Source: Pararhodobacter zhoushanensis (lineage in GTDB: Bacteria > Pseudomonadota > Alphaproteobacteria > Rhodobacterales > Rhodobacteraceae). From it: 64,000 nucleotides of DNA. The notes below the pieces were generated by a model that saw only the letters and a list, made by a program, of their open reading frames with translations, had not been told where the DNA came from and searched no databases. The position numbers were made by a program, and so were the translations under genes. Below are positions 1 through 64,000 of this stretch, in pieces; position 1 is the first letter of the stretch; each line of letters begins with the position of its first letter. The DNA lies in NCBI RefSeq assembly GCF_025949695.1, contig NZ_JAPDFL010000001.1, forward strand, positions 1,036,001 to 1,100,000. Direction: 5' to 3'.

Positions 1-493
1 CCGCATTGGTCAGCACCCCTGCGCGCCCGACCTCGGACCCCGTTCCTGCTGTCGTCGGCACCGCGATGATCGGCGCGATGGCGCTGGCATCGGCGCGGGT
101 CCACCAGTCGCCGATATCCTCCAGATCCCAGACGCTGAGATCGCCGCGCTGGCCCGCCATCAGCGCGATCATCTTGCCCAGATCCAGCGCCGAGCCGCCG
201 CCGAAACAGAGCACCCCGTCATGCCCGCCCGCCTTATACACCGCGATCCCGGCGGCCATGTTGGCCTCGGTCGGGTTGGCATCGACGTCGGAAAACACGC
301 CGCGTCCCAGCCCGGCGGCTTCCAGCACATCCAGCGCCTGCGCGGTGATCGGCAGCGAGGCCAGCGCCTTGTCGGTCACCAGCAGCGGCGCTTTCAGGCC
401 CACGGCCTTGCAGTGATCGGCCAGTTCATTGATCCGTCCCACGCCGAATTTTATCGCGGTCGGGTAGGACCAGTTCATGGTGGGAACGCTCAT
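1..493 (-). CDS. Iron-containing alcohol dehydrogenase (group III), 3' part outside the window
   Basis: The first 164 codons are present; the rest lies beyond the left edge. Family members interconvert alcohols and aldehydes with NAD(P) and usually bind Fe2+ or Zn2+. The nucleotide-binding signature GGGSALDLGKM and the family motif PTTAGTGSEV are both visible. The metal-binding C-terminal half is not in the window. The ATG overlaps the stop of the upstream aldehyde dehydrogenase as ATGA, so the two are translationally coupled. With the ligase and aldehyde dehydrogenase upstream it forms a ligase-oxidation set of the polyamine or amino-alcohol type; the substrate is inference. Confidence 0.9.
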   Translation of the reverse strand, partial: MSVPTMNWSYPTAIKFGVGRINELADHCKAVGLKAPLLVTDKALASLPITAQALDVLEAAGLGRGVFSDVDANPTEANMAAGIAVYKAGGHDGVLCFGGGSALDLGKMIALMAGQRGDLSVWDLEDIGDWWTRADASAIAPIIAVPTTAGTGSEVGRAGVLTNA

Positions 494-1878
494 TTCGTCA
501 CCTTCTTGAGATGGTAGGATTTCGGCCGTGTGACCGCGTAATAGCCCAGCTCGGACAGGCCCGCACCGCGCCCGGTGTCCTTGCACCCGGTCCAGCACAG
601 CGCCGGGTCGAGGTAATCGCAGCGGTTCATGAAGATCGTGCCGGTCTCGATCTGCGCGCCGATCTCTGCTGCCGCATCGGCGTCCTGCGTCCAGATCGAG
701 GCGGTCAGGCCATAGGGCGAGTCGTTCATCAGTTGGATGGCTTCGGCATCGCCCGAGACCTTCATGATCCCCACCACCGGGCCAAAGCTTTCCTCGCGCA
801 TCACGCGCATGGAATGGTCCACGTTCACCAGAATCTGCGGGGCCAGATAGGCGCCACCATCGTCGGCAGGGAACAGCGCGGGGTCGATCAGCGGGGTCGC
901 CCCTGCCGCCACAGCCTCGGCCACCTGCTCGCGCACCGTGCGCGCAAAGCGAACATTCGCCATCGGGCCGATGGTGGTGTCGGCGTCGAACGGGTTGCCC
1001 AGTTTCAGCGCCGAGACCCACGCAACCGCCTTTTCGACAAAGGCGTCATAAAGCGATGCGTGCACATAGATCCGCTCGATCCCGCAGCAGCACTGCCCCG
1101 CGTTGAACATCGCGCCGTCCATCAGGCTGTCGACCGCCGCGTCCAGATCGGCATCGGCGCGCACATAGCCCGGATCCTTGCCGCCCAGCTCCAGCCCGGT
1201 GCCGGTAAAGGTGCCTGCCGCCGCGCGCTCAATCGCCGCGCCGCCGCCGACCGAGCCGGTGAAGTTCACAAAGCCAAAGCTGCGCGCGCCGATCAGCGCC
1301 TCGGTCGTCGCGTGGTCCAGCGTGACGTTCTGGAATACGCCCTCGGGCAGGCCACCGGCGGCGAAGGCTTCGGCCAGACGCTCGCCCACGACCAGCGTTT
1401 GCGAGGCGTGTTTCAGCATCACCGCATTGCCCGCGATCAGCGCGGGAACGATGGTGTTGATCGCCGTCAGGTACGGGTAGTTCCACGGCGCGATGACAAA
1501 GACCACGCCGACCGCTTCGCGCGCCAGCGCGCGGTGGAACCGCTCGGACTCCTCAACGATCTTGGGTGCCAGCGTCGCTTCGGCGATCGAGGCCATATAC
1601 GCGGCCCGCTCGTTCACCCCGCCAAATTCGCCGCCATAGCGCGTGGGGCGGCCCATCTGCCAGGCCAGTTCCTCGACAGCCTGAGCGCTGGTCTGGTTGA
1701 GCGCGGCGATCCCCGCCTGGACGAGGGCGATCCGCTCGGCCAGCGGGCGCGCGGCCCAGGCTTTTTGCGCGGTCTTGGCGCGGGAAACGGCGGCTTGCGC
1801 TTCGGCCAGCGGCAGGGCCGGGCGCTCGGCATAAACCCGCCCGTCGACGGGCGAGATGCATTGGATGGTCTTGGTCAT
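490..1878 (-). CDS. NAD(P)-dependent aldehyde dehydrogenase
   Basis: A 462-residue protein of the aldehyde dehydrogenase superfamily, which oxidises an aldehyde to the acid in the cytoplasm. Landmarks are PWNYPY at 131-136, the general-base Glu230 in LELGGKD, and the catalytic cysteine in FNAGQCCCG, probably Cys264 by the GQxC rule. Three cysteines in a row there is unusual. It lies 90 bp downstream of a glutamine-synthetase-like gene, and its stop overlaps the Fe-alcohol dehydrogenase start. The neighbourhood suggests gamma-glutamyl-aminoaldehyde or a related substrate, as in the Puu pathway, but the specificity cannot be read from the sequence. Confidence 0.9.
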   Translation of the reverse strand: MTKTIQCISPVDGRVYAERPALPLAEAQAAVSRAKTAQKAWAARPLAERIALVQAGIAALNQTSAQAVEELAWQMGRPTRYGGEFGGVNERAAYMASIAEATLAPKIVEESERFHRALAREAVGVVFVIAPWNYPYLTAINTIVPALIAGNAVMLKHASQTLVVGERLAEAFAAGGLPEGVFQNVTLDHATTEALIGARSFGFVNFTGSVGGGAAIERAAAGTFTGTGLELGGKDPGYVRADADLDAAVDSLMDGAMFNAGQCCCGIERIYVHASLYDAFVEKAVAWVSALKLGNPFDADTTIGPMANVRFARTVREQVAEAVAAGATPLIDPALFPADDGGAYLAPQILVNVDHSMRVMREESFGPVVGIMKVSGDAEAIQLMNDSPYGLTASIWTQDADAAAEIGAQIETGTIFMNRCDYLDPALCWTGCKDTGRGAGLSELGYYAVTRPKSYHLKKVTK

Positions 1879-1968
1879 GTCACACCTGCAGGGTTCCCGG
1901 CGGGGCCTTGGTCCGCGCGCCGCCCGGGTCGTTGAAAAGAGTTCGGCCCTTGTGGCGGGCCGGTAAGG

Positions 1969-3339
1969 TTACGCCCGCTCCAGCCCGCGCTTGAGCTCCC
2001 AGTCGGTCACCACGCGGTCGGTTTCGGCGATCTCCCAGCGCGCGGCGTGCACATAGTGCTCGACGACCTCGGCGCCAAGAGCGCCGCGCAGCCAGTCCGA
2101 GTTCTCGGCAAGATCCGCCGCTTCGCGCAGCGTCTTGGGTATCTCGCGCACGTCCTTGGCACCGTACATATCGCCGCTCAGCGCCGGTTCCAGCTCGAGG
2201 TTCTGCTCGATCCCGTCGAGGCCCGCCGCCAGCAGCGCCGCGCAGGCGGTATAGGGGTTCAGATCCGCCCCGCCGATCCGGCATTCCACCCGCACGCCCT
2301 TGGTCTTCTCGCCGCAGACGCGGAAACCGGCGGTGCGGTTGTCGGGGGACCAGACGGCTTTCGTGGGCGCAAACAGGCCGACGGTGAAGCGTTTGTAGCT
2401 GTTCACATAGGGCGCAAGGAACAGCGTGATCTCGCGCGCATGGGCCAGTTGACCGGCCAGAAACTGCTTCATCAGTGCCGACATGCCATGGGCGTCGTCA
2501 GCATCGGCAAAGGCCGCCGAGCCGTCCGCGCCCCAGAGCGACTGGTGCACATGGCTGGAACTGCCGGCCTTGTCACTGTCGTACTTGGCCATGAAGGTGA
2601 CCGACTTGGCCTGAGCGTGGGCGATTTCCTTGGTGGCGGTCTTGATCAGGCTGTGCTGATCGGCAGTGGTCAGCGCATCGCTGTAGCGCACGTTGACCTC
2701 GGCCTGCCCGGCATCCGCCTCGCCCTTGGTGCATTCCACCTCGATGCCCGCCCCATAAAGCCCGTTGCGCAGGGCGCGCATCAGCGGCTCTTCCTTGGAC
2801 GTCTGGAAGATGTGGTAATCCTCGTTATAGCTGGAAATCGGCTGCAGATCGCGCGTGCCCTTGTCGCGCAGCGCCTCGTAGCTGTTCTCAAAGACATAGA
2901 ACTCCAGCTCGGTCGCCATCATCGCGTCAAAACCCATGGCTTTGGCGCGCTCGATCTGCCGCTTCAGGATCGCGCGCGGCGATTGCGGCACGGGTTTGTG
3001 CGTGGCGTGATCCAGCAGATCGCACAGTACCAGCGCCGTGCCGTCCAGCCACGGCACAACGCGCAGCGTGGCAAGATCCGGCTTCATGACATAATCGCCA
3101 TAGCCCTGCGCCCAGCTGGCCGTGGCATAGCCGGGGACGGTGGTCATCTCCATGTCCACGGTCAGCAGATAGTTGCAGCAATGGGTCTCTTCCCAGCCAT
3201 GCTCAAGGAAATGCGCGGCGTGGAAGCGCTTGCCCATCAGGCGGCCCTGCATGTCCACGGCGGCAACCACCACCGTGTCAATCTCGCCCGCCTCGAAAGC
3301 CTTGGCCAGGGTCTCCAACGTCAGAAGTCCGCGCATCAC
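1969..3339 (-). CDS. Glutamine synthetase family protein (gamma-glutamyl-amine ligase type)
   Basis: A 456-residue member of the glutamine synthetase catalytic superfamily, resembling PuuA-type ligases that couple glutamate to an amine with ATP. Visible motifs are the metal-binding ATELEF (142-147), GQAEVNV (211-217), GSSSHVHQSLW (259-269), the ATP-site NRTAGFR around Arg335, and ECRIGGADLNPY (352-363). The last is typical of the PuuA/GlnT branch rather than of true GlnA. The Tyr-adenylylation segment of GlnA-I is not recognisable. It leads a ligase - aldehyde dehydrogenase - alcohol dehydrogenase operon. Polyamine, ethanolamine or methylamine-type substrates are all possible. Confidence 0.85.
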   Translation of the reverse strand: MMRGLLTLETLAKAFEAGEIDTVVVAAVDMQGRLMGKRFHAAHFLEHGWEETHCCNYLLTVDMEMTTVPGYATASWAQGYGDYVMKPDLATLRVVPWLDGTALVLCDLLDHATHKPVPQSPRAILKRQIERAKAMGFDAMMATELEFYVFENSYEALRDKGTRDLQPISSYNEDYHIFQTSKEEPLMRALRNGLYGAGIEVECTKGEADAGQAEVNVRYSDALTTADQHSLIKTATKEIAHAQAKSVTFMAKYDSDKAGSSSHVHQSLWGADGSAAFADADDAHGMSALMKQFLAGQLAHAREITLFLAPYVNSYKRFTVGLFAPTKAVWSPDNRTAGFRVCGEKTKGVRVECRIGGADLNPYTACAALLAAGLDGIEQNLELEPALSGDMYGAKDVREIPKTLREAADLAENSDWLRGALGAEVVEHYVHAARWEIAETDRVVTDWELKRGLERA

Positions 3340-3383
3340 ATCCTCATCTCGGCCAGCAGGGCGTCGGCCCCATCATCTGTCTT

Positions 3384-3461
3384 CAAATATCCACGGGGGG
3401 TGTCCAGAGGGGGAGCGTGCTCCCCCTCTGGCGAGGGGGTCCGGGGGCGCGCAGCCCCCGG
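3384..3461 (-). terminator. Tandem strong hairpins with CGGGG-rich Rhodobacterales-type intergenic element
   Basis: Two perfect inverted repeats follow the solute-binding protein gene. One is CCAGAGGGGGAGC/GCTCCCCCTCTGG at 3404-3431 (13-bp arms, 2-nt centre); the other is CCGGGGGC/GCCCCCGG at 3441-3461 (8-bp arms, 5-nt loop). On the minus strand they end in a CCCCCCGTGGATATTTGAAG tail. From memory, similar elements recur between genes in Rhodobacterales, where they probably act as terminators. Here the pair would separate the TRAP operon from the ligase operon. Confidence 0.75.
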
Positions 3462-3470
3462 CTTTCCCGG

Positions 3471-4508
3471 TCACGAATAGCGGTACGGCCGCCCGGCGCG
3501 GTCCATCGCGGCGTTGTAGTCCTTGAAGATCTGCACCACCTGCGCCTTGACCTCGGACTCGGCGCCGATCTCGTCCCAGAACGTCCGCGCGGCGGTTTCC
3601 ACCCCGGCCCATTCCGCATCGGGGATCGAGGTCAGCTCCAGCTTGCCGCCTTCGGTCCGGTAGCGCGCCTCGCCGGCCCAATACCAGTGCTGGCGGTGGT
3701 AATGCGACTGCTCGAAGCAGGTCGCCAGCAGCGACTGCAGATGCGGCGACAGCTCGTTCCAGCGCTCCATGTTGGCAAAGAAATGCCCGATCCACGCGCC
3801 CGAGATGTTGTTGGTCAGGAAGTAGTTGGCCGCATCCGCCCAGCCGACGGTATAGGCCTCGGTCGCCCCGCACCACGCAACACCGTCGATCTCGCCGGTT
3901 TGCAGCGCGATCTGCACGTCCTCATAGGGCACGTTGACCGGCACCACGTCATACTGGCTCAGGAAGCGCCCGGCGGTCGGGAAGGTGAACACCCGCTTGC
4001 CCGCCAGATCCGCCAATGAGGTGATCGGGTCATTGGTGATGAAGTGGCACGGATCCCACGACCCGGCCGAGATATGCTTGACGCCGACCTTCTCGTATTC
4101 GCTTTCCCAGATCGCTTTCAGGCCCCAGTCGTTGAACAGCGCGGGCACGTCCAGCGAATAGCGGCTGGCAAAGGGGAAATAACCACCGAACACCGTCACT
4201 TCGGTCGGCGAGGCCATGCTGTCATCATCCGACTGCACGCAGTCGATCGTACCGCGCTGCATCGCCTGAAACAGCTCGCCCGTCGGCACCAGCTGGTCGG
4301 CGTAATACAGGTCGATCTGCATTGCGTCGCCGGCAAGGCTGTTGAACAGATCGACCGCCGGTTTCACCACAAACTCACCCAGCGCCGAGCCGGCATAGGT
4401 TTGCATGCGCCAACGGATCGTCGATTGCGCCTGAACAGCAGGAGCGGCCAGCGCCGCAGCGCCGCCAAGCGCGCTGGTGGTCAGGAACTTCCGTCTGGTT
4501 GTCGTCAT
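3471..4508 (-). CDS. TRAP transporter substrate-binding protein, DctP family
   Basis: A 345-residue periplasmic receptor of a TRAP transporter. It begins with a twin-arginine signal (TTRRKFLTTSALGG, followed by a hydrophobic stretch and PAVQAQ around residue 28), so export is probably by Tat in a folded state. The mature part has the DctP-family fold pattern, including DLAGKRVFT and NVPYEDVQIALQTGEIDGV, where the conserved arginine/aspartate ligand region lies. It is last in the operon amidohydrolase - small permease - large permease - receptor, 54 bp after the large permease. The ligand is unknown; carboxylates and N-acyl amino acids are typical for the family. Confidence 0.9.
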   Translation of the reverse strand: MTTTRRKFLTTSALGGAAALAAPAVQAQSTIRWRMQTYAGSALGEFVVKPAVDLFNSLAGDAMQIDLYYADQLVPTGELFQAMQRGTIDCVQSDDDSMASPTEVTVFGGYFPFASRYSLDVPALFNDWGLKAIWESEYEKVGVKHISAGSWDPCHFITNDPITSLADLAGKRVFTFPTAGRFLSQYDVVPVNVPYEDVQIALQTGEIDGVAWCGATEAYTVGWADAANYFLTNNISGAWIGHFFANMERWNELSPHLQSLLATCFEQSHYHRQHWYWAGEARYRTEGGKLELTSIPDAEWAGVETAARTFWDEIGAESEVKAQVVQIFKDYNAAMDRAGRPYRYS

Positions 4509-4562
4509 GGTCAGATCTCCATTCTGTTGGACTTGGGGTGGGGGCCTTGAGGCCTCTTGGTA

Positions 4563-5891
4563 TCAGCGGGAATACAGGGTCTGCGGCAGCCACAGCGCGA
4601 TCTGCGGAAAGGCCATGATCAGCGCCAGCCCGAGGATCATCACCGCAACGAACGGCACAATCGAGCGGTAAATATCGGCCAGGGACACCTCATTGGGTGC
4701 CATGGCGCGCATCAGGAACAGGTTGTAGCCGAAGGGCGGCGTCATATAGGCGATCTGGCAGGTGATGGTGTAAAGCACACCGTACCACACCAGATCGAAT
4801 TCCAGCATCCGCACGATGGGCACATAGAGCGGTGCCACGATGACCAGCATCGCCGTGTCATCCAGAAACGTGCCCATGAGGATGAAGCTGAGCTGCATCA
4901 GGATCAGCACTTCCCAGCGGTTCAGGCCCAGATCGGTCAGGAACAGCTCGCGCACGAAATCCACCGCGCGCAGCCCGTCGAAGATCGCACCAAAGGCCAG
5001 CGCGGCCAGAATGATCCACAGGAACATGCAGCTGATCGACAGGGTCTGCAGCAGGCAGGTCTCGAACACCTTGCGGTTCATCCGGCCCTTCAGGACCGAC
5101 GCCGCGAACGCCGCCAGCGCCCCGATGACCGAGCTTTCCACCAGCCGCGTGTAGCCCATCACAAAGGGCACCATCATGACAAAGAAGATGCCCAGCGGCA
5201 GCGCGCCCGCCATCAGCAGGCGGTATTTCTCGGCCTTGGTGATGCTGGCGCGTTCTTCTTCACTCAGCGCCGGACCCAGCGCCGGATTGATCCGGCAGCG
5301 GATCCAGATATAGGCGATGAACAGCCCCGCCATCAGCAGCCCCGGCAGAATGCCCGCCAGCCACAGCTGCGCCACCGGCTGCCGCGCGATCATCGCATAA
5401 AGCACCATCACGACCGAGGGCGGGATCAGGATGCCAAGGGATGAGCCCGCCTGAATCACCCCGGTGACCATGCGTTTGTCGTATCGTCGTTTCAGCAGTT
5501 CCGGCAGCGCAATCGTCGCGCCGATTGCCATGCCTGCGACCGACAGCCCGTTCATCGCCGAGATCAGCACCATCAGCACGATCGTGCCAATTGCCAGCCC
5601 GCCCGGCACCGGGCCGAACCAGACGTGGAACATGCGGTAGAGATCATCGGCCAGACGGCTTTCCGACAGCACATAGCCCATGAAGATGAACATCGGCAGC
5701 GTGATCAGCGGGAACCAGTTCATCAGCTTGAAGGCCTGCGCAAAGGCGATGTCATGCCCGCCCCGGTCGCCCCATAGAAACAGCGCCGCCACCACGGCGA
5801 CAAAGCCGATCACGCCGAACATGCGCTGACCGGTAAGCATCAGCATCAAGAGCGTGCCGAACATCAGCGCGGCAATCAATTCCGTGGGCAT
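4563..5891 (-). CDS. TRAP transporter large permease, DctM family
   Basis: A 442-residue, highly hydrophobic protein with about a dozen predicted membrane segments. It is the sodium-driven channel subunit of the TRAP system encoded with the genes on either side. Typical DctM stretches are visible, such as PMFIFMGYVLSESRLADDLY and the conserved loop GSSLGILIPPSVVMVLYA (GxxxxxIPPS). Its ATG shares its A with the final base of the small permease stop (TGATG). The normal DctM length and uninterrupted reading frame suggest a functional transporter. Confidence 0.92.
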   Translation of the reverse strand: MPTELIAALMFGTLLMLMLTGQRMFGVIGFVAVVAALFLWGDRGGHDIAFAQAFKLMNWFPLITLPMFIFMGYVLSESRLADDLYRMFHVWFGPVPGGLAIGTIVLMVLISAMNGLSVAGMAIGATIALPELLKRRYDKRMVTGVIQAGSSLGILIPPSVVMVLYAMIARQPVAQLWLAGILPGLLMAGLFIAYIWIRCRINPALGPALSEEERASITKAEKYRLLMAGALPLGIFFVMMVPFVMGYTRLVESSVIGALAAFAASVLKGRMNRKVFETCLLQTLSISCMFLWIILAALAFGAIFDGLRAVDFVRELFLTDLGLNRWEVLILMQLSFILMGTFLDDTAMLVIVAPLYVPIVRMLEFDLVWYGVLYTITCQIAYMTPPFGYNLFLMRAMAPNEVSLADIYRSIVPFVAVMILGLALIMAFPQIALWLPQTLYSR

Positions 5892-6400
5892 CAGATCTCC
5901 TTGCCGCGCAGGCGCGCGATGTCACGGATCAGAAAAGCGGTGCATTGCAACAGCATCATCAGGATACCCAAGACCATGATGATCTTGATCGGCGCCATAT
6001 AAGGCCGCCACAAGCCGCGCCGCCGTTCACCGTATTCCACCGCGTATTGCAGGCTTTCCCAACCGCCCCACAGCAGGATGCCCAGATAGAACAGCAGCGT
6101 GCCGATGGTCAGCACATCGACCAGCGCGCGGGTCTTGTCGGACCAGCGTGAATAAAGCAGGTCCATGCGCACGGCGGACCCGAGCTGCAACGCATAGGCC
6201 CCGCCGATCATGAAATAGCCCATCAGGATGAACTGGGCCATTTCGTCGGTCCAGATCGGTGGCGCGCCTGCGGCGCGCGCCACGGCGCCCCACAGCAAGA
6301 CACCCATCAACGCCAGCAGCGAATACATCGCGACGCGGCCCAGCAGCCAGTTGAACCGCTCGACCCAGCGCACGTAAGCGACGAAGATGCCGGGCATCAC
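5891..6400 (-). CDS. TRAP transporter small permease, DctQ family
   Basis: A 169-residue membrane protein with four hydrophobic segments, the usual size and topology of DctQ. It pairs with the large permease to form the membrane complex. The motif EMAQFILMGYFMIGGAYAL is typical of the second helix region in this family. The start codon overlaps the preceding amidohydrolase stop by four bases (ATGA), and its stop overlaps the start of the large permease. The three genes are therefore one transcription and translation unit. Confidence 0.9.
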   Translation of the reverse strand: MMPGIFVAYVRWVERFNWLLGRVAMYSLLALMGVLLWGAVARAAGAPPIWTDEMAQFILMGYFMIGGAYALQLGSAVRMDLLYSRWSDKTRALVDVLTIGTLLFYLGILLWGGWESLQYAVEYGERRRGLWRPYMAPIKIIMVLGILMMLLQCTAFLIRDIARLRGKEI

Positions 6401-7272
6401 ACCGCCCCCGTTTCGCGCAGCGCCACTGCCAGCACCGGGGCCAGCCGCTCGGCCATGGCGTCCTGCGCCGGGGCGTCGGTGATCAGGTCGTTGCGGATTT
6501 CCAGCATGGTGTTGGACAGGCGCATCGGCACCGCATGCAGGCGGATGGTGTGGGTCACGTCGCCAGCGGCAGAATAGGGCTCGTTCAGGCGGGTATCCAG
6601 ACCGCAGTCTTTGGCCGCCATCATCACCGCCATGGTAAGCGTGGTGTCATCGTCATGGATCACGCCAAATTCGACGTCGCGGGTCTGACCGAAGTAGACC
6701 GGCGTGAAGGAATGAACCGCGATCAGCGCCGGACGGCGGCCGCGCGCGACCAGCTGCGCAATCTCGGACGCCACCGTGGCGTGGAACGGCTGGCAGATCG
6801 CCTGCGTGCGCGCCACGCGGTCGGCAGGGGTGAGGTTTTGGTTGCCGGGCACCAGATGCAGTTCGGATTTCGGCGGCATCGCGGCCAGATGATCGGGCGC
6901 GCGGTTCAGGTCATAGGCCAGCCGCGACAGCGGCGCATGCACCAGCACCGCGCCCCCCGCCACCCGTGCCAGCCGCGCGGCCAGCCCCCGCGCCAGCCCC
7001 AGCGCGCCGATGTCATAGGCGGCATGCGAGGCGCGGGTGTCGGCATCCAGCCCCAGATCGCCGCCCAGTTCGGGGTAATCCACGGGCAGGGTGTTTGACG
7101 CGTGTTCGCAGATAAGCACCACACCCGCCGGGGTTTCCCCCACGCCCGGCGTGCCATCGGCGCGCCACTGCTCGACCACCCCGTCGAAACGCGGTAGGGA
7201 CAAGGCTTGGCTGTTGGCGGCGCGCTGGGCGGGCTGAGACATCGACGAAATCTCCGGTCGCGAATGGCTCAA
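6397..7272 (-). CDS. N-formylglutamate amidohydrolase family protein
   Basis: A 291-residue protein of the N-formylglutamate amidohydrolase family (HutG/DUF-type FGase). The defining zinc-site stretch ICEHASN lies at residues 54-60, followed by LSRLAYDLNR and AVHSFTPVYFG. Such enzymes hydrolyse an N-formyl or N-acyl amino acid and release formate in the classical case. It leads the TRAP operon, so the transporter may deliver its substrate; that is inference. An internal ATG ten codons in (MSQPAQ, at 7242) is an alternative start. No histidine degradation genes (hutU/hutH) are nearby, so a role in histidine catabolism is not supported here. Confidence 0.85.
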   Translation of the reverse strand: MSHSRPEISSMSQPAQRAANSQALSLPRFDGVVEQWRADGTPGVGETPAGVVLICEHASNTLPVDYPELGGDLGLDADTRASHAAYDIGALGLARGLAARLARVAGGAVLVHAPLSRLAYDLNRAPDHLAAMPPKSELHLVPGNQNLTPADRVARTQAICQPFHATVASEIAQLVARGRRPALIAVHSFTPVYFGQTRDVEFGVIHDDDTTLTMAVMMAAKDCGLDTRLNEPYSAAGDVTHTIRLHAVPMRLSNTMLEIRNDLITDAPAQDAMAERLAPVLAVALRETGAV

Positions 7273-7382
7273 GCCTCGGCCATCGGCCCCGAATATGTCA
7301 AGTTCTTTTCGGGTGTGGAATTTCTGTTACAAATCGAACAAACGGCGCTAGGCTGTTTTCTGTGCATAGTAGTGGCAAGACG

Positions 7383-8277
7383 ATGAGCGACGCACCAACA
7401 CCTGAGTCCCCGGACACCCCCGAAGCCCGCCTGCGCGCAGCGATGCCCGATCTGACGCGGGCTGAACGCCAATTGGCCGCGCATATGCTGGGCAATTATC
7501 CGGTGGCGGTGCTGGGATCGGTGGCTTCCGTGGCGCGGGGCGCTGGCGTGTCAGGGCCGACCGTGGTGCGGCTGGTGCAAAAGCTGGGCTATACCGGCTA
7601 TCCCGATTTTCAGGCGCAGCTGCGCGAGGAAGTCGGCGAAAAGCTCGCCTCGCCCATCGCCAAGCGCGAGAAATGGGCGCGGGCCGAGAATGCCGATCCT
7701 GACCATGTGCTCGACGCTTTCGCGGCCAAGGTGATCGAGAACCTTGGCGCCACGCTGGGCCAGATCGACCACGCCGGGTTCGATGCTGTGACCGAATTGC
7801 TCGCCGACCCCTCGCGCCGGATTTCGATGCTGGGCGGGCGGCTGACCCATCCGGTCGCCGAATACTTCGCCACCACGCTGCGCGTCACGCGGGGTGAGGT
7901 GACCCTGTGGTCAAACCTGCCCAACTCGTGGCCCCCCGCGCTGCTGGATATGCGCGAAGGCGACGTCCTCGTCGCCTTCGACATCCGCCGCTATGAGACC
8001 AGCGTGCTGCATATCGTCGAAATGGCGCGGGCGCAGGGGGCGGTCGTGGTGCTGATCACCGACCGCTGGGTGTCGCCGGCGGCGGCGCATGCCCAGCACA
8101 TCCTGCCCTGTCACATCGAAGCGCCCAGTGCGTGGGATCTCGATCACCTCGCTGGTCATGCTGACCGAGGCCCTGCTGGCCGGTGTGCAGAACCGCAGTT
8201 GGGACAAGACCTCGGAACGCTTGCAGCGTATGGAATCGCTGTACGCCCGCGCGCAGCTGTTCCGGCGGGCGCGGTAA
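7383..8277 (+). CDS. MurR/RpiR-family transcriptional regulator with an apparent +1 frameshift
   Basis: An N-terminal RpiR helix-turn-helix (about residues 15-85, with SVARGAGVSGPTVVRLVQKLG) is followed by a SIS domain that usually binds a phosphosugar or small metabolite. The reading frame runs correctly to AWD near 8138 and then goes off into an unrelated tail ending at 8303. Removing one base (an extra C at about 8139) restores SITSLVMLTEALLAGVQNRS and a natural stop at 8277, giving about 297 residues. It is divergent from the amidohydrolase-TRAP operon and is its likely regulator. A GTG at 7362 is an alternative start. Either a sequence error or a recent inactivating insertion explains the shift. 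Confidence 0.8.
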
Positions 8278-8287
8278 AGGGCGGGCA

Positions 8288-9949
8288 ATGCATCCGATTC
8301 TGATCCTCATCAATCTGGCCGCGGCGGTCATGCTGCTGCTTTACGCCGTGCGCATGGTGCGCACCGGAATCGAGCGCGCGCATGGCGCGGCGCTGCGTGA
8401 CCGGCTGCAGGGCGCGGCGGGCAGCCGCATCGGGGCTGCGGCGGCGGGCGGCGTGCTGGCGATGCTGTTGCAGAGCGCGACGGCGGTGGGCGTGCTGGCG
8501 GCAGGCTTTGCGGCCAGCGGCGTGATCGGCGTGGCGACGGGTCTGGCGGCGCTCTTGGGCGCGGATCTGGGCTCGGCGCTGGTGGTGCGGTTGCTGGCGC
8601 TGGACCTGAAGGCGCTGGTGCCGGTGCTGATCCTGACCGGCTGCGTGCTGTTTCTGAAGATCGAGACCCGCCGCGCCAAGCAATATGGCCGGATCATTCT
8701 GGGCATCGGCTTTGTGCTGCTGTCACTGCAGATGATCAGTCAGGCGACCGAACCCCTGCGCGATTCCGCCGCTCTGCCGGTAGCGATGGAGTATCTGGGC
8801 CGTGACCCGCTGACCGCTTTCGTGCTGGCGATGCTGCTGGCCTGGGCAGTGCATTCCTCGGTCGCGATGGTGCTCTTGCTGGCGGCACTGGCGCAAAGCG
8901 GGGCGCTGCCGATGGCGGCGGCGCTGCCGATGCTGCTGGGCGCGAATACCGGCGGCGCGCTGATCGCCGTCTGGCTGACGCGCGGGATGGTGCCGGTCGC
9001 GCGGCGTATCCCCTTGGGCAACCTACTGCTGCGGGGCGCGGCGGCGCTGGCGTTGCTGGCGGTGGTCGCGGTGACGGGTGTCGAGCTGCCGGCGTGGCTG
9101 GGCCAAGGTGAAGCGGTGCGCATCGTCAACGGGCATCTGTTGTTCAACGCCGTGGTTGTCATCTTCGCCCTGCCGCTGATCGCCCCGGCGATCACGCTGG
9201 CCGCGCTTGTCGCGCCGGTCTTGCCTGAACCGATCCAGCCCGGCCAGCGCCGCAAATCCGCACTGGACCGCGCGACGCTGGCGCTGCCGCAGCTGGCGCT
9301 GGCCTCGGCCAAGCGGGAATTGTTGCTGATGGGGGCCGCGCTGGAGGAAATGCTGCGCCCTGCGCCCGAGATGTTGAGAACCCCGACGCCCGAGATCATC
9401 GCCACCGCGACGATGCTGGACGACGAGATGAACCGCCGCCACGCCGACATCAAACTGTTCCTTGCGGCGCTCGGTGAAGGCGGTCTCGACCCCGCCGAGG
9501 CGCGCGAGTCGCTGCAACTGACTGGCCTTGCGATCAATCTGGAGCACGCGGGCGATATCGTCGCCAAGACGCTTGCACCGCTGGCGCAAAAGAAAGTGGC
9601 GAGCGGACGGCAGTTCTCGCAGGTCGGCATGGAAGAGCTGCTGGCGATGCACACGCGGGTGATGGTGAACCTGCAGCTGGCGATGAATGTGCTGATCTCG
9701 GGCGATCCCGACGCGGCGCGTCGGTTGATGCGCGAGAAGGAAGTGATGCGGGCGCTGGAACGCGACAGCCATCAGGCGCATCTGGCCCGGTTGAGCGCGG
9801 GCAACCCCGAGAGCCTTGCCACCAGCCACTGGCATCTTGAGGCGCTGCGCGCGCTCAAAGAGATCAACTCGCTGCTGGTGTCCGTGGCCGTGCCGATCCT
9901 TGAGGAACGCGGCGAAGTGCTGCGCTCGCGGCTCGCGCCCGGTCAGTAA
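8288..9949 (+). CDS. Na/Pi cotransporter family protein with C-terminal PhoU-like region
   Basis: A 553-residue protein starting at ATG 8288. The N-terminal half contains two NptA/PNaS repeats, seen as membrane segments and the duplicated QS-motif stretches LLQSATAVGVLAAGF and AVHSSVAMVLLLAAL. The C-terminal part (from about residue 340) is a helical, charged PhoU-like domain. Members take up inorganic phosphate with sodium or modulate phosphate balance. It follows the RpiR gene by ten bases and so may share its transcript. It converges with the prepilin peptidase gene, leaving only 8 bp between stops and no clear hairpin. Confidence 0.88.
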   Translation: MHPILILINLAAAVMLLLYAVRMVRTGIERAHGAALRDRLQGAAGSRIGAAAAGGVLAMLLQSATAVGVLAAGFAASGVIGVATGLAALLGADLGSALVVRLLALDLKALVPVLILTGCVLFLKIETRRAKQYGRIILGIGFVLLSLQMISQATEPLRDSAALPVAMEYLGRDPLTAFVLAMLLAWAVHSSVAMVLLLAALAQSGALPMAAALPMLLGANTGGALIAVWLTRGMVPVARRIPLGNLLLRGAAALALLAVVAVTGVELPAWLGQGEAVRIVNGHLLFNAVVVIFALPLIAPAITLAALVAPVLPEPIQPGQRRKSALDRATLALPQLALASAKRELLLMGAALEEMLRPAPEMLRTPTPEIIATATMLDDEMNRRHADIKLFLAALGEGGLDPAEARESLQLTGLAINLEHAGDIVAKTLAPLAQKKVASGRQFSQVGMEELLAMHTRVMVNLQLAMNVLISGDPDAARRLMREKEVMRALERDSHQAHLARLSAGNPESLATSHWHLEALRALKEINSLLVSVAVPILEERGEVLRSRLAPGQ

Positions 9950-9957
9950 TCGGGCGG

Positions 9958-10722
9958 TCAGTAGGCGCTGGGCAGCACCGCCACCAGCGCACCCGCCAGC
10001 GCCAAAGCCGCCCCGAACGGCAGGCGCCCCAGCCGTCGCAGGCTGCGCCCCTTGCGGCGGGCGCGCAGCAGGGCCAGCGTCAGGGCGGTTCCGGCGGCGA
10101 AGAGCACCACCAGCGGCAGGCGCACCGGTCCCAGTGCCAGACCAAGGGCGGCGATCAGGAGCACGTCGCCCAGCCCCATCCCCTCGCGTCCCGTGCGCCA
10201 GTTGTACAGCGTGCGGACCAGCCAGAACGCCCCGCCCCCCAGCGCAGCCCCCCACAGCGCGGTGGTCAGCCGCTCGCTGAGGTCGGGCCAGCCGGTGCCA
10301 TCCCCGACCAGCGCCAGCGCCAGGCCAAGGGCTGCGGTCAGCGCCATCAGTGGCTCGGGCAGGCGAAAGCGGCGCAGATCGGCCAGCGCCAGCGCCAGCA
10401 GCGACCACATCCACGCCGCCAGCAGCAGCGCGCGTGCCGGGTCCGGCGCGACCCAGGCCGCCGCCGCGCCCATCACCAGCCCGGTGAGTTCGGCCTGCCA
10501 CAGCACCGGCGGGATGCGCGCATTGCAGTGGCCGCAGCGCCCGCGCAACAGCGGATAGGACAGCAGCGGCACCAGATCCCGCGCCCGCAGCGTCGTGTTG
10601 CACGCCACGCAGCGCGACCGGGCCAGCGCCAGCGGCTCACCCCGCAACAGGCGCTCGGCGGCCAGCGCCGCGAAAGAGCCCATCGCCGCGCCCAGCAGGG
10701 CCAGAAGGACCATGATGCTCAT
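9958..10722 (-). CDS. gspO: Prepilin peptidase (type II secretion, A24 aspartic protease)
   Basis: A 254-residue polytopic membrane protease that cleaves the leader of type IV prepilin-like proteins and usually N-methylates them. It has the two CxxC pairs of the methyltransferase/zinc domain (Cys38/Cys41 and Cys63/Cys66). The two catalytic aspartates are Asp115 in LADLRRFRLP and Asp186 in GMGLGD. It is divergent from gspG, with 99 bp between starts, and its natural substrates are the pseudopilins GspG-K encoded opposite. No other peptidase gene is in the window. Confidence 0.92.
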   Translation of the reverse strand: MSIMVLLALLGAAMGSFAALAAERLLRGEPLALARSRCVACNTTLRARDLVPLLSYPLLRGRCGHCNARIPPVLWQAELTGLVMGAAAAWVAPDPARALLLAAWMWSLLALALADLRRFRLPEPLMALTAALGLALALVGDGTGWPDLSERLTTALWGAALGGGAFWLVRTLYNWRTGREGMGLGDVLLIAALGLALGPVRLPLVVLFAAGTALTLALLRARRKGRSLRRLGRLPFGAALALAGALVAVLPSAY

Positions 10723-10757
10723 GCCGCGTTTCCAACGCCTTGGGAGCGGCGTCGCGG

Positions 10758-10786
10758 TTGTGATGCGCGCGACGCGGGGCTAGTCT
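10758..10786 (+). promoter_or_regulatory. Candidate sigma-70-type promoter for gspG operon
   Basis: TTGTGA at 10758-10763 and TAGTCT at 10781-10786 are separated by 17 bp and lie 36 bp before the gspG start. They match the -35 and -10 consensus at four and three positions, so this is a weak by-eye call. Confidence 0.3.
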
Positions 10787-10821
10787 GCGGCGAAGTGCGT
10801 GTAAGCAGGCAGGGGTTGGGC

Positions 10822-11298
10822 ATGGCGACGGACGCTATCAAGGGGCGGGGCAAGGTCAAGAACCGAAAGGCGTTGCGCCGCGATGCCGGTCTGACATTGA
10901 TTGAACTGATGGTTGTCGTGGTCATTCTGGCGCTGCTGGCCGTGGTCATCGTGCCGCGCGTCATCGACCGCCCCGATCAAGCCCGCGCGGCGCGCGCACA
11001 GGCCGATATTGCAGCGATCAGCTCGGCGCTGAACCTCTACCGGCTGGATTCGGGCAGCTATCCGACCTCGGATCAGGGGCTGGCCGCGCTGGTCACCCGC
11101 CCGACCTCGGCCCCGGTTCCGGCCAACTGGTCGGACGGCGGCTATCTTGATCGGGTGCCGGATGATCCCTGGGGCCGCGCGTATCTCTACCTCTCGCCCG
11201 GTGTTCACGGGCCGTTTGACATCGTCAGCTATGGCGCCGACGGGCGCAGCGGAGGCAGTGGCGCCGATGCGGATCTCACCAGCTGGCAGGCCGAATAG
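10822..11298 (+). CDS. gspG: Type II secretion major pseudopilin GspG
   Basis: A 158-residue pseudopilin, the main subunit of the periplasmic piston of the type II secretion system. The type III leader ends at Gly23, followed by LTLIELMVVVVILALLAV with Glu28 at the required +5 position. The C-terminal part carries the GspG calcium-loop pattern with SYPTSDQGLAAL, DPWGRAYLY and SYGADGRSGG. The start at 10822 gives a normal 23-residue leader; the open frame extends upstream without a better start. The downstream gspH begins inside its last 32 bases. Confidence 0.95.
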   Translation: MATDAIKGRGKVKNRKALRRDAGLTLIELMVVVVILALLAVVIVPRVIDRPDQARAARAQADIAAISSALNLYRLDSGSYPTSDQGLAALVTRPTSAPVPANWSDGGYLDRVPDDPWGRAYLYLSPGVHGPFDIVSYGADGRSGGSGADADLTSWQAE

Positions 11299-11782
11299 AC
11301 GGCGGCGGTCAGCGTCAGGGTTCACGCTGATCGAGCTGCTGGTCGTCATCACCCTCATCGCCATTCTGGCCGTCGGCACCGGGCTGAGCGCCGGTGGCGT
11401 CTTCGCGCGCCCCTCGGGCGTGTCGGACGCCGCGCGGTTGGAGCAGGGCATTGAGCGCGCGCGTGACGCGGCTTTGCTGGGACGGACGGTAACGGGGATC
11501 TATCCGCGCGCCGATGGCTGGGTGTTGGCCAAGTTGGACAGCGCGGGCACTTGGGTGAGGATCGGCGCGCCGCTGGTGCTGCGCGGGGCCTCGGTCAGTT
11601 GGCAGATCGACGGGCGGCCCTATCTGCCCGGCCTCACCGCGCCGCGCGCGCAGGACGCGCCACCGATCCGCTTTGCCGCGGACGGACGCAGCACGCCGTT
11701 TACGGTGGCGCTGTCGAGCGGCACCACGCGGCGCACCTGCTCGGCTGCAAACGCGGAGGCCCTGCAATGCGCCGCGCCGTAA
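11267..11782 (+). CDS. gspH: Type II secretion minor pseudopilin GspH
   Basis: A 171-residue minor pseudopilin, a component of the piston tip. The leader is unusually basic (MRISPAGRPNRRRRSASG) and is cleaved after Gly18, before FTLIELLVVITLIAILAVG, with Glu23 at +5. The ATG at 11267 is chosen because it gives a short leader and translational overlap with gspG. The C-terminal GspH domain is poorly conserved, so the assignment rests on the N-terminus and gene order G-H-I-J-K. Two cysteines near the C-terminus (CSAANAEALQC) could form a disulphide. Confidence 0.88.
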   Translation: MRISPAGRPNRRRRSASGFTLIELLVVITLIAILAVGTGLSAGGVFARPSGVSDAARLEQGIERARDAALLGRTVTGIYPRADGWVLAKLDSAGTWVRIGAPLVLRGASVSWQIDGRPYLPGLTAPRAQDAPPIRFAADGRSTPFTVALSSGTTRRTCSAANAEALQCAAP

Positions 11783-12126
11783 AGGGGTTCACGCTGATCG
11801 AACTGGCGGTGGCCGTGGCGATTCTCGCCATCGGGACGGTGGCGGCCTATCGCAGCTTTGACAGCGCGCAGCGGGGTATCGGCGGGCAGCTGGACCGGGC
11901 CTTTGCCAGCGAAGTGGCGCTGAACCGTGCGGCGATGGTGCGGCTGCTGGGCGGTGCGGCGGCGCAGGACTTGCCCCCGCGCGAAACGATGGGCGGCACC
12001 GTGTGGGACGTGGACCAGCAGGTCACCAGCACCAGCGCCGGGTTGATGGAAGTGACGATCGTGGTCAGTGCCGACGGTCGCCCCGGTGCGCGCTATGTTG
12101 TCGCCGTGCCCCGGCAGGCGCGCTGA
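11767..12126 (+). CDS. gspI: Type II secretion minor pseudopilin GspI
   Basis: A 119-residue minor pseudopilin. The leader MRRAVKG is cleaved before FTLIELAVAVAILAIGTVAAY, with Glu12 at +5. The total length matches GspI, which is short in this family. It starts 16 bases inside gspH, and its stop overlaps the gspJ start (TGATG). In known systems GspI, J and K form the tip complex of the pseudopilus. Confidence 0.9.
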   Translation: MRRAVKGFTLIELAVAVAILAIGTVAAYRSFDSAQRGIGGQLDRAFASEVALNRAAMVRLLGGAAAQDLPPRETMGGTVWDVDQQVTSTSAGLMEVTIVVSADGRPGARYVVAVPRQAR

Positions 12127-12632
12127 TGCGGCGCGGGTTTACCCTGATCGAGCTGCTGGTGGCGATGGCGATTCTGGCCGTCGTGTCGATCATGGGCGTG
12201 CAGGCGCTGAGCGGCGTGTTCTTTCAGCGCGAGATCCTGACACGGACGGATGCGCAGGCGGTTGCGGTGATCCGCACGCTGTCACTGCTGCGGCAGGATT
12301 TCGAGGCGGTGGTGCCACTGCCCGCAACGCTGGAGGAAACCGAGCTGGGGCTGGCGCTGGGGGACAACCGCATCACACTGGCGCGTGGCGGGTTGGCCGA
12401 GGTGCCGGGCGATGACGGGATCGGCGTCGCGGTGATCTTTTGGCGCGTGGAAGGCGGCGCTCTGGTCCGGGGCATGCAGGGCGGTGCGGCGCGGCAGATG
12501 CTGGACGGGGTGCGCGCGCTCAGCGTGGTGCAGATCGGACGCGAAGGCGAAGGCACCGGCCTGCCCCCCGGCCTGCGCCTGACCATCGAGACCGCGCGCT
12601 GGGGTGCGCTGGACGTGGTGGTCGTGCGATGA
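12126..12632 (+). CDS. gspJ: Type II secretion minor pseudopilin GspJ
   Basis: A 168-residue minor pseudopilin with the very short leader MRRG before FTLIELLVAMAILAVVSIMG and Glu9 at +5. The body has the GspJ pattern of alternating strands, with LLRQDFEAVVPLP after the helix, as usual in the family. It is tightly coupled to gspI (TGATG) and to gspK (ATGA). It would act with GspI and GspK at the pseudopilus tip in the periplasm. Confidence 0.9.
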   Translation: MRRGFTLIELLVAMAILAVVSIMGVQALSGVFFQREILTRTDAQAVAVIRTLSLLRQDFEAVVPLPATLEETELGLALGDNRITLARGGLAEVPGDDGIGVAVIFWRVEGGALVRGMQGGAARQMLDGVRALSVVQIGREGEGTGLPPGLRLTIETARWGALDVVVVR

Positions 12633-13483
12633 GGCAGCACCCGCGCGGTATGGCACTGATTCAGGCGCTGCTGATCGTCGCGGCCCTTGCCGCCGTTGCG
12701 ACCGCGCTGATGCTGCGGGCCGAACGCGCGCGCGAGCGGCTGGACTGGCGGCAGGGGGCCGAGCAGGCGACGCTCTACATCGGCAGCGCGGTTTCCCTGC
12801 TGCGCACCCGCTTGCCCGACGGTCCGGTGAACCGCCGTCAGGACTGGGCGCGACCGCGCGAGGGGATCGAGATTGATCGCGGGCTTTTGGCGTGGGAGAT
12901 CACCGATCTGTCAGGCCGCTTCAACCTCAATCTGCTAAAGGCCGATGAGGACGGGCGCTGGCATGCCGCATTTCGGACATTGGCCGAAGGGCAGGGCCTG
13001 TCCGACGATGCGATTGCTGACATTCTGGCCGCGATCGACAGCCGGGAAGACGCGGAACCGCTATCTGCTCCCCTGTTCCTGCGCGGGGTCGTGGGCGACG
13101 CGCGCGATGACTGGGACGCGTTGCTGCCCTTCCTCACCGCCTTGCCGCGCGCGACGGCGCTGAACATCAACACGATGTCCGACGCGGTATTCGCCGCGCT
13201 GACCCCGGATCTGCCCGGCCTGACCCGTGACACGATCCTGCGGCAGGTACAGCGCGAACCGGTCGACGAGATCGCCACGCTGAACACCTGGATCGCGCAG
13301 CGTTTGGGGGACGCGGTGGCCGCAGCCTTCGATGCGTTGCCGCTTGGGACGACCTCGCGCTACTTCGAGGCGCGTATCGAGGCGCGGCTTGACACCCTTG
13401 CCCTGCGCCGGTCTGTTGTAATTGACACGGGCGGGCCTGAGGGTGACAGCGCCGTGTTGATGTCGTTGCCCGAGTTGCCCTGA
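12629..13483 (+). CDS. gspK: Type II secretion minor pseudopilin GspK
   Basis: A 284-residue pseudopilin that caps the pseudopilus. The leader MRQHPRG precedes MALIQALLIVAALAAVATAL. Position +5 is Gln12 rather than glutamate, which fits GspK, the pseudopilin known to lack Glu5. The large globular domain holds the helix-hairpin-like stretch ALNINTMSDAVFAALTPDLPG, typical of GspK. The ATG overlaps the gspJ stop and the TGA overlaps the gspL start. Confidence 0.93.
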   Translation: MRQHPRGMALIQALLIVAALAAVATALMLRAERARERLDWRQGAEQATLYIGSAVSLLRTRLPDGPVNRRQDWARPREGIEIDRGLLAWEITDLSGRFNLNLLKADEDGRWHAAFRTLAEGQGLSDDAIADILAAIDSREDAEPLSAPLFLRGVVGDARDDWDALLPFLTALPRATALNINTMSDAVFAALTPDLPGLTRDTILRQVQREPVDEIATLNTWIAQRLGDAVAAAFDALPLGTTSRYFEARIEARLDTLALRRSVVIDTGGPEGDSAVLMSLPELP

Positions 13484-14646
13484 TGCCCCCTGTCGCCCCC
13501 TCCCGCCGCCGCCGAGCCGCCCCGCCCGCGACCTGGCGTCTGGGCGAGGATGCGCCACCCTCCGGGCCGTTCATCGCCTTGGTGCCCGGTGCCGATGCGC
13601 CCCTGATCACGCTGAGCCTGCCCGCTGCGCTGAAGGGCGCCGCGCGCGAGGATGTCGCGCGGCGACAGGCGCAGGACCGGCTGGGCGCGGGGCTCGAGGT
13701 GCGCCCGGCGCGGCTGGCCGGGGCCGATGACTGGACCCGCGTCGCGGTGGCCGAACGCGCGGCGGTATTGCGCTGGCGCGCGGCACTGGGCTCAGCCGCG
13801 CCGCGCTGCCGGGGGCTGGTGCCCGATTACCTCGCCTTGCCCACCGCGCCGGGACTGTGGTCCGTGCAGGCGGACCGCGATGGCGTGACGGCCCGGCTGG
13901 GCGTCGGCGACGGGTTTAGCGCCGAGCATCCGCTGGCGCTGCGCATGCTGACCTTGGCACTGTCCGAGGCCCGCGCGACCAGCGCGGCACCGGGCGCGGT
14001 GTTGCTGACGGGCGAGGCGGGCGCGGCCTATGCCACACTGTTCGACGGGGTGACGCTGGCGCGCGCGGCAGGGGATCTGCCGGCTGCGATGAAACCGGTG
14101 GTGCTGGAAAATAGCGAAGAATCCGTCGATTTCGCCCGCGATCCCCGCGCCGACGCCGTGGGGGTCGAGGCGCGGTTGCGCAGGCTGATGTGGCCTGCGG
14201 TTCTGGTGCTGCTGGGCGCTTTGGGCTGGGCCGGGGCGCAGGCGCTGGCGATCCGCAACGACCGCGCGCTGGCCGTGGCCGTGCAGGCCGAGACGCTGGC
14301 CGCCGTGCGCCGGGATGTGCTGCCGTCGGGGCCGATCCTTGACCTGCAGGTGCAGGTCACCCGCGAGATCGAGCGCCGCCGCGCCGCTACGGCTCCCGTC
14401 GCCGCGCCCACCGGCCCGCTGGACCTGCTGCGCGCCGCCGCGCCGGTGCTGGCCGGGGGCGAGGTGCAGTCGGTATCGCTGGGGATTGACGGGTTGAGCG
14501 CCGCGCTGCGCGTCCCCGATTTCCGCGCGCTCGACGCGCTGGCGGGCGCGCTGGCCGAGGTCGGTGTCACCGCGCGCACCACCCGCTCGGGCATCGACCC
14601 CGACGGCGGCGTCGCCGCGACCCTGTCGCTGGAGGTCGCGCCATGA
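13483..14646 (+). CDS. gspL: Type II secretion inner-membrane platform protein GspL
   Basis: A 387-residue bitopic protein. It has a cytoplasmic actin-like region of about 235 residues, one membrane helix (about 236-256, MWPAVLVLLGALGWAGAQAL), then a periplasmic domain ending in a ferredoxin-like fold. GspL recruits the GspE ATPase to the membrane and pairs with GspM. The N-terminus is proline- and arginine-rich (MPPVAPSRRRRAAPP). Identification rests on size, topology and position between gspK and gspM, since the sequence diverges strongly from enterobacterial GspL. Confidence 0.85.
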   Translation: MPPVAPSRRRRAAPPATWRLGEDAPPSGPFIALVPGADAPLITLSLPAALKGAAREDVARRQAQDRLGAGLEVRPARLAGADDWTRVAVAERAAVLRWRAALGSAAPRCRGLVPDYLALPTAPGLWSVQADRDGVTARLGVGDGFSAEHPLALRMLTLALSEARATSAAPGAVLLTGEAGAAYATLFDGVTLARAAGDLPAAMKPVVLENSEESVDFARDPRADAVGVEARLRRLMWPAVLVLLGALGWAGAQALAIRNDRALAVAVQAETLAAVRRDVLPSGPILDLQVQVTREIERRRAATAPVAAPTGPLDLLRAAAPVLAGGEVQSVSLGIDGLSAALRVPDFRALDALAGALAEVGVTARTTRSGIDPDGGVAATLSLEVAP

Positions 14647-15139
14647 TCGCTGCGCTTGCCCGCGTTCTGGCCCTGCGCAGCCCGCGTGAACGGGTGTTGC
14701 TGGCGCTTCTGGCGCTGGGTGCGCTGCCGGTGGCCTTTGTCGCGCTGGTCGCCCTGCCGCTGATCGACGCCCGCGCCGCTGCCCGCGCGGATCTGACCGC
14801 CGCGCAAGCGGTGCGCGACTGGTACGCCGCGCGTCAGGGGGAGATCGCAGCGCTGCCGCGTCCCGGTGCCCCGCCCCCACAGAGCGCCCGGCCCCGGTGG
14901 GCCTTGGCGGGATCGAGCTGCGCCTGATCGACGCGCGCTTGCGCGATGCGGTGACCCTGCTCGCCAACGGCCCCAACGGGCGCGTGGCCCTGACGCTGGA
15001 CGCGGTGCCGTTCGGCGACTTGATGGGCTGGCTGGACGGGATCGAGGACGGCGCGGGCTACCGCGTCAACGCGCTGCAGGTGGAACGATCCGCGCCTGGC
15101 GAGGTTGATGCAGAGCTGCAACTGGAGCCGCTGCGATGA
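14643..15139 (+). CDS. gspM: Type II secretion protein GspM, apparent -1 frameshift
   Basis: The first frame gives a charged N-terminus and one membrane helix (VLLALLALGALPVAFVALVA), then runs out of frame and stops at 14927. The continuation lies in another frame and reads PVGLGGIELRLIDARLRDAV to a stop at 15139. Adding one C to the CCCCC run at 14874-14878 joins them into a 165-residue protein. That is the usual size of GspM, with a periplasmic ferredoxin-like domain. The start overlaps gspL and the restored stop overlaps the gspN start as ATGA, which supports an intact gene in the organism. Confidence 0.8.
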
Positions 15140-15615
15140 TCCGTGGGTTTGCCATCTTCCTTGGCCTCTGGCTGGGATTGTGCGTCGCTGTGCTGTTTGG
15201 CGGCTCGCTGGCGCATCTGCGGATGACCGGGCTGAGCCTGCCTGCGTGGGTTGACGGGGTCGCGGAGGACGCGGGGTTCACCGAAGGCCGGGGCACGCTG
15301 AACGGCGCGGCGCTGCACTGGCGCTTGAGCGGGTGGAGCGGGTTTGACGTCACCCTGACTGGCCCCGACTGGCAGGCGCAGGGCCGGGCCGAGCCGGAAG
15401 GGACAGCGCTGCGCATCACGCAGATCACCGGGATCGTGCCGCTGCGCTTTCTGGACGCAGGCGCGGGGGATCTGGCGCTTGAGGGCGGCGAGATGCTGGT
15501 CGGACTGGACGGCACGCTGCGCGACGGCCAGCTTGAGGGGCAGGCGCGGGGCAGTGATCCTGCCGGGCCGGTCACGCTGATCTGGGAAGACGGCTGGCGG
15601 CTGGTCAGCCGGTGA
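15136..15615 (+). CDS. gspN: Putative type II secretion protein GspN (short form)
   Basis: A 159-residue protein with an N-terminal membrane anchor (about residues 5-27), then a beta-rich periplasmic part containing LNGAALHWRLSGW and RFLDAGAGDLALEGGEML, similar in pattern to GspN. It is about 90 residues shorter than typical GspN proteins. It is last in the gspG-N operon and overlaps gspM by ATGA. Its 3' end overlaps the convergent gspF by 11 bases. The assignment is mainly by position and fold pattern; a different accessory protein is possible. Confidence 0.6.
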   Translation: MIRGFAIFLGLWLGLCVAVLFGGSLAHLRMTGLSLPAWVDGVAEDAGFTEGRGTLNGAALHWRLSGWSGFDVTLTGPDWQAQGRAEPEGTALRITQITGIVPLRFLDAGAGDLALEGGEMLVGLDGTLRDGQLEGQARGSDPAGPVTLIWEDGWRLVSR

Positions 15616-16813
15616 CCAGCGCCTGCATGTCAAAGATCGGCAGCAGGATGGCCAGCACGATGGTCAGCACCATGCCGCCGACGATCACCATCGATGCAGG
15701 CTCGATGATCACCGAGACGCGCTTGCGTTCGGTCCTGAGCCAGCTTTCCGCCAGCACCGCCGCGCGTTCGGTCATCGGGCCCAGCCGGGCCGAGGCCTCG
15801 CCCGCCTGCACCAGTTGCCGCGCGACAGGGTTGAGGAAGGGCAGGCGGGCCAGCGCCTGTGAAAGGCTTTCGCCGCGCTTGAGCGCTTCGCCCGCTTCCT
15901 CGGCCACGGCGCGGTAGCGGGTGATGTCCAGCACGCCGGCGGAAAAGCGCAGCGCCTCGGTCAGCGGCAGGCGCGAGTTGATCACCACGGCCAGCGTGCG
16001 CAGATACTGCGCCGCCGCCGCCATGCGCAGGAAGCGACCGATCAGCGGCAGGCGCAGCAACAGGGTGTCGCGGCGATCGCGCAGGCTGGGGGTGCGGTTG
16101 ACAGCGATGATCGCCGCAATCACCAGCCCCAACAGCGCCAGAAGCGCCAGCCAGTGATCGCGGATGGCATCGACGATGCCCATCACGGTGACGGTCAAGG
16201 GCGGCAGGGGGCGGCCTGATTCCTCGAACATGGCGATGATCTCGGGCGCGACGGTGGTCATCAGGATCGCGCAGACGACGATGGCGACGACGGTGACAAA
16301 GGCGGGGTAAACCAGGGCCGAGGTGATCGCCGCGCGGTCGCCGGCGCTGGTTTCCAGATGCTCGGCCAGCGTGTTGAACACCACCGCCAGATCGCCCGAT
16401 TGCTCGCCCGCCCGCACCGCCGCCGCGTACCACGCGGGCAGCGCCCCACCCGCACGGGTCAGCGCGTCGGCCATCGAATCGCCCTGCAGCAACCCGGCGC
16501 GGGCTTCGGCGGCCAGCCGTTCGATCCGTGCCGCCCCGGCGGCCCCCTGCACGGCCTCAAGCGCGGCGTCAGCCGACAGGCCAGCGCCCAGCAGGACTGC
16601 CATCTGCCGGGTGAAGACGCTGAGCAGATCGCGGTCGATGCGCCGCTCGCGTTTGCGCGCTTTGGTGGGGGTGCCCGCCTGCGCGTCCAGCGTCGCGGGC
16701 ATCAGGCCCAGCTCGACCACCCGCAGCGAGGCGTCGCTTTCATCCTCGGCCACCACCACGCCGCGCTTGCGTTTGCCGTCCGGCGTATAGGCGGTATAGG
16801 CGAAGGTTTTCAC
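15605..16813 (-). CDS. gspF: Type II secretion inner-membrane platform protein GspF
   Basis: A 402-residue protein with two repeated T2SSF domains and three membrane segments, typical of the polytopic platform protein. Family motifs are visible: FTRQMAVLLGAGLSADAALE at the first repeat, YLRTLAVVINSRLPLTEALR at the second, and the C-terminal PASMVIVGGMVLTIVLAILL. It is last in the gspC-D-E-F operon, and its start overlaps the gspE stop (ATGA). Its 3' end meets gspN head-on with no space for a terminator. Confidence 0.94.
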   Translation of the reverse strand: MKTFAYTAYTPDGKRKRGVVVAEDESDASLRVVELGLMPATLDAQAGTPTKARKRERRIDRDLLSVFTRQMAVLLGAGLSADAALEAVQGAAGAARIERLAAEARAGLLQGDSMADALTRAGGALPAWYAAAVRAGEQSGDLAVVFNTLAEHLETSAGDRAAITSALVYPAFVTVVAIVVCAILMTTVAPEIIAMFEESGRPLPPLTVTVMGIVDAIRDHWLALLALLGLVIAAIIAVNRTPSLRDRRDTLLLRLPLIGRFLRMAAAAQYLRTLAVVINSRLPLTEALRFSAGVLDITRYRAVAEEAGEALKRGESLSQALARLPFLNPVARQLVQAGEASARLGPMTERAAVLAESWLRTERKRVSVIIEPASMVIVGGMVLTIVLAILLPIFDMQALVTG

Positions 16814-18248
16814 GGCGATTCACCCAGCACGCGCCGGACCTCGGCCAGCGAGGTCGCGCCCTCGGCCACCAGCATCAGCGCCGAGGCCATCAGTGTGGGG
16901 CGTGGCCCGGCGGCCTCGCGCAGGGTGACTTCCGAGGCGTCGCTGTCAATCGCGGCGCGCAGGGTTTCGTCTATTTCGAGGATATCGAAAATACCGACCC
17001 GCCCGGTGAAGCCAGTGTCATCGCATTTCTCGCAGCCCGCTGCGTGGCCGATCATCTCAGGCAGCGGCACGCCATGCGCGGCGAACTGCGCTGCCTCTTG
17101 CGCCGTGGGCCCGGCCTTGCGCGCACAGTCCGGGCACAGCCGCCGCACCAGCCGTTGCGCGACAACGCCGCGCAGGGTGGCGGCGATCAGATACCCCTCG
17201 ACCCCCAGCTCGCGCAGGCGCACCACGGCGGCCAGTGCGGTGTTGGCGTGCAGGGACGAGAACACCAGATGCCCGGTCAGCGCCGCCTCGCTGGCGGTCT
17301 GCGCGGTTTCGGTATCGCGGATTTCGCCCACCAGGATCACATCGGGGTCTTGCCGCAGGATCGAGCGCAGGCCGCGCGCGAAGGTCAGCCCGATTTCGGG
17401 GTTCACCGGGGTCTGGCTGATGCCGGGCAGATCGTATTCAACCGGATCTTCCACGGTCAGGATCGTGCGTTCGCGCCGGTCGGCCAGTCGCAGCAGGGAA
17501 TAGAGCGTGGTCGTCTTGCCCGAGCCGGTCGGCCCGGTGGCCAGAATGATGCCGTTGGGCAGCGCGGCCAACCGGTTCAGCCGCTCGGCATTCACCGCTG
17601 ACAGGCCCAGCCGGTCCAGCGCCATCAGCCCGCCCGAGCGGTCCAGAAGGCGCATCACCACCCGCTCGCCGTGATGGCCGGGCAGGGTGGACAGACGCAC
17701 GTCGATGGCCCGCCCGCCCAGCCGCAGCGCGATGCGCCCGTCCTGCGGCAGGCGCGTCTCGGCGATATCCAGCCCGGCCATGACCTTGAGCCGCGAAACC
17801 ACGCGCTTGGCGGGCACGTCGCGGCGGTCAAAGACCGATTGCATGGTGCCGTCGATGCGCATGCGGGCGCGCAACCCGTCCTCATGCGGTTCCAGATGCA
17901 GGTCGGACGCCGAGCCGCGCACCGCCTGCCGCAGCATCTGGTTGACCAGCCGGATCACCGGCGCGTCTTCGGGGTCTTCCAGAATGTCGCGGGACAGGCC
18001 ACGCTGGGGGAGTCTTCGAGGTCAAAAGCAACCTCGCCGCCCTCATCGCTGCCGGTGTCATAGAGGCGCGAGAGGCGCGACAGGAACCCTTCGCCATCGT
18101 GCATCTCAGGCTCGACCGCCTGACCCGCCGCGCGGCGGGCGGCGCGCAACCCGTTCATCGTGACCTCGGGCCCGGTGAGCAGCGTGGCCTCGTCCAGCGC
18201 GACCTGATTGTCGCGAGCAAAGGCGAAGGGCAGGCGCGCGCCGCTCAT
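16810..18248 (-). CDS. gspE: Type II secretion ATPase GspE, apparent frameshift near the N-terminus
   Basis: The secretion ATPase, about 479 residues after repair. It contains Walker A GPTGSGKTTTLY (about residue 239), the Asp box ILTVEDPVEY, Walker B ILVGEIRDTETA, the His box GHLVFSSLHAN and the zinc tetracysteine (CPDC...CEKC). The first 80 codons (from ATG 18248) end in a wrong frame after AFDLEDSP. One extra base in the GGGGG run at 18006-18010 restores QRGLSRDILEDPEDAPVIRL and joins the two parts. As it stands, only the C-terminal 382 residues would be made from an internal start. Confidence 0.87.
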
Positions 18249-18251
18249 CGC

Positions 18252-20171
18252 TTACTGGCCCTGATCCACTTGCAGGCGGGGCGGCAGCGGCGGGAACAGA
18301 CGGTCACGCACCGCCTGATCGACATAGGGATCATCGAACGGCTGGTTCAGATCCACGCCGTCGAAAGGAAACCCGGTGCGGCGCACCTGCGGGTACAGGC
18401 TGTCGGTGTTGCGCGGCGAGACGAGACGGCCCAGACGCTCGGTCTCGCGCGCGATCTGACGGCTGAGCGCGGTGGCCTGATGGTCATCGCGCACGACGCG
18501 CGGGCGCAGCATGATCAGCAGCACGCGCTGGCCCTCTTGCAGCGAGCGACCCCGGAACAGCGCGCCCAGCACAGGCAGGTTGCTCAGGCCGGGGACGCGC
18601 TGGTTCTGCGCGGTCGAGTTGTCCTCGATCAGCCCACCCAGAATGATTACCTCGCCGTCCCCGACCAGTGCGTTGGTGCTCAGCCGACGCCGGGCGGTGA
18701 CTTCGCCCCCGGCGGCGGATGTCGTGCCGGTCAGGTTGGACACCTCCTGCGCGATGGCCATGCGCACGGTGCCGTCATCGGTGATCTGCGGGCGCACGGT
18801 CAGGGTCAGGCCGACGTCCTGTCGCTCGATGGTCTGGAACGGCTGATCGGGCACGGCACTGTCGCCGACGGTGGAATACTGGCCGGTCACGAAGGGCACG
18901 TTCTGTGCGACGATGATCTCGGCTTCCTGATTGTTCAGGGTCAGTACGGCGGGGGTGCTGAGCAGCCGGGTCGAGCGTTCACGGGCAATCGCAGTGAGCA
19001 GCGCGGCGAAGTTGCCGTCCGAGGCACCCAGAACGCCGCCATTGCCGGGATTGACGTTGTTGCCCGCCATGGCCGCCGAAATCAGCGTGATCAGCGAGGT
19101 GCGGCCATCCAGCGCGAACGAGGTGCCGCCGCCGATGGCGTCATTGAGCAACCCGCCGAACTGCACCGACAGGTCAGAAAAATTCTCGGCGCTGACTTCA
19201 AAGATCACCGCTTCGATCAGAACCTGCGACGGGCGGGTATCGAGCGACTGGATCGCGCGGGTGATCGCCTCGACCCGGTCCTGCGGGGCGGTGATGATGA
19301 TCGCGTTGGACTGCGGTTCGGCGACGATGGTGATCGCCGCGTCGCCTTCGCCGCCCGCGCCCATCGACTGGCGGATGACATCGGCCAGTTCGGTCGCCTG
19401 CGCGAAATTCAGCCGCACGACGCGCGAGGTCGGGCGCATCTGCGGCGTATCGAGCTGCATCACGACCGAGCGCACACGGTCGCGGAATTCGGACGGGCCG
19501 GACACGACGATGGCATTCGCGCCGGGGTCGGCGGCGATGGTGCCGGTCGCGGCGGTCGGTGGCAGCGCGGCCTGCAACACGGTGATCATCTCGGATGCGC
19601 GGCCGTGGTTCAGGCGGATGGTTTCCACCGAGCGGCTGCTGGCGGTGTTCAGACGCTCGATCAGCGCCTCGATCCGGGTGATGTTTTCGGTGCGGTCCGA
19701 CAGCACGAACAGCCCGGCCGAGGGGATCGGCGTCAGGATCGCATCGGGCGCGACCAGCGGTTCGAGCACATCGTACATCTCGACGATATCGCCGCCGCGC
19801 ACCGGGATCACGCGCGTCTCATACCCGCCGCCGCGCTGCGCGCGTGCCGCCGCCAGACCCGAGGCCAGATGCATCGGCACGATCCGGTCGATGCCTTCGC
19901 CCTCAAGGATCGTCACGCCGTTGATTTCCAGCACGTTCAGGAAAATCTCGTACATCGACGCCGGGGTGACCGGAACGGGCGCATAGACCGAGACCGTGCC
20001 CTGCACCTCGGGATCGACCAGAAAGTTGCGCCCGGTCTGTTCCGACACCAGCTGGATATAGCTGCGCAGATCGACGTCGCGCAGATCCAGCCGGATTTGC
20101 GCCGAGGCCGGGCGCAGGGCGCCAAAGGCAAGCAAGAGTCCGAGCAGCAGGAAGGCGGCGAAGCGGGTCAT
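18252..20171 (-). CDS. gspD: Type II secretion outer-membrane secretin GspD
   Basis: A 639-residue secretin with a cleavable signal peptide (about residues 1-24, PASA). It continues with N0 (RLDLRDVDLRSYIQLVSEQTG), repeated N1-N3 domains (with ADPGANAIVVSGPSE and AEPQSNAIIITAPQD) and the secretin core (FVTGQYSTVGD, QDVGLTLTVRPQI, EVIILGGLIEDN). It forms the multimeric outer-membrane channel. The C-terminal pilotin-binding S-domain is short. It lies 58 bp downstream of gspC and 3 bp upstream of gspE. Confidence 0.95.
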   Translation of the reverse strand: MTRFAAFLLLGLLLAFGALRPASAQIRLDLRDVDLRSYIQLVSEQTGRNFLVDPEVQGTVSVYAPVPVTPASMYEIFLNVLEINGVTILEGEGIDRIVPMHLASGLAAARAQRGGGYETRVIPVRGGDIVEMYDVLEPLVAPDAILTPIPSAGLFVLSDRTENITRIEALIERLNTASSRSVETIRLNHGRASEMITVLQAALPPTAATGTIAADPGANAIVVSGPSEFRDRVRSVVMQLDTPQMRPTSRVVRLNFAQATELADVIRQSMGAGGEGDAAITIVAEPQSNAIIITAPQDRVEAITRAIQSLDTRPSQVLIEAVIFEVSAENFSDLSVQFGGLLNDAIGGGTSFALDGRTSLITLISAAMAGNNVNPGNGGVLGASDGNFAALLTAIARERSTRLLSTPAVLTLNNQEAEIIVAQNVPFVTGQYSTVGDSAVPDQPFQTIERQDVGLTLTVRPQITDDGTVRMAIAQEVSNLTGTTSAAGGEVTARRRLSTNALVGDGEVIILGGLIEDNSTAQNQRVPGLSNLPVLGALFRGRSLQEGQRVLLIMLRPRVVRDDHQATALSRQIARETERLGRLVSPRNTDSLYPQVRRTGFPFDGVDLNQPFDDPYVDQAVRDRLFPPLPPRLQVDQGQ

Positions 20172-20229
20172 GGCGCGATTGTTTCCGTTTGGTAAGCAAG
20201 GTCAACTGGTAAGCGCAGGAAGGTCGGTG

Positions 20230-20910
20230 TCATCGGCTGATCCCGAACCGGTCGCGCGGACTTGCCGGGACCGGTCCGTCCCGAAAGCGGTCGCCGTCAA
20301 TCGGGCGTCTGCGCGTGGGGCCTTCATAATCGGCGCCCATGCTGCCGTCATAGGCATCGGCGTCGACAGGGGTGGAATCTTCGGAAAATCCGATCAGGTA
20401 GGGTTCGCCATATAGATCAATGACCACGCCCTCTTCGGTAATGTCGTCGACAGCATAGCCGTCGGGCAGCAGGTCGCCGACGTGCAGCATCATGACCCCC
20501 TCGGGCGTTTCGAGCAATGCGAAACTCTCGCTGATGCCGTCGCTCATCGCCAGCCCGCGCAGCACAAACGCGCTGTCATCGAAATCGTCGGCAGGGTCAT
20601 AGGCGGGCTCGGGGATGCGGGGCGCAGGCGGAGCCTCGGCGACAGGGGCGGCGGCGGGCGGTGTGCCGAACAGCGCCGCCCAGCTTTGGCGCGCGGGGGC
20701 CGTGTCGGTCGCGGTGCCAGCGGGTTGGGTGACAGCGGCGATGGGGGGCAGGGGGGCTGCTTGCGGTGTCGGGGCGAGCAGGGCCAAAGCAGCCAGACCC
20801 AAACCGCAGCCCGCGACCACTGACGCGCAGAACAGCAACAGCGCCGACGGCCGGGCCGTCGGGGAATGCGTCAGGGCAGTCGTCACGCGGGCGGGCGTGG
20901 CAAGGGTCAT
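20230..20910 (-). CDS. gspC: Type II secretion protein GspC-like
   Basis: A 226-residue protein with a short cytoplasmic tail, one membrane helix (about 23-46), a proline/alanine-rich linker and a homology-region domain (FVLRGLAMSDGISESFALLE to about residue 160). The HR domain contacts the GspD N0 domain in known systems. No PDZ or coiled-coil segment follows; the tail is acidic and then arginine-rich, so the protein is shorter than the classic 270-residue GspC. It heads the gspC-D-E-F operon and is divergent from a lipoprotein gene. Confidence 0.8.
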   Translation of the reverse strand: MTLATPARVTTALTHSPTARPSALLLFCASVVAGCGLGLAALALLAPTPQAAPLPPIAAVTQPAGTATDTAPARQSWAALFGTPPAAAPVAEAPPAPRIPEPAYDPADDFDDSAFVLRGLAMSDGISESFALLETPEGVMMLHVGDLLPDGYAVDDITEEGVVIDLYGEPYLIGFSEDSTPVDADAYDGSMGADYEGPTRRRPIDGDRFRDGPVPASPRDRFGISR

Positions 20911-20937
20911 GCGCGATGGGCCTCATGGGTGTTTTTG

Positions 20938-20966
20938 TGGACATTATCGGCCTCTCGGCCTAGGAT
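20938..20966 (+). promoter_or_regulatory. Candidate promoter for the lipoprotein gene
   Basis: TGGACA at 20938-20943 and TAGGAT at 20961-20966 have exact 17-bp spacing. They match the -35 box at five and the -10 box at four of six positions. The site lies 15 bp before the first possible start codon. Confidence 0.45.
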
Positions 20967-20981
20967 GAAAAGAAAAATAAG

Positions 20982-21518
20982 GTGAGAGCAGTGATCCAAT
21001 TCCTTCGGTTCAGGGGCCGGATACCGGCGCTGTGCGCAGTGCTGCTGCTCGCGTCATGCGAAGCGGCGGGAACGCTGGCAGGCGGCGGTGCGCAATCGGA
21101 CTATCTGGTTGCCCGTCAGGCGCTGGAGACCGGCAATTACGATCTGGCCATCCGCCGTTATGGCGCGCTGATGGAACAGGTTGATGCCGCCTCGGCCTCG
21201 CGGTTGCAGCTTGAATATGCCCACGCCCTGTTGCGCGGTAACCGCTATGACGAGGCGATCGCGATCTGCGACACGCTGGTCGCGCGGCAAACCGGCTCGA
21301 TCCATGCCTCGGCCCTGTCGGTGCGCGGCACGGCCCGCCACGAAGCGGCGCGGCGGCTGCTGGATGCAGGGCGCGACCCGTCAACCGCCCGTGCACTGCT
21401 GGTCGCGGCGGGCAGTGACATCGACGCCTTTCTGGCCGCGCCGGGTGCGCTGGACGCCGCCGGGTCGATGCGCGCCCGCTCGCAGCTGATCACCGCGGAT
21501 CTGGGCCGGTTAAGCTGA
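20982..21518 (+). CDS. Small TPR-like lipoprotein next to the secretion genes
   Basis: A 178-residue protein with a lipoprotein signal: a hydrophobic stretch ending in the lipobox LLASC, Cys29 from the first start. The mature part is helical and resembles two tetratricopeptide-like units (DYLVARQALETGNYDLAIRR and LLRGNRYDEAIAICDTLVA), as in TadD-like or pilotin proteins. Start choice is between GTG 20982 and GTG 20991; AGGTGA at 20981-20986 favours the second. It is divergent from gspC and ends at a clear terminator. A role as a pilotin or assembly factor for GspD is plausible but unproven. Confidence 0.7.
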   Translation: MRAVIQFLRFRGRIPALCAVLLLASCEAAGTLAGGGAQSDYLVARQALETGNYDLAIRRYGALMEQVDAASASRLQLEYAHALLRGNRYDEAIAICDTLVARQTGSIHASALSVRGTARHEAARRLLDAGRDPSTARALLVAAGSDIDAFLAAPGALDAAGSMRARSQLITADLGRLS

Positions 21519-21560
21519 TCCGCACCGCCTGGTCGTGACGCCGCGCTATCGCCTGTCAGA

Positions 21561-21589
21561 GGCCGCCCGTGACAACGGGCGGTCTTTTT
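21561..21589 (+). terminator. Rho-independent terminator
   Basis: The stem CCGCCCGT/ACGGGCGG, with a GACA tetraloop and extended by two more pairs, is followed directly by TCTTTTT. It lies 42 bp after the lipoprotein stop. Confidence 0.9.
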
Positions 21590-21634
21590 GATGGGCTGGT
21601 CTGCGGTTCGCCACCGGTTTCTGTGCCGCTGAAA

Positions 21635-21663
21635 AGTCAAATTCATTACAATTTTTAGTCAAA
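21635..21663 (+). promoter_or_regulatory. AT-rich regulatory patch with direct repeats
   Basis: AGTCAAA occurs at 21635-21641 and again at 21657-21663, 22 bp apart (two helical turns), inside an AT-rich island of about 45 bp in otherwise GC-rich DNA. It lies 72-100 bp upstream of the first secreted-paralogue gene and after the terminator. The arrangement suits a transcription factor binding site or promoter. Confidence 0.4.
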
Positions 21664-21734
21664 ATTTGCCTAACTTCGGCCCTGTTCAGCCGCCAGTTTG
21701 CCCGCAGTGACAGTAACGGTACAGGGGTGGCTTC

Positions 21735-22226
21735 ATGGGTCTTGAGAACACAACCGCGCGGCACGTCGCCTTCGCCATTCTGGCGGCTGGCGTTGCGCTG
21801 GCGACGCCAGCGGCAGCGACAACCGAGCTGCTGGGCGGCGGTTTCATGGTCAGCCGGTGGGGTGGCTGCGAAGACTACGGCTGGGTCGGCACCCAGCAGG
21901 TTCTGGCACGCATGGAGCCGCAGGGGGCACCCGGCAATCTGGCGACCGAGTCCCAGCTGTCCCTGCTTCTGAGCACCGGCACTATCGCCATCCGCTACAA
22001 CAACGAGGGTGGCTATCGACGCAATCAGGAGATCACGCAGGCCACCTATGTCTGGAATGGTCCGTGGACGCCCGACGAGCCATCCATGTCGCTGTCATGG
22101 GATCTTTATGGCGAGATCCCCGAGGCCAGTGACAGCGCTCTGGACCAATTGGTCATCAATTTCCAGAACTTCAACGAGCACCCGGGTTGCCGCATGTCGG
22201 TTTTCCTGGTGATGCAACGCAACTGA
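21735..22226 (+). CDS. Small secreted protein of unknown function, paralogue 1
   Basis: A 163-residue protein that I do not recognise. A signal peptide is clear (about residues 1-28, cleavage near PAAA). The mature part begins with LLGGGFMVSRWGGCEDYGW and ends with HPGCRMSVFLVM, so Cys45 and Cys152 may form a disulphide. It is rich in aromatic and polar residues, as in small extracellular beta proteins. The next gene encodes a divergent copy with the same GGG-(F/Y), GC-x-x-YGW and C-terminal GC features. It sits beside the type II secretion genes, so it may be a secreted substrate. TTG or other starts are not needed; the ATG at 21735 fits. Confidence 0.75.
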   Translation: MGLENTTARHVAFAILAAGVALATPAAATTELLGGGFMVSRWGGCEDYGWVGTQQVLARMEPQGAPGNLATESQLSLLLSTGTIAIRYNNEGGYRRNQEITQATYVWNGPWTPDEPSMSLSWDLYGEIPEASDSALDQLVINFQNFNEHPGCRMSVFLVMQRN

Positions 22227-22237
22227 GGGGCTCTGTG

Positions 22238-22747
22238 ATGAAACCGTTTCTGCGCCGTCTTACCGCCCGTCTCGCCCCGCTTGTTGCCGTTGCGCTGATG
22301 GGCGTCTCTGCGCCCGCGCATGCCGAATTCATGGGCGGCGGCTATCTCACCGATTACGCGGGCTGCGATCAATACGGCTGGCCGGTCAATGTCGAAATGG
22401 TCCGCGCCCGCTACAGTGCCCGCGAGATCGACGGCGGCCCGTCGCAGATCGTGCTCACTTTCGCCGTGGGGGGCGTGAACACCTTTGTCTACTATGGCGA
22501 CCTGTCGCCCAGCCGCGCCTGGCGGCAGGCGTCGGGTCAGGTGATCTGGGGCACCTCGGGGGCCATCCGGCCTGCGCCGCGCCTTCGGGTGCTCGAACGC
22601 GAAAGCATCCCGTTTGCCGGTGCCAGTTTCGATGCGCATGTCGAAAACATCCGGCTGCGCCTGCGTATCCGCCATTTCAACGGCATGCGCGGGTGCACGG
22701 TGACGGCCGTGCTGATGCTGAACGACTGGAATAACGAGATTAACTGA
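22238..22747 (+). CDS. Small secreted protein of unknown function, paralogue 2
   Basis: A 169-residue protein, tandem homologue of the preceding gene. It has a signal peptide (about 1-29, APAHA). The mature N-terminus is EFMGGGYLTDYAGCDQYGW, and a C-terminal block NGMRGCTVTAVLML mirrors paralogue 1 (Cys43 and Cys153). ATG 22238 is chosen because GAGGGG lies just upstream and it begins the signal peptide; the frame opens earlier inside paralogue 1. The two genes are 11 bp apart and should be cotranscribed. Its stop is 3 bp from that of the convergent formate dehydrogenase delta gene. No known family is recognisable by eye. Confidence 0.75.
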   Translation: MKPFLRRLTARLAPLVAVALMGVSAPAHAEFMGGGYLTDYAGCDQYGWPVNVEMVRARYSAREIDGGPSQIVLTFAVGGVNTFVYYGDLSPSRAWRQASGQVIWGTSGAIRPAPRLRVLERESIPFAGASFDAHVENIRLRLRIRHFNGMRGCTVTAVLMLNDWNNEIN

Positions 22748-22750
22748 CGC

Positions 22751-22975
22751 TTACGCAGGCTCGACCGGGCGGCGGATCTGATCTGCCGCCTCGATCACCA
22801 AGGGCGACAACCCCTCGCCCCCCGCGTCGAGCAGCGCGAACAGCTCGCGGCGCATCCGGGGTTCCCAGAAATCGTTGATGTGCAGCGCCAGCCCTTCGAC
22901 GCCCTCGGCATGGGGTTTGGACGCCATGAAGGTGGCGATCTGATTGGCCATGCGGGTGATCTTTTCAGCGGACAT
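22751..22975 (-). CDS. fdsD: NAD-dependent formate dehydrogenase delta subunit
   Basis: A 74-residue protein matching the FdsD family (MSAEKITRMANQIATFMAS...NDFWEPRMRRELFALLD). FdsD is a small subunit of the soluble molybdenum formate dehydrogenase, needed for full activity in Rhodobacter-type enzymes. It is last in the operon, and its start overlaps fdhD by 11 bases. No frameshift or truncation is seen. Confidence 0.92.
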   Translation of the reverse strand: MSAEKITRMANQIATFMASKPHAEGVEGLALHINDFWEPRMRRELFALLDAGGEGLSPLVIEAADQIRRPVEPA

Positions 22976-23771
22976 TCTGCTCTCTCGTCTCGATACGGTC
23001 GGTATGGGTGAAAGCCTCGAACCGGTCGGGGCGGGCCTGCGCGATCAGGGTGATGCCCAGATGATCGGCCAGCGCGACGGCGTCGGCGGTCGGGGACGAC
23101 ACGGCAATGATCGCCGGGGCACCCAGCGCGGCGACCTTTTGCACAAGGTCGATGGAGACGCGGCTGGTCAGCACCACCGCGCCAGTCCCGGCGCGGGTGC
23201 CCGCGCGCAGCATCGCGCCCGCCAGCTTGTCCAGCGCGTTGTGCCGCCCGACATCCTCACGCGCCGCCACGATCCGCGCGCCGTCCCAGAACCCGGCGCA
23301 ATGCACCGAGCGGGTGGCATCGTGCAGCGTTTGCTGCGCGGGCAGCGCGGCAATCGCGGCCATCACCTGCGCAGGTGTCAGGCGGAAGCTGCCATGCGGC
23401 ACGGGCGCCATCTCGCGCAGCGCCTGCTCCAGACTGTCGATGCCGCACAGCCCGCAGCCCACCGGCCCGGCCATCACCCGGCGGCGCGCGGTCAGCCGCG
23501 CCTCGGCATCCTTGGACACCCAAAGCTGCACATCCAGCCCGCGCGGGGTTTCGACAACCTCGACGCTTTCGATCTCTTCGGGCCGCGCCAGCCCTTCGGT
23601 CAGCGCGAACCCAAAGGCGAAATCGGCCAGATGGTCGGGCGTGGCCATCATCACCGCCTGCGTGGTGCCGTTGAAGCTGAGCGCGACGCCGACCTCTTCA
23701 GGCAACACCCGTTCGCCCGACGCGATGGACGCGCCGAACGACAGGCGGGGAAGGGGCCGCGCGCCCTGCAT
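22965..23771 (-). CDS. fdhD: Formate dehydrogenase accessory sulfurtransferase FdhD (FdsC)
   Basis: A 268-residue sulfur carrier that hands sulfur from a cysteine desulfurase to the molybdenum cofactor of formate dehydrogenase. The catalytic pair Cys106 and Cys109 sits in VGCGLCG, followed by the FdhD core (CAGFWDGARIVAAREDVGRH and VVLTSRVSIDLVQK). The ATG at 23771 is used because it overlaps the fdsA stop as TAATG; the longer frame upstream lies inside fdsA. In Rhodobacter this gene is called fdsC and also binds the cofactor. Confidence 0.93.
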   Translation of the reverse strand: MQGARPLPRLSFGASIASGERVLPEEVGVALSFNGTTQAVMMATPDHLADFAFGFALTEGLARPEEIESVEVVETPRGLDVQLWVSKDAEARLTARRRVMAGPVGCGLCGIDSLEQALREMAPVPHGSFRLTPAQVMAAIAALPAQQTLHDATRSVHCAGFWDGARIVAAREDVGRHNALDKLAGAMLRAGTRAGTGAVVLTSRVSIDLVQKVAALGAPAIIAVSSPTADAVALADHLGITLIAQARPDRFEAFTHTDRIETREQNVR

Positions 23772-26653
23772 TACTCGGCAGCGGGCAGGATACGGCGGGC
23801 CATTTCGGCCTGCGCGGTGTAGTCTTCCTGCCATTGCGACGGGCCATTCGACGGCGCGATCTGCACCGCCGTCACCTTGTATTCCGGGCAGTTCGTCGCC
23901 CAGTCGGAATAGTCGGTGGTGACCACGTTGGCCTGCGTGTCAGGGTGGTGGAAGGTGGTATAGACCACCCCCGGCGACACGCGGTCGGTCAGCGTGGCGC
24001 GCAGCGTGGTTTCCCCGGCGCGGCTGGTCAGGCGGACGTAATCCCCCTCATGGATGCCGCGGTTTTCGGCGTCATGGGGGTGGATTTCCAGCACGTCCTG
24101 ATCGTGCCAGATCACATTCGCCGTGCGCCGCGTCTGCGCGCCGACGTTGTACTGGCTCAGGATGCGCCCGGTGGTCAGCAACAGCGGGAAACGCGGGCCG
24201 GTTTTCTCATCGGTGGCCACGTATTCGGTGCGGATGAACTTGCCCTTGCCGCGCACGAACGCGCCGATGTGCATGGTCGGCGTGCCCTCGGGCGTGGCCT
24301 CGTTGCAGGGCCACTGGATCGAGCCCAGCTCGTCGAGCCGCTCGAAGCTGACCCCGGCAAAGGACGGCGTCAGCAGCGCGATCTCATCCATGATCTGGCT
24401 GGGATGCGCGTAATTCCAGTTCGCGCCCATCGCGTTGGCCAGCATCTGGGTGACTTCCCAGTCGCCATAGCCGTTCTTGGGCGCCATCACCTTGCGCACC
24501 CGGTTGATGCGGCGCTCGGCGTTGGTGAAGGTGCCGTCCTTCTCAAGGAAGGTCGAGCCGGGCAGGAAGACATGCGCGTAATTCGCCGTCTCGTTCAGGA
24601 ACAGGTCATGGACGATCACGCATTCCATCGCGGCCAGACCGGCGGCGACGTGGTGGGTGTCGGGGTCCGATTGCAGGATGTCCTCGCCCTGACAATAGAG
24701 CCCCTTGAACGTGCCCTCGACCGCCGCGTCCAGCATGTTGGGAATGCGCAGGCCCGGCTCGTTGTCGATCTTGACGCCCCAGGCGTTCTGGAACAGGTCG
24801 CGCACGTCGTCGTTCTTGACGTGGCGATAGCCCGGCAGCTCGTGCGGGAACGAGCCCATGTCGCAGCTGCCCTGCACGTTGTTCTGGCCGCGCAGCGGGT
24901 TCACGCCCACACCCGGCTTGCCGATGTTGCCGGTCAGCATGGCAAGGTTGGCGATGCCGATCACGGTGGTCGAGCCCTGGGAATGCTCGGTCACGCCCAG
25001 CCCGTAATAGATCGCGCCATTGCCGCCAGTGGCATAAAGGCGCGCGGCTTCGCGCACGGTCTGTGCCTTCACGCCGGTCAGTTCCTCGACCGCCTCGGGT
25101 GAGTTTTTCTCATCCGCGACGAATTCAGCGTAGTCCTGGAATTCATCCCAGTCACAGCGGGTGCGGATGAACTCTTCGTCCATCAGCCCCTCGGTAACGA
25201 TGACATGCGCGATGGCGGTCACGATGGCGACGTTGGTGCCCGGGCGCAGCGGCAGGTGATGCGCGGCCTTGACGTGCGGGCCTTCCACGATGTCGGTGCG
25301 GCGCGGGTCCACCACGATCAGCTTCGCGCCCTTGCGCAGGCGCTTTTTCAACCGGCTGGCAAAGACCGGGTGGCCGTCGGTCGGGTTCGCGCCGATGATC
25401 ATCACCACATCGGACTGCTCGACACTGTCGAAATCCTGCGTGCCGGCCGAGGTGCCAAAGGTCTGGCCCAGCCCGTAGCCGGTGGGCGAGTGGCAGACGC
25501 GGGCGCAGGTGTCGGTGTTGTTGTTCAGGAACACCGCGCGGGTCAGCTTCTGCACGAGGTAGGTTTCCTCGTTCGTGCAGCGGCTCGAGGTGATCACACC
25601 GACCGACTGGCGGCCGTGCTTTTCGATCAGGCCCTTCATGCGGTCGGCGGTGAAGCGCATCGCCTCGTCCCACGAAACCTCTTGCCACGGGTCGGTGATC
25701 TTGTCGCGGATCATCGGGTTCAGGATGCGGTCCTTGTGCGTGGCATAGCCCCAGGCAAACCGGCCCTTGACGCAAGAGTGGCCCCGGTTCGCCTTGCCGT
25801 CCTTGTGCGGCACCATGCGCACCAGTTCGTCGCCGCGCATCTCGGCCTTGAACGAGCAGCCGACGCCGCAATAGGCGCAGGTGGTGATGATCGCGCGCTC
25901 GGGCGTGCCGATCTCGACCACGGATTTTTCCACCAGCGTGGCGGTCGGGCAGGCCTGCACGCAGGCACCGCAACTGACGCAATCGGACGACAGGAACGTG
26001 TCACCTTTGCCACCCGCCGAGACGCGGCTGTCAAAGCCCCGGCCCTGAATGGTCAGCGCGAAGGTGCCTTGCACTTCCTCGCACGCGCGCACGCAGCGTG
26101 AGCAGACGATGCATTTGGACGGATCATAGTCGAAATACGGGTTCGACCCGTCCTTGACCATGTATTGCGGGTTCGCCTCGCCGTTGTGGCGCGGGCGGAA
26201 ATGGGTATCGACGGCCTCATAGCGGACATCGCGCAGGCCCACCGCCCCGGCCATGTCCTGCAATTCGCAATCACCATTGGCGGCGCAGGTCAGGCAGTCG
26301 AGCGGGTGGTCCGAGATGTAAAGCTCCATCACCCCCTTGCGCAGCTTCTTGAGCGGCTCGGTTTGCGTGTGAACCTTCAGCCCCTCGGCCACCGGCGTGG
26401 TGCACGAAGCGGGCGTGCCATTGCGGCCTTCGATCTGAACCAGACACAGACGGCACGACCCAAAAGCCTCGACGCTGTCGGTCGCGCAGAGCTTGGGAAT
26501 GCTGATCCCGGTCATCGCGGCAGCGCGCATGATCGACGTGCCCTCGGGCACCGTGACCTCGAACCCGTCGATGGTCAGCGTGATCTGCTTTTGCGATTTG
26601 GCGGCGGGGGTGCCGTAGTCGCGGTCATCCCAGGGAATGATAAAGTCTTTCAT
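23771..26653 (-). CDS. fdsA: NAD-dependent formate dehydrogenase alpha subunit (molybdopterin)
   Basis: A 960-residue catalytic subunit oxidising formate to CO2. In order it has a [2Fe-2S] domain (Cys56, 67, 70, 84), an NADH-dehydrogenase-G-like cluster (His116, Cys120, 123, 129), two [4Fe-4S] motifs (from Cys181 and Cys225), an N-terminal [4Fe-4S] of the molybdopterin domain (Cys259) and the active-site stretch DTCARVCHSPTG. Cys387 there is the likely metal ligand, so this is a cysteine and not a selenocysteine enzyme. The ATG 26653 has GGAGA upstream and overlaps the stop of a 37-codon ORF. Confidence 0.96.
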   Translation of the reverse strand: MKDFIIPWDDRDYGTPAAKSQKQITLTIDGFEVTVPEGTSIMRAAAMTGISIPKLCATDSVEAFGSCRLCLVQIEGRNGTPASCTTPVAEGLKVHTQTEPLKKLRKGVMELYISDHPLDCLTCAANGDCELQDMAGAVGLRDVRYEAVDTHFRPRHNGEANPQYMVKDGSNPYFDYDPSKCIVCSRCVRACEEVQGTFALTIQGRGFDSRVSAGGKGDTFLSSDCVSCGACVQACPTATLVEKSVVEIGTPERAIITTCAYCGVGCSFKAEMRGDELVRMVPHKDGKANRGHSCVKGRFAWGYATHKDRILNPMIRDKITDPWQEVSWDEAMRFTADRMKGLIEKHGRQSVGVITSSRCTNEETYLVQKLTRAVFLNNNTDTCARVCHSPTGYGLGQTFGTSAGTQDFDSVEQSDVVMIIGANPTDGHPVFASRLKKRLRKGAKLIVVDPRRTDIVEGPHVKAAHHLPLRPGTNVAIVTAIAHVIVTEGLMDEEFIRTRCDWDEFQDYAEFVADEKNSPEAVEELTGVKAQTVREAARLYATGGNGAIYYGLGVTEHSQGSTTVIGIANLAMLTGNIGKPGVGVNPLRGQNNVQGSCDMGSFPHELPGYRHVKNDDVRDLFQNAWGVKIDNEPGLRIPNMLDAAVEGTFKGLYCQGEDILQSDPDTHHVAAGLAAMECVIVHDLFLNETANYAHVFLPGSTFLEKDGTFTNAERRINRVRKVMAPKNGYGDWEVTQMLANAMGANWNYAHPSQIMDEIALLTPSFAGVSFERLDELGSIQWPCNEATPEGTPTMHIGAFVRGKGKFIRTEYVATDEKTGPRFPLLLTTGRILSQYNVGAQTRRTANVIWHDQDVLEIHPHDAENRGIHEGDYVRLTSRAGETTLRATLTDRVSPGVVYTTFHHPDTQANVVTTDYSDWATNCPEYKVTAVQIAPSNGPSQWQEDYTAQAEMARRILPAAE

Positions 26654-26763
26654 TTCGCATTCTCCGGTTGCTGTTTGGCTTTGGGCTGGTGGCAACGGTC
26701 AAGAAGTTCGGTGCGCAGGAAGGTCAACAGATCGACGGGGCGGGTCGGTGGGGGCGTTGTCAT
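26650..26763 (-). CDS. 37-residue small protein inside the formate dehydrogenase operon
   Basis: An open frame of 38 codons (MTTPPPTRPVDLLTFLRTEL...) starts one base after the DUF4287 stop and ends in TGA overlapping the fdsA ATG. A GGGAG ribosome site lies about eight bases upstream of its ATG. It is soluble, proline-rich at the start and lysine/glutamine-rich at the end. The tight overlaps on both sides favour translation. It could serve only as a coupling leader for fdsA, or encode a real small subunit; no family is recognised. Confidence 0.55.
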   Translation of the reverse strand: MTTPPPTRPVDLLTFLRTELLDRCHQPKAKQQPENAK

Positions 26764-26764
26764 C

Positions 26765-26974
26765 TCACTCTCCCTGCGCTTTGGCGTGGGCGACGATGGC
26801 ATTGGCGTGCCCGTGGCCCAGACCATGCTCGGTCTTGAGCAGGGCGACGACGGCCATGTGCGGCTTGTCCTTCAACCCGTCGCGGGCGAGGGTCAGCCAA
26901 TGGTCGATCGGCTTGCCATAGGTCTTTTCGATCGACGGAAAGTACGAGGCCGGGCCTTTGACGGTATCGCTCAT
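26765..26974 (-). CDS. DUF4287 domain protein in the formate dehydrogenase operon
   Basis: A 69-residue protein that is essentially one DUF4287 domain, with IEKTYGKPIDHWLTLA and the family signature HGLGHGHANAIVAHAK. The function of the family is unknown. It starts with ATGA overlap to fdsB and lies between fdsB and fdsA, where the classical fdsGBACD operon has no gene. Operon membership suggests a role with formate dehydrogenase, perhaps in assembly or regulation; this is inference. Confidence 0.8.
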   Translation of the reverse strand: MSDTVKGPASYFPSIEKTYGKPIDHWLTLARDGLKDKPHMAVVALLKTEHGLGHGHANAIVAHAKAQGE

Positions 26975-28497
26975 TCTGCGGCCTCGCGGGTGCGGGCGAA
27001 ATCGTCAGGGAAATGCGTCAGCGCCGACATCACCGGATAGGGCGTGAAACCGCCCAAGGCGCAGAGCGAGCCTGATTTCATCGTGTTGCACAGATCCGCC
27101 AGCAGCGGCAGGCCCGAGGCATCGCCCGCCGCCACGCGGTCCAGCGTTTCCACCCCGCGCACCGCGCCGATGCGGCAGGGCGTGCATTTGCCGCAGCTCT
27201 CGATGGCGCAGAATTCCATCGCGAAGCGGGCCATTTTCAGCATGTCGGTGCGGTCATCGGCGATGGTCAGCCCGGCGTGGCCGATCAGCCCGTCCTTGGC
27301 GGCGAAATCCTCATAGGTGAAGGGCGTGTCGAACAGCGACGGCGGGAACCATGCACCCAGCGGACCGCCGACCTGCACCGCCTTGACGGGCCGACCCGAG
27401 GCCGTGCCGCCGGCAATATCTTCGACAATCTCGCCAAGGCTGAGGCCGAAGGCGGTCTCGAACAGCCCGCCGTATTTCACATTCCCGGCGATCTGCAGCG
27501 CCATGGTGCCATGCGAGCGGCCCATGCCGTAGTTTTTGTAAAACGCCGCCCCGCGATCCATGATCACCGGGACCGAGGCCAGCGAGATCACGTTATTGAC
27601 CACGGTGGGCTTGCCCATGAAGCCCTCAAGCGCGGGCAGCGGCGGCTTGGCGCGCACCACGCCGCGCTTGCCTTCCAGCGAGTTGAGCAGCGATGTTTCC
27701 TCACCGCAGACATAAGCCCCCGCGCCGACGCGGACCTCCATGTCAAAGGCATAGTCCGAGCCCAGCACGCTGGCGCCCAGCACACCGGCCTCCCGCGCGA
27801 TGCGGATCGCGGCGTCGAACTGGCTGATCGCAATGGGATATTCGCTGCGGGTGTAGATATAGCCCTTGGTCGCGCCCACGGCGATCCCGGCAATCGCCAT
27901 GCCTTCGATCAGGGTGAAAGGATCACCTTCCATCAGCATCCGGTCAGCGAAGGTGGCGCTGTCGCCCTCATCGGCGTTGCAGACGATGTATTTCTGCGCG
28001 GCGGGCGCGTCGTGGACGGTTTTCCACTTGATGCCGGTCGGGAAGCCCGCACCACCCCGGCCCCGCAGGCCAGAATCCGTGACTTCCTTGACCACCTCGG
28101 CGGGCGTCATCGCCAGCGCGCGGCGAAGGCCTTTCAGGCCGTGGTGCAGTTCGTATTCATGCAGGGACAGCGGGTCGATCACGCCGACGCGGGCAAAGGT
28201 CAGCCGGGTCTGGCGCACCATCCAAGGCAGTTCTTCGGTCAGGCCCAGATATTTGGGATGGCTTTCGCCGTCGCCGAAAATCGCGGACACGTCGTCCGGC
28301 GTCATCGGACCAAAGGCGATGCGGCCCTCATCGGTGACCAGTTCGACCAGCGGCTCCAGCCAGACCATCCCGCGCGAGCCGTTGCGCACCACGGTGACGG
28401 CGATGCCGCGCTTGTCGGCTTCGGCCTTGATTGCGGCGGCGACATCATCGGCACCCAGTGCGACGGCGGCGGAATCGAGGGGGACATAGAGTTTCAT
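26971..28497 (-). CDS. fdsB: NAD-dependent formate dehydrogenase beta subunit (NuoF-like)
   Basis: A 508-residue diaphorase subunit that passes electrons from formate oxidation to NAD+. An N-terminal thioredoxin-like ferredoxin region (about 1-110) precedes the NuoF-like part. That part has the NADH/FMN loop GLRGRGGAGFPTG, the FMN segment CNADEGDSATFADR and the [4Fe-4S] motif ESCGKCTPCRIG with a later Cys near LCNTMK. It shares one base with the fdsG stop and overlaps the DUF4287 start. Confidence 0.95.
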   Translation of the reverse strand: MKLYVPLDSAAVALGADDVAAAIKAEADKRGIAVTVVRNGSRGMVWLEPLVELVTDEGRIAFGPMTPDDVSAIFGDGESHPKYLGLTEELPWMVRQTRLTFARVGVIDPLSLHEYELHHGLKGLRRALAMTPAEVVKEVTDSGLRGRGGAGFPTGIKWKTVHDAPAAQKYIVCNADEGDSATFADRMLMEGDPFTLIEGMAIAGIAVGATKGYIYTRSEYPIAISQFDAAIRIAREAGVLGASVLGSDYAFDMEVRVGAGAYVCGEETSLLNSLEGKRGVVRAKPPLPALEGFMGKPTVVNNVISLASVPVIMDRGAAFYKNYGMGRSHGTMALQIAGNVKYGGLFETAFGLSLGEIVEDIAGGTASGRPVKAVQVGGPLGAWFPPSLFDTPFTYEDFAAKDGLIGHAGLTIADDRTDMLKMARFAMEFCAIESCGKCTPCRIGAVRGVETLDRVAAGDASGLPLLADLCNTMKSGSLCALGGFTPYPVMSALTHFPDDFARTREAAE

Positions 28498-28976
28498 CAG
28501 CGTGCCCCCTCAAGGATCTTGTCCAGCTTGGCGGCATCGGCGCGGCCCACCAACTTGCCGTTGACCATCGCGGCGGGACCGCAGGCGCACAGGCCCAGAC
28601 AGAACACCGGTTCCAGCGTCAGCGCGCCATCGGCCGAGGTTTCGTGCCAGTCCAGCCCGGTTTTCGCCCGCGCGTGATCGGCCAGATCGTCGGCACCGAC
28701 GGCCTGACAGGCCTCGGCCCGGCACAGTTTCAGCACCGTGCGGCCCGCCGGATTCTCGCGGAAATCGTGGTAAAAGCTCATCACGCCATGCGCTTCGGCG
28801 CGGCTGATGTTCTGGTCCTTGGCGATGATCGGCAGGGCGTCCTGGGGGACATGGCCAAAGGCCGCTTGCACCGCGTGCAGGATCGGCAACAGCGCGCCCT
28901 CCATCCCGCGATGGGTGGCAAGGATCTGGTGCAGGGTCTCAACCCCTGCTTCCCCGAACGCTGGTGTGGCTGGCAT
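28497..28976 (-). CDS. fdsG: NAD-dependent formate dehydrogenase gamma subunit (NuoE-like)
   Basis: A 159-residue [2Fe-2S] thioredoxin-like subunit with cluster ligands Cys85 and Cys90 (CRAEAC) and Cys126 and Cys130 (CLGLC), as in NuoE. It is the first gene of the fds operon, preceded by GGAGAA 8 bases before the ATG. About 98 bp upstream is the LysR-family gene, with an inverted repeat just after that gene's stop. Together with fdsB it forms the NADH-producing module. Confidence 0.95.
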   Translation of the reverse strand: MPATPAFGEAGVETLHQILATHRGMEGALLPILHAVQAAFGHVPQDALPIIAKDQNISRAEAHGVMSFYHDFRENPAGRTVLKLCRAEACQAVGADDLADHARAKTGLDWHETSADGALTLEPVFCLGLCACGPAAMVNGKLVGRADAAKLDKILEGAR

Positions 28977-29048
28977 CTGGCTTCTCCGGTCGATTCACGC
29001 GTGCGTAGCGGCAAAGCGATTGAATTTCAAATTGTGAATTCCGTTATC

Positions 29049-29067
29049 TGATAGAGAACGTCTATCA
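29049..29067. promoter_or_regulatory. Inverted-repeat operator upstream of the fds operon
   Basis: TGATAGA and TCTATCA form perfect 7-bp arms with a 5-bp centre. The shape ATAG-N7-CTAT is that of LysR-type binding sites. It lies between the LysR stop and fdsG, 73-91 bp before the fdsG ATG, so it fits an activator site for that promoter. Confidence 0.6.
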
Positions 29068-29074
29068 AAGCGGC

Positions 29075-29953
29075 TTAACTCACGGTCTTCAGAAACGCAT
29101 CCAGCAGCAGCGTCCGCCGCCCCACCGGGGGCAGGATAAAGGCGACCGTGGCGATGCCGCTGACCCCGCCGGTGATGGGAATACAGGCCAGTTCGCGCCC
29201 GGTGGCGTAGAAGGCAGCCGTGCGCGCGGGCAGGATGGTGGCGTGGTGCGGCGCGGTCACATGGCTGATCAGCGCGACGATCGAATTGGACTCGATGCGC
29301 GGTGAGACGCTGATGCCCGCGCGTGCCAGATTGGTGTCGATGATCCGCCGGTTCTGCATGTCGGTGGTCAGCAGGCCCAGCTCGTACCCGCCCAGATCGG
29401 CCCAGCGCAGCGAGGCGGGCAGGTCCGCGCGGGCGCAGGTGACCAGCGCATAGCTTTCCTCGTACAAGAGCACCGAGCGATCCGCCGCCGGCTTGTCCAT
29501 CGGCGTATCGACGGCGGCATAGCTGAGGCCCGCGTCGATCTCGAACTCGGTCAGGCGTTCCAGAATCTCATGGCTGTTGAGCGACACGATGCGCAGCCGC
29601 ACACCGGGATGCGCCGCCAGAAACGGGCGGGTCAGGTCATGGATAGAGGACAGCGCGGTCGGGATCACCCCCAGCCGCAGCGTCCCTGACAGCCCCTCGC
29701 GCGCCACGGCCACATCGGATTTCATCGCCCGCGCCTCGGCCACGATGGTCTTGGCGCGGGCCAGCACGCGCTCGCCCTCGGTCGTCAGGCCGATATAGCG
29801 CGCCCCGCGCTGCACCAGCTGCACGCCGAGGCTCTGCTCCAGCGCCTTGATGCCGGATGACAGGGTTGGCTGCGTCACATGGCAGGCCTCGGCCGCGCGT
29901 CCGAAGTGACGCTCGCGGGCAAGGGCGATGAGCATTTCCAGCTTGTCGATCAT
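29075..29953 (-). CDS. LysR-family regulator, probably of the formate dehydrogenase operon
   Basis: A 292-residue LysR-type protein. It has an N-terminal winged helix-turn-helix (residues 3-60, with HFGRAAEACHVTQPTLSSGI) and a substrate-binding-like effector domain beginning near LRLGVIPTALSS. ATG 29953 gives the canonical LysR N-terminus (MIDKLEMLIALARERHFGRAA); the frame is open further upstream but encodes no LysR residues. It reads in the same direction as fdsG, 98 bp upstream, rather than divergently as in some relatives. Formate or molybdate could be the signal; this is not shown here. Confidence 0.88.
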   Translation of the reverse strand: MIDKLEMLIALARERHFGRAAEACHVTQPTLSSGIKALEQSLGVQLVQRGARYIGLTTEGERVLARAKTIVAEARAMKSDVAVAREGLSGTLRLGVIPTALSSIHDLTRPFLAAHPGVRLRIVSLNSHEILERLTEFEIDAGLSYAAVDTPMDKPAADRSVLLYEESYALVTCARADLPASLRWADLGGYELGLLTTDMQNRRIIDTNLARAGISVSPRIESNSIVALISHVTAPHHATILPARTAAFYATGRELACIPITGGVSGIATVAFILPPVGRRTLLLDAFLKTVS

Positions 29954-30080
29954 ATCCGCCAGCTTGCCGCAAAGCGACGTCGGCGGAAAGGGTCCGACTG
30001 TCCGGCTAAAGCGTTTGCAATGCGGAACGGCCCGCGTGATGCTGCGCGCCAAGGCATGCAAGAGAGCACGGAGGGACGCG

Positions 30081-31217
30081 ATGCACATCCAACCATTCGG
30101 CGTTGAGATCTGGATGAACGAGTGGGAAACCCGCTGCGATCTGAACCTTGCCGAGACTTGCGTGGAAAGCCTGACCATCGCGCAACTGCTGGAACTGACC
30201 GGGCGGAATGGCGACGATCTGTCGGCGCTGTTGCCGCTGCAGATGACTTACGGCGCGATTGAAGGCTCGGACCGGCTGCGCGATGCGATTGCGGCGCTGT
30301 ATGCGAAACAGCAGCGGGAGAACGTGATTGTCACCCATGGCACGATTGGCGCGAATATGCTGGTGCACAAGGCGCTGGTCGGGCCCGGTGACCGCGTGGT
30401 CGCCGTGGTGCCGACGTATCAGCAGCATTACTCGATCCCCGACAGTCTGGGCGCGGATGTGCACCAGCTGGCCTTGCAGGCCGAGAATGGCTGGCTACCC
30501 GATCTGGACGCCCTGCGGGCGCTGGTGGTGCCGGGCACCAAGCTGATCGCGCTGACCAATCCCAACAACCCCACGGGTGCGCTGATCCCGGTCGAGATGT
30601 TGCAAGAGATTGCCCGGATCGCGCGCGAGGTCGACGCATGGGTGCTGTGCGATGAGGTGTACCGCGGCACGGATCAGACCGGCGACGGGCGCACGGCTTC
30701 GATGGCGGATCTGTATGAAAAGGGGATCAGCACGGCGGGGATGTCCAAGGCGTTTTCCCTGGCCGGGTTGCGGCTGGGCTGGGTGGTGGCCCGGCAAGAG
30801 CTGCTGGACATGGTGTCCATCCACCGGGATTATGACACGATCAGCGTCGGCAGGGTCGACGACCATTTCGCCACGCTGGCGCTGGAAGCCGCTGACCGGG
30901 TACTGGACCGCGCGCAGGCGATCACGCGGGGCAATCTGCAGATCCTGTCAGACTGGATCGACACCCAGCCGCGTCTTGACTGGGTGCGTCCGGCCTCGGG
31001 CACCACGGCCTTCGTGCGCTTTGACGCGCCGATGACCTCGCGCGAGTTCTGCATTGCGCTGCTCGAGGACACCGGGGTGATGTTCACCCCCGGCTCGGCG
31101 CTGGGCGTCGAGGGTTGGCTGCGCATCGGCTACGCCAACAACCCCGAGATCCTGCGCGAAGGGTTGCGGCGGACGGGCGAATTTCTCGCCCGCCTGCCAG
31201 ATCCTGCGCTGGTTTAG
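30081..31217 (+). CDS. PLP-dependent class I/II aminotransferase
   Basis: A 378-residue fold-type I enzyme. Key residues are the NPNNPTG motif (160-166), Asp191 and Tyr194 in CDEVYRG and Lys223 in AGMSKAFSLAGLRLGW, which binds pyridoxal phosphate. The start at 30081 follows GGAGGG. The N-terminus (FGVEIWMNEWETRCDLNLAETC) differs from aspartate aminotransferases and resembles the branch that includes capreomycidine-synthase-like enzymes. The substrate is therefore open. It is divergent from the LysR gene (127 bp between starts), and its stop overlaps that of the convergent MFS gene. Confidence 0.88.
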   Translation: MHIQPFGVEIWMNEWETRCDLNLAETCVESLTIAQLLELTGRNGDDLSALLPLQMTYGAIEGSDRLRDAIAALYAKQQRENVIVTHGTIGANMLVHKALVGPGDRVVAVVPTYQQHYSIPDSLGADVHQLALQAENGWLPDLDALRALVVPGTKLIALTNPNNPTGALIPVEMLQEIARIAREVDAWVLCDEVYRGTDQTGDGRTASMADLYEKGISTAGMSKAFSLAGLRLGWVVARQELLDMVSIHRDYDTISVGRVDDHFATLALEAADRVLDRAQAITRGNLQILSDWIDTQPRLDWVRPASGTTAFVRFDAPMTSREFCIALLEDTGVMFTPGSALGVEGWLRIGYANNPEILREGLRRTGEFLARLPDPALV

Positions 31218-32404
31218 ACCGCCAGCCGCCGCATCGGCAGCGACAGCGCGGCGGCGGCGAAGGCCATCACGCCACACAGCGCGATGGCTGCCGTCATGCC
31301 CATGGCCGAGTTGTCCAGCAACAGCCCGGTAATCACGATCATCACGCCGCCGGTCAGCATCTGGATCGTCCCGCCCAGCGACGAGGCCAGCCCGGCGATA
31401 TCGGGATGCGGGTCCATCGCCATGACCATGGCGGTGGGGATCACCAGCCCGAGGCAGGCGTTCGCGATGAACAGACCCGCAACCACCACGGGCAGCGAGG
31501 CCAGCCCGGCAAAGGCGACGATCGCCAGCAGCACGGTCGAGGCCATGAAGCCGCTGATCGCCAGAACGATCACGCGCTGCATGCCATAGCGGGCCGAGAA
31601 ACGGCCAGCCAGCTGCGAGGCACCAAAGAAGCCGATGGCGTTGATCGCGAAGGCGATCGAGAAGCCAGTCGGCGACAGGCCGAATTCACGCGTGTAGACA
31701 AAGCTGCCGGTGGCGAGGAACACAAAGAAGCTGGCCATGCCGAAGCCGCCGATCATCGTCAGCCCCATGAACGAGCGGTCGGTCAGCAGGCGGCGGAAAC
31801 CGGCCAGCATGGCGCGGACGCGCACCGGGCGACGCTCGGCGACCGGGAGGGTCTCGGGCAGGGCGAAGATGATCAGCAACAGGCTGATCACCGAGGCCAC
31901 GGCGAGCACCATGAAGATCTCGCGCCAGCCGCCAAAGGCCAGCACGATCGAGCCGGTCAGCGGTGCCAGCATCGGCGAGATCGAGATGACGATCATGATC
32001 GCCGCCATCATCCGCGCGGCATCAGGACCGCTGGCCATGTCGCGGATCACCGCGCGCGGGACGGCCATCAGCGTGGCAGCGCCCAGCGCCTGCAAGGCGC
32101 GGGCAGCGACCAGCGTGGGCAGATCGGGGGCCATGGCGGCGAGCACCGTGGCAACAAAGAAGATCGCAACGCCGATCATCAGCGGCTTTTTGCGGCCGAT
32201 GGCATCGGCCAGCGGGCCATAGATCATCTGCGCCACGCCGAAGACGAGGAAATAGGCGGTCAGGGTCAGCCCTGCGCCGGCTTCGTCCGTGCCCAGATCG
32301 GCAGCCACCTGCGGCAGCGCGGGCAGGTACATATCAATGGCGAAAGGTCCGACAGCGGACAAAAGACCCAACAAAAGGGCCATGCGGAAAAGCGGATCGC
32401 GCAT
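31214..32404 (-). CDS. Bcr/CflA-family multidrug efflux MFS transporter
   Basis: A 396-residue protein with 12 predicted membrane segments. The Bcr/CflA signatures AIDMYLPALPQVAADLGTDE after helix 1 and GPLADAIGRKKPLMIG (motif A) are visible. Such proteins export chloramphenicol, bicyclomycin or amino acids and related small compounds by proton antiport. It is 138 bp downstream of the histone-deacetylase-like gene and converges with the aminotransferase. No adjacent MarR or TetR gene hints at the substrate. Confidence 0.92.
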   Translation of the reverse strand: MRDPLFRMALLLGLLSAVGPFAIDMYLPALPQVAADLGTDEAGAGLTLTAYFLVFGVAQMIYGPLADAIGRKKPLMIGVAIFFVATVLAAMAPDLPTLVAARALQALGAATLMAVPRAVIRDMASGPDAARMMAAIMIVISISPMLAPLTGSIVLAFGGWREIFMVLAVASVISLLLIIFALPETLPVAERRPVRVRAMLAGFRRLLTDRSFMGLTMIGGFGMASFFVFLATGSFVYTREFGLSPTGFSIAFAINAIGFFGASQLAGRFSARYGMQRVIVLAISGFMASTVLLAIVAFAGLASLPVVVAGLFIANACLGLVIPTAMVMAMDPHPDIAGLASSLGGTIQMLTGGVMIVITGLLLDNSAMGMTAAIALCGVMAFAAAALSLPMRRLAV

Positions 32405-32436
32405 CGGAAAACCTGCGAAAAATTGGTCATGGGAAG

Positions 32437-32465
32437 GGCCCGCCCCGAAAAACGGGGCATGGGCC
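32437..32465 (-). terminator. Possible hairpin terminator after the deacetylase-like gene
   Basis: GGCCC-GCCCCG, loop AAAAA, CGGGGC-(AT)-GGGCC: an 11-bp stem with a two-base bulge. The nearest T-run on the minus strand (TTTTT) is about 20 bases after the stem, so termination is uncertain. Confidence 0.35.
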
Positions 32466-32542
32466 GGACGCGTAACATCGTTCGCATGTGCAGAAAGTCA
32501 ACGACCGGCGGTCGATTTTCCGATTTTCGCGCGGCGCCTGTG

Positions 32543-33652
32543 TCAGCCAAGCCCCAGCGTTCTGGCCTGCGCGGCCAGCCGGTCGCGCTGATAGGCGATG
32601 GCGTCGGCGTCGGGTTGAGTGGCCTCGATCATCGGCAGCGTCGGGTCTTGCACCTCGGTCCGGTGGCCTGAAAGTTGCTCGATCACCGCCAGCCCGCAGA
32701 AGGGCACGATGGCCTCGGCATAGCCGCCCTCATGCACCACCACCAGCTTGCCGCCGCACAGGTCATCGGCCAGGGCCATCGCCCGCCGGGTCATCTCGCG
32801 GAACGTGTCGGAATGCGCCTGCATGCGTGCCATCGGATCAAAACCGTTGGCGTCATAGCCGCAGGCGATGACGATCAGGTCGGGTTGATAGGCGCGCAGG
32901 GCGGGTTCCACGATCAGATCGAAGCTGTCGAGATAGGTCTGGTGCCCCATCCCCGCCATCAGTTCGATGTTCAGGTTATACCCTTCGCCCGCACCGGTGC
33001 CGCGCGTGTCGGCCTTGCCCGAAAACGCCGGGTAGCAGTGGTACTGGTGGATCGAGACGGTCAGCGTGTCGTCGCGCGAAATATAGGCCGCCTCGGTGCC
33101 GTTGCCGTGGTGGACGTCCCAGTCAACCACCGCCACCCTGAGCGCGCCGTGCTGCGCCCGCGCGGCCTCGAGCGCGAGGGGGATGTTGGCGAGCAGGCAG
33201 AAGCCCATGCCGTGATCGGGCATGCAGTGATGCCCCGGCGGGCGAGACAGGGCATAGGCGCGGTCGTGGACCCCGGCCAGCACGTCGAGCACGGCCTGCT
33301 TGACCAGCCCGGCCGAGAGGGCCGCAATCTCATAGCTGCCCGCGCCAAAGGGCGCTTCCGGCCCGGCCATGCCGCCGCCTGCGTCGCTGGTGGCCTTGAG
33401 CCGGTCCAGATAGTCGGCGCTGTGCACGCGGTCCATATCGGCGCGCGTCGCGGGTGTGGCGCTGCGCACGTCCAGCTTGGCGGTCAGGCCGGACACATCC
33501 ATCAGCGCCTTGAGCCGGCGCTTGGTGTCGGGGGATTCCGGGTGACCGGCAGCGGCAGAGGGCTGCACCCAGCCGCCGACGGGCAGAATCATCGCGTGCG
33601 CGCCTTGCTGGTGCCACAGGCACAGCTCGTCAAAATAGAATCCGGTCGTCAT
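32543..33652 (-). CDS. Histone-deacetylase-superfamily amidohydrolase (class II)
   Basis: A 369-residue zinc amidohydrolase of the arginase/deacetylase superfamily. The signature RPPGHH (137-142) with its tandem His pair, and VVDWDVHHGNGT (175-186) holding zinc ligands Asp179 and His181, are present. The third ligand is probably in the ACGYDANGFDPM stretch. Bacterial members deacetylate acetylpolyamines or similar N-acyl amines. It follows the LuxR gene by 45 bp in the formamidase cluster, so an N-acylated small amine is a reasonable guess. Confidence 0.9.
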   Translation of the reverse strand: MTTGFYFDELCLWHQQGAHAMILPVGGWVQPSAAAGHPESPDTKRRLKALMDVSGLTAKLDVRSATPATRADMDRVHSADYLDRLKATSDAGGGMAGPEAPFGAGSYEIAALSAGLVKQAVLDVLAGVHDRAYALSRPPGHHCMPDHGMGFCLLANIPLALEAARAQHGALRVAVVDWDVHHGNGTEAAYISRDDTLTVSIHQYHCYPAFSGKADTRGTGAGEGYNLNIELMAGMGHQTYLDSFDLIVEPALRAYQPDLIVIACGYDANGFDPMARMQAHSDTFREMTRRAMALADDLCGGKLVVVHEGGYAEAIVPFCGLAVIEQLSGHRTEVQDPTLPMIEATQPDADAIAYQRDRLAAQARTLGLG

Positions 33653-33697
33653 GGGGCCTCCGACAGCAGGGGGAAAGGGTGGGGAAGGGGCAGGGTG

Positions 33698-34711
33698 TCA
33701 GCCCTGCAGGCTGGCCTGATCGGTCAGGATCGCACGGGTCAGCGCCGCACGGCTGGACACGCCCGCCTTTTCATAGATGCGGGCCGTCTGATTGCGCACG
33801 GTGGCCGGGGCCAGCCCCAGTCCGCGCGCGATCTCCTTGTGCGTGAAGCCCTCGGCGATCAGCTCGGCGATCTCGCGTTCGCGCGCGGTGAACCGATCCA
33901 CCACCCGGCGTGGCATCAGCCGCAACTCGGTCAGCTGATGACCGTCGTTCAGGGCGGTGGGCGAGGCCAGCACATTGAAGCCACGCGTTTCAAGGAAATC
34001 GTCGAAACTCTCGGCGGGCTCGCGCCGCTTGGGCTCGGCCTGCCAACCCGACCACAGAGTCAGCGCAGCGGCATTGCCCGCGACCGGGCGACCGCGCGCA
34101 TCGACCAGAAGGCGGAAACTGCCATCGCGCGCCCCCTCCTGATCCAGCACGGATTGCATGTGATCCAACGCGCAGGACAGGAACTGCAGCTCGCGTTGCA
34201 CCAGACTGCGCGCGCCCGTGCCGCCGCGATAGGCCGACAGGAACAGCTGCGGGCGCAGCGGGTCCAGCGCGCGGGTGACCACCGACAGCTTGCGCAATCC
34301 GTAGCGGTCGGCCAGCGCGATCATCCCGTCCGACTGGCGAGGCCCGTCGCGGTCGTATTGTGCCCAGAACCGGCCGGTGGATTTCATCGATTGCACATCG
34401 GCGGCCAGCAGGTCGTCGTTGCGGATCTCGCTCCAGAAGGCGACGTAATCGGCGGGCAGATTATGCATGGTGGTGCCGATGATATCGACCTCGGGCGGGA
34501 CGGTATCGGCCCAGCCCAGCCATGCCGCGTCAAAGCCGACGATGCCCGACAACTCCCCCGCCGCCCAGTCCAGCAAAGCGGGGCCATCCATGCCGCGCCG
34601 CACCTCGTGCAATGCGCCGACAAAGCGGCTGAACGCCTGCAGTTCCGTGCCTTCGCGCAAAGGCTGGCCCCCTGGGCAATCGGGTGAACCCACAGCGTAG
34701 AGTGGCCCCAT
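33698..34711 (-). CDS. LuxR-family regulator of the formamidase cluster
   Basis: A 337-residue regulator with a C-terminal GerE/LuxR helix-turn-helix (FTAREREIAELIAEGFTHKEIARGLGLAPATVRNQ broken here after the first 20 residues, ending at IYEKAG). A GAF/autoinducer-like region of unknown ligand forms the N-terminal two thirds. The ATG at 34711 lies 9 bp after the large-subunit stop, so it is in the operon; the frame runs further up inside that gene. In Paracoccus a LuxR-type activator (DmfR) is reported to control dimethylformamidase genes, which fits this location. Confidence 0.82.
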   Translation of the reverse strand: MGPLYAVGSPDCPGGQPLREGTELQAFSRFVGALHEVRRGMDGPALLDWAAGELSGIVGFDAAWLGWADTVPPEVDIIGTTMHNLPADYVAFWSEIRNDDLLAADVQSMKSTGRFWAQYDRDGPRQSDGMIALADRYGLRKLSVVTRALDPLRPQLFLSAYRGGTGARSLVQRELQFLSCALDHMQSVLDQEGARDGSFRLLVDARGRPVAGNAAALTLWSGWQAEPKRREPAESFDDFLETRGFNVLASPTALNDGHQLTELRLMPRRVVDRFTAREREIAELIAEGFTHKEIARGLGLAPATVRNQTARIYEKAGVSSRAALTRAILTDQASLQG

Positions 34712-34719
34712 GCTTTGAG

Positions 34720-37032
34720 TCAACGCCACAGCTTTTCCTCTCCGACAAAGGCCCCGCCCGGCAGCGGGCCGGGACGGGCAAAGGCATCGACCACGTTCTT
34801 CATGAAGCGCGCGACGGGGTTCTGCCCGTGGTTGATCGGCAGTGCCATCGACCACGCGATTGACCCGATGCCGAGGCAAGCGCCGTTGTCGCGGGTGCTG
34901 AAATAGGTGATGTCGGCGCGCACCTGCGGGTCTTGCGTGCCGCCACGGCCGGGGAAGGCATAGGTGATCTCTTCGCTGACCAGCGGGTAGTTGTCGGAAA
35001 ACCCGTCGGCCATGCCCAGAAGCATCGTGTGCGGCGGGGTGCCCAGTGACAGATCGTAGCGGTCGATCTCGATCCCCGCCGCGCCGCCAAGGCCCAGACC
35101 GGCGGTGCCGATCTTCTCCTCGGCGCCGATCCCCTCGAACATCCAGTCCACCCGCTTGTGAAAGCTGTCGGGCATGCGCTCGAAATGGGTGGAATGGTCC
35201 ATGCCCTCAGCCGTAAAGCCGATGCCGACGATCTTCTGCGGGGCCCGCCCGCGCGAGCGCCAGAGGCCCGAGCGTTCGCCGGTCGAGGCCAAGTATCCTT
35301 CGCCCGCCTCGGCCTGCCACGCCCGCGAGCCGGTGTCGAGCTTGCGCACCTCCATGATCTCGGGCTCATTTTCACGCAGGCCCGAAACCCAGTAATACCC
35401 GTTCCCGCCCGCATAGATCACCCGCCCGCCAGTGGTCAGATACGCCTCGGTCGCGTCGAGCATGCGTTCGGAATAATATTCAGGGTGGGTGCAGTTCAGC
35501 ACGACATTGTAGGGCTTCAGCGCCGCTGCGCCCTCGGCGTGCAGGTCGTGGTCGGTCAGGATCTCATAGTCATAGCCCGAACTCTCCAGCCACCAGATCA
35601 GCGACAGATCGGCGGGCAGCGCCCAGGGCATGCCCATCGCCGAACTGCGATAGCGCGGACGGATGTTCAGGATCGGGCGCAAATGGCTGGAATAGCAGCA
35701 GCCCGCGCCGTCCGAGTGGTGGTCATAGGTGGACAGGCCGAATTCGTTCAGCTTGACGAATTCCACATCGCGGGTGGTCAGGATCGGCGTGTGCGCGGTG
35801 ATCGCCTGCGCGATGGGGGCCTCGTAAGCCAGATGCTCGTTGGCATAGGCAAGATAGGTGAAGGTGGACATCAACACCGCGATGGGGGCCTTGGGCGTGG
35901 CGGCGCGCACGAAGAAAGGGACGTGATCCTCGGCCCCGGCGGTGGTCAGGCGCAGGGCATAGACACCGCTTTTCAGACCCTGCGGCACGGTCCATTCGAT
36001 TGTCGGTTCCCAGCGGCAATCGGTCATCGCGTCATCGTGGAAATGCACGCCGCCGTACTGGCCGGGGTTGAGACGATAGCAATCGTCGCGGCCCTGCCAG
36101 TTCCAGCCGGTCATCCCGCGCACCGGGCGGTTGACGCCTTCAGCGTGCAAAGCGTGGGGGCCGGTGTCCACGATCGTGTCGCCGATCCCGGTGTCGGTGT
36201 AGCCCAGCGTGGTGTCCCACAGCGCCACCGCGCCATCCACGGGGAACGCCCCGCCATCCGCAATCGCGTGCAGCGTGTCGTCGTCGAGCACGCGGTTCCA
36301 CAGGCCGGTACGGTCGATCTTGCCGTTATACAGCGTCGAGACGAACCGCCCGCGCCGGTCGTTCCAGTCGCTGGCCGCGGCCCACAGGAAGGGGGCCTCG
36401 GCCACCGCCGCCTTGGGCGTGACGCGCAGGGGCGCATCGGTGATGCTGTTGTAATCATAGGGCACCACCGGTCCCAGATGCCCGTTGTAGCGCCCGACCC
36501 GGCCCAGCTGGATCAGCCGCGCGCGCTTGGTCTTGGCGTCCCAGGTGGCGGCGACGAAGTACCAGGTCCTGGGGATCGCCGGCACTTCGGCGGTGACCTG
36601 ATCGACGTCCTTGCCGTTACCGACCCAGAACTCGACATGCCCCTCAGGATTCAGCCCCAGCGCCCAGCCCTGCGAGCCGGATATGTCCCAGCGCCCCAGC
36701 AAGGTCTGGCGTTGCTTGCCCGGCGCGGTGGGGCAGATGAAGGCGGCGAGGGTGAAGCTGCCCTCGGCCACGTCATGCGTTTCAAAGCCCGGCACGGTGG
36801 CATAAGCGCCTTTCTGGGTGAACTGGCGGCGGACATGCAGCCGCTCGGTCACAGCGCCGGGGATTTCCTCTTCGATGAAACCGGGGCCGTCGGGGTTTTC
36901 GTCGCCATGGATCAGACGGACCAGCATGGCGTCGGCTTCCTCGACCCCCTCGCCCGAGATCATGAAGCGCATCGCCTCGCCGGGTTTGACCGACCACGGG
37001 GTGCAATATCCAAAGATGCGGTGCTTTGCCAT
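34720..37032 (-). CDS. dmfA2: N,N-dimethylformamidase large (beta) subunit family protein
   Basis: A 770-residue protein, the same length class as the large subunit of dimethylformamidase, which hydrolyses N,N-dimethylformamide to dimethylamine and formate. Residues about 90-250 look like a LamG/concanavalin sandwich (SFTLAAFICPT, GWALGLNPEGHVEFWVG). The C-terminal domain carries STFTYLAYANE, LSTYDHHSDGAGC and THPEYYSE. By eye, Tyr396, Tyr436, His516 and Glu518 align with the reported two-tyrosine one-carboxylate iron site of the Paracoccus enzyme. ATG 37032 is 4 bp after the small-subunit domain stop. Real substrate may be another small amide. Confidence 0.85.
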   Translation of the reverse strand: MAKHRIFGYCTPWSVKPGEAMRFMISGEGVEEADAMLVRLIHGDENPDGPGFIEEEIPGAVTERLHVRRQFTQKGAYATVPGFETHDVAEGSFTLAAFICPTAPGKQRQTLLGRWDISGSQGWALGLNPEGHVEFWVGNGKDVDQVTAEVPAIPRTWYFVAATWDAKTKRARLIQLGRVGRYNGHLGPVVPYDYNSITDAPLRVTPKAAVAEAPFLWAAASDWNDRRGRFVSTLYNGKIDRTGLWNRVLDDDTLHAIADGGAFPVDGAVALWDTTLGYTDTGIGDTIVDTGPHALHAEGVNRPVRGMTGWNWQGRDDCYRLNPGQYGGVHFHDDAMTDCRWEPTIEWTVPQGLKSGVYALRLTTAGAEDHVPFFVRAATPKAPIAVLMSTFTYLAYANEHLAYEAPIAQAITAHTPILTTRDVEFVKLNEFGLSTYDHHSDGAGCCYSSHLRPILNIRPRYRSSAMGMPWALPADLSLIWWLESSGYDYEILTDHDLHAEGAAALKPYNVVLNCTHPEYYSERMLDATEAYLTTGGRVIYAGGNGYYWVSGLRENEPEIMEVRKLDTGSRAWQAEAGEGYLASTGERSGLWRSRGRAPQKIVGIGFTAEGMDHSTHFERMPDSFHKRVDWMFEGIGAEEKIGTAGLGLGGAAGIEIDRYDLSLGTPPHTMLLGMADGFSDNYPLVSEEITYAFPGRGGTQDPQVRADITYFSTRDNGACLGIGSIAWSMALPINHGQNPVARFMKNVVDAFARPGPLPGGAFVGEEKLWR

Positions 37033-37036
37033 GGTC

Positions 37037-38566
37037 TCAGCTTTCCAACAGATCGTTGACCCGCAGCAGGAAGACGGCGTGATACGCCTCGTCGCGGGTT
37101 TCATAGACGCGGTCATCGACCACGCGTGGCGGTTTGCCCGGCTCGCCCGACAGCGCCATCACGCTGTAGCGCCACGCGCCCGCGTCGCCCTCTTGCAGGA
37201 TGGCGTATTTGTCGGGCATCTCGCCGCGGCGGAAGTAGTTCAGCACGCGGGCCAGTGCGTCGGAATGCGGCCCCAGCGGCGCTGAATGGTGCTCTTCGAT
37301 CAGCGCGGGCGTGACCATCTCCTTGAGCCGGTCGCGCAACCGGCGGTCAAAGCGGCGATAGGCGATGAGTTGCTTGTCGGCGATCTCGGTGGCTTCTTCG
37401 GGCATGACTTCCCCTCCCTTGCGGGTGCTGGCGGCGCGGCGTTCGGAGCGGATGCGGTGACGCCAGCCGCGGAACTGGCTGCGCACATCGGCCAGACCGT
37501 GATGTGTGGTAAGCGTGACGGCGATCATCACCGCCGCGATCAGGATGATGCGCAAAGGCCCCAGGTCGATCAGCGCGCGGTCGATGACGACGACGATGGC
37601 GGTGCCGATCACCGCGCCCTCGGCCCGGCCCATGCCGCCGATGACGATCATCGCGAACATCAGAAGCAGCTGATCCAGTGAGAACACGTTCAGGCTGATC
37701 GAGCGGTAGAGCATCGCGTAATACGCGCCGACAAACCCCAGCGCGGCGGAGGAGATGAGGAACACGTGCAGCCGCGCGCGGCGATAGTCGATGCCGACGG
37801 CTTCGGAGAAATCCTCATCCTCGCGCGCGGCTTGCAGTTGCAGGCCCAGCCGTTCCGAGTTGATCACCCGGAACAGCAACAGCGCCAGCAACAGCAGTAC
37901 AAAGGCCGTGGCGAAGCCCAGAAGCAGGCCGGGGCGTTGCAGATACCAGTCCTGCGGGATGAACGAGCCGACGTTGTTGATCGACGAGTTCTGCGGCGCC
38001 AGCGCGCGGATCTGGCTGATGGACACCCGGCAAATCTCGGCCACGCCGATGGTGAGCAGGGCATAGTACAGCCCGTCGATGCGGGTCGAGGGCAGGGCGA
38101 GCAGCCCGCCGACCACCAGCCCGACAAAGGCCCCCACCACGAACATCAACGGCCAGGGCACGCCCAGATACACATTCGCGGCGGCAGCGGCATAGCCCGC
38201 AAGCCCGACCACGGCCATCGTCGCCAGCGACAGGATGCCCGCAGCACCAATGATCAGTGTCCAGATCACATTGATCGCGGCGAAGACGCAGAAGACCACG
38301 GCGACCTGCAGCAGCGTGTCGGGCAGCATCGGCGCGGCGCAGGCCAGCCCGCCCAGACCGATCAGCCACCACAAGGGGCGTTTGTCGGCCAGCCGCCGCT
38401 CGCGTTGCAGGGTCTTGGGGTTATAGCCGCCGCGCCATTTCAGCCAGTGACGGCTCAGGCCCGGTACGCGGCCCCGGTGCCAGTCGCGGTTGCCATCGGG
38501 GGCAAGGGTGAATTCATGCCGCCGGTTGCCGACGCGGTGAAAGACAGGAGCGATGGGTTGGGTCAT
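37037..38566 (-). CDS. ABC permease (LivM-like) fused to a dimethylformamidase small-subunit-like domain
   Basis: A 509-residue single open frame. Residues about 60-355 form a LivM-type branched-chain permease (helices with IIGAAGILSLATMAVVGLAGY and VFSLDQLLLMFAMIVIGGMG). A basic linker (RSQFRGWRHRIRSERRAAST) follows. Residues 388-509 resemble the dimethylformamidase small subunit in length and position (EEHHSAPLGPHSD, LNYFRRGEMPDKYA, DEAYHAVFLLRVNDL). An internal ATG at 37405 preceded by GGGAGGGG would make the soluble 122-residue domain alone. The large subunit follows 4 bp later. The fusion could be real, or one missing G at 37411-37414 could have removed a permease stop. Confidence 0.8.
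   Translation of the reverse strand: MTQPIAPVFHRVGNRRHEFTLAPDGNRDWHRGRVPGLSRHWLKWRGGYNPKTLQRERRLADKRPLWWLIGLGGLACAAPMLPDTLLQVAVVFCVFAAINVIWTLIIGAAGILSLATMAVVGLAGYAAAAANVYLGVPWPLMFVVGAFVGLVVGGLLALPSTRIDGLYYALLTIGVAEICRVSISQIRALAPQNSSINNVGSFIPQDWYLQRPGLLLGFATAFVLLLLALLLFRVINSERLGLQLQAAREDEDFSEAVGIDYRRARLHVFLISSAALGFVGAYYAMLYRSISLNVFSLDQLLLMFAMIVIGGMGRAEGAVIGTAIVVVIDRALIDLGPLRIILIAAVMIAVTLTTHHGLADVRSQFRGWRHRIRSERRAASTRKGGEVMPEEATEIADKQLIAYRRFDRRLRDRLKEMVTPALIEEHHSAPLGPHSDALARVLNYFRRGEMPDKYAILQEGDAGAWRYSVMALSGEPGKPPRVVDDRVYETRDEAYHAVFLLRVNDLLES
37403..37418 (-). promoter_or_regulatory. Internal ribosome binding site for a separate small-subunit product
   Basis: GGGAGGGG (37411-37418 on the minus strand) stands 5 bases before an in-frame ATG (37405-37403) exactly at the boundary between the permease linker and the small-subunit-like domain. 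It is stronger than most ribosome sites in the window. Confidence 0.6.
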
Positions 38567-39489
38567 TTGCGCGTCTCGCTCAACAGGCCGCCGATACCGC
38601 GCGGGCGGATGATCAGAACGGTGATGATGAAGCCGAACTGCACCACCAGCACCATCCGCTGGCCAAGGAAGGGGATCGCCCCGGTGACGGCCTCAAGCGT
38701 GCCGACCAGCAGCGCGGCAATCGCCGCACCGGGCACGGAGCCGAGACCGCCCAAGAGCGCGATGATCATGCCCTTGATCAGCGGCATCGCGCCTGCGCCG
38801 GGGCTGACATAGACCGTCTGCGACAACAGCACCGCCGCCGCGCCCGCCATGGCACCTGTCACGGCCACCACCGGCAGCGCCGTGCGCCGGACCGAGATCC
38901 CCGACAGCGCCGCGCCCTCGGCGTTCTGCATCATCGCGCGGATCTCCAGCCCCTTGCGGCTAAGCCGCAGCCACGCCAGCACCACGCCCAGCAGCACCAC
39001 GGTGGCACCGATGGTCATCGCCTGATCATAGCGCAGCGGGATGCCGAACAGGTTCAGGCGTCCAAAGCCGAACACATTGGGCAGTGCCTGTTGCCGGGGT
39101 CCGAACCACCACAGAAGCGCCTGTACCGTGGCCAGGTTGATCGCCAGCGTGACGATCATCCCGCGCACCGGGAAATTGGCCTTGTCGTGGATCGGCAGGA
39201 AACCCAGCAGATAGATCAGCCCGCCAAACAGCGCGCCGACCGTGACGCCGGACAGCAGCAGCACGGTCATTTTCAAGAGCGGCAGGATGGCCCAGCCGTC
39301 AAACACCGCCTCGACCAGCGGCAACAGCGCGTTGCCCAGCACCAGTGTGCCGTATCCGGCCACGGCGAAGGTTGCGCCATGGGCCATGTTCAGCATCCCG
39401 ATCGAGGACCAGAGCAGCGAAATCCCGATGGCCATCAGCGCGTAGATCGCGCTCAGGTTCAGGGCGTAGACGATCAGCGCAGCATCCAT
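38563..39489 (-). CDS. Branched-chain-type ABC transporter permease (LivH-like)
   Basis: A 308-residue permease with about eight membrane helices. The LivH pattern SAIYALMAIGISLLWSSIGM and the cytoplasmic EAA-like loop LRLSRKGLEIRAMMQNAEGA are visible. The ATG (39489) overlaps the stop of the upstream ATPase gene (TGATG); a much longer frame that starts further upstream is an out-of-frame artefact. It pairs with the LivM-like fusion protein. The ligand is unknown; amides are possible given the formamidase genes. Confidence 0.9.
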   Translation of the reverse strand: MDAALIVYALNLSAIYALMAIGISLLWSSIGMLNMAHGATFAVAGYGTLVLGNALLPLVEAVFDGWAILPLLKMTVLLLSGVTVGALFGGLIYLLGFLPIHDKANFPVRGMIVTLAINLATVQALLWWFGPRQQALPNVFGFGRLNLFGIPLRYDQAMTIGATVVLLGVVLAWLRLSRKGLEIRAMMQNAEGAALSGISVRRTALPVVAVTGAMAGAAAVLLSQTVYVSPGAGAMPLIKGMIIALLGGLGSVPGAAIAALLVGTLEAVTGAIPFLGQRMVLVVQFGFIITVLIIRPRGIGGLLSETRK

Positions 39490-40184
39490 CAGCCCAGCTC
39501 CACATGTCCGACATCGCCGCGCAGACGACCGGCGTGCATGCCGATCATCCGGTCGACCTGTCCGTCCAGCAGCGTCACGTTCTGCTCGGCGATGATGATG
39601 GCCCCATCCTTGACGTCGATCTCGCGCAGCGCGGCGATGACGCGCTGGCTGATGACGGGGGCAAGGCCCAGTGACGGCTCGTCGATCAGATACAGCCGCG
39701 CCTCGGTCATCAGGGCGCGGCCCACGCTGACCATGCGCCGCTCGCCGCCCGACAGGGTGCCAACGGTGGTGTTTTCCAGTTTGCGCAGGGGCGGGAACAG
39801 ATCGAAGATCGCCTCGCGCCGCCTGGCCCGTTCGCGCCACGCCTGCTTGGACCACGCCCCGCAATCGAGGTGCTGGCGCACGGTCAGGCCGGGAAAGATC
39901 GCGTCGCCCTGCGGGGTCATTGCCACACCAAGGCGCACGATGCCGGGGGTCTTTCGACCTTCGCCAAGCGAACGCTGGCCGCCGATCTCGACCCCGTCGA
40001 ACAGGATCGAGCCGCGTTGCCAGCCGACCAGATGGGTGATGGCGCGAAACAGCGTGGTCTTGCCGTGGCCGTTCAGGCCGACAATCGCCAGCCGTTCGCC
40101 GCGCTCGACGGTCAGGTTGATCTCGTGCAGCACGCGCAGCGGGCCATAGCCTGCGGACAGGTCGGTGATCTTGAGCAGGGTCAT
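39489..40184 (-). CDS. ABC transporter ATP-binding protein (LivF-like)
   Basis: A 231-residue ATPase with Walker A GLNGHGKTTL, Q-loop, signature TLSGGERRMVSVGRAL and Walker B LYLIDEPSLGLAP, as in LivF of branched-chain amino acid importers. It sits between the second ATPase and LivH and overlaps both. All motifs look functional, in contrast to the partner ATPase just upstream. Confidence 0.92.
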   Translation of the reverse strand: MTLLKITDLSAGYGPLRVLHEINLTVERGERLAIVGLNGHGKTTLFRAITHLVGWQRGSILFDGVEIGGQRSLGEGRKTPGIVRLGVAMTPQGDAIFPGLTVRQHLDCGAWSKQAWRERARRREAIFDLFPPLRKLENTTVGTLSGGERRMVSVGRALMTEARLYLIDEPSLGLAPVISQRVIAALREIDVKDGAIIIAEQNVTLLDGQVDRMIGMHAGRLRGDVGHVELG

Positions 40185-40957
40185 CCCGTCCCCTCGAAAT
40201 AGGCGGCGCGCACGGCGGGGTCGGCAAAGACGCCCTGCGGCGTGCCCTCGGCGATGACTTCGCCCAGATTGAGCACGGTCACGCGGTCCGCCAGTGCTTC
40301 CAGCAGTTCCAGCCGGTGCTCGATGACGATCACCGCCAGATGGTATTCATCGACCAGCGTGCGCAGAAGCAGGTCCAGCTCGTCGATTTCGGTGTTGATC
40401 AGGCCCGAGGCGGGCTCGTCCATCAGCAAGACCTTGGGTCGCCGCATCAGCAGGCAGGCGAGCAGCAGCTTGCGGCGGTCGAAGGTGTCCAGACTGCCCG
40501 CCGGTCGGCTCCACGGCACGGTCAGATTGACCAGCCGGGCGGCCCATTCGGCCTCGTGCCGCGAGCGGAAGGGCAGGTAGGCCATGCGCGCGGCCCGGAA
40601 GGTTTCGCCCACGGTCAGCGCCGAGGGTACGACGGGGCTTTGAAAGGTGCGCGCCAATCCACGGCGCGAGCGGCGCACGATGTCTTGTCTGGTGACATCC
40701 GAGCCATCCAGCACCACGCGGCCCGATTGCGCGACATAGCGGCCCGAGAGCACCTCGAACAACGAGGTCTTGCCCGCGCCGTTGGGACCGATCAGGCCCA
40801 GAACCTCGCCGCGGCTGACGTGCAGGCCGACATCCTTGAGGATCTGACGACCGCCCAGCGCAAGGCTCACGCCTTCGCAGGCGAAGATGGAAGAAGGGGG
40901 GACATGGCGTCTCTTGATCAGAGGACGGGAAGGGGTCGGCGGGTGGCACCGGGCCAC
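40181..40957 (-). CDS. ABC transporter ATP-binding protein (LivG-like) with degenerate signature motif
   Basis: A LivG-type ATPase with Walker A GPNGAGKTSL, Q-loop ARTFQSP, Walker B KVLLMDEPASGL and the H-loop IVIEHRLELL. The ABC signature is replaced by SLDTFDRRKLLLA; no glycine is left where LSGGQ is expected. As written the frame starts at 40957 with an odd 18-residue extension that overlaps a hairpin. One more C in the run at 40896-40901 would put the ATG at 40905 in frame and give MSPPSSIFACEG, a natural start. ATP binding looks intact, hydrolysis less certain. Confidence 0.83.
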   Translation of the reverse strand: MARCHPPTPSRPLIKRRHVPPSSIFACEGVSLALGGRQILKDVGLHVSRGEVLGLIGPNGAGKTSLFEVLSGRYVAQSGRVVLDGSDVTRQDIVRRSRRGLARTFQSPVVPSALTVGETFRAARMAYLPFRSRHEAEWAARLVNLTVPWSRPAGSLDTFDRRKLLLACLLMRRPKVLLMDEPASGLINTEIDELDLLLRTLVDEYHLAVIVIEHRLELLEALADRVTVLNLGEVIAEGTPQGVFADPAVRAAYFEGTG

Positions 40958-40963
40958 CCGCCG
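40937..40963 (-). promoter_or_regulatory. Stable hairpin between receptor and ATPase genes
   Basis: CGGCGGGTGGC and GCCACCCGCCG form a perfect 11-bp stem with a 5-base loop, directly after the receptor stop. There is no T-run. It may protect the receptor mRNA 3' end, as in other transporter operons, or attenuate downstream expression. Confidence 0.55.
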
Positions 40964-40970
40964 GGCAAGG

Positions 40971-42212
40971 TCACTGGGCCCAGTGCGGGGTCTGGTACTC
41001 GGCCTCGGCCAGTTCGGCGGGCAGGATGATCGTGTGGTGGTTATCTTGCACCTGATAGATCAGATGCGGGATGCCCTCGGCCAGAACATCGGTTTCCCAC
41101 GGGTAGTTCAGCGGGCGCTGCTGGTCGCGGTCGAAGGTATAGGTGCCCGCAAGGCCCTGATAGCTGAGGTGCCGGATCGCCTGACCCACGGCGTCGAAAT
41201 CGGCAGGGTCGGTGGTGCGCCAGACTTCAGCCAGCATCTGGATCGTGTCATAGCCCGAGGCCGGATACACCTCGCCCATGTTCTCGCCATGCAGCGCCAT
41301 ATAGGCGTCGCGGAAGGCCACGCCCGACTCGGTACGGGGGGTGCCCAGAACGGTGCCCCAGATCATCCCCTCGCCCGCGCCGCGCGCAAGGTCCAGAAAT
41401 TCGGGCTGGCTGGGGCCGTATTGCAGATAGACCAGCGAGTCGGGTGTCGGATCATACGCGAACTGCTGGGCAAAGGCGGCCAGCTCGGCAGCGATCCAGT
41501 GGCTGACAAAGACCACGCCCGCGCCCTCGTCCTTGAGCGCGTTGATCACCGGGGTCCAGTCCTGCACCGGGAACTGGATGTCGGTCACTTCGGCCAGTTC
41601 CCACCGGCCGCCCGATTCCGCGATGGCGCGCTGGGCGGCCTGACTGATCACCTGCGTATAGGCGATCTGTTCCTGCACGATATGGATGCGATGGTTGGCC
41701 GGGGTCCATTGGCCGCTGGCCTCAAGCTGGTCCAGATACCGGACAAAACCGTAGCCGTACCACGTCTCGTCGGGGTCGATCATGAAGATGTTGCGATACC
41801 GCTCGGGGTTCTGGGCGACCAGTTCGACCGACGAAAGCGAGGTGTTGCCGTGCATATAAGGCACGCCGCTGGCGGCGGCGGCATCCATCGCCGGCTGCGG
41901 GATGATCACAAAGGCCGAGGCAATCGCGCTGACGCCGCGCGCGTTCAGGGCCTGAAACGCGCCCACGGTGCCCTCGGGCGAGAGCAGGTCGATATCGACC
42001 ACCTCGGCGCGCAGCATGCGCCCGTTGACACCGCCCTCGGCGTTGATCGCGTCAATCGCCATCTGCGCGCCGTTCAGCCAGTCGGCATGGTCGGCAACGC
42101 CGACGACGCTGGATTGTGCGGTGGGGATGCCGATCAGGATGTCTTGGGCGAAGGCGGGTGTGGCGAGGGTAAGGGCCGCCGCGGCGGCGTATCCGGCCAG
42201 TCTGGTGGTCAT
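40971..42212 (-). CDS. Branched-chain-type ABC transporter substrate-binding protein
   Basis: A 413-residue periplasmic receptor of the LivK/amide-binding class (type I fold). It has a Sec signal peptide (about residues 1-22, ending PAFA) and then QDILIGIPTAQSSVVGVADHADWLNGAQMA. It contains the family pattern GVNGRMLRAEVVDIDL. It is the first gene of the operon receptor - ATPase - ATPase - permease - permease/formamidase-alpha - formamidase-beta. It resembles AmiC/FmdD-like amide receptors in context only; the ligand cannot be read from the sequence. Confidence 0.9.
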   Translation of the reverse strand: MTTRLAGYAAAAALTLATPAFAQDILIGIPTAQSSVVGVADHADWLNGAQMAIDAINAEGGVNGRMLRAEVVDIDLLSPEGTVGAFQALNARGVSAIASAFVIIPQPAMDAAAASGVPYMHGNTSLSSVELVAQNPERYRNIFMIDPDETWYGYGFVRYLDQLEASGQWTPANHRIHIVQEQIAYTQVISQAAQRAIAESGGRWELAEVTDIQFPVQDWTPVINALKDEGAGVVFVSHWIAAELAAFAQQFAYDPTPDSLVYLQYGPSQPEFLDLARGAGEGMIWGTVLGTPRTESGVAFRDAYMALHGENMGEVYPASGYDTIQMLAEVWRTTDPADFDAVGQAIRHLSYQGLAGTYTFDRDQQRPLNYPWETDVLAEGIPHLIYQVQDNHHTIILPAELAEAEYQTPHWAQ

Positions 42213-42390
42213 GGTCTGTCTCCCGGTTGTTTTTGTTATTTAACCGTTACGAGACCATGATTCCGGGGGTGGCCTATGATGCAAATGCACCCAATCGGAC
42301 GGTTTGAGCGTGTAAAAAAGGGAGGACCGCTGCCGCGGCGCGTGTTTGATCCGTTTTTGCGACCAAAGCACGCCAGTTGTGCAGGCGATG

Positions 42391-43401
42391 CGCGATTGTT
42401 CGGTACGCCGGGCACCGCTATCGTCAGCCCCAGGAGGAGCCGCCATTTCACGCCATGCTCACCATATCGACCGGGTTCTGGAATCGGTCAGCTCGGGCTC
42501 TGCCGCTGCGCGGTCGGCGCTGGCCGCGTCGTGGCAGCGCTCGGTGCAGCACCACGGGCTCGACCCGGCCGAGCATCGCGAAGCCCGCAGGGTCGGCACC
42601 GATGCACTGACCGCCCGCAGGGCGCAGCTCGACAGCTTCCTGACCGTCTCGCGCCCCAAGCTGGACCAGCTCTTCGGCCTTGTCGGCAGCTCGGGCTGCG
42701 GCGTGCTGTTGACCGACGCGGACGGGATCGTGCTGGAGCAGCGCTGTTCGGACTCGGACGCGGCGGTGTTCCAAAGCTGGGGGCTGGCGCTGGGCGCGGA
42801 CTGGAGCGAGGCGCACGAGGGCACCAACGGCATCGGCACCTGTCTGGCCGAGAAAACGCAGGTGATCATCCACCGCGACGAGCATTTCTTCGCCCGCAAC
42901 ATCGGCATGAGCTGCATGGACGCGCCGATCTTTGGCCCTGATGGCCGGGTGCTGGCGGCGCTCGATGTGTCTTCGGCCCGTGCGGATCAGACGGCGGGCT
43001 ACAACCGGCTGATCGCGGCGATGGTGACGCAGACCGCGCGGGCGATCGAGGCGGATTATTTTCGCGCGTCGTATCCCGGCGCGCGCATCGTCGTGGCCGG
43101 TGCCGAGGACGCGGATGCGGCGATGCTGATCGCTGTCGATGCCGATGATCTGGTGATCGGTGCCACGCGCGGCGCGCGGCGGGCGTTCCGCCTGGAACTC
43201 AGCGGCGCGCTGAAACCGCGCCCCGCGTCGGACCTGTTTGGCCGTGAAGATGGCCCGACCGGATTTGAGCGCGCCGAGCGGGCGGCGGTCATCCGGGCGC
43301 TGAGCCGTGCGCAGGGTAATGTGACCGAGGCGGCGCGCGCGCTGGGCGTTGGCCGCGCCACGCTCTATCGGCGGATGAAACGCCTGAGCATCGGCGAATA
43401 A
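42391..43401 (+). CDS. GAF-Fis regulator (AcoR-like without the ATPase domain)
   Basis: A 336-residue protein from ATG 42391 with a GAF domain (about SGCGVLLTDADGIVLEQR to ALDVSSARADQTAGYNR) and a C-terminal Fis-type helix-turn-helix (AQGNVTEAARALGVGRATLYRRM). The sigma-54 AAA+ domain that normally sits between them in AcoR is absent. An AGGAGGAG sequence at 42432-42439 lies 5 bases before an in-frame ATT (42445) that would give the N-terminus ISRHAHHIDRVLESV. That ATT may be the real start. It precedes an aldehyde dehydrogenase, its likely target. Confidence 0.8.
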   Translation, partial: RDCSVRRAPLSSAPGGAAISRHAHHIDRVLESVSSGSAAARSALAASWQRSVQHHGLDPAEHREARRVGTDALTARRAQLDSFLTVSRPKLDQLFGLVGSSGCGVLLTDADGIVLEQRCSDSDAAVFQSWGLALGADWSEAHEGTNGIGTCLAEKTQVIIHRDEHFFARNIGMSCMDAPIFGPDGRVLAALDVSSARADQTAGYNRLIAAMVTQTARAIEADYFRASYPGARIVVAGAEDADAAMLIAVDADDLVIGATRGARRAFRLELSGALKPRPASDLFGREDGPTGFERAERAAVIRALSRAQGNVTEAARALGVGRATLYRRMKRLSIGE

Positions 43402-43413
43402 CCGGCGCGAAGT

Positions 43414-43429
43414 GTCTCAGTTCTGAGAC
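43414..43429. promoter_or_regulatory. Inverted repeat upstream of the aldehyde dehydrogenase
   Basis: GTCTCAG-TT-CTGAGAC is a perfect 7-bp inverted repeat 106 bp before the aldehyde dehydrogenase ATG and 13 bp after the GAF-Fis gene. It is a candidate site for that regulator. Confidence 0.5.
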
Positions 43430-43534
43430 GCCTCGCCGCTGTGATCCCCTGCGCCCCCCTGACGACTCAGCCCCCCTGCTGACAGCCTGTGTGCAGTCCG
43501 GGCGGGGGAGCCCGGTGTTTCAGGAGGAAATACC

Positions 43535-45055
43535 ATGAACGAGATGACTCAGGCCGAAAGCCGCTTCGCGTCGCCTTTCAGATCGCGCTACGACAACTTC
43601 ATCGGCGGCACGTTCGTGGCCCCGGTCAACGGGCGCTATTTCGACAACGTGACGCCGATCAGCGGGGCCGTGGTCTGCGAAGTCGCCCGCTCGGATGCCG
43701 CCGATATCGCGCTGGCGCTGGATGCGGCGCATGCGGCGAAAGAGAGCTGGGGCAAGACCTCGGCCACCGAGCGTTCGAACATCCTGCTCAAGATCGCCGA
43801 CCGGATCGAGGAAAACCTCGCCCTGATCGCCACCGCCGAGACGTGGGATAACGGCAAGCCAATCCGCGAAACCATGGCGGCTGACATTCCGCTGTCAGTC
43901 GATCACTTCCGCTATTTCGCCGGTGTCCTGCGCAGTCAGGAAGGCACCATGTCGGAAATCGACGCCGATACCGTGGCCTATCATTTTCACGAGCCGCTGG
44001 GCGTTGTCGGCCAGATCATCCCGTGGAACTTCTCGATCCTGATGGCGGCGTGGAAACTGGCCCCGGCGCTGGCGGCAGGCAACTGCATCGTCATGAAACC
44101 GGCTGAGCAGACGCCCGCCGCAATCATGGTGCTGGTCGAGCTGATCGCGGATCTGCTGCCCGCCGGTGTGCTCAACATCGTCAACGGTTTCGGCGCCGAG
44201 GCTGGCGACGCGCTGGCGCGGTCGGGGCGGATCGCCAAGATCGCCTTTACCGGTTCGACCGCAACGGGCCGCAAGATCATGGAGGCCGCGACGGTCAACC
44301 TGATCCCGGTCACGCTGGAACTGGGCGGCAAATCGCCCAACATCTTCTTCTCGGACGTGATGGCGCAGGATGATGCGTTTCTGGACAAGGCGGTCGAGGG
44401 CTTCGTGCTGTTCGCCTTCAATCAGGGCGAGGTCTGCACCAGCCCCTCGCGCGCGCTGATCCAGGAGGATATTTACGAGGAATTCATCGCCCGCGCCATT
44501 GCCCGGGTGAAGGCGATCAAGCAGGGCGACCCGCGCCTGCCCGACACGATGGTCGGCGCGCAGGCCAGCCGGGCGCAGCAGGACAAGATCTTGTCCTATC
44601 TGCAGATCGGGGTCGAGGAAGGGGCCGAGGTTCTGGCCGGCGGCGCTGCGGCATCGTTCGGGGGTGAGCTGGCGAACGGGTTCTATATCCAGCCGACCAT
44701 CCTGAAGGGCCACAACAAGATGCGGGTGTTCCAGGAGGAAATCTTTGGCCCGGTCGTGTCGGTGACCACCTTCAAGGACGAGGCCGAGGCGCTGGCGATT
44801 GCCAATGACACGATGTACGGGCTGGGGGCAGGGGTCTGGACCCGCGACGGCACCCGCGCTTACCGTTTTGGCCGTGCCATCGAGGCCGGGCGCGTCTGGG
44901 TGAACAACTACCACGCCTATCCGGCGCATGCGGCCTTTGGCGGCTACAAACAGTCGGGCATCGGGCGTGAGACGCACAAGATGATGCTGGACCACTACCA
45001 GCAGACCAAGAACATGCTGGTCAGCTATAGCCCCAACAAGCTGGGCTTCTTCTGA
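43535..45055 (+). CDS. NAD-dependent aldehyde dehydrogenase, acetaldehyde type (ExaC/AldB-like)
   Basis: A 506-residue aldehyde dehydrogenase. It has the cofactor motif PWNFSILM (163-170), Glu262 in LELGGKSPN and the catalytic Cys301 in [12 protein letters not shown]. The latter sequence and the long PSRAL tail match the ExaC/AldB acetaldehyde dehydrogenase group. AGGAGG lies just before ATG 43535. It follows the GAF-Fis regulator with an inverted repeat between them. Many ExaC genes are paired with AcoR/EcoR-type regulators, so this pairing supports an alcohol or acetaldehyde oxidation role. Confidence 0.9.
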
Positions 45056-45069
45056 CCTCAGGCACGAAC

Positions 45070-45096
45070 CCCCAAGGCGCCTTGCGCGCCTTGGGG
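45070..45096. terminator. Bidirectional hairpin between convergent genes
   Basis: CCCCAAGGCGC and GCGCCTTGGGG form a perfect 11-bp stem with a 5-base loop, between the aldehyde dehydrogenase (+) and the dioxygenase (-) stops. It is followed by AGCTTTGT on the plus strand. Confidence 0.65.
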
Positions 45097-45103
45097 AGCT
45101 TTG

Positions 45104-45985
45104 TCAGCCCGCCATTTCCATCTCGGATGCATCGACGTCCAGTGTCGTCGCCCGGCGCAGCTCGCGCGGTTTGGTGACGTCGAACCGGCGGCCCCGGTGC
45201 AGCATGCAGCGGTTGTCCCAGATGACCAGATCGTTGGGCTGCCATTTGTGGGCATAGACGAACTCGGGCTGCGTCGCGTGTTCCAGCAGGTCGAGCAGCA
45301 ACATGCGCCCCTCGGCCAGCGTCATCCCCTCGACCGCGCAGGCATGCACCCCGCCGAACAGCGCCTTGCGCCCCGATCCGGCATGGGTGCGCACCAAGGG
45401 CCACATCACCGGCGGCATCATCGCTTTTTGCTCGTCGGTGTATTCGGTATCACCCAACAGAAAGCGCGAATGCAGCGCGAAATGCTCGGCTTGCAGGCCG
45501 TCGATCTCGGCTTTCAGGGCGTCCGGCAACGCATCATAGGCCGCGCGCAGGTCGGCGAATTCGGTGTTGCCGCCTTCCTCGGGCACGCGCACCGCCGCCA
45601 GCATCGAATAGCGCGCGGCGGGTTTCTGGAACGAGCTGTCTGAATGCCAGAGCTGGTTGGCGATGTTGCTGACCAGCTTGCGGTCCGTACGCTCGACCGG
45701 AGCACCATCGGCGGTGACGTTCGAGATATCGGCCAGCTCGACATGCTCCATCCGGTCGGCCTGTTTCTTCATCCGCTTGAAGCCGATGTCCAGCGGGCCA
45801 AAGGACTTGGCCAGATCCAGTTGCTGCGTCTGGGTCAGCGGCTGGTTGTGGAACACCAGCACGCCGTATTGGTTCATCGCGGCGTTGATCGCATCCACAT
45901 CGGCTGCGCTCAGCGGTTTGGACAGATCGACGCCGGTGGCTTCGCCGACAAAATGTTTGTGGATCTGCGTGACGGACAGGGTCAT
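45104..45985 (-). CDS. TauD/TfdA-family Fe(II)/2-oxoglutarate dioxygenase
   Basis: A 293-residue dioxygenase. The iron triad is His114 and Asp116 in WHSDSSFQKP and the distal His in CMLHRGRRFDV, followed by the arginine that binds 2-oxoglutarate. Such enzymes hydroxylate or cleave small substrates such as taurine, carnitine precursors or phenoxyacids with succinate release. It is the last gene of a six-gene operon with TRAP transport, aconitase X and an FAD oxidoreductase. It may oxidise the imported compound; the reaction is unknown. Confidence 0.9.
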   Translation of the reverse strand: MTLSVTQIHKHFVGEATGVDLSKPLSAADVDAINAAMNQYGVLVFHNQPLTQTQQLDLAKSFGPLDIGFKRMKKQADRMEHVELADISNVTADGAPVERTDRKLVSNIANQLWHSDSSFQKPAARYSMLAAVRVPEEGGNTEFADLRAAYDALPDALKAEIDGLQAEHFALHSRFLLGDTEYTDEQKAMMPPVMWPLVRTHAGSGRKALFGGVHACAVEGMTLAEGRMLLLDLLEHATQPEFVYAHKWQPNDLVIWDNRCMLHRGRRFDVTKPRELRRATTLDVDASEMEMAG

Positions 45986-46003
45986 GGGGTCTCTCCTTGA
46001 GGG

Positions 46004-47974
46004 TCAGGCGCGCTGGGGTTCGGACGGCGCGGGGATGGGGGCAGGGCGCAGCGCCAGCAGGGCTGCGAGGATCACGAAACCGACCACGGTGCTGGACCAT
46101 TCGGGGAAGCCGATCAGCAGCCCGGTGGCCAGAATGGGCAGACGGGTCCACGGGCGCAGGCGACCGAAGAAGGCCAGTTGTCCCTCGGACGCCCCGGCGA
46201 TGACGATGATCGCGATCACGTTCAACACCAGCCAGATCGCCGTCAGATAGAGCGGCCCCTGGAAGATCAGCGCAGGCTCGAACAGGAAGAAGATCGGCAC
46301 GAAGTACAGCACGATCCCCAGCCTTGCCGCATGCATGCTGGTCTTGAGGGGGTCACTGTCGCTTATTCGCGACGCGAGGAACGCGGCCAGTGCCACCGGC
46401 GGGGTGATCGCGGCGAGCGTGGCGTAATAGGCGATGAACAGGTGGATCGCGAGGGTGTTGAGGCCCGCGATCTGTTCCAGCGCCGGGGCAAGGGTCAGGG
46501 CCAGCATCAGGTACGCCGCGACGATCATGCCCAGCATGCCGAAGATGATGCAGACCGCGACACCGATGGCCAGCACCGGCACCACCGAATCCCCGCCCAT
46601 ACGCACAAGGCTGGCGGCGATGACCGGGGCGACGCCGGTGGCCATCAGACCGCCCAGAATGAAGCTGGTCGGCAGCAAAAGCGCGATGGTCTGGCTGAGC
46701 AGCTTGCTGATCTGGAAGAACAGCTCGGGCACCCGGTTCAGCCGGATCCGCAGGCGCGGGTTCACAAAGGTCAGCGCCAGCAGCAGGGCCGAGGCATAGA
46801 AGGGGGTCAGCCGCTCCCAGCGCATGAACACCAGACCCCAGACGAGGAAGGCCAGCACCAGCAGGAAGGGCCAGCCTTCCTTGATCGTCGGCCAGAGCTT
46901 TGGCAGCTCGGATTTCTCCAGCCCCTTGAGGTTATGGCGCACCGCATAGCCGTCCACATGCATGTAGAGGCCGAAGTAATACAGCAGGCTGGGGATGATC
47001 GCGGCGACGACGATGACGCTGTATTCGGTGTTGGTGAAATCGGCCATGATGAAGGCGACAGCCCCCATCACCGGCGGCATCAGCATCCCCCCGGTCGAGG
47101 CGCAGGCCTCGAGCGCACCGGCATAATGCGCGGGAAAACCGGCGCGTTTCATGCTAGGGATGGTGACCGAGCCGGTCGAGACCACATTGCCAAAGATCGA
47201 ACCGCTGAGGCTGCCGAAAAACCCGCTGGCCAGCACGCTGACCTTGGCCGGACCGCCGCGCGCCTGACCCATCAGGGCCATCGCCAGCTTGAGGAAGAAA
47301 TCCGCAGCCCCCGTGGCCACCAGCAGCGCGGCAAGGATCAGAAAGCCGATGATCAGCTCACCCACCACGCGGGTAACGACGCCCAGCATCGCATCGCCCG
47401 AATAGACGTTGAACGCCAGGGTGCGCGACAGCGAGGTCGGCGGGGCCCACAGGATGCCCGGCATGTATTCGGCGAACACCGGATACAGCGCCAGAAATGC
47501 CACGATGAACAGGAAGATATAGCCGCCCGAGCGCCGCGCGGCGTCAAGGATCAGCACGAAAAGGCACGCCGCGACAACCAGTTGCCACGTATAGGCGACG
47601 GGAACCCATGTCTGCATGACCAGCGAGCGGCTGACATAGGCCATGAAGATCGTCAGACCAAAGATCGCCAGCGCGGGCAGATAGCTGGCCCATGTGACGC
47701 CGTTCTCGCGCCCGTAGGCGGGCAGCAGCAGGAAGGCCATCGGCAGGAACATGGCCATCAGGATGAAATAATAGGTCAGGTCGAGCAGCGGGTAGAGGCC
47801 GAAGATATAGACCACCGCTGTCGCCACGCCGATGGCGGACATGATCAGCGTCACGGCGCGCACGGCGACGGGCATGGTCATGAACCGCTCGGTTGTGCGG
47901 TCCATATACGCCTCGGGCACAGTGCCCGGTGCCAGCTGTGCGTCCGGTGTCTGGGGTGTCAAATCGCTGGGCAT
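46004..47974 (-). CDS. TRAP transporter fused permease, TAXI type
   Basis: A 656-residue, fully hydrophobic protein in which the 4-TM small and the 12-TM large TRAP permease subunits are fused, as usual for TAXI systems. Conserved stretches such as SGFFGSLSGSIFGNVVSTGS and ACASTGGMLMPPVMGA are clear. ATG 47974 follows AGGAGG; the frame opens further upstream without a better start. It works with the TAXI receptor encoded 90 bp upstream. Confidence 0.93.
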   Translation of the reverse strand: MPSDLTPQTPDAQLAPGTVPEAYMDRTTERFMTMPVAVRAVTLIMSAIGVATAVVYIFGLYPLLDLTYYFILMAMFLPMAFLLLPAYGRENGVTWASYLPALAIFGLTIFMAYVSRSLVMQTWVPVAYTWQLVVAACLFVLILDAARRSGGYIFLFIVAFLALYPVFAEYMPGILWAPPTSLSRTLAFNVYSGDAMLGVVTRVVGELIIGFLILAALLVATGAADFFLKLAMALMGQARGGPAKVSVLASGFFGSLSGSIFGNVVSTGSVTIPSMKRAGFPAHYAGALEACASTGGMLMPPVMGAVAFIMADFTNTEYSVIVVAAIIPSLLYYFGLYMHVDGYAVRHNLKGLEKSELPKLWPTIKEGWPFLLVLAFLVWGLVFMRWERLTPFYASALLLALTFVNPRLRIRLNRVPELFFQISKLLSQTIALLLPTSFILGGLMATGVAPVIAASLVRMGGDSVVPVLAIGVAVCIIFGMLGMIVAAYLMLALTLAPALEQIAGLNTLAIHLFIAYYATLAAITPPVALAAFLASRISDSDPLKTSMHAARLGIVLYFVPIFFLFEPALIFQGPLYLTAIWLVLNVIAIIVIAGASEGQLAFFGRLRPWTRLPILATGLLIGFPEWSSTVVGFVILAALLALRPAPIPAPSEPQRA

Positions 47975-48014
47975 GGGGGCCTCCTGATCACGGGGCGGAT
48001 CGTCTTGAGGGTAT

Positions 48015-48057
48015 GAAAAAAGGACGAGGGCCGACGGCGCGGATTGCGCCGTCGGCC
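48015..48057 (-). terminator. Strong hairpin between TAXI receptor and permease genes
   Basis: GGCCGACGGCGC and GCGCCGTCGGCC form a perfect 12-bp stem with a GGATT loop (48029-48057), with TTTTTT on the minus strand seven bases after it. It probably attenuates transcription so that the receptor is made in excess of the permease. Confidence 0.7.
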
Positions 48058-48063
48058 AAGGGG

Positions 48064-49266
48064 TCAGGGCAGGGCCAGAACCATTTCGCCGTAGCTTTGC
48101 GTCACGCCTGCATCGGCCAGCGCCTGTTGCCAGAACTCGACCCAAGCGGCGTTTTCGGGGTTGGTATCAATCCCCTGCGCCTGTGCATCGGCCACGGCCT
48201 GTTCGAACAGCGCCACGCGGGTCTGCGCCATCTCGACCAGCGCGTCCTGATGAGCCTGATACTCGGGCGTCCAGACGCCGATTTCCTCCAGATACCGGAT
48301 CGCGCCGGGATGCAGCGGCTGCAGGGTGCCGGCCTCGATGAAGGCCACAAGGCTGTCGACGCTCATCATATTGGCGTGGGTGAAGGCTTCGCGGAAGGAT
48401 TCATGCTCTTCGGTCAGCCATTTGAGCAGCTGGTAGACCAGCTCCTCATCCTCGTCCGCACGGACGTGGTTGGCCTGAAACGCATGGTCCATGGGCACGC
48501 CGAGGGACGAGGTCACACCGGCCACCGTTTCGCGCGGCACATAGCCCGGCTGGAAAGCGCGGTAGCGGGCAAAGGCCTCGGGATTGTCGGACGCCGCAGG
48601 CAGCGGGATCCAGCGCACGCCACCGGGCGCGGCCTCGGCCTCGTAGCTGGGACCGGAAAGCGGCGAGGTAAAGGTCACATCCGCGCGGCCTTCGACCACG
48701 ATGCGGGTATTGGCCCCGTAGTTGCCGACCTCGACCAGCTCGACATCGCTGGCATCAAGCCCGTTATAGGCCAGAAGTGCGTTGACCCCGGCGACCAGAA
48801 ACGACGAGCTGGGCGAGAACGAGATCCGCGTGCCCGGCCCGATATCCTCGATCGACTGGATGTCGCTGTCGCCGCGCACCATGTAGCCCCAGGGCGTGAC
48901 CATGTTCATGTTGGCAACGCGGGTATCCGCCGGTCCGGCCATGGGCGAGGCGAAGCCTTCGACCCCGTCCATCTGGTCGAAGTAATCCGACGCCTGCAGC
49001 ATGGCGATGCGGCCCTCGTCGGTGTTGAGCCATTGCACCCGCGTAAAGCCGTTGGGCGCTGGCAGAACCCGCGCGCGTGAGCCGGTCTGCGCGGAAAATT
49101 CCGACGTCCACGCGACGGCGAGCGAATGGTTGGCCGTGCCGACAATCGGCGTGATGACGTTGATGAAGCGCGGCCATTCATACTCTTGGGCGGCGGCGCT
49201 GGTGGCAGTCACAAGGCCGAGCGCCATCATAGCGCCGCCGATCCGTGACCATCTGGATACTGTCAT
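48064..49266 (-). CDS. TRAP transporter solute-binding protein, TAXI family
   Basis: A 400-residue periplasmic receptor with a Sec signal (about 1-26, SAAAQ). It has TAXI-family features such as GTANHSLAVAWTSEFSAQTG, PWGYMVRGDSDIQSIEDI and VVEGRADVTFTSPLSG. It lies between the aconitase X small subunit and the fused permease. TAXI receptors often bind small carboxylates or amino acids; the ligand of this one is unknown. It carries no lipid anchor. Confidence 0.92.
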   Translation of the reverse strand: MTVSRWSRIGGAMMALGLVTATSAAAQEYEWPRFINVITPIVGTANHSLAVAWTSEFSAQTGSRARVLPAPNGFTRVQWLNTDEGRIAMLQASDYFDQMDGVEGFASPMAGPADTRVANMNMVTPWGYMVRGDSDIQSIEDIGPGTRISFSPSSSFLVAGVNALLAYNGLDASDVELVEVGNYGANTRIVVEGRADVTFTSPLSGPSYEAEAAPGGVRWIPLPAASDNPEAFARYRAFQPGYVPRETVAGVTSSLGVPMDHAFQANHVRADEDEELVYQLLKWLTEEHESFREAFTHANMMSVDSLVAFIEAGTLQPLHPGAIRYLEEIGVWTPEYQAHQDALVEMAQTRVALFEQAVADAQAQGIDTNPENAAWVEFWQQALADAGVTQSYGEMVLALP

Positions 49267-49329
49267 GTGTCTTATCCTCCCTTGGTTTGTTGTTCAGACG
49301 GTCCTCCACCGTCGCCTTGCCGTACGGTC

Positions 49330-49749
49330 TCAGCCCTTTCGTTTGGTGACGGTGATGGTGCCTGCGTCGGCGTCGATCTCGACCCAGTCGCCGGTCTCGA
49401 TCACCGTCAGCGGGTCCTGGTCGCAATCGGTCATCGCGGGGACGCGTGTCACCACGGCCCCCAGCGCGATCTTGGTGGTCATGCGGGTAAAGATCATCGC
49501 CGCCGGGGCGACGCCGTTGATCCGCGTCATGTGGAAATAGGCCGACCAGCCGGACGAACCCTTGGCCCCCGGAAACACCAGGATCTTGCCGGCAAAGGAC
49601 TGACCGCGCAGCTCGTGCTGCAGCTCGATCACCGAGCCGTCGCGCTCGTTGATGCCACCCCAGCCTGAGATCGTCTGCGATGTGACCAGTGCCTCGCCCG
49701 CGGCCTTGCCGCCGACGACCTTGCGCCCGGTGACTGTAAGCGTGCTCAT
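49330..49749 (-). CDS. Aconitase X small (swivel) subunit
   Basis: A 139-residue protein matching the DUF126/swivel domain of aconitase X (GWGGINERDGSVIELQHELR and KGSSGWSAYFHMTRINGVAP). With the large subunit it forms a two-chain aconitase X enzyme. Bacterial members include cis-3-hydroxy-L-proline dehydratase. ATG 49749 overlaps the large subunit stop (ATGA). The longer open frame upstream belongs to the opposite reading of the large-subunit gene. Confidence 0.9.
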   Translation of the reverse strand: MSTLTVTGRKVVGGKAAGEALVTSQTISGWGGINERDGSVIELQHELRGQSFAGKILVFPGAKGSSGWSAYFHMTRINGVAPAAMIFTRMTTKIALGAVVTRVPAMTDCDQDPLTVIETGDWVEIDADAGTITVTKRKG

Positions 49750-51020
49750 CCCGCCACCCCCTGCCATTGGCCGGTGACAGCGGCGTTGATGCAATCGGAC
49801 ACGGTGCCGAACCAGCCCTGCACCTTGGTGATCGCGGGCAGGTAATGCGCTTGTTTGGCGCTGTCGGTGGCGATAACGCGCACCCCGGGTGGCATCCGGC
49901 GCGAGATGGCCGGGCAGGTGTCGCTCATCACCACACCGCCGGCGGCCTCGATGATTTCGCAATAGCCGCTGCGCTCGGCGATCTGGCGGATCGCGCGCGG
50001 GGTATGGACCCACAGCGCCACATCGGCATGGATGCGCTTGCCTTCCAGCATATGCGCGATCAGCGCCATCTGCTCGATGGAGGCATGCGGGCAGCCCAGC
50101 ATGATGAAATCGACCTTGCGGTCGGTGGCGTTCTGCAGCCGCTCATAGGTCGCCAGCCGTTCGCGCGCGCCGTAGCGGATGGTGCGGAGCGAGCGTTTGG
50201 GGCCGAAGGCCTCGGCCACCGAACGCGCCTCGGGCGTGACGCCGGGGATGTGGTACATCTCGACCCCGCCGGACGAGGCCGCCGCCGCGCCGAAATGCTT
50301 GAGTTTCACAAGGTTGGGCTGGTGCGAGATGCCGTTCAGGACGGGGATGTTCTCTTCGACCTCGCCGCCGATGAAATACCCCAGCACCCCCCAGTCGGCC
50401 ATATCGTCGACCTCGATATCCAGCTCGATCAGATGCGAACCGAAGCGGTTTTCGGGCAGGTGATAGCCCCAATAGGGGATGCGCCCGGTCAGTGCTGCCG
50501 CGCCGGTGCTTTCCTTGCCTTCGACATTGGTGCGCGCGCCCAGAACGCTGTTGCAATAGATGACGGCCGAGGATTCCATCCACGCGCAATGCTCGCCCAG
50601 CACCGGCACATTGCCGACCTGATAGGGCGTGCAGGTGGCCATCAGGTTCACCCCGCGCTTGCCGAGGAATTTCTCGGACTCGCGCTGCATGCGGGCCAGC
50701 TCGGGATCGACACCCTGCAGTTCCCAGTTGTCATTGTCGATGCCGGTGATCAGCTGACAGGTCGGCACCGCCATATGCGGGATGTCGACGGTATCGTCGC
50801 TGTCGAGATTCAGCTCGGAAAACACCCGGTCGAAACCCTTGGCGGCAATCGGCGCGACCGAGGGGGTCGAGGCATTGAACGCCCCGGCCACATTCGCCGT
50901 CTCGACCAGCCGCTCGGCCCCCAAAGCCTCGCCATAGCGTTGCAGCAGGTCCATGGCGCGGGCTTTGGCGGGGCCTTGATCGCCGTTCAGCAGGGATTTC
51001 TCATAGTCTGTCAAATGCAT
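49746..51020 (-). CDS. Aconitase X large (catalytic) subunit
   Basis: A 424-residue subunit with typical aconitase X blocks: MATCTPYQ around Cys130, WMESSAVIYCNSVLGARTNV (149-167), LGCPHASIEQM and SDTCPAISRR. The conserved cysteines would bind a metal cluster. The characterised bacterial enzyme of this family dehydrates cis-3-hydroxy-L-proline; archaeal relatives act on phosphomevalonate. ATG 51020 gives the usual N-terminus MHLTDYEKSLLNGDQG. It is 19 bp downstream of the FAD oxidoreductase stop. Confidence 0.9.
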   Translation of the reverse strand: MHLTDYEKSLLNGDQGPAKARAMDLLQRYGEALGAERLVETANVAGAFNASTPSVAPIAAKGFDRVFSELNLDSDDTVDIPHMAVPTCQLITGIDNDNWELQGVDPELARMQRESEKFLGKRGVNLMATCTPYQVGNVPVLGEHCAWMESSAVIYCNSVLGARTNVEGKESTGAAALTGRIPYWGYHLPENRFGSHLIELDIEVDDMADWGVLGYFIGGEVEENIPVLNGISHQPNLVKLKHFGAAAASSGGVEMYHIPGVTPEARSVAEAFGPKRSLRTIRYGARERLATYERLQNATDRKVDFIMLGCPHASIEQMALIAHMLEGKRIHADVALWVHTPRAIRQIAERSGYCEIIEAAGGVVMSDTCPAISRRMPPGVRVIATDSAKQAHYLPAITKVQGWFGTVSDCINAAVTGQWQGVAG

Positions 51021-51039
51021 GGGGTCGCCTTTCTTGGGT

Positions 51040-52380
51040 TCAGGCGGTGACCGGGTTTGCCAGCTGTTCAGGTGTCCAGCGATAGTCGCGGCGCTCGACA
51101 TTGTCCGACACGCGCTCGCGCAGCTTGTCGCGGTCTATCTGATGCACCGAGCCCGAGCCCGCCAGATCCAGCGCCTGCGCCGCAGCCATGCCCATCGCCA
51201 TGCACGGCCCCATCACCCGCACGCTGGACAGCGCGGCGCTGTCAGCGTCGATGCAGCGCCCGGCGGCGACCAGATTGTGACATTCGGGCGAGATCAGGCT
51301 GCCCAGCGGGATGTAATGCACATGATCTTCGTCGAAGGTGATCCAGTGATGCCCGTCGCCGTGGTCATGCAGCTCTATCGGCCATGCCGTGCGACCGATG
51401 GCGTCGTCGAACTTGGTGCCCGCCTTGATCTCGTCGACCGTCAGCTGGTGCTGGCCGACGATCCAGCGCGTCTGGCGGATGCCGGGCAGACCGAACGAGC
51501 GCACACGCGCCGCGCCGAAACACTCGGGGAATTCTGCCCGCAGGAAATCGACGGCGATCGAGGCCTGCTGCTTGCCCTCAAGCGCCTTGATCGAGGCTTC
51601 GACCGGGTCCAGCGGGGTTTCGACATGGGTCATGTTCATCGCGACGATGCCGCGACCGGGGATGGTAAAGCCCAGCCCCTCGCGCCGGGTCAGCCCATAC
51701 GCATCGCCGCGCTCTTTCATCCGGGCGCTGATCGCCTGCTTCGAGGGCTGCGCGGCCTCGTTGATGTTTTCCAGCACGACCATCTGCGTGCCGAACACCT
51801 TGTGATTTTCCGGCTCGCGGCAGGCCAGACCCGCCTGCCACGCCAGCGCGGCATCGCCGCTGGCATCGACAAAGCCCTCGGCCTCGACCGTGACCGCGCC
51901 GTAGCGGGTCATGAACTGCGCGCTCAGGATGCGGCCATTGACCACATCCGTGGCCATCAGCGTGGCCCCCAGCACGGGCTGGATACCGGCGGTCAGGATG
52001 CTGCTTTCGACCCAGCGACCCAGCGCCACCTCGTCGTAATAGACCACGGTGGTGGTCGGTCCGTTGCGGTAATGCAGCGCCTGCTCCTGCGCGCCCAGCG
52101 CGTTCAGGATGTCATTGGCGATGCCATAGGTGAACTGATAGCCATGCGTGCCGTTGGAAAACAGACCGCAGAACGTGGCAATGATCGAATTGACCGCCTG
52201 TCCGCCCAGTGCCGGCTGGCTGTCCACCAACACCACACGACGGCCCAGCTTTGCGGCCTCCAGAGCCGCCGCCACGCCGGAAATCCCCGCACCGACCACG
52301 CACACATCCGCCACCAGTTTGCGCGGCGCAGGCGCATTCCGCCGGACCTCGATTGTCCCCGTGTTGGGAGAATCCCCCAT
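51040..52380 (-). CDS. FAD-dependent oxidoreductase (FAD_oxidored family)
   Basis: A 446-residue flavoprotein with an N-terminal dinucleotide fold VCVVGAGISGVAAALEAAKL (Gly30, 32, 35) and the second FAD contact EGFVDASGDAALAWQAG. It ends with the substrate-binding core typical of PF12831 proteins. Near its C-terminus VMGPCMAMGMAAAQA closes the FAD site. It leads the aconitase X / TRAP / dioxygenase operon and is divergent from a LysR gene. Substrate unknown; a hydroxy or amino acid is likely from the context. Confidence 0.85.
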   Translation of the reverse strand: MGDSPNTGTIEVRRNAPAPRKLVADVCVVGAGISGVAAALEAAKLGRRVVLVDSQPALGGQAVNSIIATFCGLFSNGTHGYQFTYGIANDILNALGAQEQALHYRNGPTTTVVYYDEVALGRWVESSILTAGIQPVLGATLMATDVVNGRILSAQFMTRYGAVTVEAEGFVDASGDAALAWQAGLACREPENHKVFGTQMVVLENINEAAQPSKQAISARMKERGDAYGLTRREGLGFTIPGRGIVAMNMTHVETPLDPVEASIKALEGKQQASIAVDFLRAEFPECFGAARVRSFGLPGIRQTRWIVGQHQLTVDEIKAGTKFDDAIGRTAWPIELHDHGDGHHWITFDEDHVHYIPLGSLISPECHNLVAAGRCIDADSAALSSVRVMGPCMAMGMAAAQALDLAGSGSVHQIDRDKLRERVSDNVERRDYRWTPEQLANPVTA

Positions 52381-52460
52381 AAACCTAACCTCCCAAATTC
52401 CTCGGTGGTTGCGCCCTGCCTCCCTGCAGGGGGTCCGATCGTGAGATCGGGCAACCAGAA

Positions 52461-52477
52461 ATTCATTGTTAACGAAT
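52461..52477. promoter_or_regulatory. Imperfect palindrome, candidate LysR operator
   Basis: ATTCATTGTTAACGAAT matches its reverse complement at 12 of 17 positions, in an AT-rich patch of the divergent promoter region, 81-97 bp before the FAD oxidoreductase ATG. Confidence 0.4.
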
Positions 52478-52513
52478 CGATTTTGATGAAAAAGAGCTAT
52501 ATCGACGCGTCAG

Positions 52514-52532
52514 CTTTCGCGGATTGCGAAAG
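52514..52532. promoter_or_regulatory. Perfect inverted repeat, candidate LysR autoregulatory site
   Basis: CTTTCGC-GGATT-GCGAAAG has 7-bp arms and a 5-bp centre with the LysR T-N11-A layout. It lies 27-45 bp before the LysR ATG, where it would overlap that promoter. Confidence 0.55.
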
Positions 52533-52558
52533 GGGCGGGGCGCCGCTTGGGGGCTTTC

Positions 52559-53488
52559 ATGGATACGCTCGACAATATCCGCACATTTCTGGCCGTGGCG
52601 CGGCACGGCAGCTTCTCGGCCACCGCACGGGCGCTGGATACCGTGCCCTCGGTGGTGTCCAAGCGGGTCTCGCAGCTGGAACACCAGTTGAAAACGCCGC
52701 TTTTCGTGCGCTCGACGCGCGAGCTGGCCCTGACCGAAGCGGGCCGCGTCTACAGCCTGCGCTTTCAGGCCGCGCTGCCCGAACTCGACGCGGTTCTGCA
52801 CGACGGCTGGGGGCCGCGCAGCGCGTTGCAGGCGCATCTGCGGATCAAATGCCCGACCACGCTGTCGATGTATTACATCGGCGACGCGCTGGTGAGCTTT
52901 CGCAGCGCGCATCCGGGGGTGCGGATCGAACTGGTGTTGATGGATCGCTCGGTCAATCCGATCGAAGAGCGCTTTGATATTGCCATCGGTGCCCTGCCGA
53001 CGACCTACACAAACGTCGCCGATATCCCCTTGTGCGGAATGAAACGGCTTCTGGTCGCTTCGCCCGACTATCTGCGGACCCATGGCATGCCCGATCACCC
53101 GCGCGATCTGGCAGGGCGGGAATGCAACGTCTTTGCGGCAACCGGGGCAACATGGGTGTTCGAGGGGCCTTCGGGCACGGTCAGCGTCGAGGTGCAAAAC
53201 AGCTTCACCGCCAATGACAGCACGATGCTGCTCAAGGCGGTCGAGCATGGCCTCGGCTTTGCGACGCTGGCCTCGTACATCGCGCAACCGGCGGTCGAGG
53301 CCGGGCGGATCGTGGCGGTGCTGCCCGATTTCCGGCTGCCCGATTTCACCATCAAGGCGATGGTGCCAGAGAACCGGCGCTTGAACCCGGCGGTGCAGGT
53401 CTTGCTGCAACACCTGATCGACGCGTCGCAGGACGCGGTTCAGCGGGCGAACACGCTGTCATCCGTGCCGCACGCGTGGGTTGGCTGA
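52559..53488 (+). CDS. LysR-family regulator of the aconitase X operon
   Basis: A 309-residue LysR protein. It has an N-terminal winged helix (DTLDNIRTFLAVARHGSFSA, ARALDTVPSVVSKRVSQLE) and an effector domain in which IKCPTTLSMYYIGDAL begins the binding fold. ATG 52559 is preferred over the TTG at 52547. It is divergent from the FAD oxidoreductase, with two inverted repeats between, so it probably activates that operon in response to the transported compound. It ends 15 bp before the convergent hydrolase stop. Confidence 0.9.
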   Translation: MDTLDNIRTFLAVARHGSFSATARALDTVPSVVSKRVSQLEHQLKTPLFVRSTRELALTEAGRVYSLRFQAALPELDAVLHDGWGPRSALQAHLRIKCPTTLSMYYIGDALVSFRSAHPGVRIELVLMDRSVNPIEERFDIAIGALPTTYTNVADIPLCGMKRLLVASPDYLRTHGMPDHPRDLAGRECNVFAATGATWVFEGPSGTVSVEVQNSFTANDSTMLLKAVEHGLGFATLASYIAQPAVEAGRIVAVLPDFRLPDFTIKAMVPENRRLNPAVQVLLQHLIDASQDAVQRANTLSSVPHAWVG

Positions 53489-53503
53489 CGGCGCAGAGCG
53501 TCG

Positions 53504-54391
53504 TCAGGTCAGATAGATGGTGAACCAGCTGAGGGTGCGCTGCCATGCCAGCGCGGCGGCGGCTTCGTCGTAGCGCGGCGTGCTGTCGTTGTGGAACCCG
53601 TGGTTCACATGGGGGTAGATATGGGCCTCGTAGACCTTGTCGCTTTCGATCAGCGCGGCTTCCATCGGCGGCCATCCCTGCAGGATGCGCTCGTCCAGCG
53701 CGGCGTAATGCAGCATCAACGGCGCTTCGATACGGGGAACGTCGGCGGCATCGGCCTGACGGCCATAGAAGGACACGCCAGCGGTCAGTTCGGGATAGGC
53801 TACCGCCAGCGCATTCACCACGCCGCCCCCATAGCAAAAGCCGACAGCGCCAACCTTGCCGGTGCAATCCTCACGCGCCAGCAGGTGCTCGAACCCGGCG
53901 AAGAAGTCGTTCATCAACTGCGTGCTGTCGACCTGACTTTGCAGCTCGCGCCCCTCAGCGTCATTGCCGGGATACCCGCCAACCGAGGTCAGCCCGTCCG
54001 GCGCCAGCGCCATGAACCCGGCCTTTGCCAGACGGCGGGCGACGTCTTCGATATAGGGGTTCAGGCCACGGTTTTCGTGGATGACCAGCACCGCCGGCAG
54101 GGGCCCCTCGGCCGAAGCCGGGCGCACCAGATAGCCGCGCACGTCACCGGTGCCGTTCGGGCTGGGGTAGGTGATATACGTGGCGGCGATCTCGGGGTCG
54201 TCGGCGCTGACCTGCTGGGCCAGCGCGTAGTCGGGCGACAGCATCCCCAGCAGGGCACCCGCCGTCACGCCGCCAACCGCGTATTTTCCCGCACGCTCCA
54301 GAAAGTCGCGTTTGGTCAATTTGCCATGGGCATAGAAATCATAGAGGTCGAGCAGACCCTGATCGAAATCCTTGGCCGTCATGCGCGTCAT
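53504..54391 (-). CDS. Dienelactone hydrolase family protein with a Tat-like export signal
   Basis: A 295-residue alpha/beta hydrolase. The catalytic triad is Cys186 in GFCYGGG, Asp233 in ALDERIL and a His in NHGFHND (264 or 267). The N-terminus has TKRDFLERAGKYAVGGVTAG, a Tat-like motif with Lys-Arg instead of Arg-Arg, so export is possible. Dienelactone hydrolases open lactones, but many members have other ester substrates. A second cytoplasmic member lies 570 bp away. Confidence 0.87.
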   Translation of the reverse strand: MTRMTAKDFDQGLLDLYDFYAHGKLTKRDFLERAGKYAVGGVTAGALLGMLSPDYALAQQVSADDPEIAATYITYPSPNGTGDVRGYLVRPASAEGPLPAVLVIHENRGLNPYIEDVARRLAKAGFMALAPDGLTSVGGYPGNDAEGRELQSQVDSTQLMNDFFAGFEHLLAREDCTGKVGAVGFCYGGGVVNALAVAYPELTAGVSFYGRQADAADVPRIEAPLMLHYAALDERILQGWPPMEAALIESDKVYEAHIYPHVNHGFHNDSTPRYDEAAAALAWQRTLSWFTIYLT

Positions 54392-54481
54392 CTGCGGTCC
54401 CTCCCCGGGTGATCCTATGGATCAGAGATAGGACAGATTGGCCTAAGTCACGCGGCGGGCCACGAGGTGACGCAAGCGTGA

Positions 54482-54958
54482 TCAGCCCGCAGCGGCGTGC
54501 GGCACAACGACACGCCACCAGTCCAGTGCCGCTTGCAACAACGGCTGCATGGGCAGGCTTTCCGCCGGCGTGACCAGATACAGGCGCGGCACCGTGCCGG
54601 CGTTATACAGGCTGACCATCAGATCGCCGACCGGCAGGCTGGCGAAGCCTTCGGGCGGGATCTGGGTGGCGATCAGGGCAAGATGCGGGCCGTTCGCGCT
54701 GCAGGCGGTCAGGTCCATCAGGGGCCCGAACGCCGGGTCGGCGGCCCGCAACGCGGCGCGGAAGCTCAGGATATCGCCCGCCCGCGCCAAAGGCGAGGGC
54801 AGCGCCGCGCGCCGCGCGTGGGCCAGATCCGACAGGCGGTCCAGCGCCACGGCGGCGTGCAGGGCATGGCGGGCGGACAGCGGGGCGGCGCGGCTGTCCG
54901 CGACCGCCTGAACCGCCGCCCGCCATCCGGCGGCCAGCGCCGCGTCCGTGTCCGCCAT
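54482..54958 (-). CDS. Hypothetical protein coupled to a dienelactone hydrolase
   Basis: A 158-residue, alanine- and leucine-rich, mainly helical protein without signal peptide or membrane helix. I recognise no family. It starts two bases after the stop of the upstream dienelactone hydrolase, so it is probably translated with it. The stretch VGDLMVSLYNAGTVPRLYLV looks like a small alpha-beta core. Codon composition is as GC-rich as its neighbours, which supports a real gene over chance. No function is suggested. Confidence 0.6.
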   Translation of the reverse strand: MADTDAALAAGWRAAVQAVADSRAAPLSARHALHAAVALDRLSDLAHARRAALPSPLARAGDILSFRAALRAADPAFGPLMDLTACSANGPHLALIATQIPPEGFASLPVGDLMVSLYNAGTVPRLYLVTPAESLPMQPLLQAALDWWRVVVPHAAAG

Positions 54959-54960
54959 GC

Positions 54961-55635
54961 TCAGGCGAGGTGCCGGGCGAAGAATTCGGCGGTACGGGCG
55001 AAGGCGACAGTCGCCGCCGGGGCGTCGAAGGTCGGCTTGCGCTCGTCGTTGTAAAAGCCGTGATCGGCGTCATAGACGTAGATCGGCAACTGCGGATAAC
55101 GGGCGCGCAACTGTTCGACCTGCTCCAGCGGAATGCCCGCGTCACGGTCGCCGTAATGCATCTCGATCGGGATCTGCGGGGCGGCGTCGATATAGTTCAT
55201 CACCCCGCCGCCGTAATAGCCCGAGGCCGCCGACAGCCCCATCCCGGCATGCGCCGCGCGCCAGGTCAGCATGCCGCCGAAACAATAGCCGGTAACGCCG
55301 ACCTTGCCTGCTTTGGCCGCTTCGGCCACCGCCGCTTTCACATCCAGCAGCGCCTGATCCAGTTTGAAGCTGCCGATGAAACTGCGGGCTTTGGTGAACT
55401 GCTCGGGCGAGTAGTCATCGGTGAAAAAGCCCGGCATCGCCCGGTCCTGAACGGCGGGCGCGATGGCCAGATAGCCAAGGGCGGCAAAGCGGTCAGCGGT
55501 GCTCTGGATCTGGTGATTGACGCCGAAGATCTCTTGCAGCACCACGACGCCGCCGCGCGGCGTGCCCTCGGGCTCGGCCCGGTAGGCGCGCAGCGGGACG
55601 TTATCCTCGGTTGGCAGCGTGATGAACTCGCCCAT
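54961..55635 (-). CDS. Dienelactone hydrolase family protein
   Basis: A 224-residue cytoplasmic alpha/beta hydrolase with Cys118 in GYCFGGM, Asp165 in YGDRDAG and His192 in DADHGFYND, the complete dienelactone hydrolase triad. No export signal is seen. It is followed at once by a hypothetical gene. Carboxymethylenebutenolide hydrolase activity is the family standard, but no chlorocatechol pathway genes are nearby. Confidence 0.92.
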   Translation of the reverse strand: MGEFITLPTEDNVPLRAYRAEPEGTPRGGVVVLQEIFGVNHQIQSTADRFAALGYLAIAPAVQDRAMPGFFTDDYSPEQFTKARSFIGSFKLDQALLDVKAAVAEAAKAGKVGVTGYCFGGMLTWRAAHAGMGLSAASGYYGGGVMNYIDAAPQIPIEMHYGDRDAGIPLEQVEQLRARYPQLPIYVYDADHGFYNDERKPTFDAPAATVAFARTAEFFARHLA

Positions 55636-55705
55636 CGTGTCTCTCCCGTTGATCTGAAATTTGGCGCGAGCAGAGCAAAGTTTGCCGCAGGGCGCAACCG
55701 GCCAT

Positions 55706-56389
55706 TCAGGCCGCGTCGCTCACGAACCCGCCGTCCACCGCCCGCAGGATCGGCGTTGCGAAGACTCCCTTGACCCGCTCAGGCCCCGGCACCGCCTGCC
55801 GCCACTTCGTGCCTTGTTCCATCGCGACGGCAACGCCGACCGGCGCGATCCCGGCCTTGTCCAGCAGCCTCAACACGGCGGCCAGAGAACTACCGGAACT
55901 GACAACATCATCCACCAGCAGCACCCGGCGGCCTTGCAGCAGGGGCAGCATGCGCGGGTCCAGATAGATGTCCTTGCCACCGCCGGGGGTGGTGATCGAT
56001 TTCAGGGGCTCGCTGAGGGCCTCGTCGTACCAGAATTTGCGCGACGTGCCCAAAGCCACCATCCGCGCATGGCCAAACCGCCGCGCCAGCGATGTGGCGA
56101 GCGTCAGGCCCAAAGTCGGAACACCGATCACCACGTCGGCCTTTGCGTCGGCCCACAGTGCCGCCATCCCCTCGACCAGCGCGTCATGCACAACAAACGA
56201 GGCCTGATTGACGATCAGCGAGGCCACCGCCTGCGTGCCATCCCCCGGCAGCACCCGGATCGGCAGCAGGATCTGGCGACCATCGGGCAGGGTGGCTGGA
56301 TAGTGGTGGCTGTGGACAGTGCCGGGGCCGGTGGCATAGCTGCCCAGCGCAAAGATCTGCTGCCAGAAGTCGTGCGGAGCGAGCGTCAT
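55706..56389 (-). CDS. Phosphoribosyltransferase family protein
   Basis: A 227-residue type I PRTase with the PRPP loop VLLVDDVVSSGSSLAAVLR and an Asp-Asp pair at its start. An N-terminal extension of about 70 residues has YATGPGTVHSHHYPATLPDG. It resembles ComF/Gpt/adenine-type enzymes by motif only, so the base is uncertain. It is divergent from the M20 gene, with 48 bp between starts. Purine-related genes further right (nucleoside hydrolase, amidohydrolase) make a purine salvage role plausible. Confidence 0.8.
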   Translation of the reverse strand: MTLAPHDFWQQIFALGSYATGPGTVHSHHYPATLPDGRQILLPIRVLPGDGTQAVASLIVNQASFVVHDALVEGMAALWADAKADVVIGVPTLGLTLATSLARRFGHARMVALGTSRKFWYDEALSEPLKSITTPGGGKDIYLDPRMLPLLQGRRVLLVDDVVSSGSSLAAVLRLLDKAGIAPVGVAVAMEQGTKWRQAVPGPERVKGVFATPILRAVDGGFVSDAA

Positions 56390-56437
56390 GGCGGGTCTAC
56401 CTCTGGCATTCGGCGGGGGGATGGGTCACTTTGCGGT

Positions 56438-57631
56438 ATGGCAAACTCACTGACCGATTGGCAAGACATGACCGCGACCCTTCCCGATGATGAACAGGCG
56501 ATGCTGGTCGCCCTGCGCCACGATCTGCACGCCCATCCCGAACTGGGGTTCGAGGAAACCCGCACCGCCGCCCTCGTCGCCGAGAAGCTGGCCGAGGCGG
56601 GGATCGAGGTGCATCGCGGGCTGGGCGAGACCGGCGTGGTCGGCACGCTGCGGCGGGGTAACGGGCACGGGCGCATCGCGCTCAGGGCCGACATGGACGC
56701 GCTGGCGATGCCCGAACACACGGGCCTGCCCTATGCCAGCCAGAACCCCGGCCGGATGCACGCCTGCGGCCATGACGGGCACACGGTGATGCTGCTGGGC
56801 GCGGCGCGGCAACTGGCGCGGGACGGGGGTTTCAACGGCACGGTGCATTTCATCTTTCAGCCTGCCGAAGAGGGGCGCGGCGGGGCGCAGCGCATGGTTG
56901 CGGACGGGTTTTTCGAGCAGTTCCCCGTGGATCGCGTCTATGGGCTGCACAACATGCCCGGTCTTGACCCTGACGAGATGGCCGTGGTCGAGGGGCCGCA
57001 ACTGGCATCCTCGGACCGCTGGGAGGTGGTGTTCACCGGCACCGGCACGCATGGTGCCAAGCCGCATCTGGGGCGTGACGCGATCACGGCGGCGGGGGCG
57101 TTTCTGACGGCGGTCCATACCATCGTCGCGCGGGTGGTCGATCCGCTGGCACCCGCCGTGGTCAGCGCCTGCGCGCTGTCGGCAGGGGATTTCTCGGCCC
57201 TCAACGTGATCCCCGACACGGCGCGGGTGGGTGGCACGGCGCGGGCCTATGCCCCCGATGTGCGCGACCAGCTTGAGGCGGAACTGAACCGCATCGCCCA
57301 AGGCATTGCGGCGACCTATGGCATCACGGCGCGCTTTGACTACCGGCGCGGCGTGCCGCCGGTGATCAACGATCCCGACGCCACCGCCCGCGCGCTGAAG
57401 GCCGCGCAGCGCGCGCTGCCCAAGGTGCGCCGCGCCTTTCCGCCCTCGACGGCTGGCGATGATTTCGCCGTTTTCTCGCAGCAGGTGCCGGGGTGTTATG
57501 TCTGGCTGGGCAATGGCCCGGCCGTGGACGGCGCGCTGCATCACAACACGCGCTATGACTTCAATGACGCGGCGATTGCCTCGGGCGTGGCGTTCTGGAC
57601 CGAACTGGTGCGTTCTGAGCTTACCGACTGA
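56438..57631 (+). CDS. M20-family amidohydrolase / peptidase
   Basis: A 397-residue metal-dependent amidohydrolase of the M20D type (hippurate hydrolase or IAA-amino-acid hydrolase-like). Signatures are HPELGFEETRT, ALRADMDALAM, the metal site HACGHDGHTVML and QPAEEGRGGAQ with the catalytic glutamate, then a dimerisation domain. ATG 56438 begins it; 56468 is an alternative. Its 3' end overlaps the convergent nucleoside hydrolase gene by 11 bases. It would cleave an N-acyl amino acid in the cytoplasm. Confidence 0.9.
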   Translation: MANSLTDWQDMTATLPDDEQAMLVALRHDLHAHPELGFEETRTAALVAEKLAEAGIEVHRGLGETGVVGTLRRGNGHGRIALRADMDALAMPEHTGLPYASQNPGRMHACGHDGHTVMLLGAARQLARDGGFNGTVHFIFQPAEEGRGGAQRMVADGFFEQFPVDRVYGLHNMPGLDPDEMAVVEGPQLASSDRWEVVFTGTGTHGAKPHLGRDAITAAGAFLTAVHTIVARVVDPLAPAVVSACALSAGDFSALNVIPDTARVGGTARAYAPDVRDQLEAELNRIAQGIAATYGITARFDYRRGVPPVINDPDATARALKAAQRALPKVRRAFPPSTAGDDFAVFSQQVPGCYVWLGNGPAVDGALHHNTRYDFNDAAIASGVAFWTELVRSELTD

Positions 57632-58520
57632 CCGGACGGCACAGCCCCGCCCACAGGGTTTCCCGCGCGGCCTCGGCGTCGATCCGCATCGCCACGTTGA
57701 TGGCGGGGCGGGCGTTGTCGGGGACCAGACGGCCCGGATGGTCGCCGGTGTCGACGCGCAGGCGCATCGGGTCGGTGCCGAAGATCTGCGGTGCCAAGGC
57801 CAGCAGCATCACGCAGGGGTCGTGCAGCGGGCGGGATTCACGGGTCGAGCCGGTGAAATACGCCTCGATCAGTGCGGCGGCGGTGGTGGCCGCAGGCGTT
57901 CCGGCGGCGCGCAAGTCGGCCAGATGGGCGGGCGTGGCGCGGAATTGGCGGGTGACGTCGAGCGGGATCAGCGTCAGCGGCACGCCCGCGCCCAGCACGA
58001 TATCGGCGGCCAGCGCATCAGCGGCGAGGTTGAACTCGGCGTAGGGGCCAGCGTTGCCCGGCTCATGGACCGTGCCGCCCATGGCGATGATGCCACCCAG
58101 CCGGGCGAAGGCCGCCGGGTGGTCGCGCGCCAGCAGCGCAAGGTTGGTGAGCGGCGCAAGGGCGAGGATCGTCACGCTGCCCGAGGGTTCGTTCATCAGG
58201 TGCGCGACCATGAAGCTCACAGCATCCGGCACCGCCTTGGCCAGCGGGGCGGGCAAGGCCACGCCGCCCAGCCCGTCGGCGCCGTGGATCGCCTCTTCGC
58301 TCAGGCCTTCACCGGCCAGTGGTCCCTCGGCCCCCCGCACCACCGGCACATTTGCGCCGCATACCGCCAACAGCCGCAGCGCGTTGTCGGTGGTGCGCGT
58401 GATGCCGATGTTGCCCGCGACGCTGGTGATCGCCTGCACGTCAAAGCCCGGAGCGCCCAGTGCGAACAGGATCGCCACGGCGTCATCCAGACCGGGGTCG
58501 GTGTCGATGATGACCTTCAT
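57621..58520 (-). CDS. Nucleoside hydrolase (IunH family)
   Basis: A 299-residue enzyme that splits a ribonucleoside into base and ribose. The calcium-binding signature DTDPGLDDAVAIL begins at residue 6, with the conserved NIGITRTTDN and the later TVHEPGNAGPYAEFN. Its ATG overlaps the amidohydrolase stop (ATGA). Last gene of the PotABCD-like operon. The purine or pyrimidine preference cannot be read from the sequence. Confidence 0.93.
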   Translation of the reverse strand: MKVIIDTDPGLDDAVAILFALGAPGFDVQAITSVAGNIGITRTTDNALRLLAVCGANVPVVRGAEGPLAGEGLSEEAIHGADGLGGVALPAPLAKAVPDAVSFMVAHLMNEPSGSVTILALAPLTNLALLARDHPAAFARLGGIIAMGGTVHEPGNAGPYAEFNLAADALAADIVLGAGVPLTLIPLDVTRQFRATPAHLADLRAAGTPAATTAAALIEAYFTGSTRESRPLHDPCVMLLALAPQIFGTDPMRLRVDTGDHPGRLVPDNARPAINVAMRIDAEAARETLWAGLCRPVSR

Positions 58521-59836
58521 GAAACCCTCGCGTCGATGGCGGCCATTTCGGCCTGAAACTGTCCGGCGATCTGCAGCGCGTCGGCCATGACCTTGGCGGG
58601 CTCCAACGTAGTCACCTGCCGGTCGCGCATCAGCCATTGGCCCGCCACCATCACGTCGCGCACATCGCTGGCCATCGCGGCATAGACCAGCATCGAGAAG
58701 ACATCATAGACCGGATGCAGGCGCGGCGCGTCCAGTGAGATGCGGATCAGGTCCGCCTGTTTGCCGGGTTCAAGCGAGCCGATCCGGTCGTCCAGCCGCA
58801 GCGCCCGTGCGCCCTCGATGGTGGCCATGCGGATCACGTCGGCGGCGGGCAGGGGGCCGCGCGAATGGCCGAGGATCTTGGCGAAGATCGACACCGGCGC
58901 GAATTGCGCGAACAGGTCCAGCGTGTTGCCGCTCATCGGCCCGTCGGTGCCGATGCCCACGGCGATGCCCGCCGCGCGCATCTCCTCGACCCGCGCCATG
59001 CCGCGCCCGCCCTTGCCGTTGGCCCGGGCGTTATGCGCAACCCCGGCGCCTGAGGCGGCGATCAGCGCAATGTCCGCGTCATCGACCAAGAGGCAATGCG
59101 CGGCCACGGTGCCGGGGCGCAAGAGGCCGGTGGCAGCGGTCAGCGCGGTCGTGGTCATGCCGTGTTCGCGCTGCGCCCAGACGACCTCGGGCTCGGTTTC
59201 GGCCAGATGGATCTGGATGCGGCTGTCGGGGTGGTCATCGTGCCAGCGCGCGGCGCGTTCCATCAGGGCGGGGCCGGTGGAATAGGGCGCATGCGGCGCG
59301 ATCGAGGCGGTCAGGCGCGGGTGCCCGGCCAGCCGGTCGGCCAGCTGATCGCACAGCGCGAAGCCTTCGTCGAATGTGGCGTGGTCGGGTGCGGCGAAAT
59401 CGGCCAGCGTCTGGCCCAGCACGCCGCGCAAGCCCGCGCGGTCCATGACTTCGGCCACCAGGGTCTCGAAATAGTACATGTCGGCAATGGTGGTGACGCC
59501 GCCCTGAATCGACTCCAGCGCCGACAGCGCCGTGCCCGCGCGCACCATGTCGGGCGAGACGAATTTGCGTTCCAGCGGCAGGATGTAGCGGAACAGGCGG
59601 TCGTCCACATCCTCGCCCAGACCGCGGAACAGCGACATGGCCAGATGGCAGTGCGGGTTGACCATGCCGGGCATGACCACGTCGCCCCCCATATCGACCA
59701 CGGTGTCGGCGGGGGGCGGGGTGCTGCTGCCCAAGGCCGCGATCCGGTCGCCGTTGACCAGCACCCAGCCGTGGCGGTGCTGGGTCATGCCCGCGTCCAT
59801 CGTCAGCAGCCACGCGTTGGTGAGCAGGGTGCTCAT
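58517..59836 (-). CDS. Amidohydrolase family protein (deaminase type, MtaD/TrzN-like)
   Basis: A 439-residue metal-dependent hydrolase of the ATZ/TRZ branch that includes guanine, SAH/MTA and chlorohydrolase enzymes. Metal ligands His62 and His64 are in NPHCHLAMSLFRG, the third in IHLAETEPE, and the catalytic Asp in GTDGPMSG. ATG 59836 overlaps the ATPase stop (ATGA); two earlier Met codons exist. Next to a nucleoside hydrolase it may deaminate a nucleoside or base, but the reaction is not certain. Confidence 0.88.
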   Translation of the reverse strand: MSTLLTNAWLLTMDAGMTQHRHGWVLVNGDRIAALGSSTPPPADTVVDMGGDVVMPGMVNPHCHLAMSLFRGLGEDVDDRLFRYILPLERKFVSPDMVRAGTALSALESIQGGVTTIADMYYFETLVAEVMDRAGLRGVLGQTLADFAAPDHATFDEGFALCDQLADRLAGHPRLTASIAPHAPYSTGPALMERAARWHDDHPDSRIQIHLAETEPEVVWAQREHGMTTTALTAATGLLRPGTVAAHCLLVDDADIALIAASGAGVAHNARANGKGGRGMARVEEMRAAGIAVGIGTDGPMSGNTLDLFAQFAPVSIFAKILGHSRGPLPAADVIRMATIEGARALRLDDRIGSLEPGKQADLIRISLDAPRLHPVYDVFSMLVYAAMASDVRDVMVAGQWLMRDRQVTTLEPAKVMADALQIAGQFQAEMAAIDARVS

Positions 59837-60894
59837 TCGGGTTGCAGGATGGCGCATTGCTCGGGGTTGGGGGTCAGCCGGACGGCTGCACCCGCGTCCA
59901 GCGGTTGCGACAGCGCGCTGTTGGCAACGACGGACAACCCGCCCGCCTTGGCCTGATACTGATACGCCCGGCCCAGATAGGTGCGCAGACCCAGTGTGGC
60001 GGGCAGGCCCGCTGCCGCCGGATCGGTCGTCACGACCAGCCCGTCGGGGCGCGTGGCCAGTGTGAAGCGGTCAGGGATCGGGCCAAGCTGGTCTTGCGAC
60101 AGCTCAAGCACCGCGCCCTCGGCCGTCTGCGCCGTGACGAGCGCGCCGTTGCGGGCGCTGACGGTGAGCGGGATCAGGTTCTCGAAGCCGACGAAATTGG
60201 CCACGAAGGCGTTGGCCGGGCGCTGGTAGAGCACCTCGGGCGTGTCCAGTTGCATGATGCGGCCCTGATGCATGATCGCCACGCGGTCCGAGATCGAGAA
60301 CGCCTCTTCCTGATCATGCGTCACATACAGCGCCGTGGTGCCATTGGCGCGTTGCAGCTGCCGGATCTCGACCCGCATATCGACTCGCAACTTGGCGTCG
60401 AGGTTCGAAAGCGGCTCATCGAACATCAACAGCGGCGGCTCGATCACCAGCGCGCGGGCCAGCGCCACGCGCTGCTTTTGCCCGCCCGACAGCGCGGCGG
60501 GCAGCCGGTCGGCCAAATGCGCCAACCCCACCCGGTCCAGCATCGCATCGGCGCGTTTGAGGCGCTCGGCGGTGGCCACCTTGCGCTGCTTCAGCCCGAA
60601 GGCCACGTTCTCGCGCACGGTCAGATGCGGGAACAGCGCGTAGTTCTGAAACACCAGCCCGATGTCGCGCTGATGCGCGGGCAGGCGGGTCAGATCCTTG
60701 GTTCCCAGCGTGATCCGCCCGGACGTCGGTTGCAGAAAACCCGCCACCAGACGCAGCGTCGTGGTCTTGCCGCATCCCGACGCGCCCAGCAGCGAGACAA
60801 GCTCGCCCTCGGCCAGCGACAGCGAGAGGTCTTCAAGCACCTTGGTGGTGCCGTAATGGGCGGTGATGGCGTCGATGGTCAGGGGCAGGGTCAT
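59833..60894 (-). CDS. ABC transporter ATP-binding protein (PotA/FbpC type)
   Basis: A 353-residue ATPase with Walker A GASGCGKTTTLRL (37-49), signature ALSGGQKQRVALARAL from 134, Walker B LLMFDEPLSNLD (155-166) and a C-terminal TOBE domain (about 280-350). It is one of the MalK-like ATPases of spermidine/putrescine or iron importers. It sits between the two permeases and the amidohydrolase in a single operon. Confidence 0.93.
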   Translation of the reverse strand: MTLPLTIDAITAHYGTTKVLEDLSLSLAEGELVSLLGASGCGKTTTLRLVAGFLQPTSGRITLGTKDLTRLPAHQRDIGLVFQNYALFPHLTVRENVAFGLKQRKVATAERLKRADAMLDRVGLAHLADRLPAALSGGQKQRVALARALVIEPPLLMFDEPLSNLDAKLRVDMRVEIRQLQRANGTTALYVTHDQEEAFSISDRVAIMHQGRIMQLDTPEVLYQRPANAFVANFVGFENLIPLTVSARNGALVTAQTAEGAVLELSQDQLGPIPDRFTLATRPDGLVVTTDPAAAGLPATLGLRTYLGRAYQYQAKAGGLSVVANSALSQPLDAGAAVRLTPNPEQCAILQPE

Positions 60895-60905
60895 GGGCTT
60901 TGGTC

Positions 60906-61694
60906 TTACTTGGCGACGATGGCCAGGCCGAGCGTGCGCTCGACGATGATCATCACAATGATGGTGAGCAGCATCAGCACGACCGAGACCGAAGCAATGG
61001 TCGGGTCGAAGAATTGTTCCATATGCGCCAGCAGCTGGATCGGCAGGGTCGAGATGCCGGGGCCGGTGAGGAACAGCGATACCGAGACGTCGTTGATCGA
61101 GGTGATGAACGACAGGATGAAAGCGGCGATGACACCCGAGCGGATGTTGGGCAGCACGATGGTGAAGAACGTCTTCGCCGGGTGCGAGCCAAGGCTGACG
61201 GCGGCCTCTTCAATCGAGAAATCGAAGGACGCGAGCGAGGCCGACACGACGCGGATCACGTAAGGGATCACCAAGAGCGTGTGGCCGATGAGCAGCGCGT
61301 ACCACACCGGAATTCCCGCCTGCACGGTGACCGAGCGCAGCAGCGAGAAGCCGATGACGATTTCGGGCACCAGAATGGGCAGCACGAACAGCGTCGACAG
61401 CCAGCCGGGCAGGGCGATCCGGTAGCGGTTGAGCGCATAGGCGGCGGGAATGCCGATCAGCAGTGCGATCGAGGTGCCAAGGATCGCCATTTGCAGCGAG
61501 GTGACGATGGTGCGGCGAAAGGCCGAGATTTCCCAGATATTCTCGAACCAGCGCAGGCTCAGGCCCTGCGGCGGGAAGGTCAGATAGGTCGTGTCCGACA
61601 GCGAGGCGCCGAAGATGATGATCAGCGGTCCCAGCAGGAACAGATAGATCAGGATCGTGAAGGCGATCAAAACGGGGTGGATGCGGTTTGTCAT
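60906..61694 (-). CDS. ABC transporter permease (PotC type)
   Basis: A 262-residue inner-membrane protein with six hydrophobic segments. The EAA loop is EEAAVSLGSHPAKTFFTIVLP, matching EAAxxxGxxxxxxFxxIxLP. It pairs with the PotB-like permease, whose stop is one base away. Periplasmic loops are short. Members import polyamines, putrescine-like compounds or other small cations; purine nucleosides are not typical for the type. Confidence 0.92.
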   Translation of the reverse strand: MTNRIHPVLIAFTILIYLFLLGPLIIIFGASLSDTTYLTFPPQGLSLRWFENIWEISAFRRTIVTSLQMAILGTSIALLIGIPAAYALNRYRIALPGWLSTLFVLPILVPEIVIGFSLLRSVTVQAGIPVWYALLIGHTLLVIPYVIRVVSASLASFDFSIEEAAVSLGSHPAKTFFTIVLPNIRSGVIAAFILSFITSINDVSVSLFLTGPGISTLPIQLLAHMEQFFDPTIASVSVVLMLLTIIVMIIVERTLGLAIVAK

Positions 61695-61695
61695 G

Positions 61696-62532
61696 TCAGG
61701 TCGCCATCGGGTTCAGGCGGCGCGCGAGCCGGGTCATCACCAACACCGTGGCCACGATGACCGCCAGCATGATCGCGGCGACAACGGCCGCGCCGGGCCA
61801 GTCAAAGGCGACCATCGCGCGTTGTTGCAGGAAGGTGCCCATCATCATCTGCCGCGATCCGCCCAGCAGATGCGGCGTCGCGTAAGAGGTGAAGCTGGCG
61901 GTGAACACAAGCACTGCGCCGACGATCAGCCCGGGCACGGCCAGCGGCAGGGTGACCTGCACGAAGCTGGCTACCGGTCCCGCGCCCAATGAGGACGAGG
62001 CTTGCAACAGATCCTCGGGGATATTCTCCAGCACGCCGACCAGCACCAGCACCATCAGCGGCACAAAGATATAGACCATGGCGACGATCACCGCGCCGGG
62101 GGTGTAGAGCATGCTCAGGGGGGCCTCGATAGCCCCCATCCACAGCAGGAATTCGTTGATCATGCCCTGACGGCCCAGCAGCACCAGCCACGCGAACGAG
62201 CGCACGACAACCCCGGTCAGCAGCGGGAATACCGCCAGCACCACCAGCGTGGATTTCATCCACGGCGGGCAGCGCGCGACGACATAGGCGGTCACCAGAC
62301 CGGCAGCGAGCGAGATCACGGTAACCCAGCCGGCCACCTCGAAGGTGCGCCACAGGACGCGGCGCTGAAAGGCCGAGTCAAAGAAATTGGCGTAGGGTTG
62401 GACGATGCCCCAGGGCCCGCCGTCGCTGGGACCAAAGGTCATGCCGATGGTCGCGGCAACCGGGAGCACCAGCAACAGGGTGATCGCCAAGGTCGCGGGG
62501 CTGGCCAGCATCCATCCGGCTATTCGTTTCAT
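61696..62532 (-). CDS. ABC transporter permease (PotB type)
   Basis: A 278-residue permease with six membrane segments and the EAA motif LLQASSSLGAGPVASFVQVTLP. It precedes the PotC-like gene by one base. The N-terminal helix (GWMLASPATLAITLLLVLPV) and the loop DGGPWGIVQPYANFFDS are typical of PotB/PhnU-like proteins. It is separated from the receptor gene by 111 bp containing a strong hairpin. Confidence 0.92.
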   Translation of the reverse strand: MKRIAGWMLASPATLAITLLLVLPVAATIGMTFGPSDGGPWGIVQPYANFFDSAFQRRVLWRTFEVAGWVTVISLAAGLVTAYVVARCPPWMKSTLVVLAVFPLLTGVVVRSFAWLVLLGRQGMINEFLLWMGAIEAPLSMLYTPGAVIVAMVYIFVPLMVLVLVGVLENIPEDLLQASSSLGAGPVASFVQVTLPLAVPGLIVGAVLVFTASFTSYATPHLLGGSRQMMMGTFLQQRAMVAFDWPGAAVVAAIMLAVIVATVLVMTRLARRLNPMAT

Positions 62533-62573
62533 AAGCGTATCCAGCGATGCGGCCCTGACCGGGCCGCCTTGGT

Positions 62574-62609
62574 CAGAAAAGGCCGGTCCCGGGGTCTGCG
62601 GGACCGGCC
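62574..62609 (-). terminator. Attenuating hairpin after the receptor gene
   Basis: GGCCGGTCCC and GGGACCGGCC form a perfect 10-bp stem (62581-62609), followed on the minus strand by TTTTCTGACC. It is likely to stop part of the transcripts so that the receptor is made in excess. Confidence 0.7.
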
Positions 62610-62643
62610 AAGGGGCTCAAAGCCCAGCGTAGGTGTCGTTCGG

Positions 62644-63678
62644 TTACATGCCGAAGGTTTCGTTCCAGCGGTCCAGCCACTGGGTGCGGGCCGGGTTCAG
62701 CTGGCTGTAGTCGATGCGGTGCAGACTGGCAATCTGATCGGCGCCATAGGTCCAGGCGGACGCCTGCTCCGGGGTCAGATCAACCATCGTGTTGACCGGG
62801 GCATCGACGCCCTGCTCGGCCAGCTGCTGCTGGATCTCAGCCGACAGCACGAAATTGATGAACTGATGCGCCAGCTCGACGTTCTCGGACCCCACGGGGA
62901 TGTTGAGCGTGTTCAGCACGGCGATTTCGCCATCTTCCAGCTGTGCCCATTCGATGGTCGGCACGGCGGCGCGCAGCGGGTTCAGGGTGAAATCCTGGGT
63001 CATCGACACGGCAATCTCGCCGGTCGAGAACAGGTTGATCATTTCCGAGCCGGTGTTGTAGTTCGTCACCACATTCGGCACCAGTTCGGCCAGCGCACCA
63101 AAGGCCGCATCGGCATCCTCGAACGCGTTGACGCCCGCATGGGCACCGGCGCGCAGCACAACCATCGGGCCCGAGGTGGTGGTGATGTTCGGCAACGAGA
63201 TCATCCCGGCCAGATCTTCACGCCACAGGTCGTTCCACGAGGTGATCGGCGGGCTGACGCGGGCTGCATCGTACACCAGACCGATACGGCCGACGGTATA
63301 AGCCGGGCCGAATTCGCCCTGCGGTGCCTGCGCCAGATCATAAAGCTGGTCGATGTTGGGGATCTGGGCGCGGTCGATGGGCTGGAACAGGCCCTGTTCG
63401 ATGGCGGCTTGGCTGTAGCTGTCGGTCAGATAGATCACGTCCACCCCGGCACCGCTGCGCATCTGCAGCCGGTTCACGCGGTCGCCGTTGTTGCCGGTTT
63501 CAAACACGACTTCACAGCCGCACATTTCCTGAAACGGATTGACGATGATGTCTTGCAGCTTGTCGCCGTTGAAGCCCCACCAGGAAATGGTGAACGTGGT
63601 GGCACCGGCGGGCGCGGCGGCCAGCAGGGCGAGGGTCGAGAGCGACGACAGGGTGAGGCTTTTCAAACGGGGCATCAT
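62644..63678 (-). CDS. ABC transporter substrate-binding protein (PotD type)
   Basis: A 344-residue periplasmic receptor with a Sec signal (about residues 1-26, PAGATT). It then reads FTISWWGFNGDKLQDIIVNPFQEMCGC, as in PotD/FbpA-like binding proteins of putrescine, spermidine or Fe3+. It is the first gene of an operon with two permeases, an ATPase, an amidohydrolase and a nucleoside hydrolase. MM start at 63678 or 63675 is equivalent. The ligand is not shown; the catabolic genes suggest a nucleoside or purine. Confidence 0.9.
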   Translation of the reverse strand: MMPRLKSLTLSSLSTLALLAAAPAGATTFTISWWGFNGDKLQDIIVNPFQEMCGCEVVFETGNNGDRVNRLQMRSGAGVDVIYLTDSYSQAAIEQGLFQPIDRAQIPNIDQLYDLAQAPQGEFGPAYTVGRIGLVYDAARVSPPITSWNDLWREDLAGMISLPNITTTSGPMVVLRAGAHAGVNAFEDADAAFGALAELVPNVVTNYNTGSEMINLFSTGEIAVSMTQDFTLNPLRAAVPTIEWAQLEDGEIAVLNTLNIPVGSENVELAHQFINFVLSAEIQQQLAEQGVDAPVNTMVDLTPEQASAWTYGADQIASLHRIDYSQLNPARTQWLDRWNETFGM

Positions 63679-63705
63679 GGGTATCCACGGGCTGGGGGTG
63701 ATTGG

Positions 63706-63727
63706 GCTCCGGCCAGGATGCCGGAGC
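63706..63727 (-). promoter_or_regulatory. Small hairpin in the 5' leader of the PotD-type gene
   Basis: GCTCCGGC and GCCGGAGC form an 8-bp stem with a six-base loop, 28 bp before the start codon. It could be a leader structure or the end of the upstream transcript; there is no T-run. Confidence 0.3.
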
Positions 63728-63792
63728 GGTTTGCCCAGAGACGCTAAGGGCGCAAAAACGGCAATGCAAGGGATCGCGTCACCAAGCCGTGA

Positions 63793-64000
63793 TCACCAGA
63801 CGACCGGATGCGTCTGGCCGGTGGCGACATTGACGAACCCCTCGGGCGCCAGCGGCGACGGTGCCACAAGCACCCAGCGCCACGGTGCGCACGTGAGGGT
63901 TGCAAAGGCCAGCCGCTCGGGAAAGCCGGGATACCACCGGGGGCTGAATGTCGGCTCGTACATCCAGTCAATTTTCGCGCCTTCCGTGTAGAGGCGCTGC
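63793..64000 (-). CDS. Hypothetical protein, C-terminal fragment at the window edge
   Basis: The last 68 codons of a gene that begins beyond the right edge. It ends at TGA 63795-63793. The residues (such as KIDWMYEPTFSPRWYPGFPE and NVATGQTHPVVW) are rich in Trp, Tyr and Pro, as in many extracellular or membrane-associated proteins. I recognise no family. It ends 114 bp before the PotD-type start and is not clearly in the same operon. Confidence 0.55.
   Translation of the reverse strand, partial: QRLYTEGAKIDWMYEPTFSPRWYPGFPERLAFATLTCAPWRWVLVAPSPLAPEGFVNVATGQTHPVVW

Follow-up and report, generated by a model that had tools for sequence, protein, structure and literature searches.

Dimethylformamidase (DMFase; DmfA1/DmfA2) of Paracoccus, with the structure PDB 6LVB, is the closest described relative of the enzyme considered here, and both of its subunits are homologous to the subunits encoded at the locus under study. 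The available part of the published account (PMC4543880) describes the small subunits of Paracoccus DMFases as separate genes and dmfA1-dmfA2 of P. aminophilus as an operon activated by the LuxR-type regulator DmfR; it also describes a dmfA1-dmfA2 homologue on a chromid of P. aminophilus without a link to DMF use, and this part makes no mention of ABC transporter genes alongside dmfA1-dmfA2. For the transport genes of the locus, the nearest counterparts are the LIV/HAAT importers (LivKGFHM, with urea UrtABCDE as relatives), in which one operon likewise encodes a binding protein, a pair of ATPases, and a pair of permeases. A third comparison is offered by genes with two products: according to the available parts of two reports, Cas11b is made by internal in-frame translation within cas8b (PMC11899642) and RpnS by internal in-frame translation within RpnL (PMC10327210), such that a longer protein also yields its C-terminal domain as a product of its own.

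In the current study, a locus was analyzed in a window of 64,000 nucleotides (the whole stretch of DNA that was analyzed). It comprises the following features.

33698-34879, minus strand: LuxR-family regulator, downstream, start uncertain (PF00196 GerE); as listed, it overlaps the large-subunit ORF
34720-37032, minus strand: DMFase-like large (catalytic) subunit, 770 aa (match to 6lvb_A, the DMFase large subunit, E 3.5e-181; PF20254; Fe-ligand residues kept)
37037-38566, minus strand: livM-dmfA1-like fusion gene, 509 aa, 56.4 kDa (open frame; PF02653; C-terminal match to 6lvb_B)
37037-37405, minus strand: DMFase small-subunit domain, 122 aa plus stop (6lvb_B match); probable free product of 14.1 kDa
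37403-37420, minus strand: putative internal ribosome site and start, AAG GGA GGG GAA GTC ATG (codon conservation in related genes)
37406-38566, minus strand: LivM-type permease part, roughly residues 1-387, ending in a basic linker (BPD_transp_2)
38563-39498, minus strand: LivH-type permease, start approximate (inside the listed ORF 38563-40227)
39489-40184, minus strand: LivF-type ATPase (PF00005)
40181-40957, minus strand: LivG-type ATPase (PF00005 and PF12399)
40971-42212, minus strand: periplasmic substrate-binding protein (PF13458)

The order of small and large subunits and the LuxR-family regulator are alike here and in P. aminophilus, as far as the available part of PMC4543880 describes it; however, the small subunit here is joined to a permease. 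Conversely, LivM of LIV/HAAT importers lacks the enzyme-subunit domain that is present on the LivM of the window. Matches of the window operon to the NCBIfam LivM, UrtB, UrtC, and binding-protein models were far below cut-off (for the permeases, 58.5 vs 366 for LivM and 49.7 vs 296.2 for UrtC). Two products are predicted for the fusion, as for the genes encoding Cas11b and RpnS in the parts of those reports available, but here a membrane transporter would be the long product and an enzyme subunit the predicted short one. No report of a DMFase-permease fusion was found in the literature searched, whose coverage leaves out most subscription journals; within that literature each half is known, and the joining of the two with a conserved internal start appears not to have been published.

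The fusion frame runs for 509 codons with zero internal stops and ends in a stop codon at 37037-37039, leaving a 4-bp gap before the large-subunit ATG that begins at 37032. Residues 85-350 correspond to Pfam BPD_transp_2, and the last 122 residues (388-509; 37040-37405) match the DMFase small subunit with E-values of 6.4e-10 (single sequence) and 5.9e-17 (six-row profile). A chance match of the C-terminal domain was ruled out by these E-values, and the domain can be assigned by homology to the DMFase small-subunit type. An earlier sequence-only reading of this DNA had proposed that one 509-codon frame joins a LivM-type permease to a DMFase small-subunit homologue placed 4 bp before the large subunit, and both proposals were borne out; moreover, the masses calculated for the fusion and the free domain are close to the 55 and 14 kDa that it had expected. 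When the whole genome was searched, one small-subunit domain and one large subunit were detected and a separate small-subunit gene was not found, so in this organism the small subunit can come only from the fusion frame. The topology of membrane proteins follows the positive-inside rule. Because of this rule, the basic linker that follows the last hydrophobic stretch of the permease part (ending near residue 361) fits a cytoplasmic tail. In the large subunit, the Fe ligands Tyr399, Tyr440, and Glu521 and the catalytic residues His519 and Asn547 are present in the window and in 72/72 aligned sequences, namely all 57 from fused loci (scored at 600 bits or more) and 15 others. By contrast with DMFase, Tyr replaces the pocket residue Phe693 in the window and in 45/57 fused-locus large subunits.

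Short G runs occur at the domain border, and the small subunits of Paracoccus are separate genes in the available part of PMC4543880; a missing base could thus have merged two genes, and a missing G that had hidden a permease stop was the alternative raised in the sequence-only reading. This explanation was refuted by the relatives of the gene. Among 507 homologues, the permease domain and PF26354 were precomputed in 120/120 of the matches listed, and a second search with the C-terminal part only again returned both domains in 120/120 matches listed. A scan of named genomes for the small-subunit domain confirmed 94 loci, the best 80 of which were analyzed: in 64 the domain and the permease share one open frame, with a stop between them in none (0/64), and 14 have separate small-subunit genes. 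The other two are L072, a fusion with an in-frame stop, and L084, which meets a contig end 93 nt upstream. The Pararhodobacter zhoushanensis gene from the named genomes, a close relative, has the same open fusion and is 95.3% identical to the window gene over the last 1500 nt. With the same frame found open in all of these, a frameshift artefact was ruled out, and the probability that we leave to sequencing error is negligible. The fusion is confirmed as real and conserved, beyond chance.

Selection and descent were also examined. When the window gene was compared with L044, L045, and L046, pN was lower than pS in the permease, linker, and small-subunit parts, indicating purifying selection across all three. 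Of the plasmid records, 26/26 matched across 80% or more of the query, and those with a feature under the match annotate it as a permease of a branched-chain amino acid ABC transporter. When 63 fused permeases were placed in one tree with five LivM paralogues from the genome of the window, the fused ones formed a single group (support 100), with a warning on long outgroup branches; within this sample, the fusion appears to have arisen once. Among 100 related genomes, 8 (counting that of the window) gave a small-subunit match, which in 5 lay in a long fusion frame. Among 385 genomes of the class, 24 had a small-subunit match and only 2 (again counting that of the window) the fusion at E 1e-60, no more than three candidates being scored in each genome. 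Given how few genomes carry it in both censuses, the distribution of the fusion is patchy. As a separate observation, the in-frame stop of L072 (5785-6150), a metagenome-derived fusion, falls at codon 12 of the small domain, as in a decayed gene or an error.

Upstream of the fusion lie the genes for the binding protein, the two ATPases, and LivH, and the end of the LivH gene is overlapped by the fusion frame. The order SBP-LivG-LivF-LivH-LivM.S-(S)-large was complete in 48/64 fused loci, the remaining 16 being cut by contig ends, and a LuxR-family-like gene is also found downstream in many relatives. There are 14 unfused loci in all. In the 11 that have at least 3.3 kb upstream, none of LivH, LivF, the binding protein, and LivM was detected, a lone ATPase-like match being present in two of them (L117 and L123); in the other three (L078, L118, and L122), the sequence breaks off within 0.6 kb upstream. 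Shared pathway genes were sought beside the operon in 68 loci, where no family besides the operon genes occurred in more than 20 and no clue to the substrate emerged; some of the neighbour-gene clusters proved to be antisense shadow frames. In the window itself, two genes at 42346-45055 lie divergent from the transporter operon, one for a regulator resembling DhaR/AcoR (matches below cut-off) and one for an ExaC-type acetaldehyde dehydrogenase. On Rhizobium plasmid pMK-2 (L124, 10274-13258), the operon adjoins S-formylglutathione hydrolase, glutathione-formaldehyde synthase, and a formaldehyde-sensitive repressor; these formaldehyde-detoxification genes are a weak hint of a methylated substrate. 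On plasmid pMDW2 of Aminobacter sp. MDW-2 (L126, 7577-12317), one fusion is followed by a tandem pair of large-subunit genes, both annotated as dimethylformamidase beta subunit family.

The sequence-only reading had also predicted that an internal start at the domain border yields a soluble copy of the small subunit. The border contains an internal GGGAGGGG-ATG, a Shine-Dalgarno-like stretch and start codon that are kept in most proteobacterial fusions. At the protein level, the border peptide K-G-G-E-x-M (in DNA, AAR GGN GGN GAR NNN ATG) is near invariant, with Met at the start position in 144/146 proteins listed and Leu in 2. To analyze the codons, 65 non-redundant fused genes were sorted by traits other than the Gly codon into four groups: 7 with a second small-subunit gene, 5 with the ATG one codon up, 11 actinobacterial, and the remaining 42. 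In these 42 genes, the first Gly of K-G-G-E is GGA (25) or GGG (17) without exception, when at 23 other conserved Gly columns of the same genes the share of GGA plus GGG was at most 71% (median 30%). Moreover, a tree of 41 of the 42 genes gave zero purine/pyrimidine changes at the first-Gly column despite 6 third-base changes, compared with 2-15 at the 23 other columns. The codon at the start position is ATG in 35 genes, GTG in 4, and TTG in 3. It has the best anti-Shine-Dalgarno score among the in-frame start codons of its gene in 37/42; another scores better in L054, L064, L081, L082, and L083. Also, compared with windows across its own gene, the border mRNA shows less structure than a median 77% of them. 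Taken gene by gene, the evidence is weaker: K-G-G-E by itself already scores fairly against the anti-Shine-Dalgarno sequence, and a synonymous-recoding test reached p<0.05 in only 13/42 genes, with p 0.34 for the gene of the window. The comparison with other conserved Gly columns and the tree counts took the place of this test.

A conserved ribosome site and start codon at the border are thus present in most proteobacterial members, and absent from one proteobacterial clade and from actinobacteria. That clade comprises 7 genes, all of which keep K-G-G-E with GGC as the first Gly codon (7/7) and carry CTG or CTT at the start position. In 7/7, a second, separate small-subunit gene lies between the fusion and the large subunit. 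The mRNA at the border shows more structure here than the bulk of the gene (median 12%). Among three plasmid loci that were read later, GGC, CTG, and the second gene occur together in Ensifer L125; in the Rhizobium and Aminobacter loci, the ATG lies one codon up and a second gene is absent. Rhodobacter sp. SGA-6-6 carries one operon of each kind in a single genome, with an internal start in one and a second gene in the other (L060 and L085). Two genes without ATG, GTG, or TTG (L110 and L125) keep fair ribosome pairing (-12.8 and -11.0), and 3/5 of the shifted-ATG genes score only -8.1. An independent-pairs test of start loss against the second gene was not significant, with only 2-3 pairs; the swap between start and second gene is a single evolutionary event. 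The predicted soluble copy is supported by codon choice, start-codon identity, and weak local mRNA structure, and also by this sister clade, which lacks the start and has a separate gene.

We consider it probable that a permanent fusion of LivM with the small subunit of a DMFase-like iron amidohydrolase has two translation starts and supplies both a permease-tethered and a free small subunit. After full-length translation, the permease would carry the small-subunit domain at its cytoplasmic tail, in a position to dock the large catalytic subunit at the importer, and a second entry of ribosomes at the domain border would yield the free small subunit. Ribosomes ending at the fusion stop may reinitiate at the large-subunit ATG 4 bp further along, and free small and large subunits would in this way be made together as soluble enzyme. 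One permease provides one tethered small subunit; free copies from the internal start could complete the alpha2beta2 unit and would allow enzyme to exceed importers. We infer the use of the internal start, the docking, and the coupling of the two activities; the imported compound is presumably the substrate of the enzyme.

Actinobacterial fusions differ from this pattern. At 12 loci (11 non-redundant), K-G-G-E and a ribosome site at the border were absent, and an adjacent second small-subunit gene was not found; two of these fusions have TTG at the border position, with weak scores. Whole-genome searches of 11 actinobacterial genomes gave one match in 9, two fused copies in 1, and an extra 195-aa frame in 1, the query being an actinobacterial domain, with which distant copies could be missed. 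With no border signal and single matches, the tethered form must be enough in actinobacteria and a free copy unneeded. These genomes, 9 of 11 without another small-subunit match, argue for an alternative in which just the fusion is made throughout, all enzyme sits at the importer, and K-G-G-E with its purine codons reflects linker function or history; the retention of K-G-G-E in 7/7 genes of the clade without the start also implies that the peptide is of some value itself. However, selection on the peptide leaves unexplained why the first Gly is GGA or GGG in 42/42 genes but GGC in 7/7 of the clade without the start, and it leaves the exclusive use of ATG, GTG, and TTG at the start position unexplained as well. 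We therefore regard a tether without a free subunit as unlikely.

The ribosome site of the large subunit was also compared, with kinship among genes ignored in every mean that follows. The mean was -4.4 for internal-start genes (n=38) versus a stronger -9.4 in actinobacteria (n=12); it was -5.0 for shifted-ATG genes (n=5), -5.4 for the CTG clade (n=7), and -7.6 for unfused loci (n=16, including L072 and L084). A weak large-subunit site in the same genes that strongly keep the internal signal fits the reading with two products and would also suit the opposite alternative, namely that the fusion is a tolerated read-through of a lost stop, that the internal start makes the working subunit, and that the tail is idle or serves as a coupling aid raising large-subunit translation. 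Yet the fused domain is under purifying selection even in the clade with a second copy (profile scores of 174-188 bits for the fused vs 84-105 for the free copy), it is kept in actinobacteria without a free copy, and no stop has appeared between the domains in the 64 fused named loci. A free subunit as the only working product thus seems to us decidedly unlikely.

Returning to the fusion with two products, a more specific version can be offered tentatively, as possible yet doubtful. In DMFase, the small subunit borders the channel to the active site. Held at the inner mouth of the importer, the small subunit might hand the imported amide straight to the large-subunit dimer, and the internal start might set the ratio of tethered to soluble enzyme, a ratio that would be re-set in lineages by start loss (actinobacteria) or by a second gene. 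Uptake of an amide may be tied to its hydrolysis, as the sequence-only reading had suggested. If true, an ABC importer and the enzyme acting on its cargo would be linked in a genetically fixed way, with a hidden second product that annotation misses. The related genes would represent a natural experiment, in which one peptide is found with a retained start, a shifted start, a gene in its place, or no start.

Several further observations were made in the course of the scans. The gene end of L103 (titled Oceanobacillus sp. HTM 045) is identical to that of L013, from a genome of the window's family, and its label looks wrong; the organism label of L117 (titled Klebsiella pneumoniae MAG) also looks wrong. 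At the actinobacterial locus L111, a faint small-domain match was found within the large-subunit frame. Small-subunit-like matches in L029, L032, L034, and L041 lie within frames of 409-863 aa, which may be other fusions or mere open frames. Lastly, 4-6 matches resembling the small subunit occur in each of the genomes G140, G348, and G426; most are separate short genes, which hints at an expansion of the amidohydrolase family.
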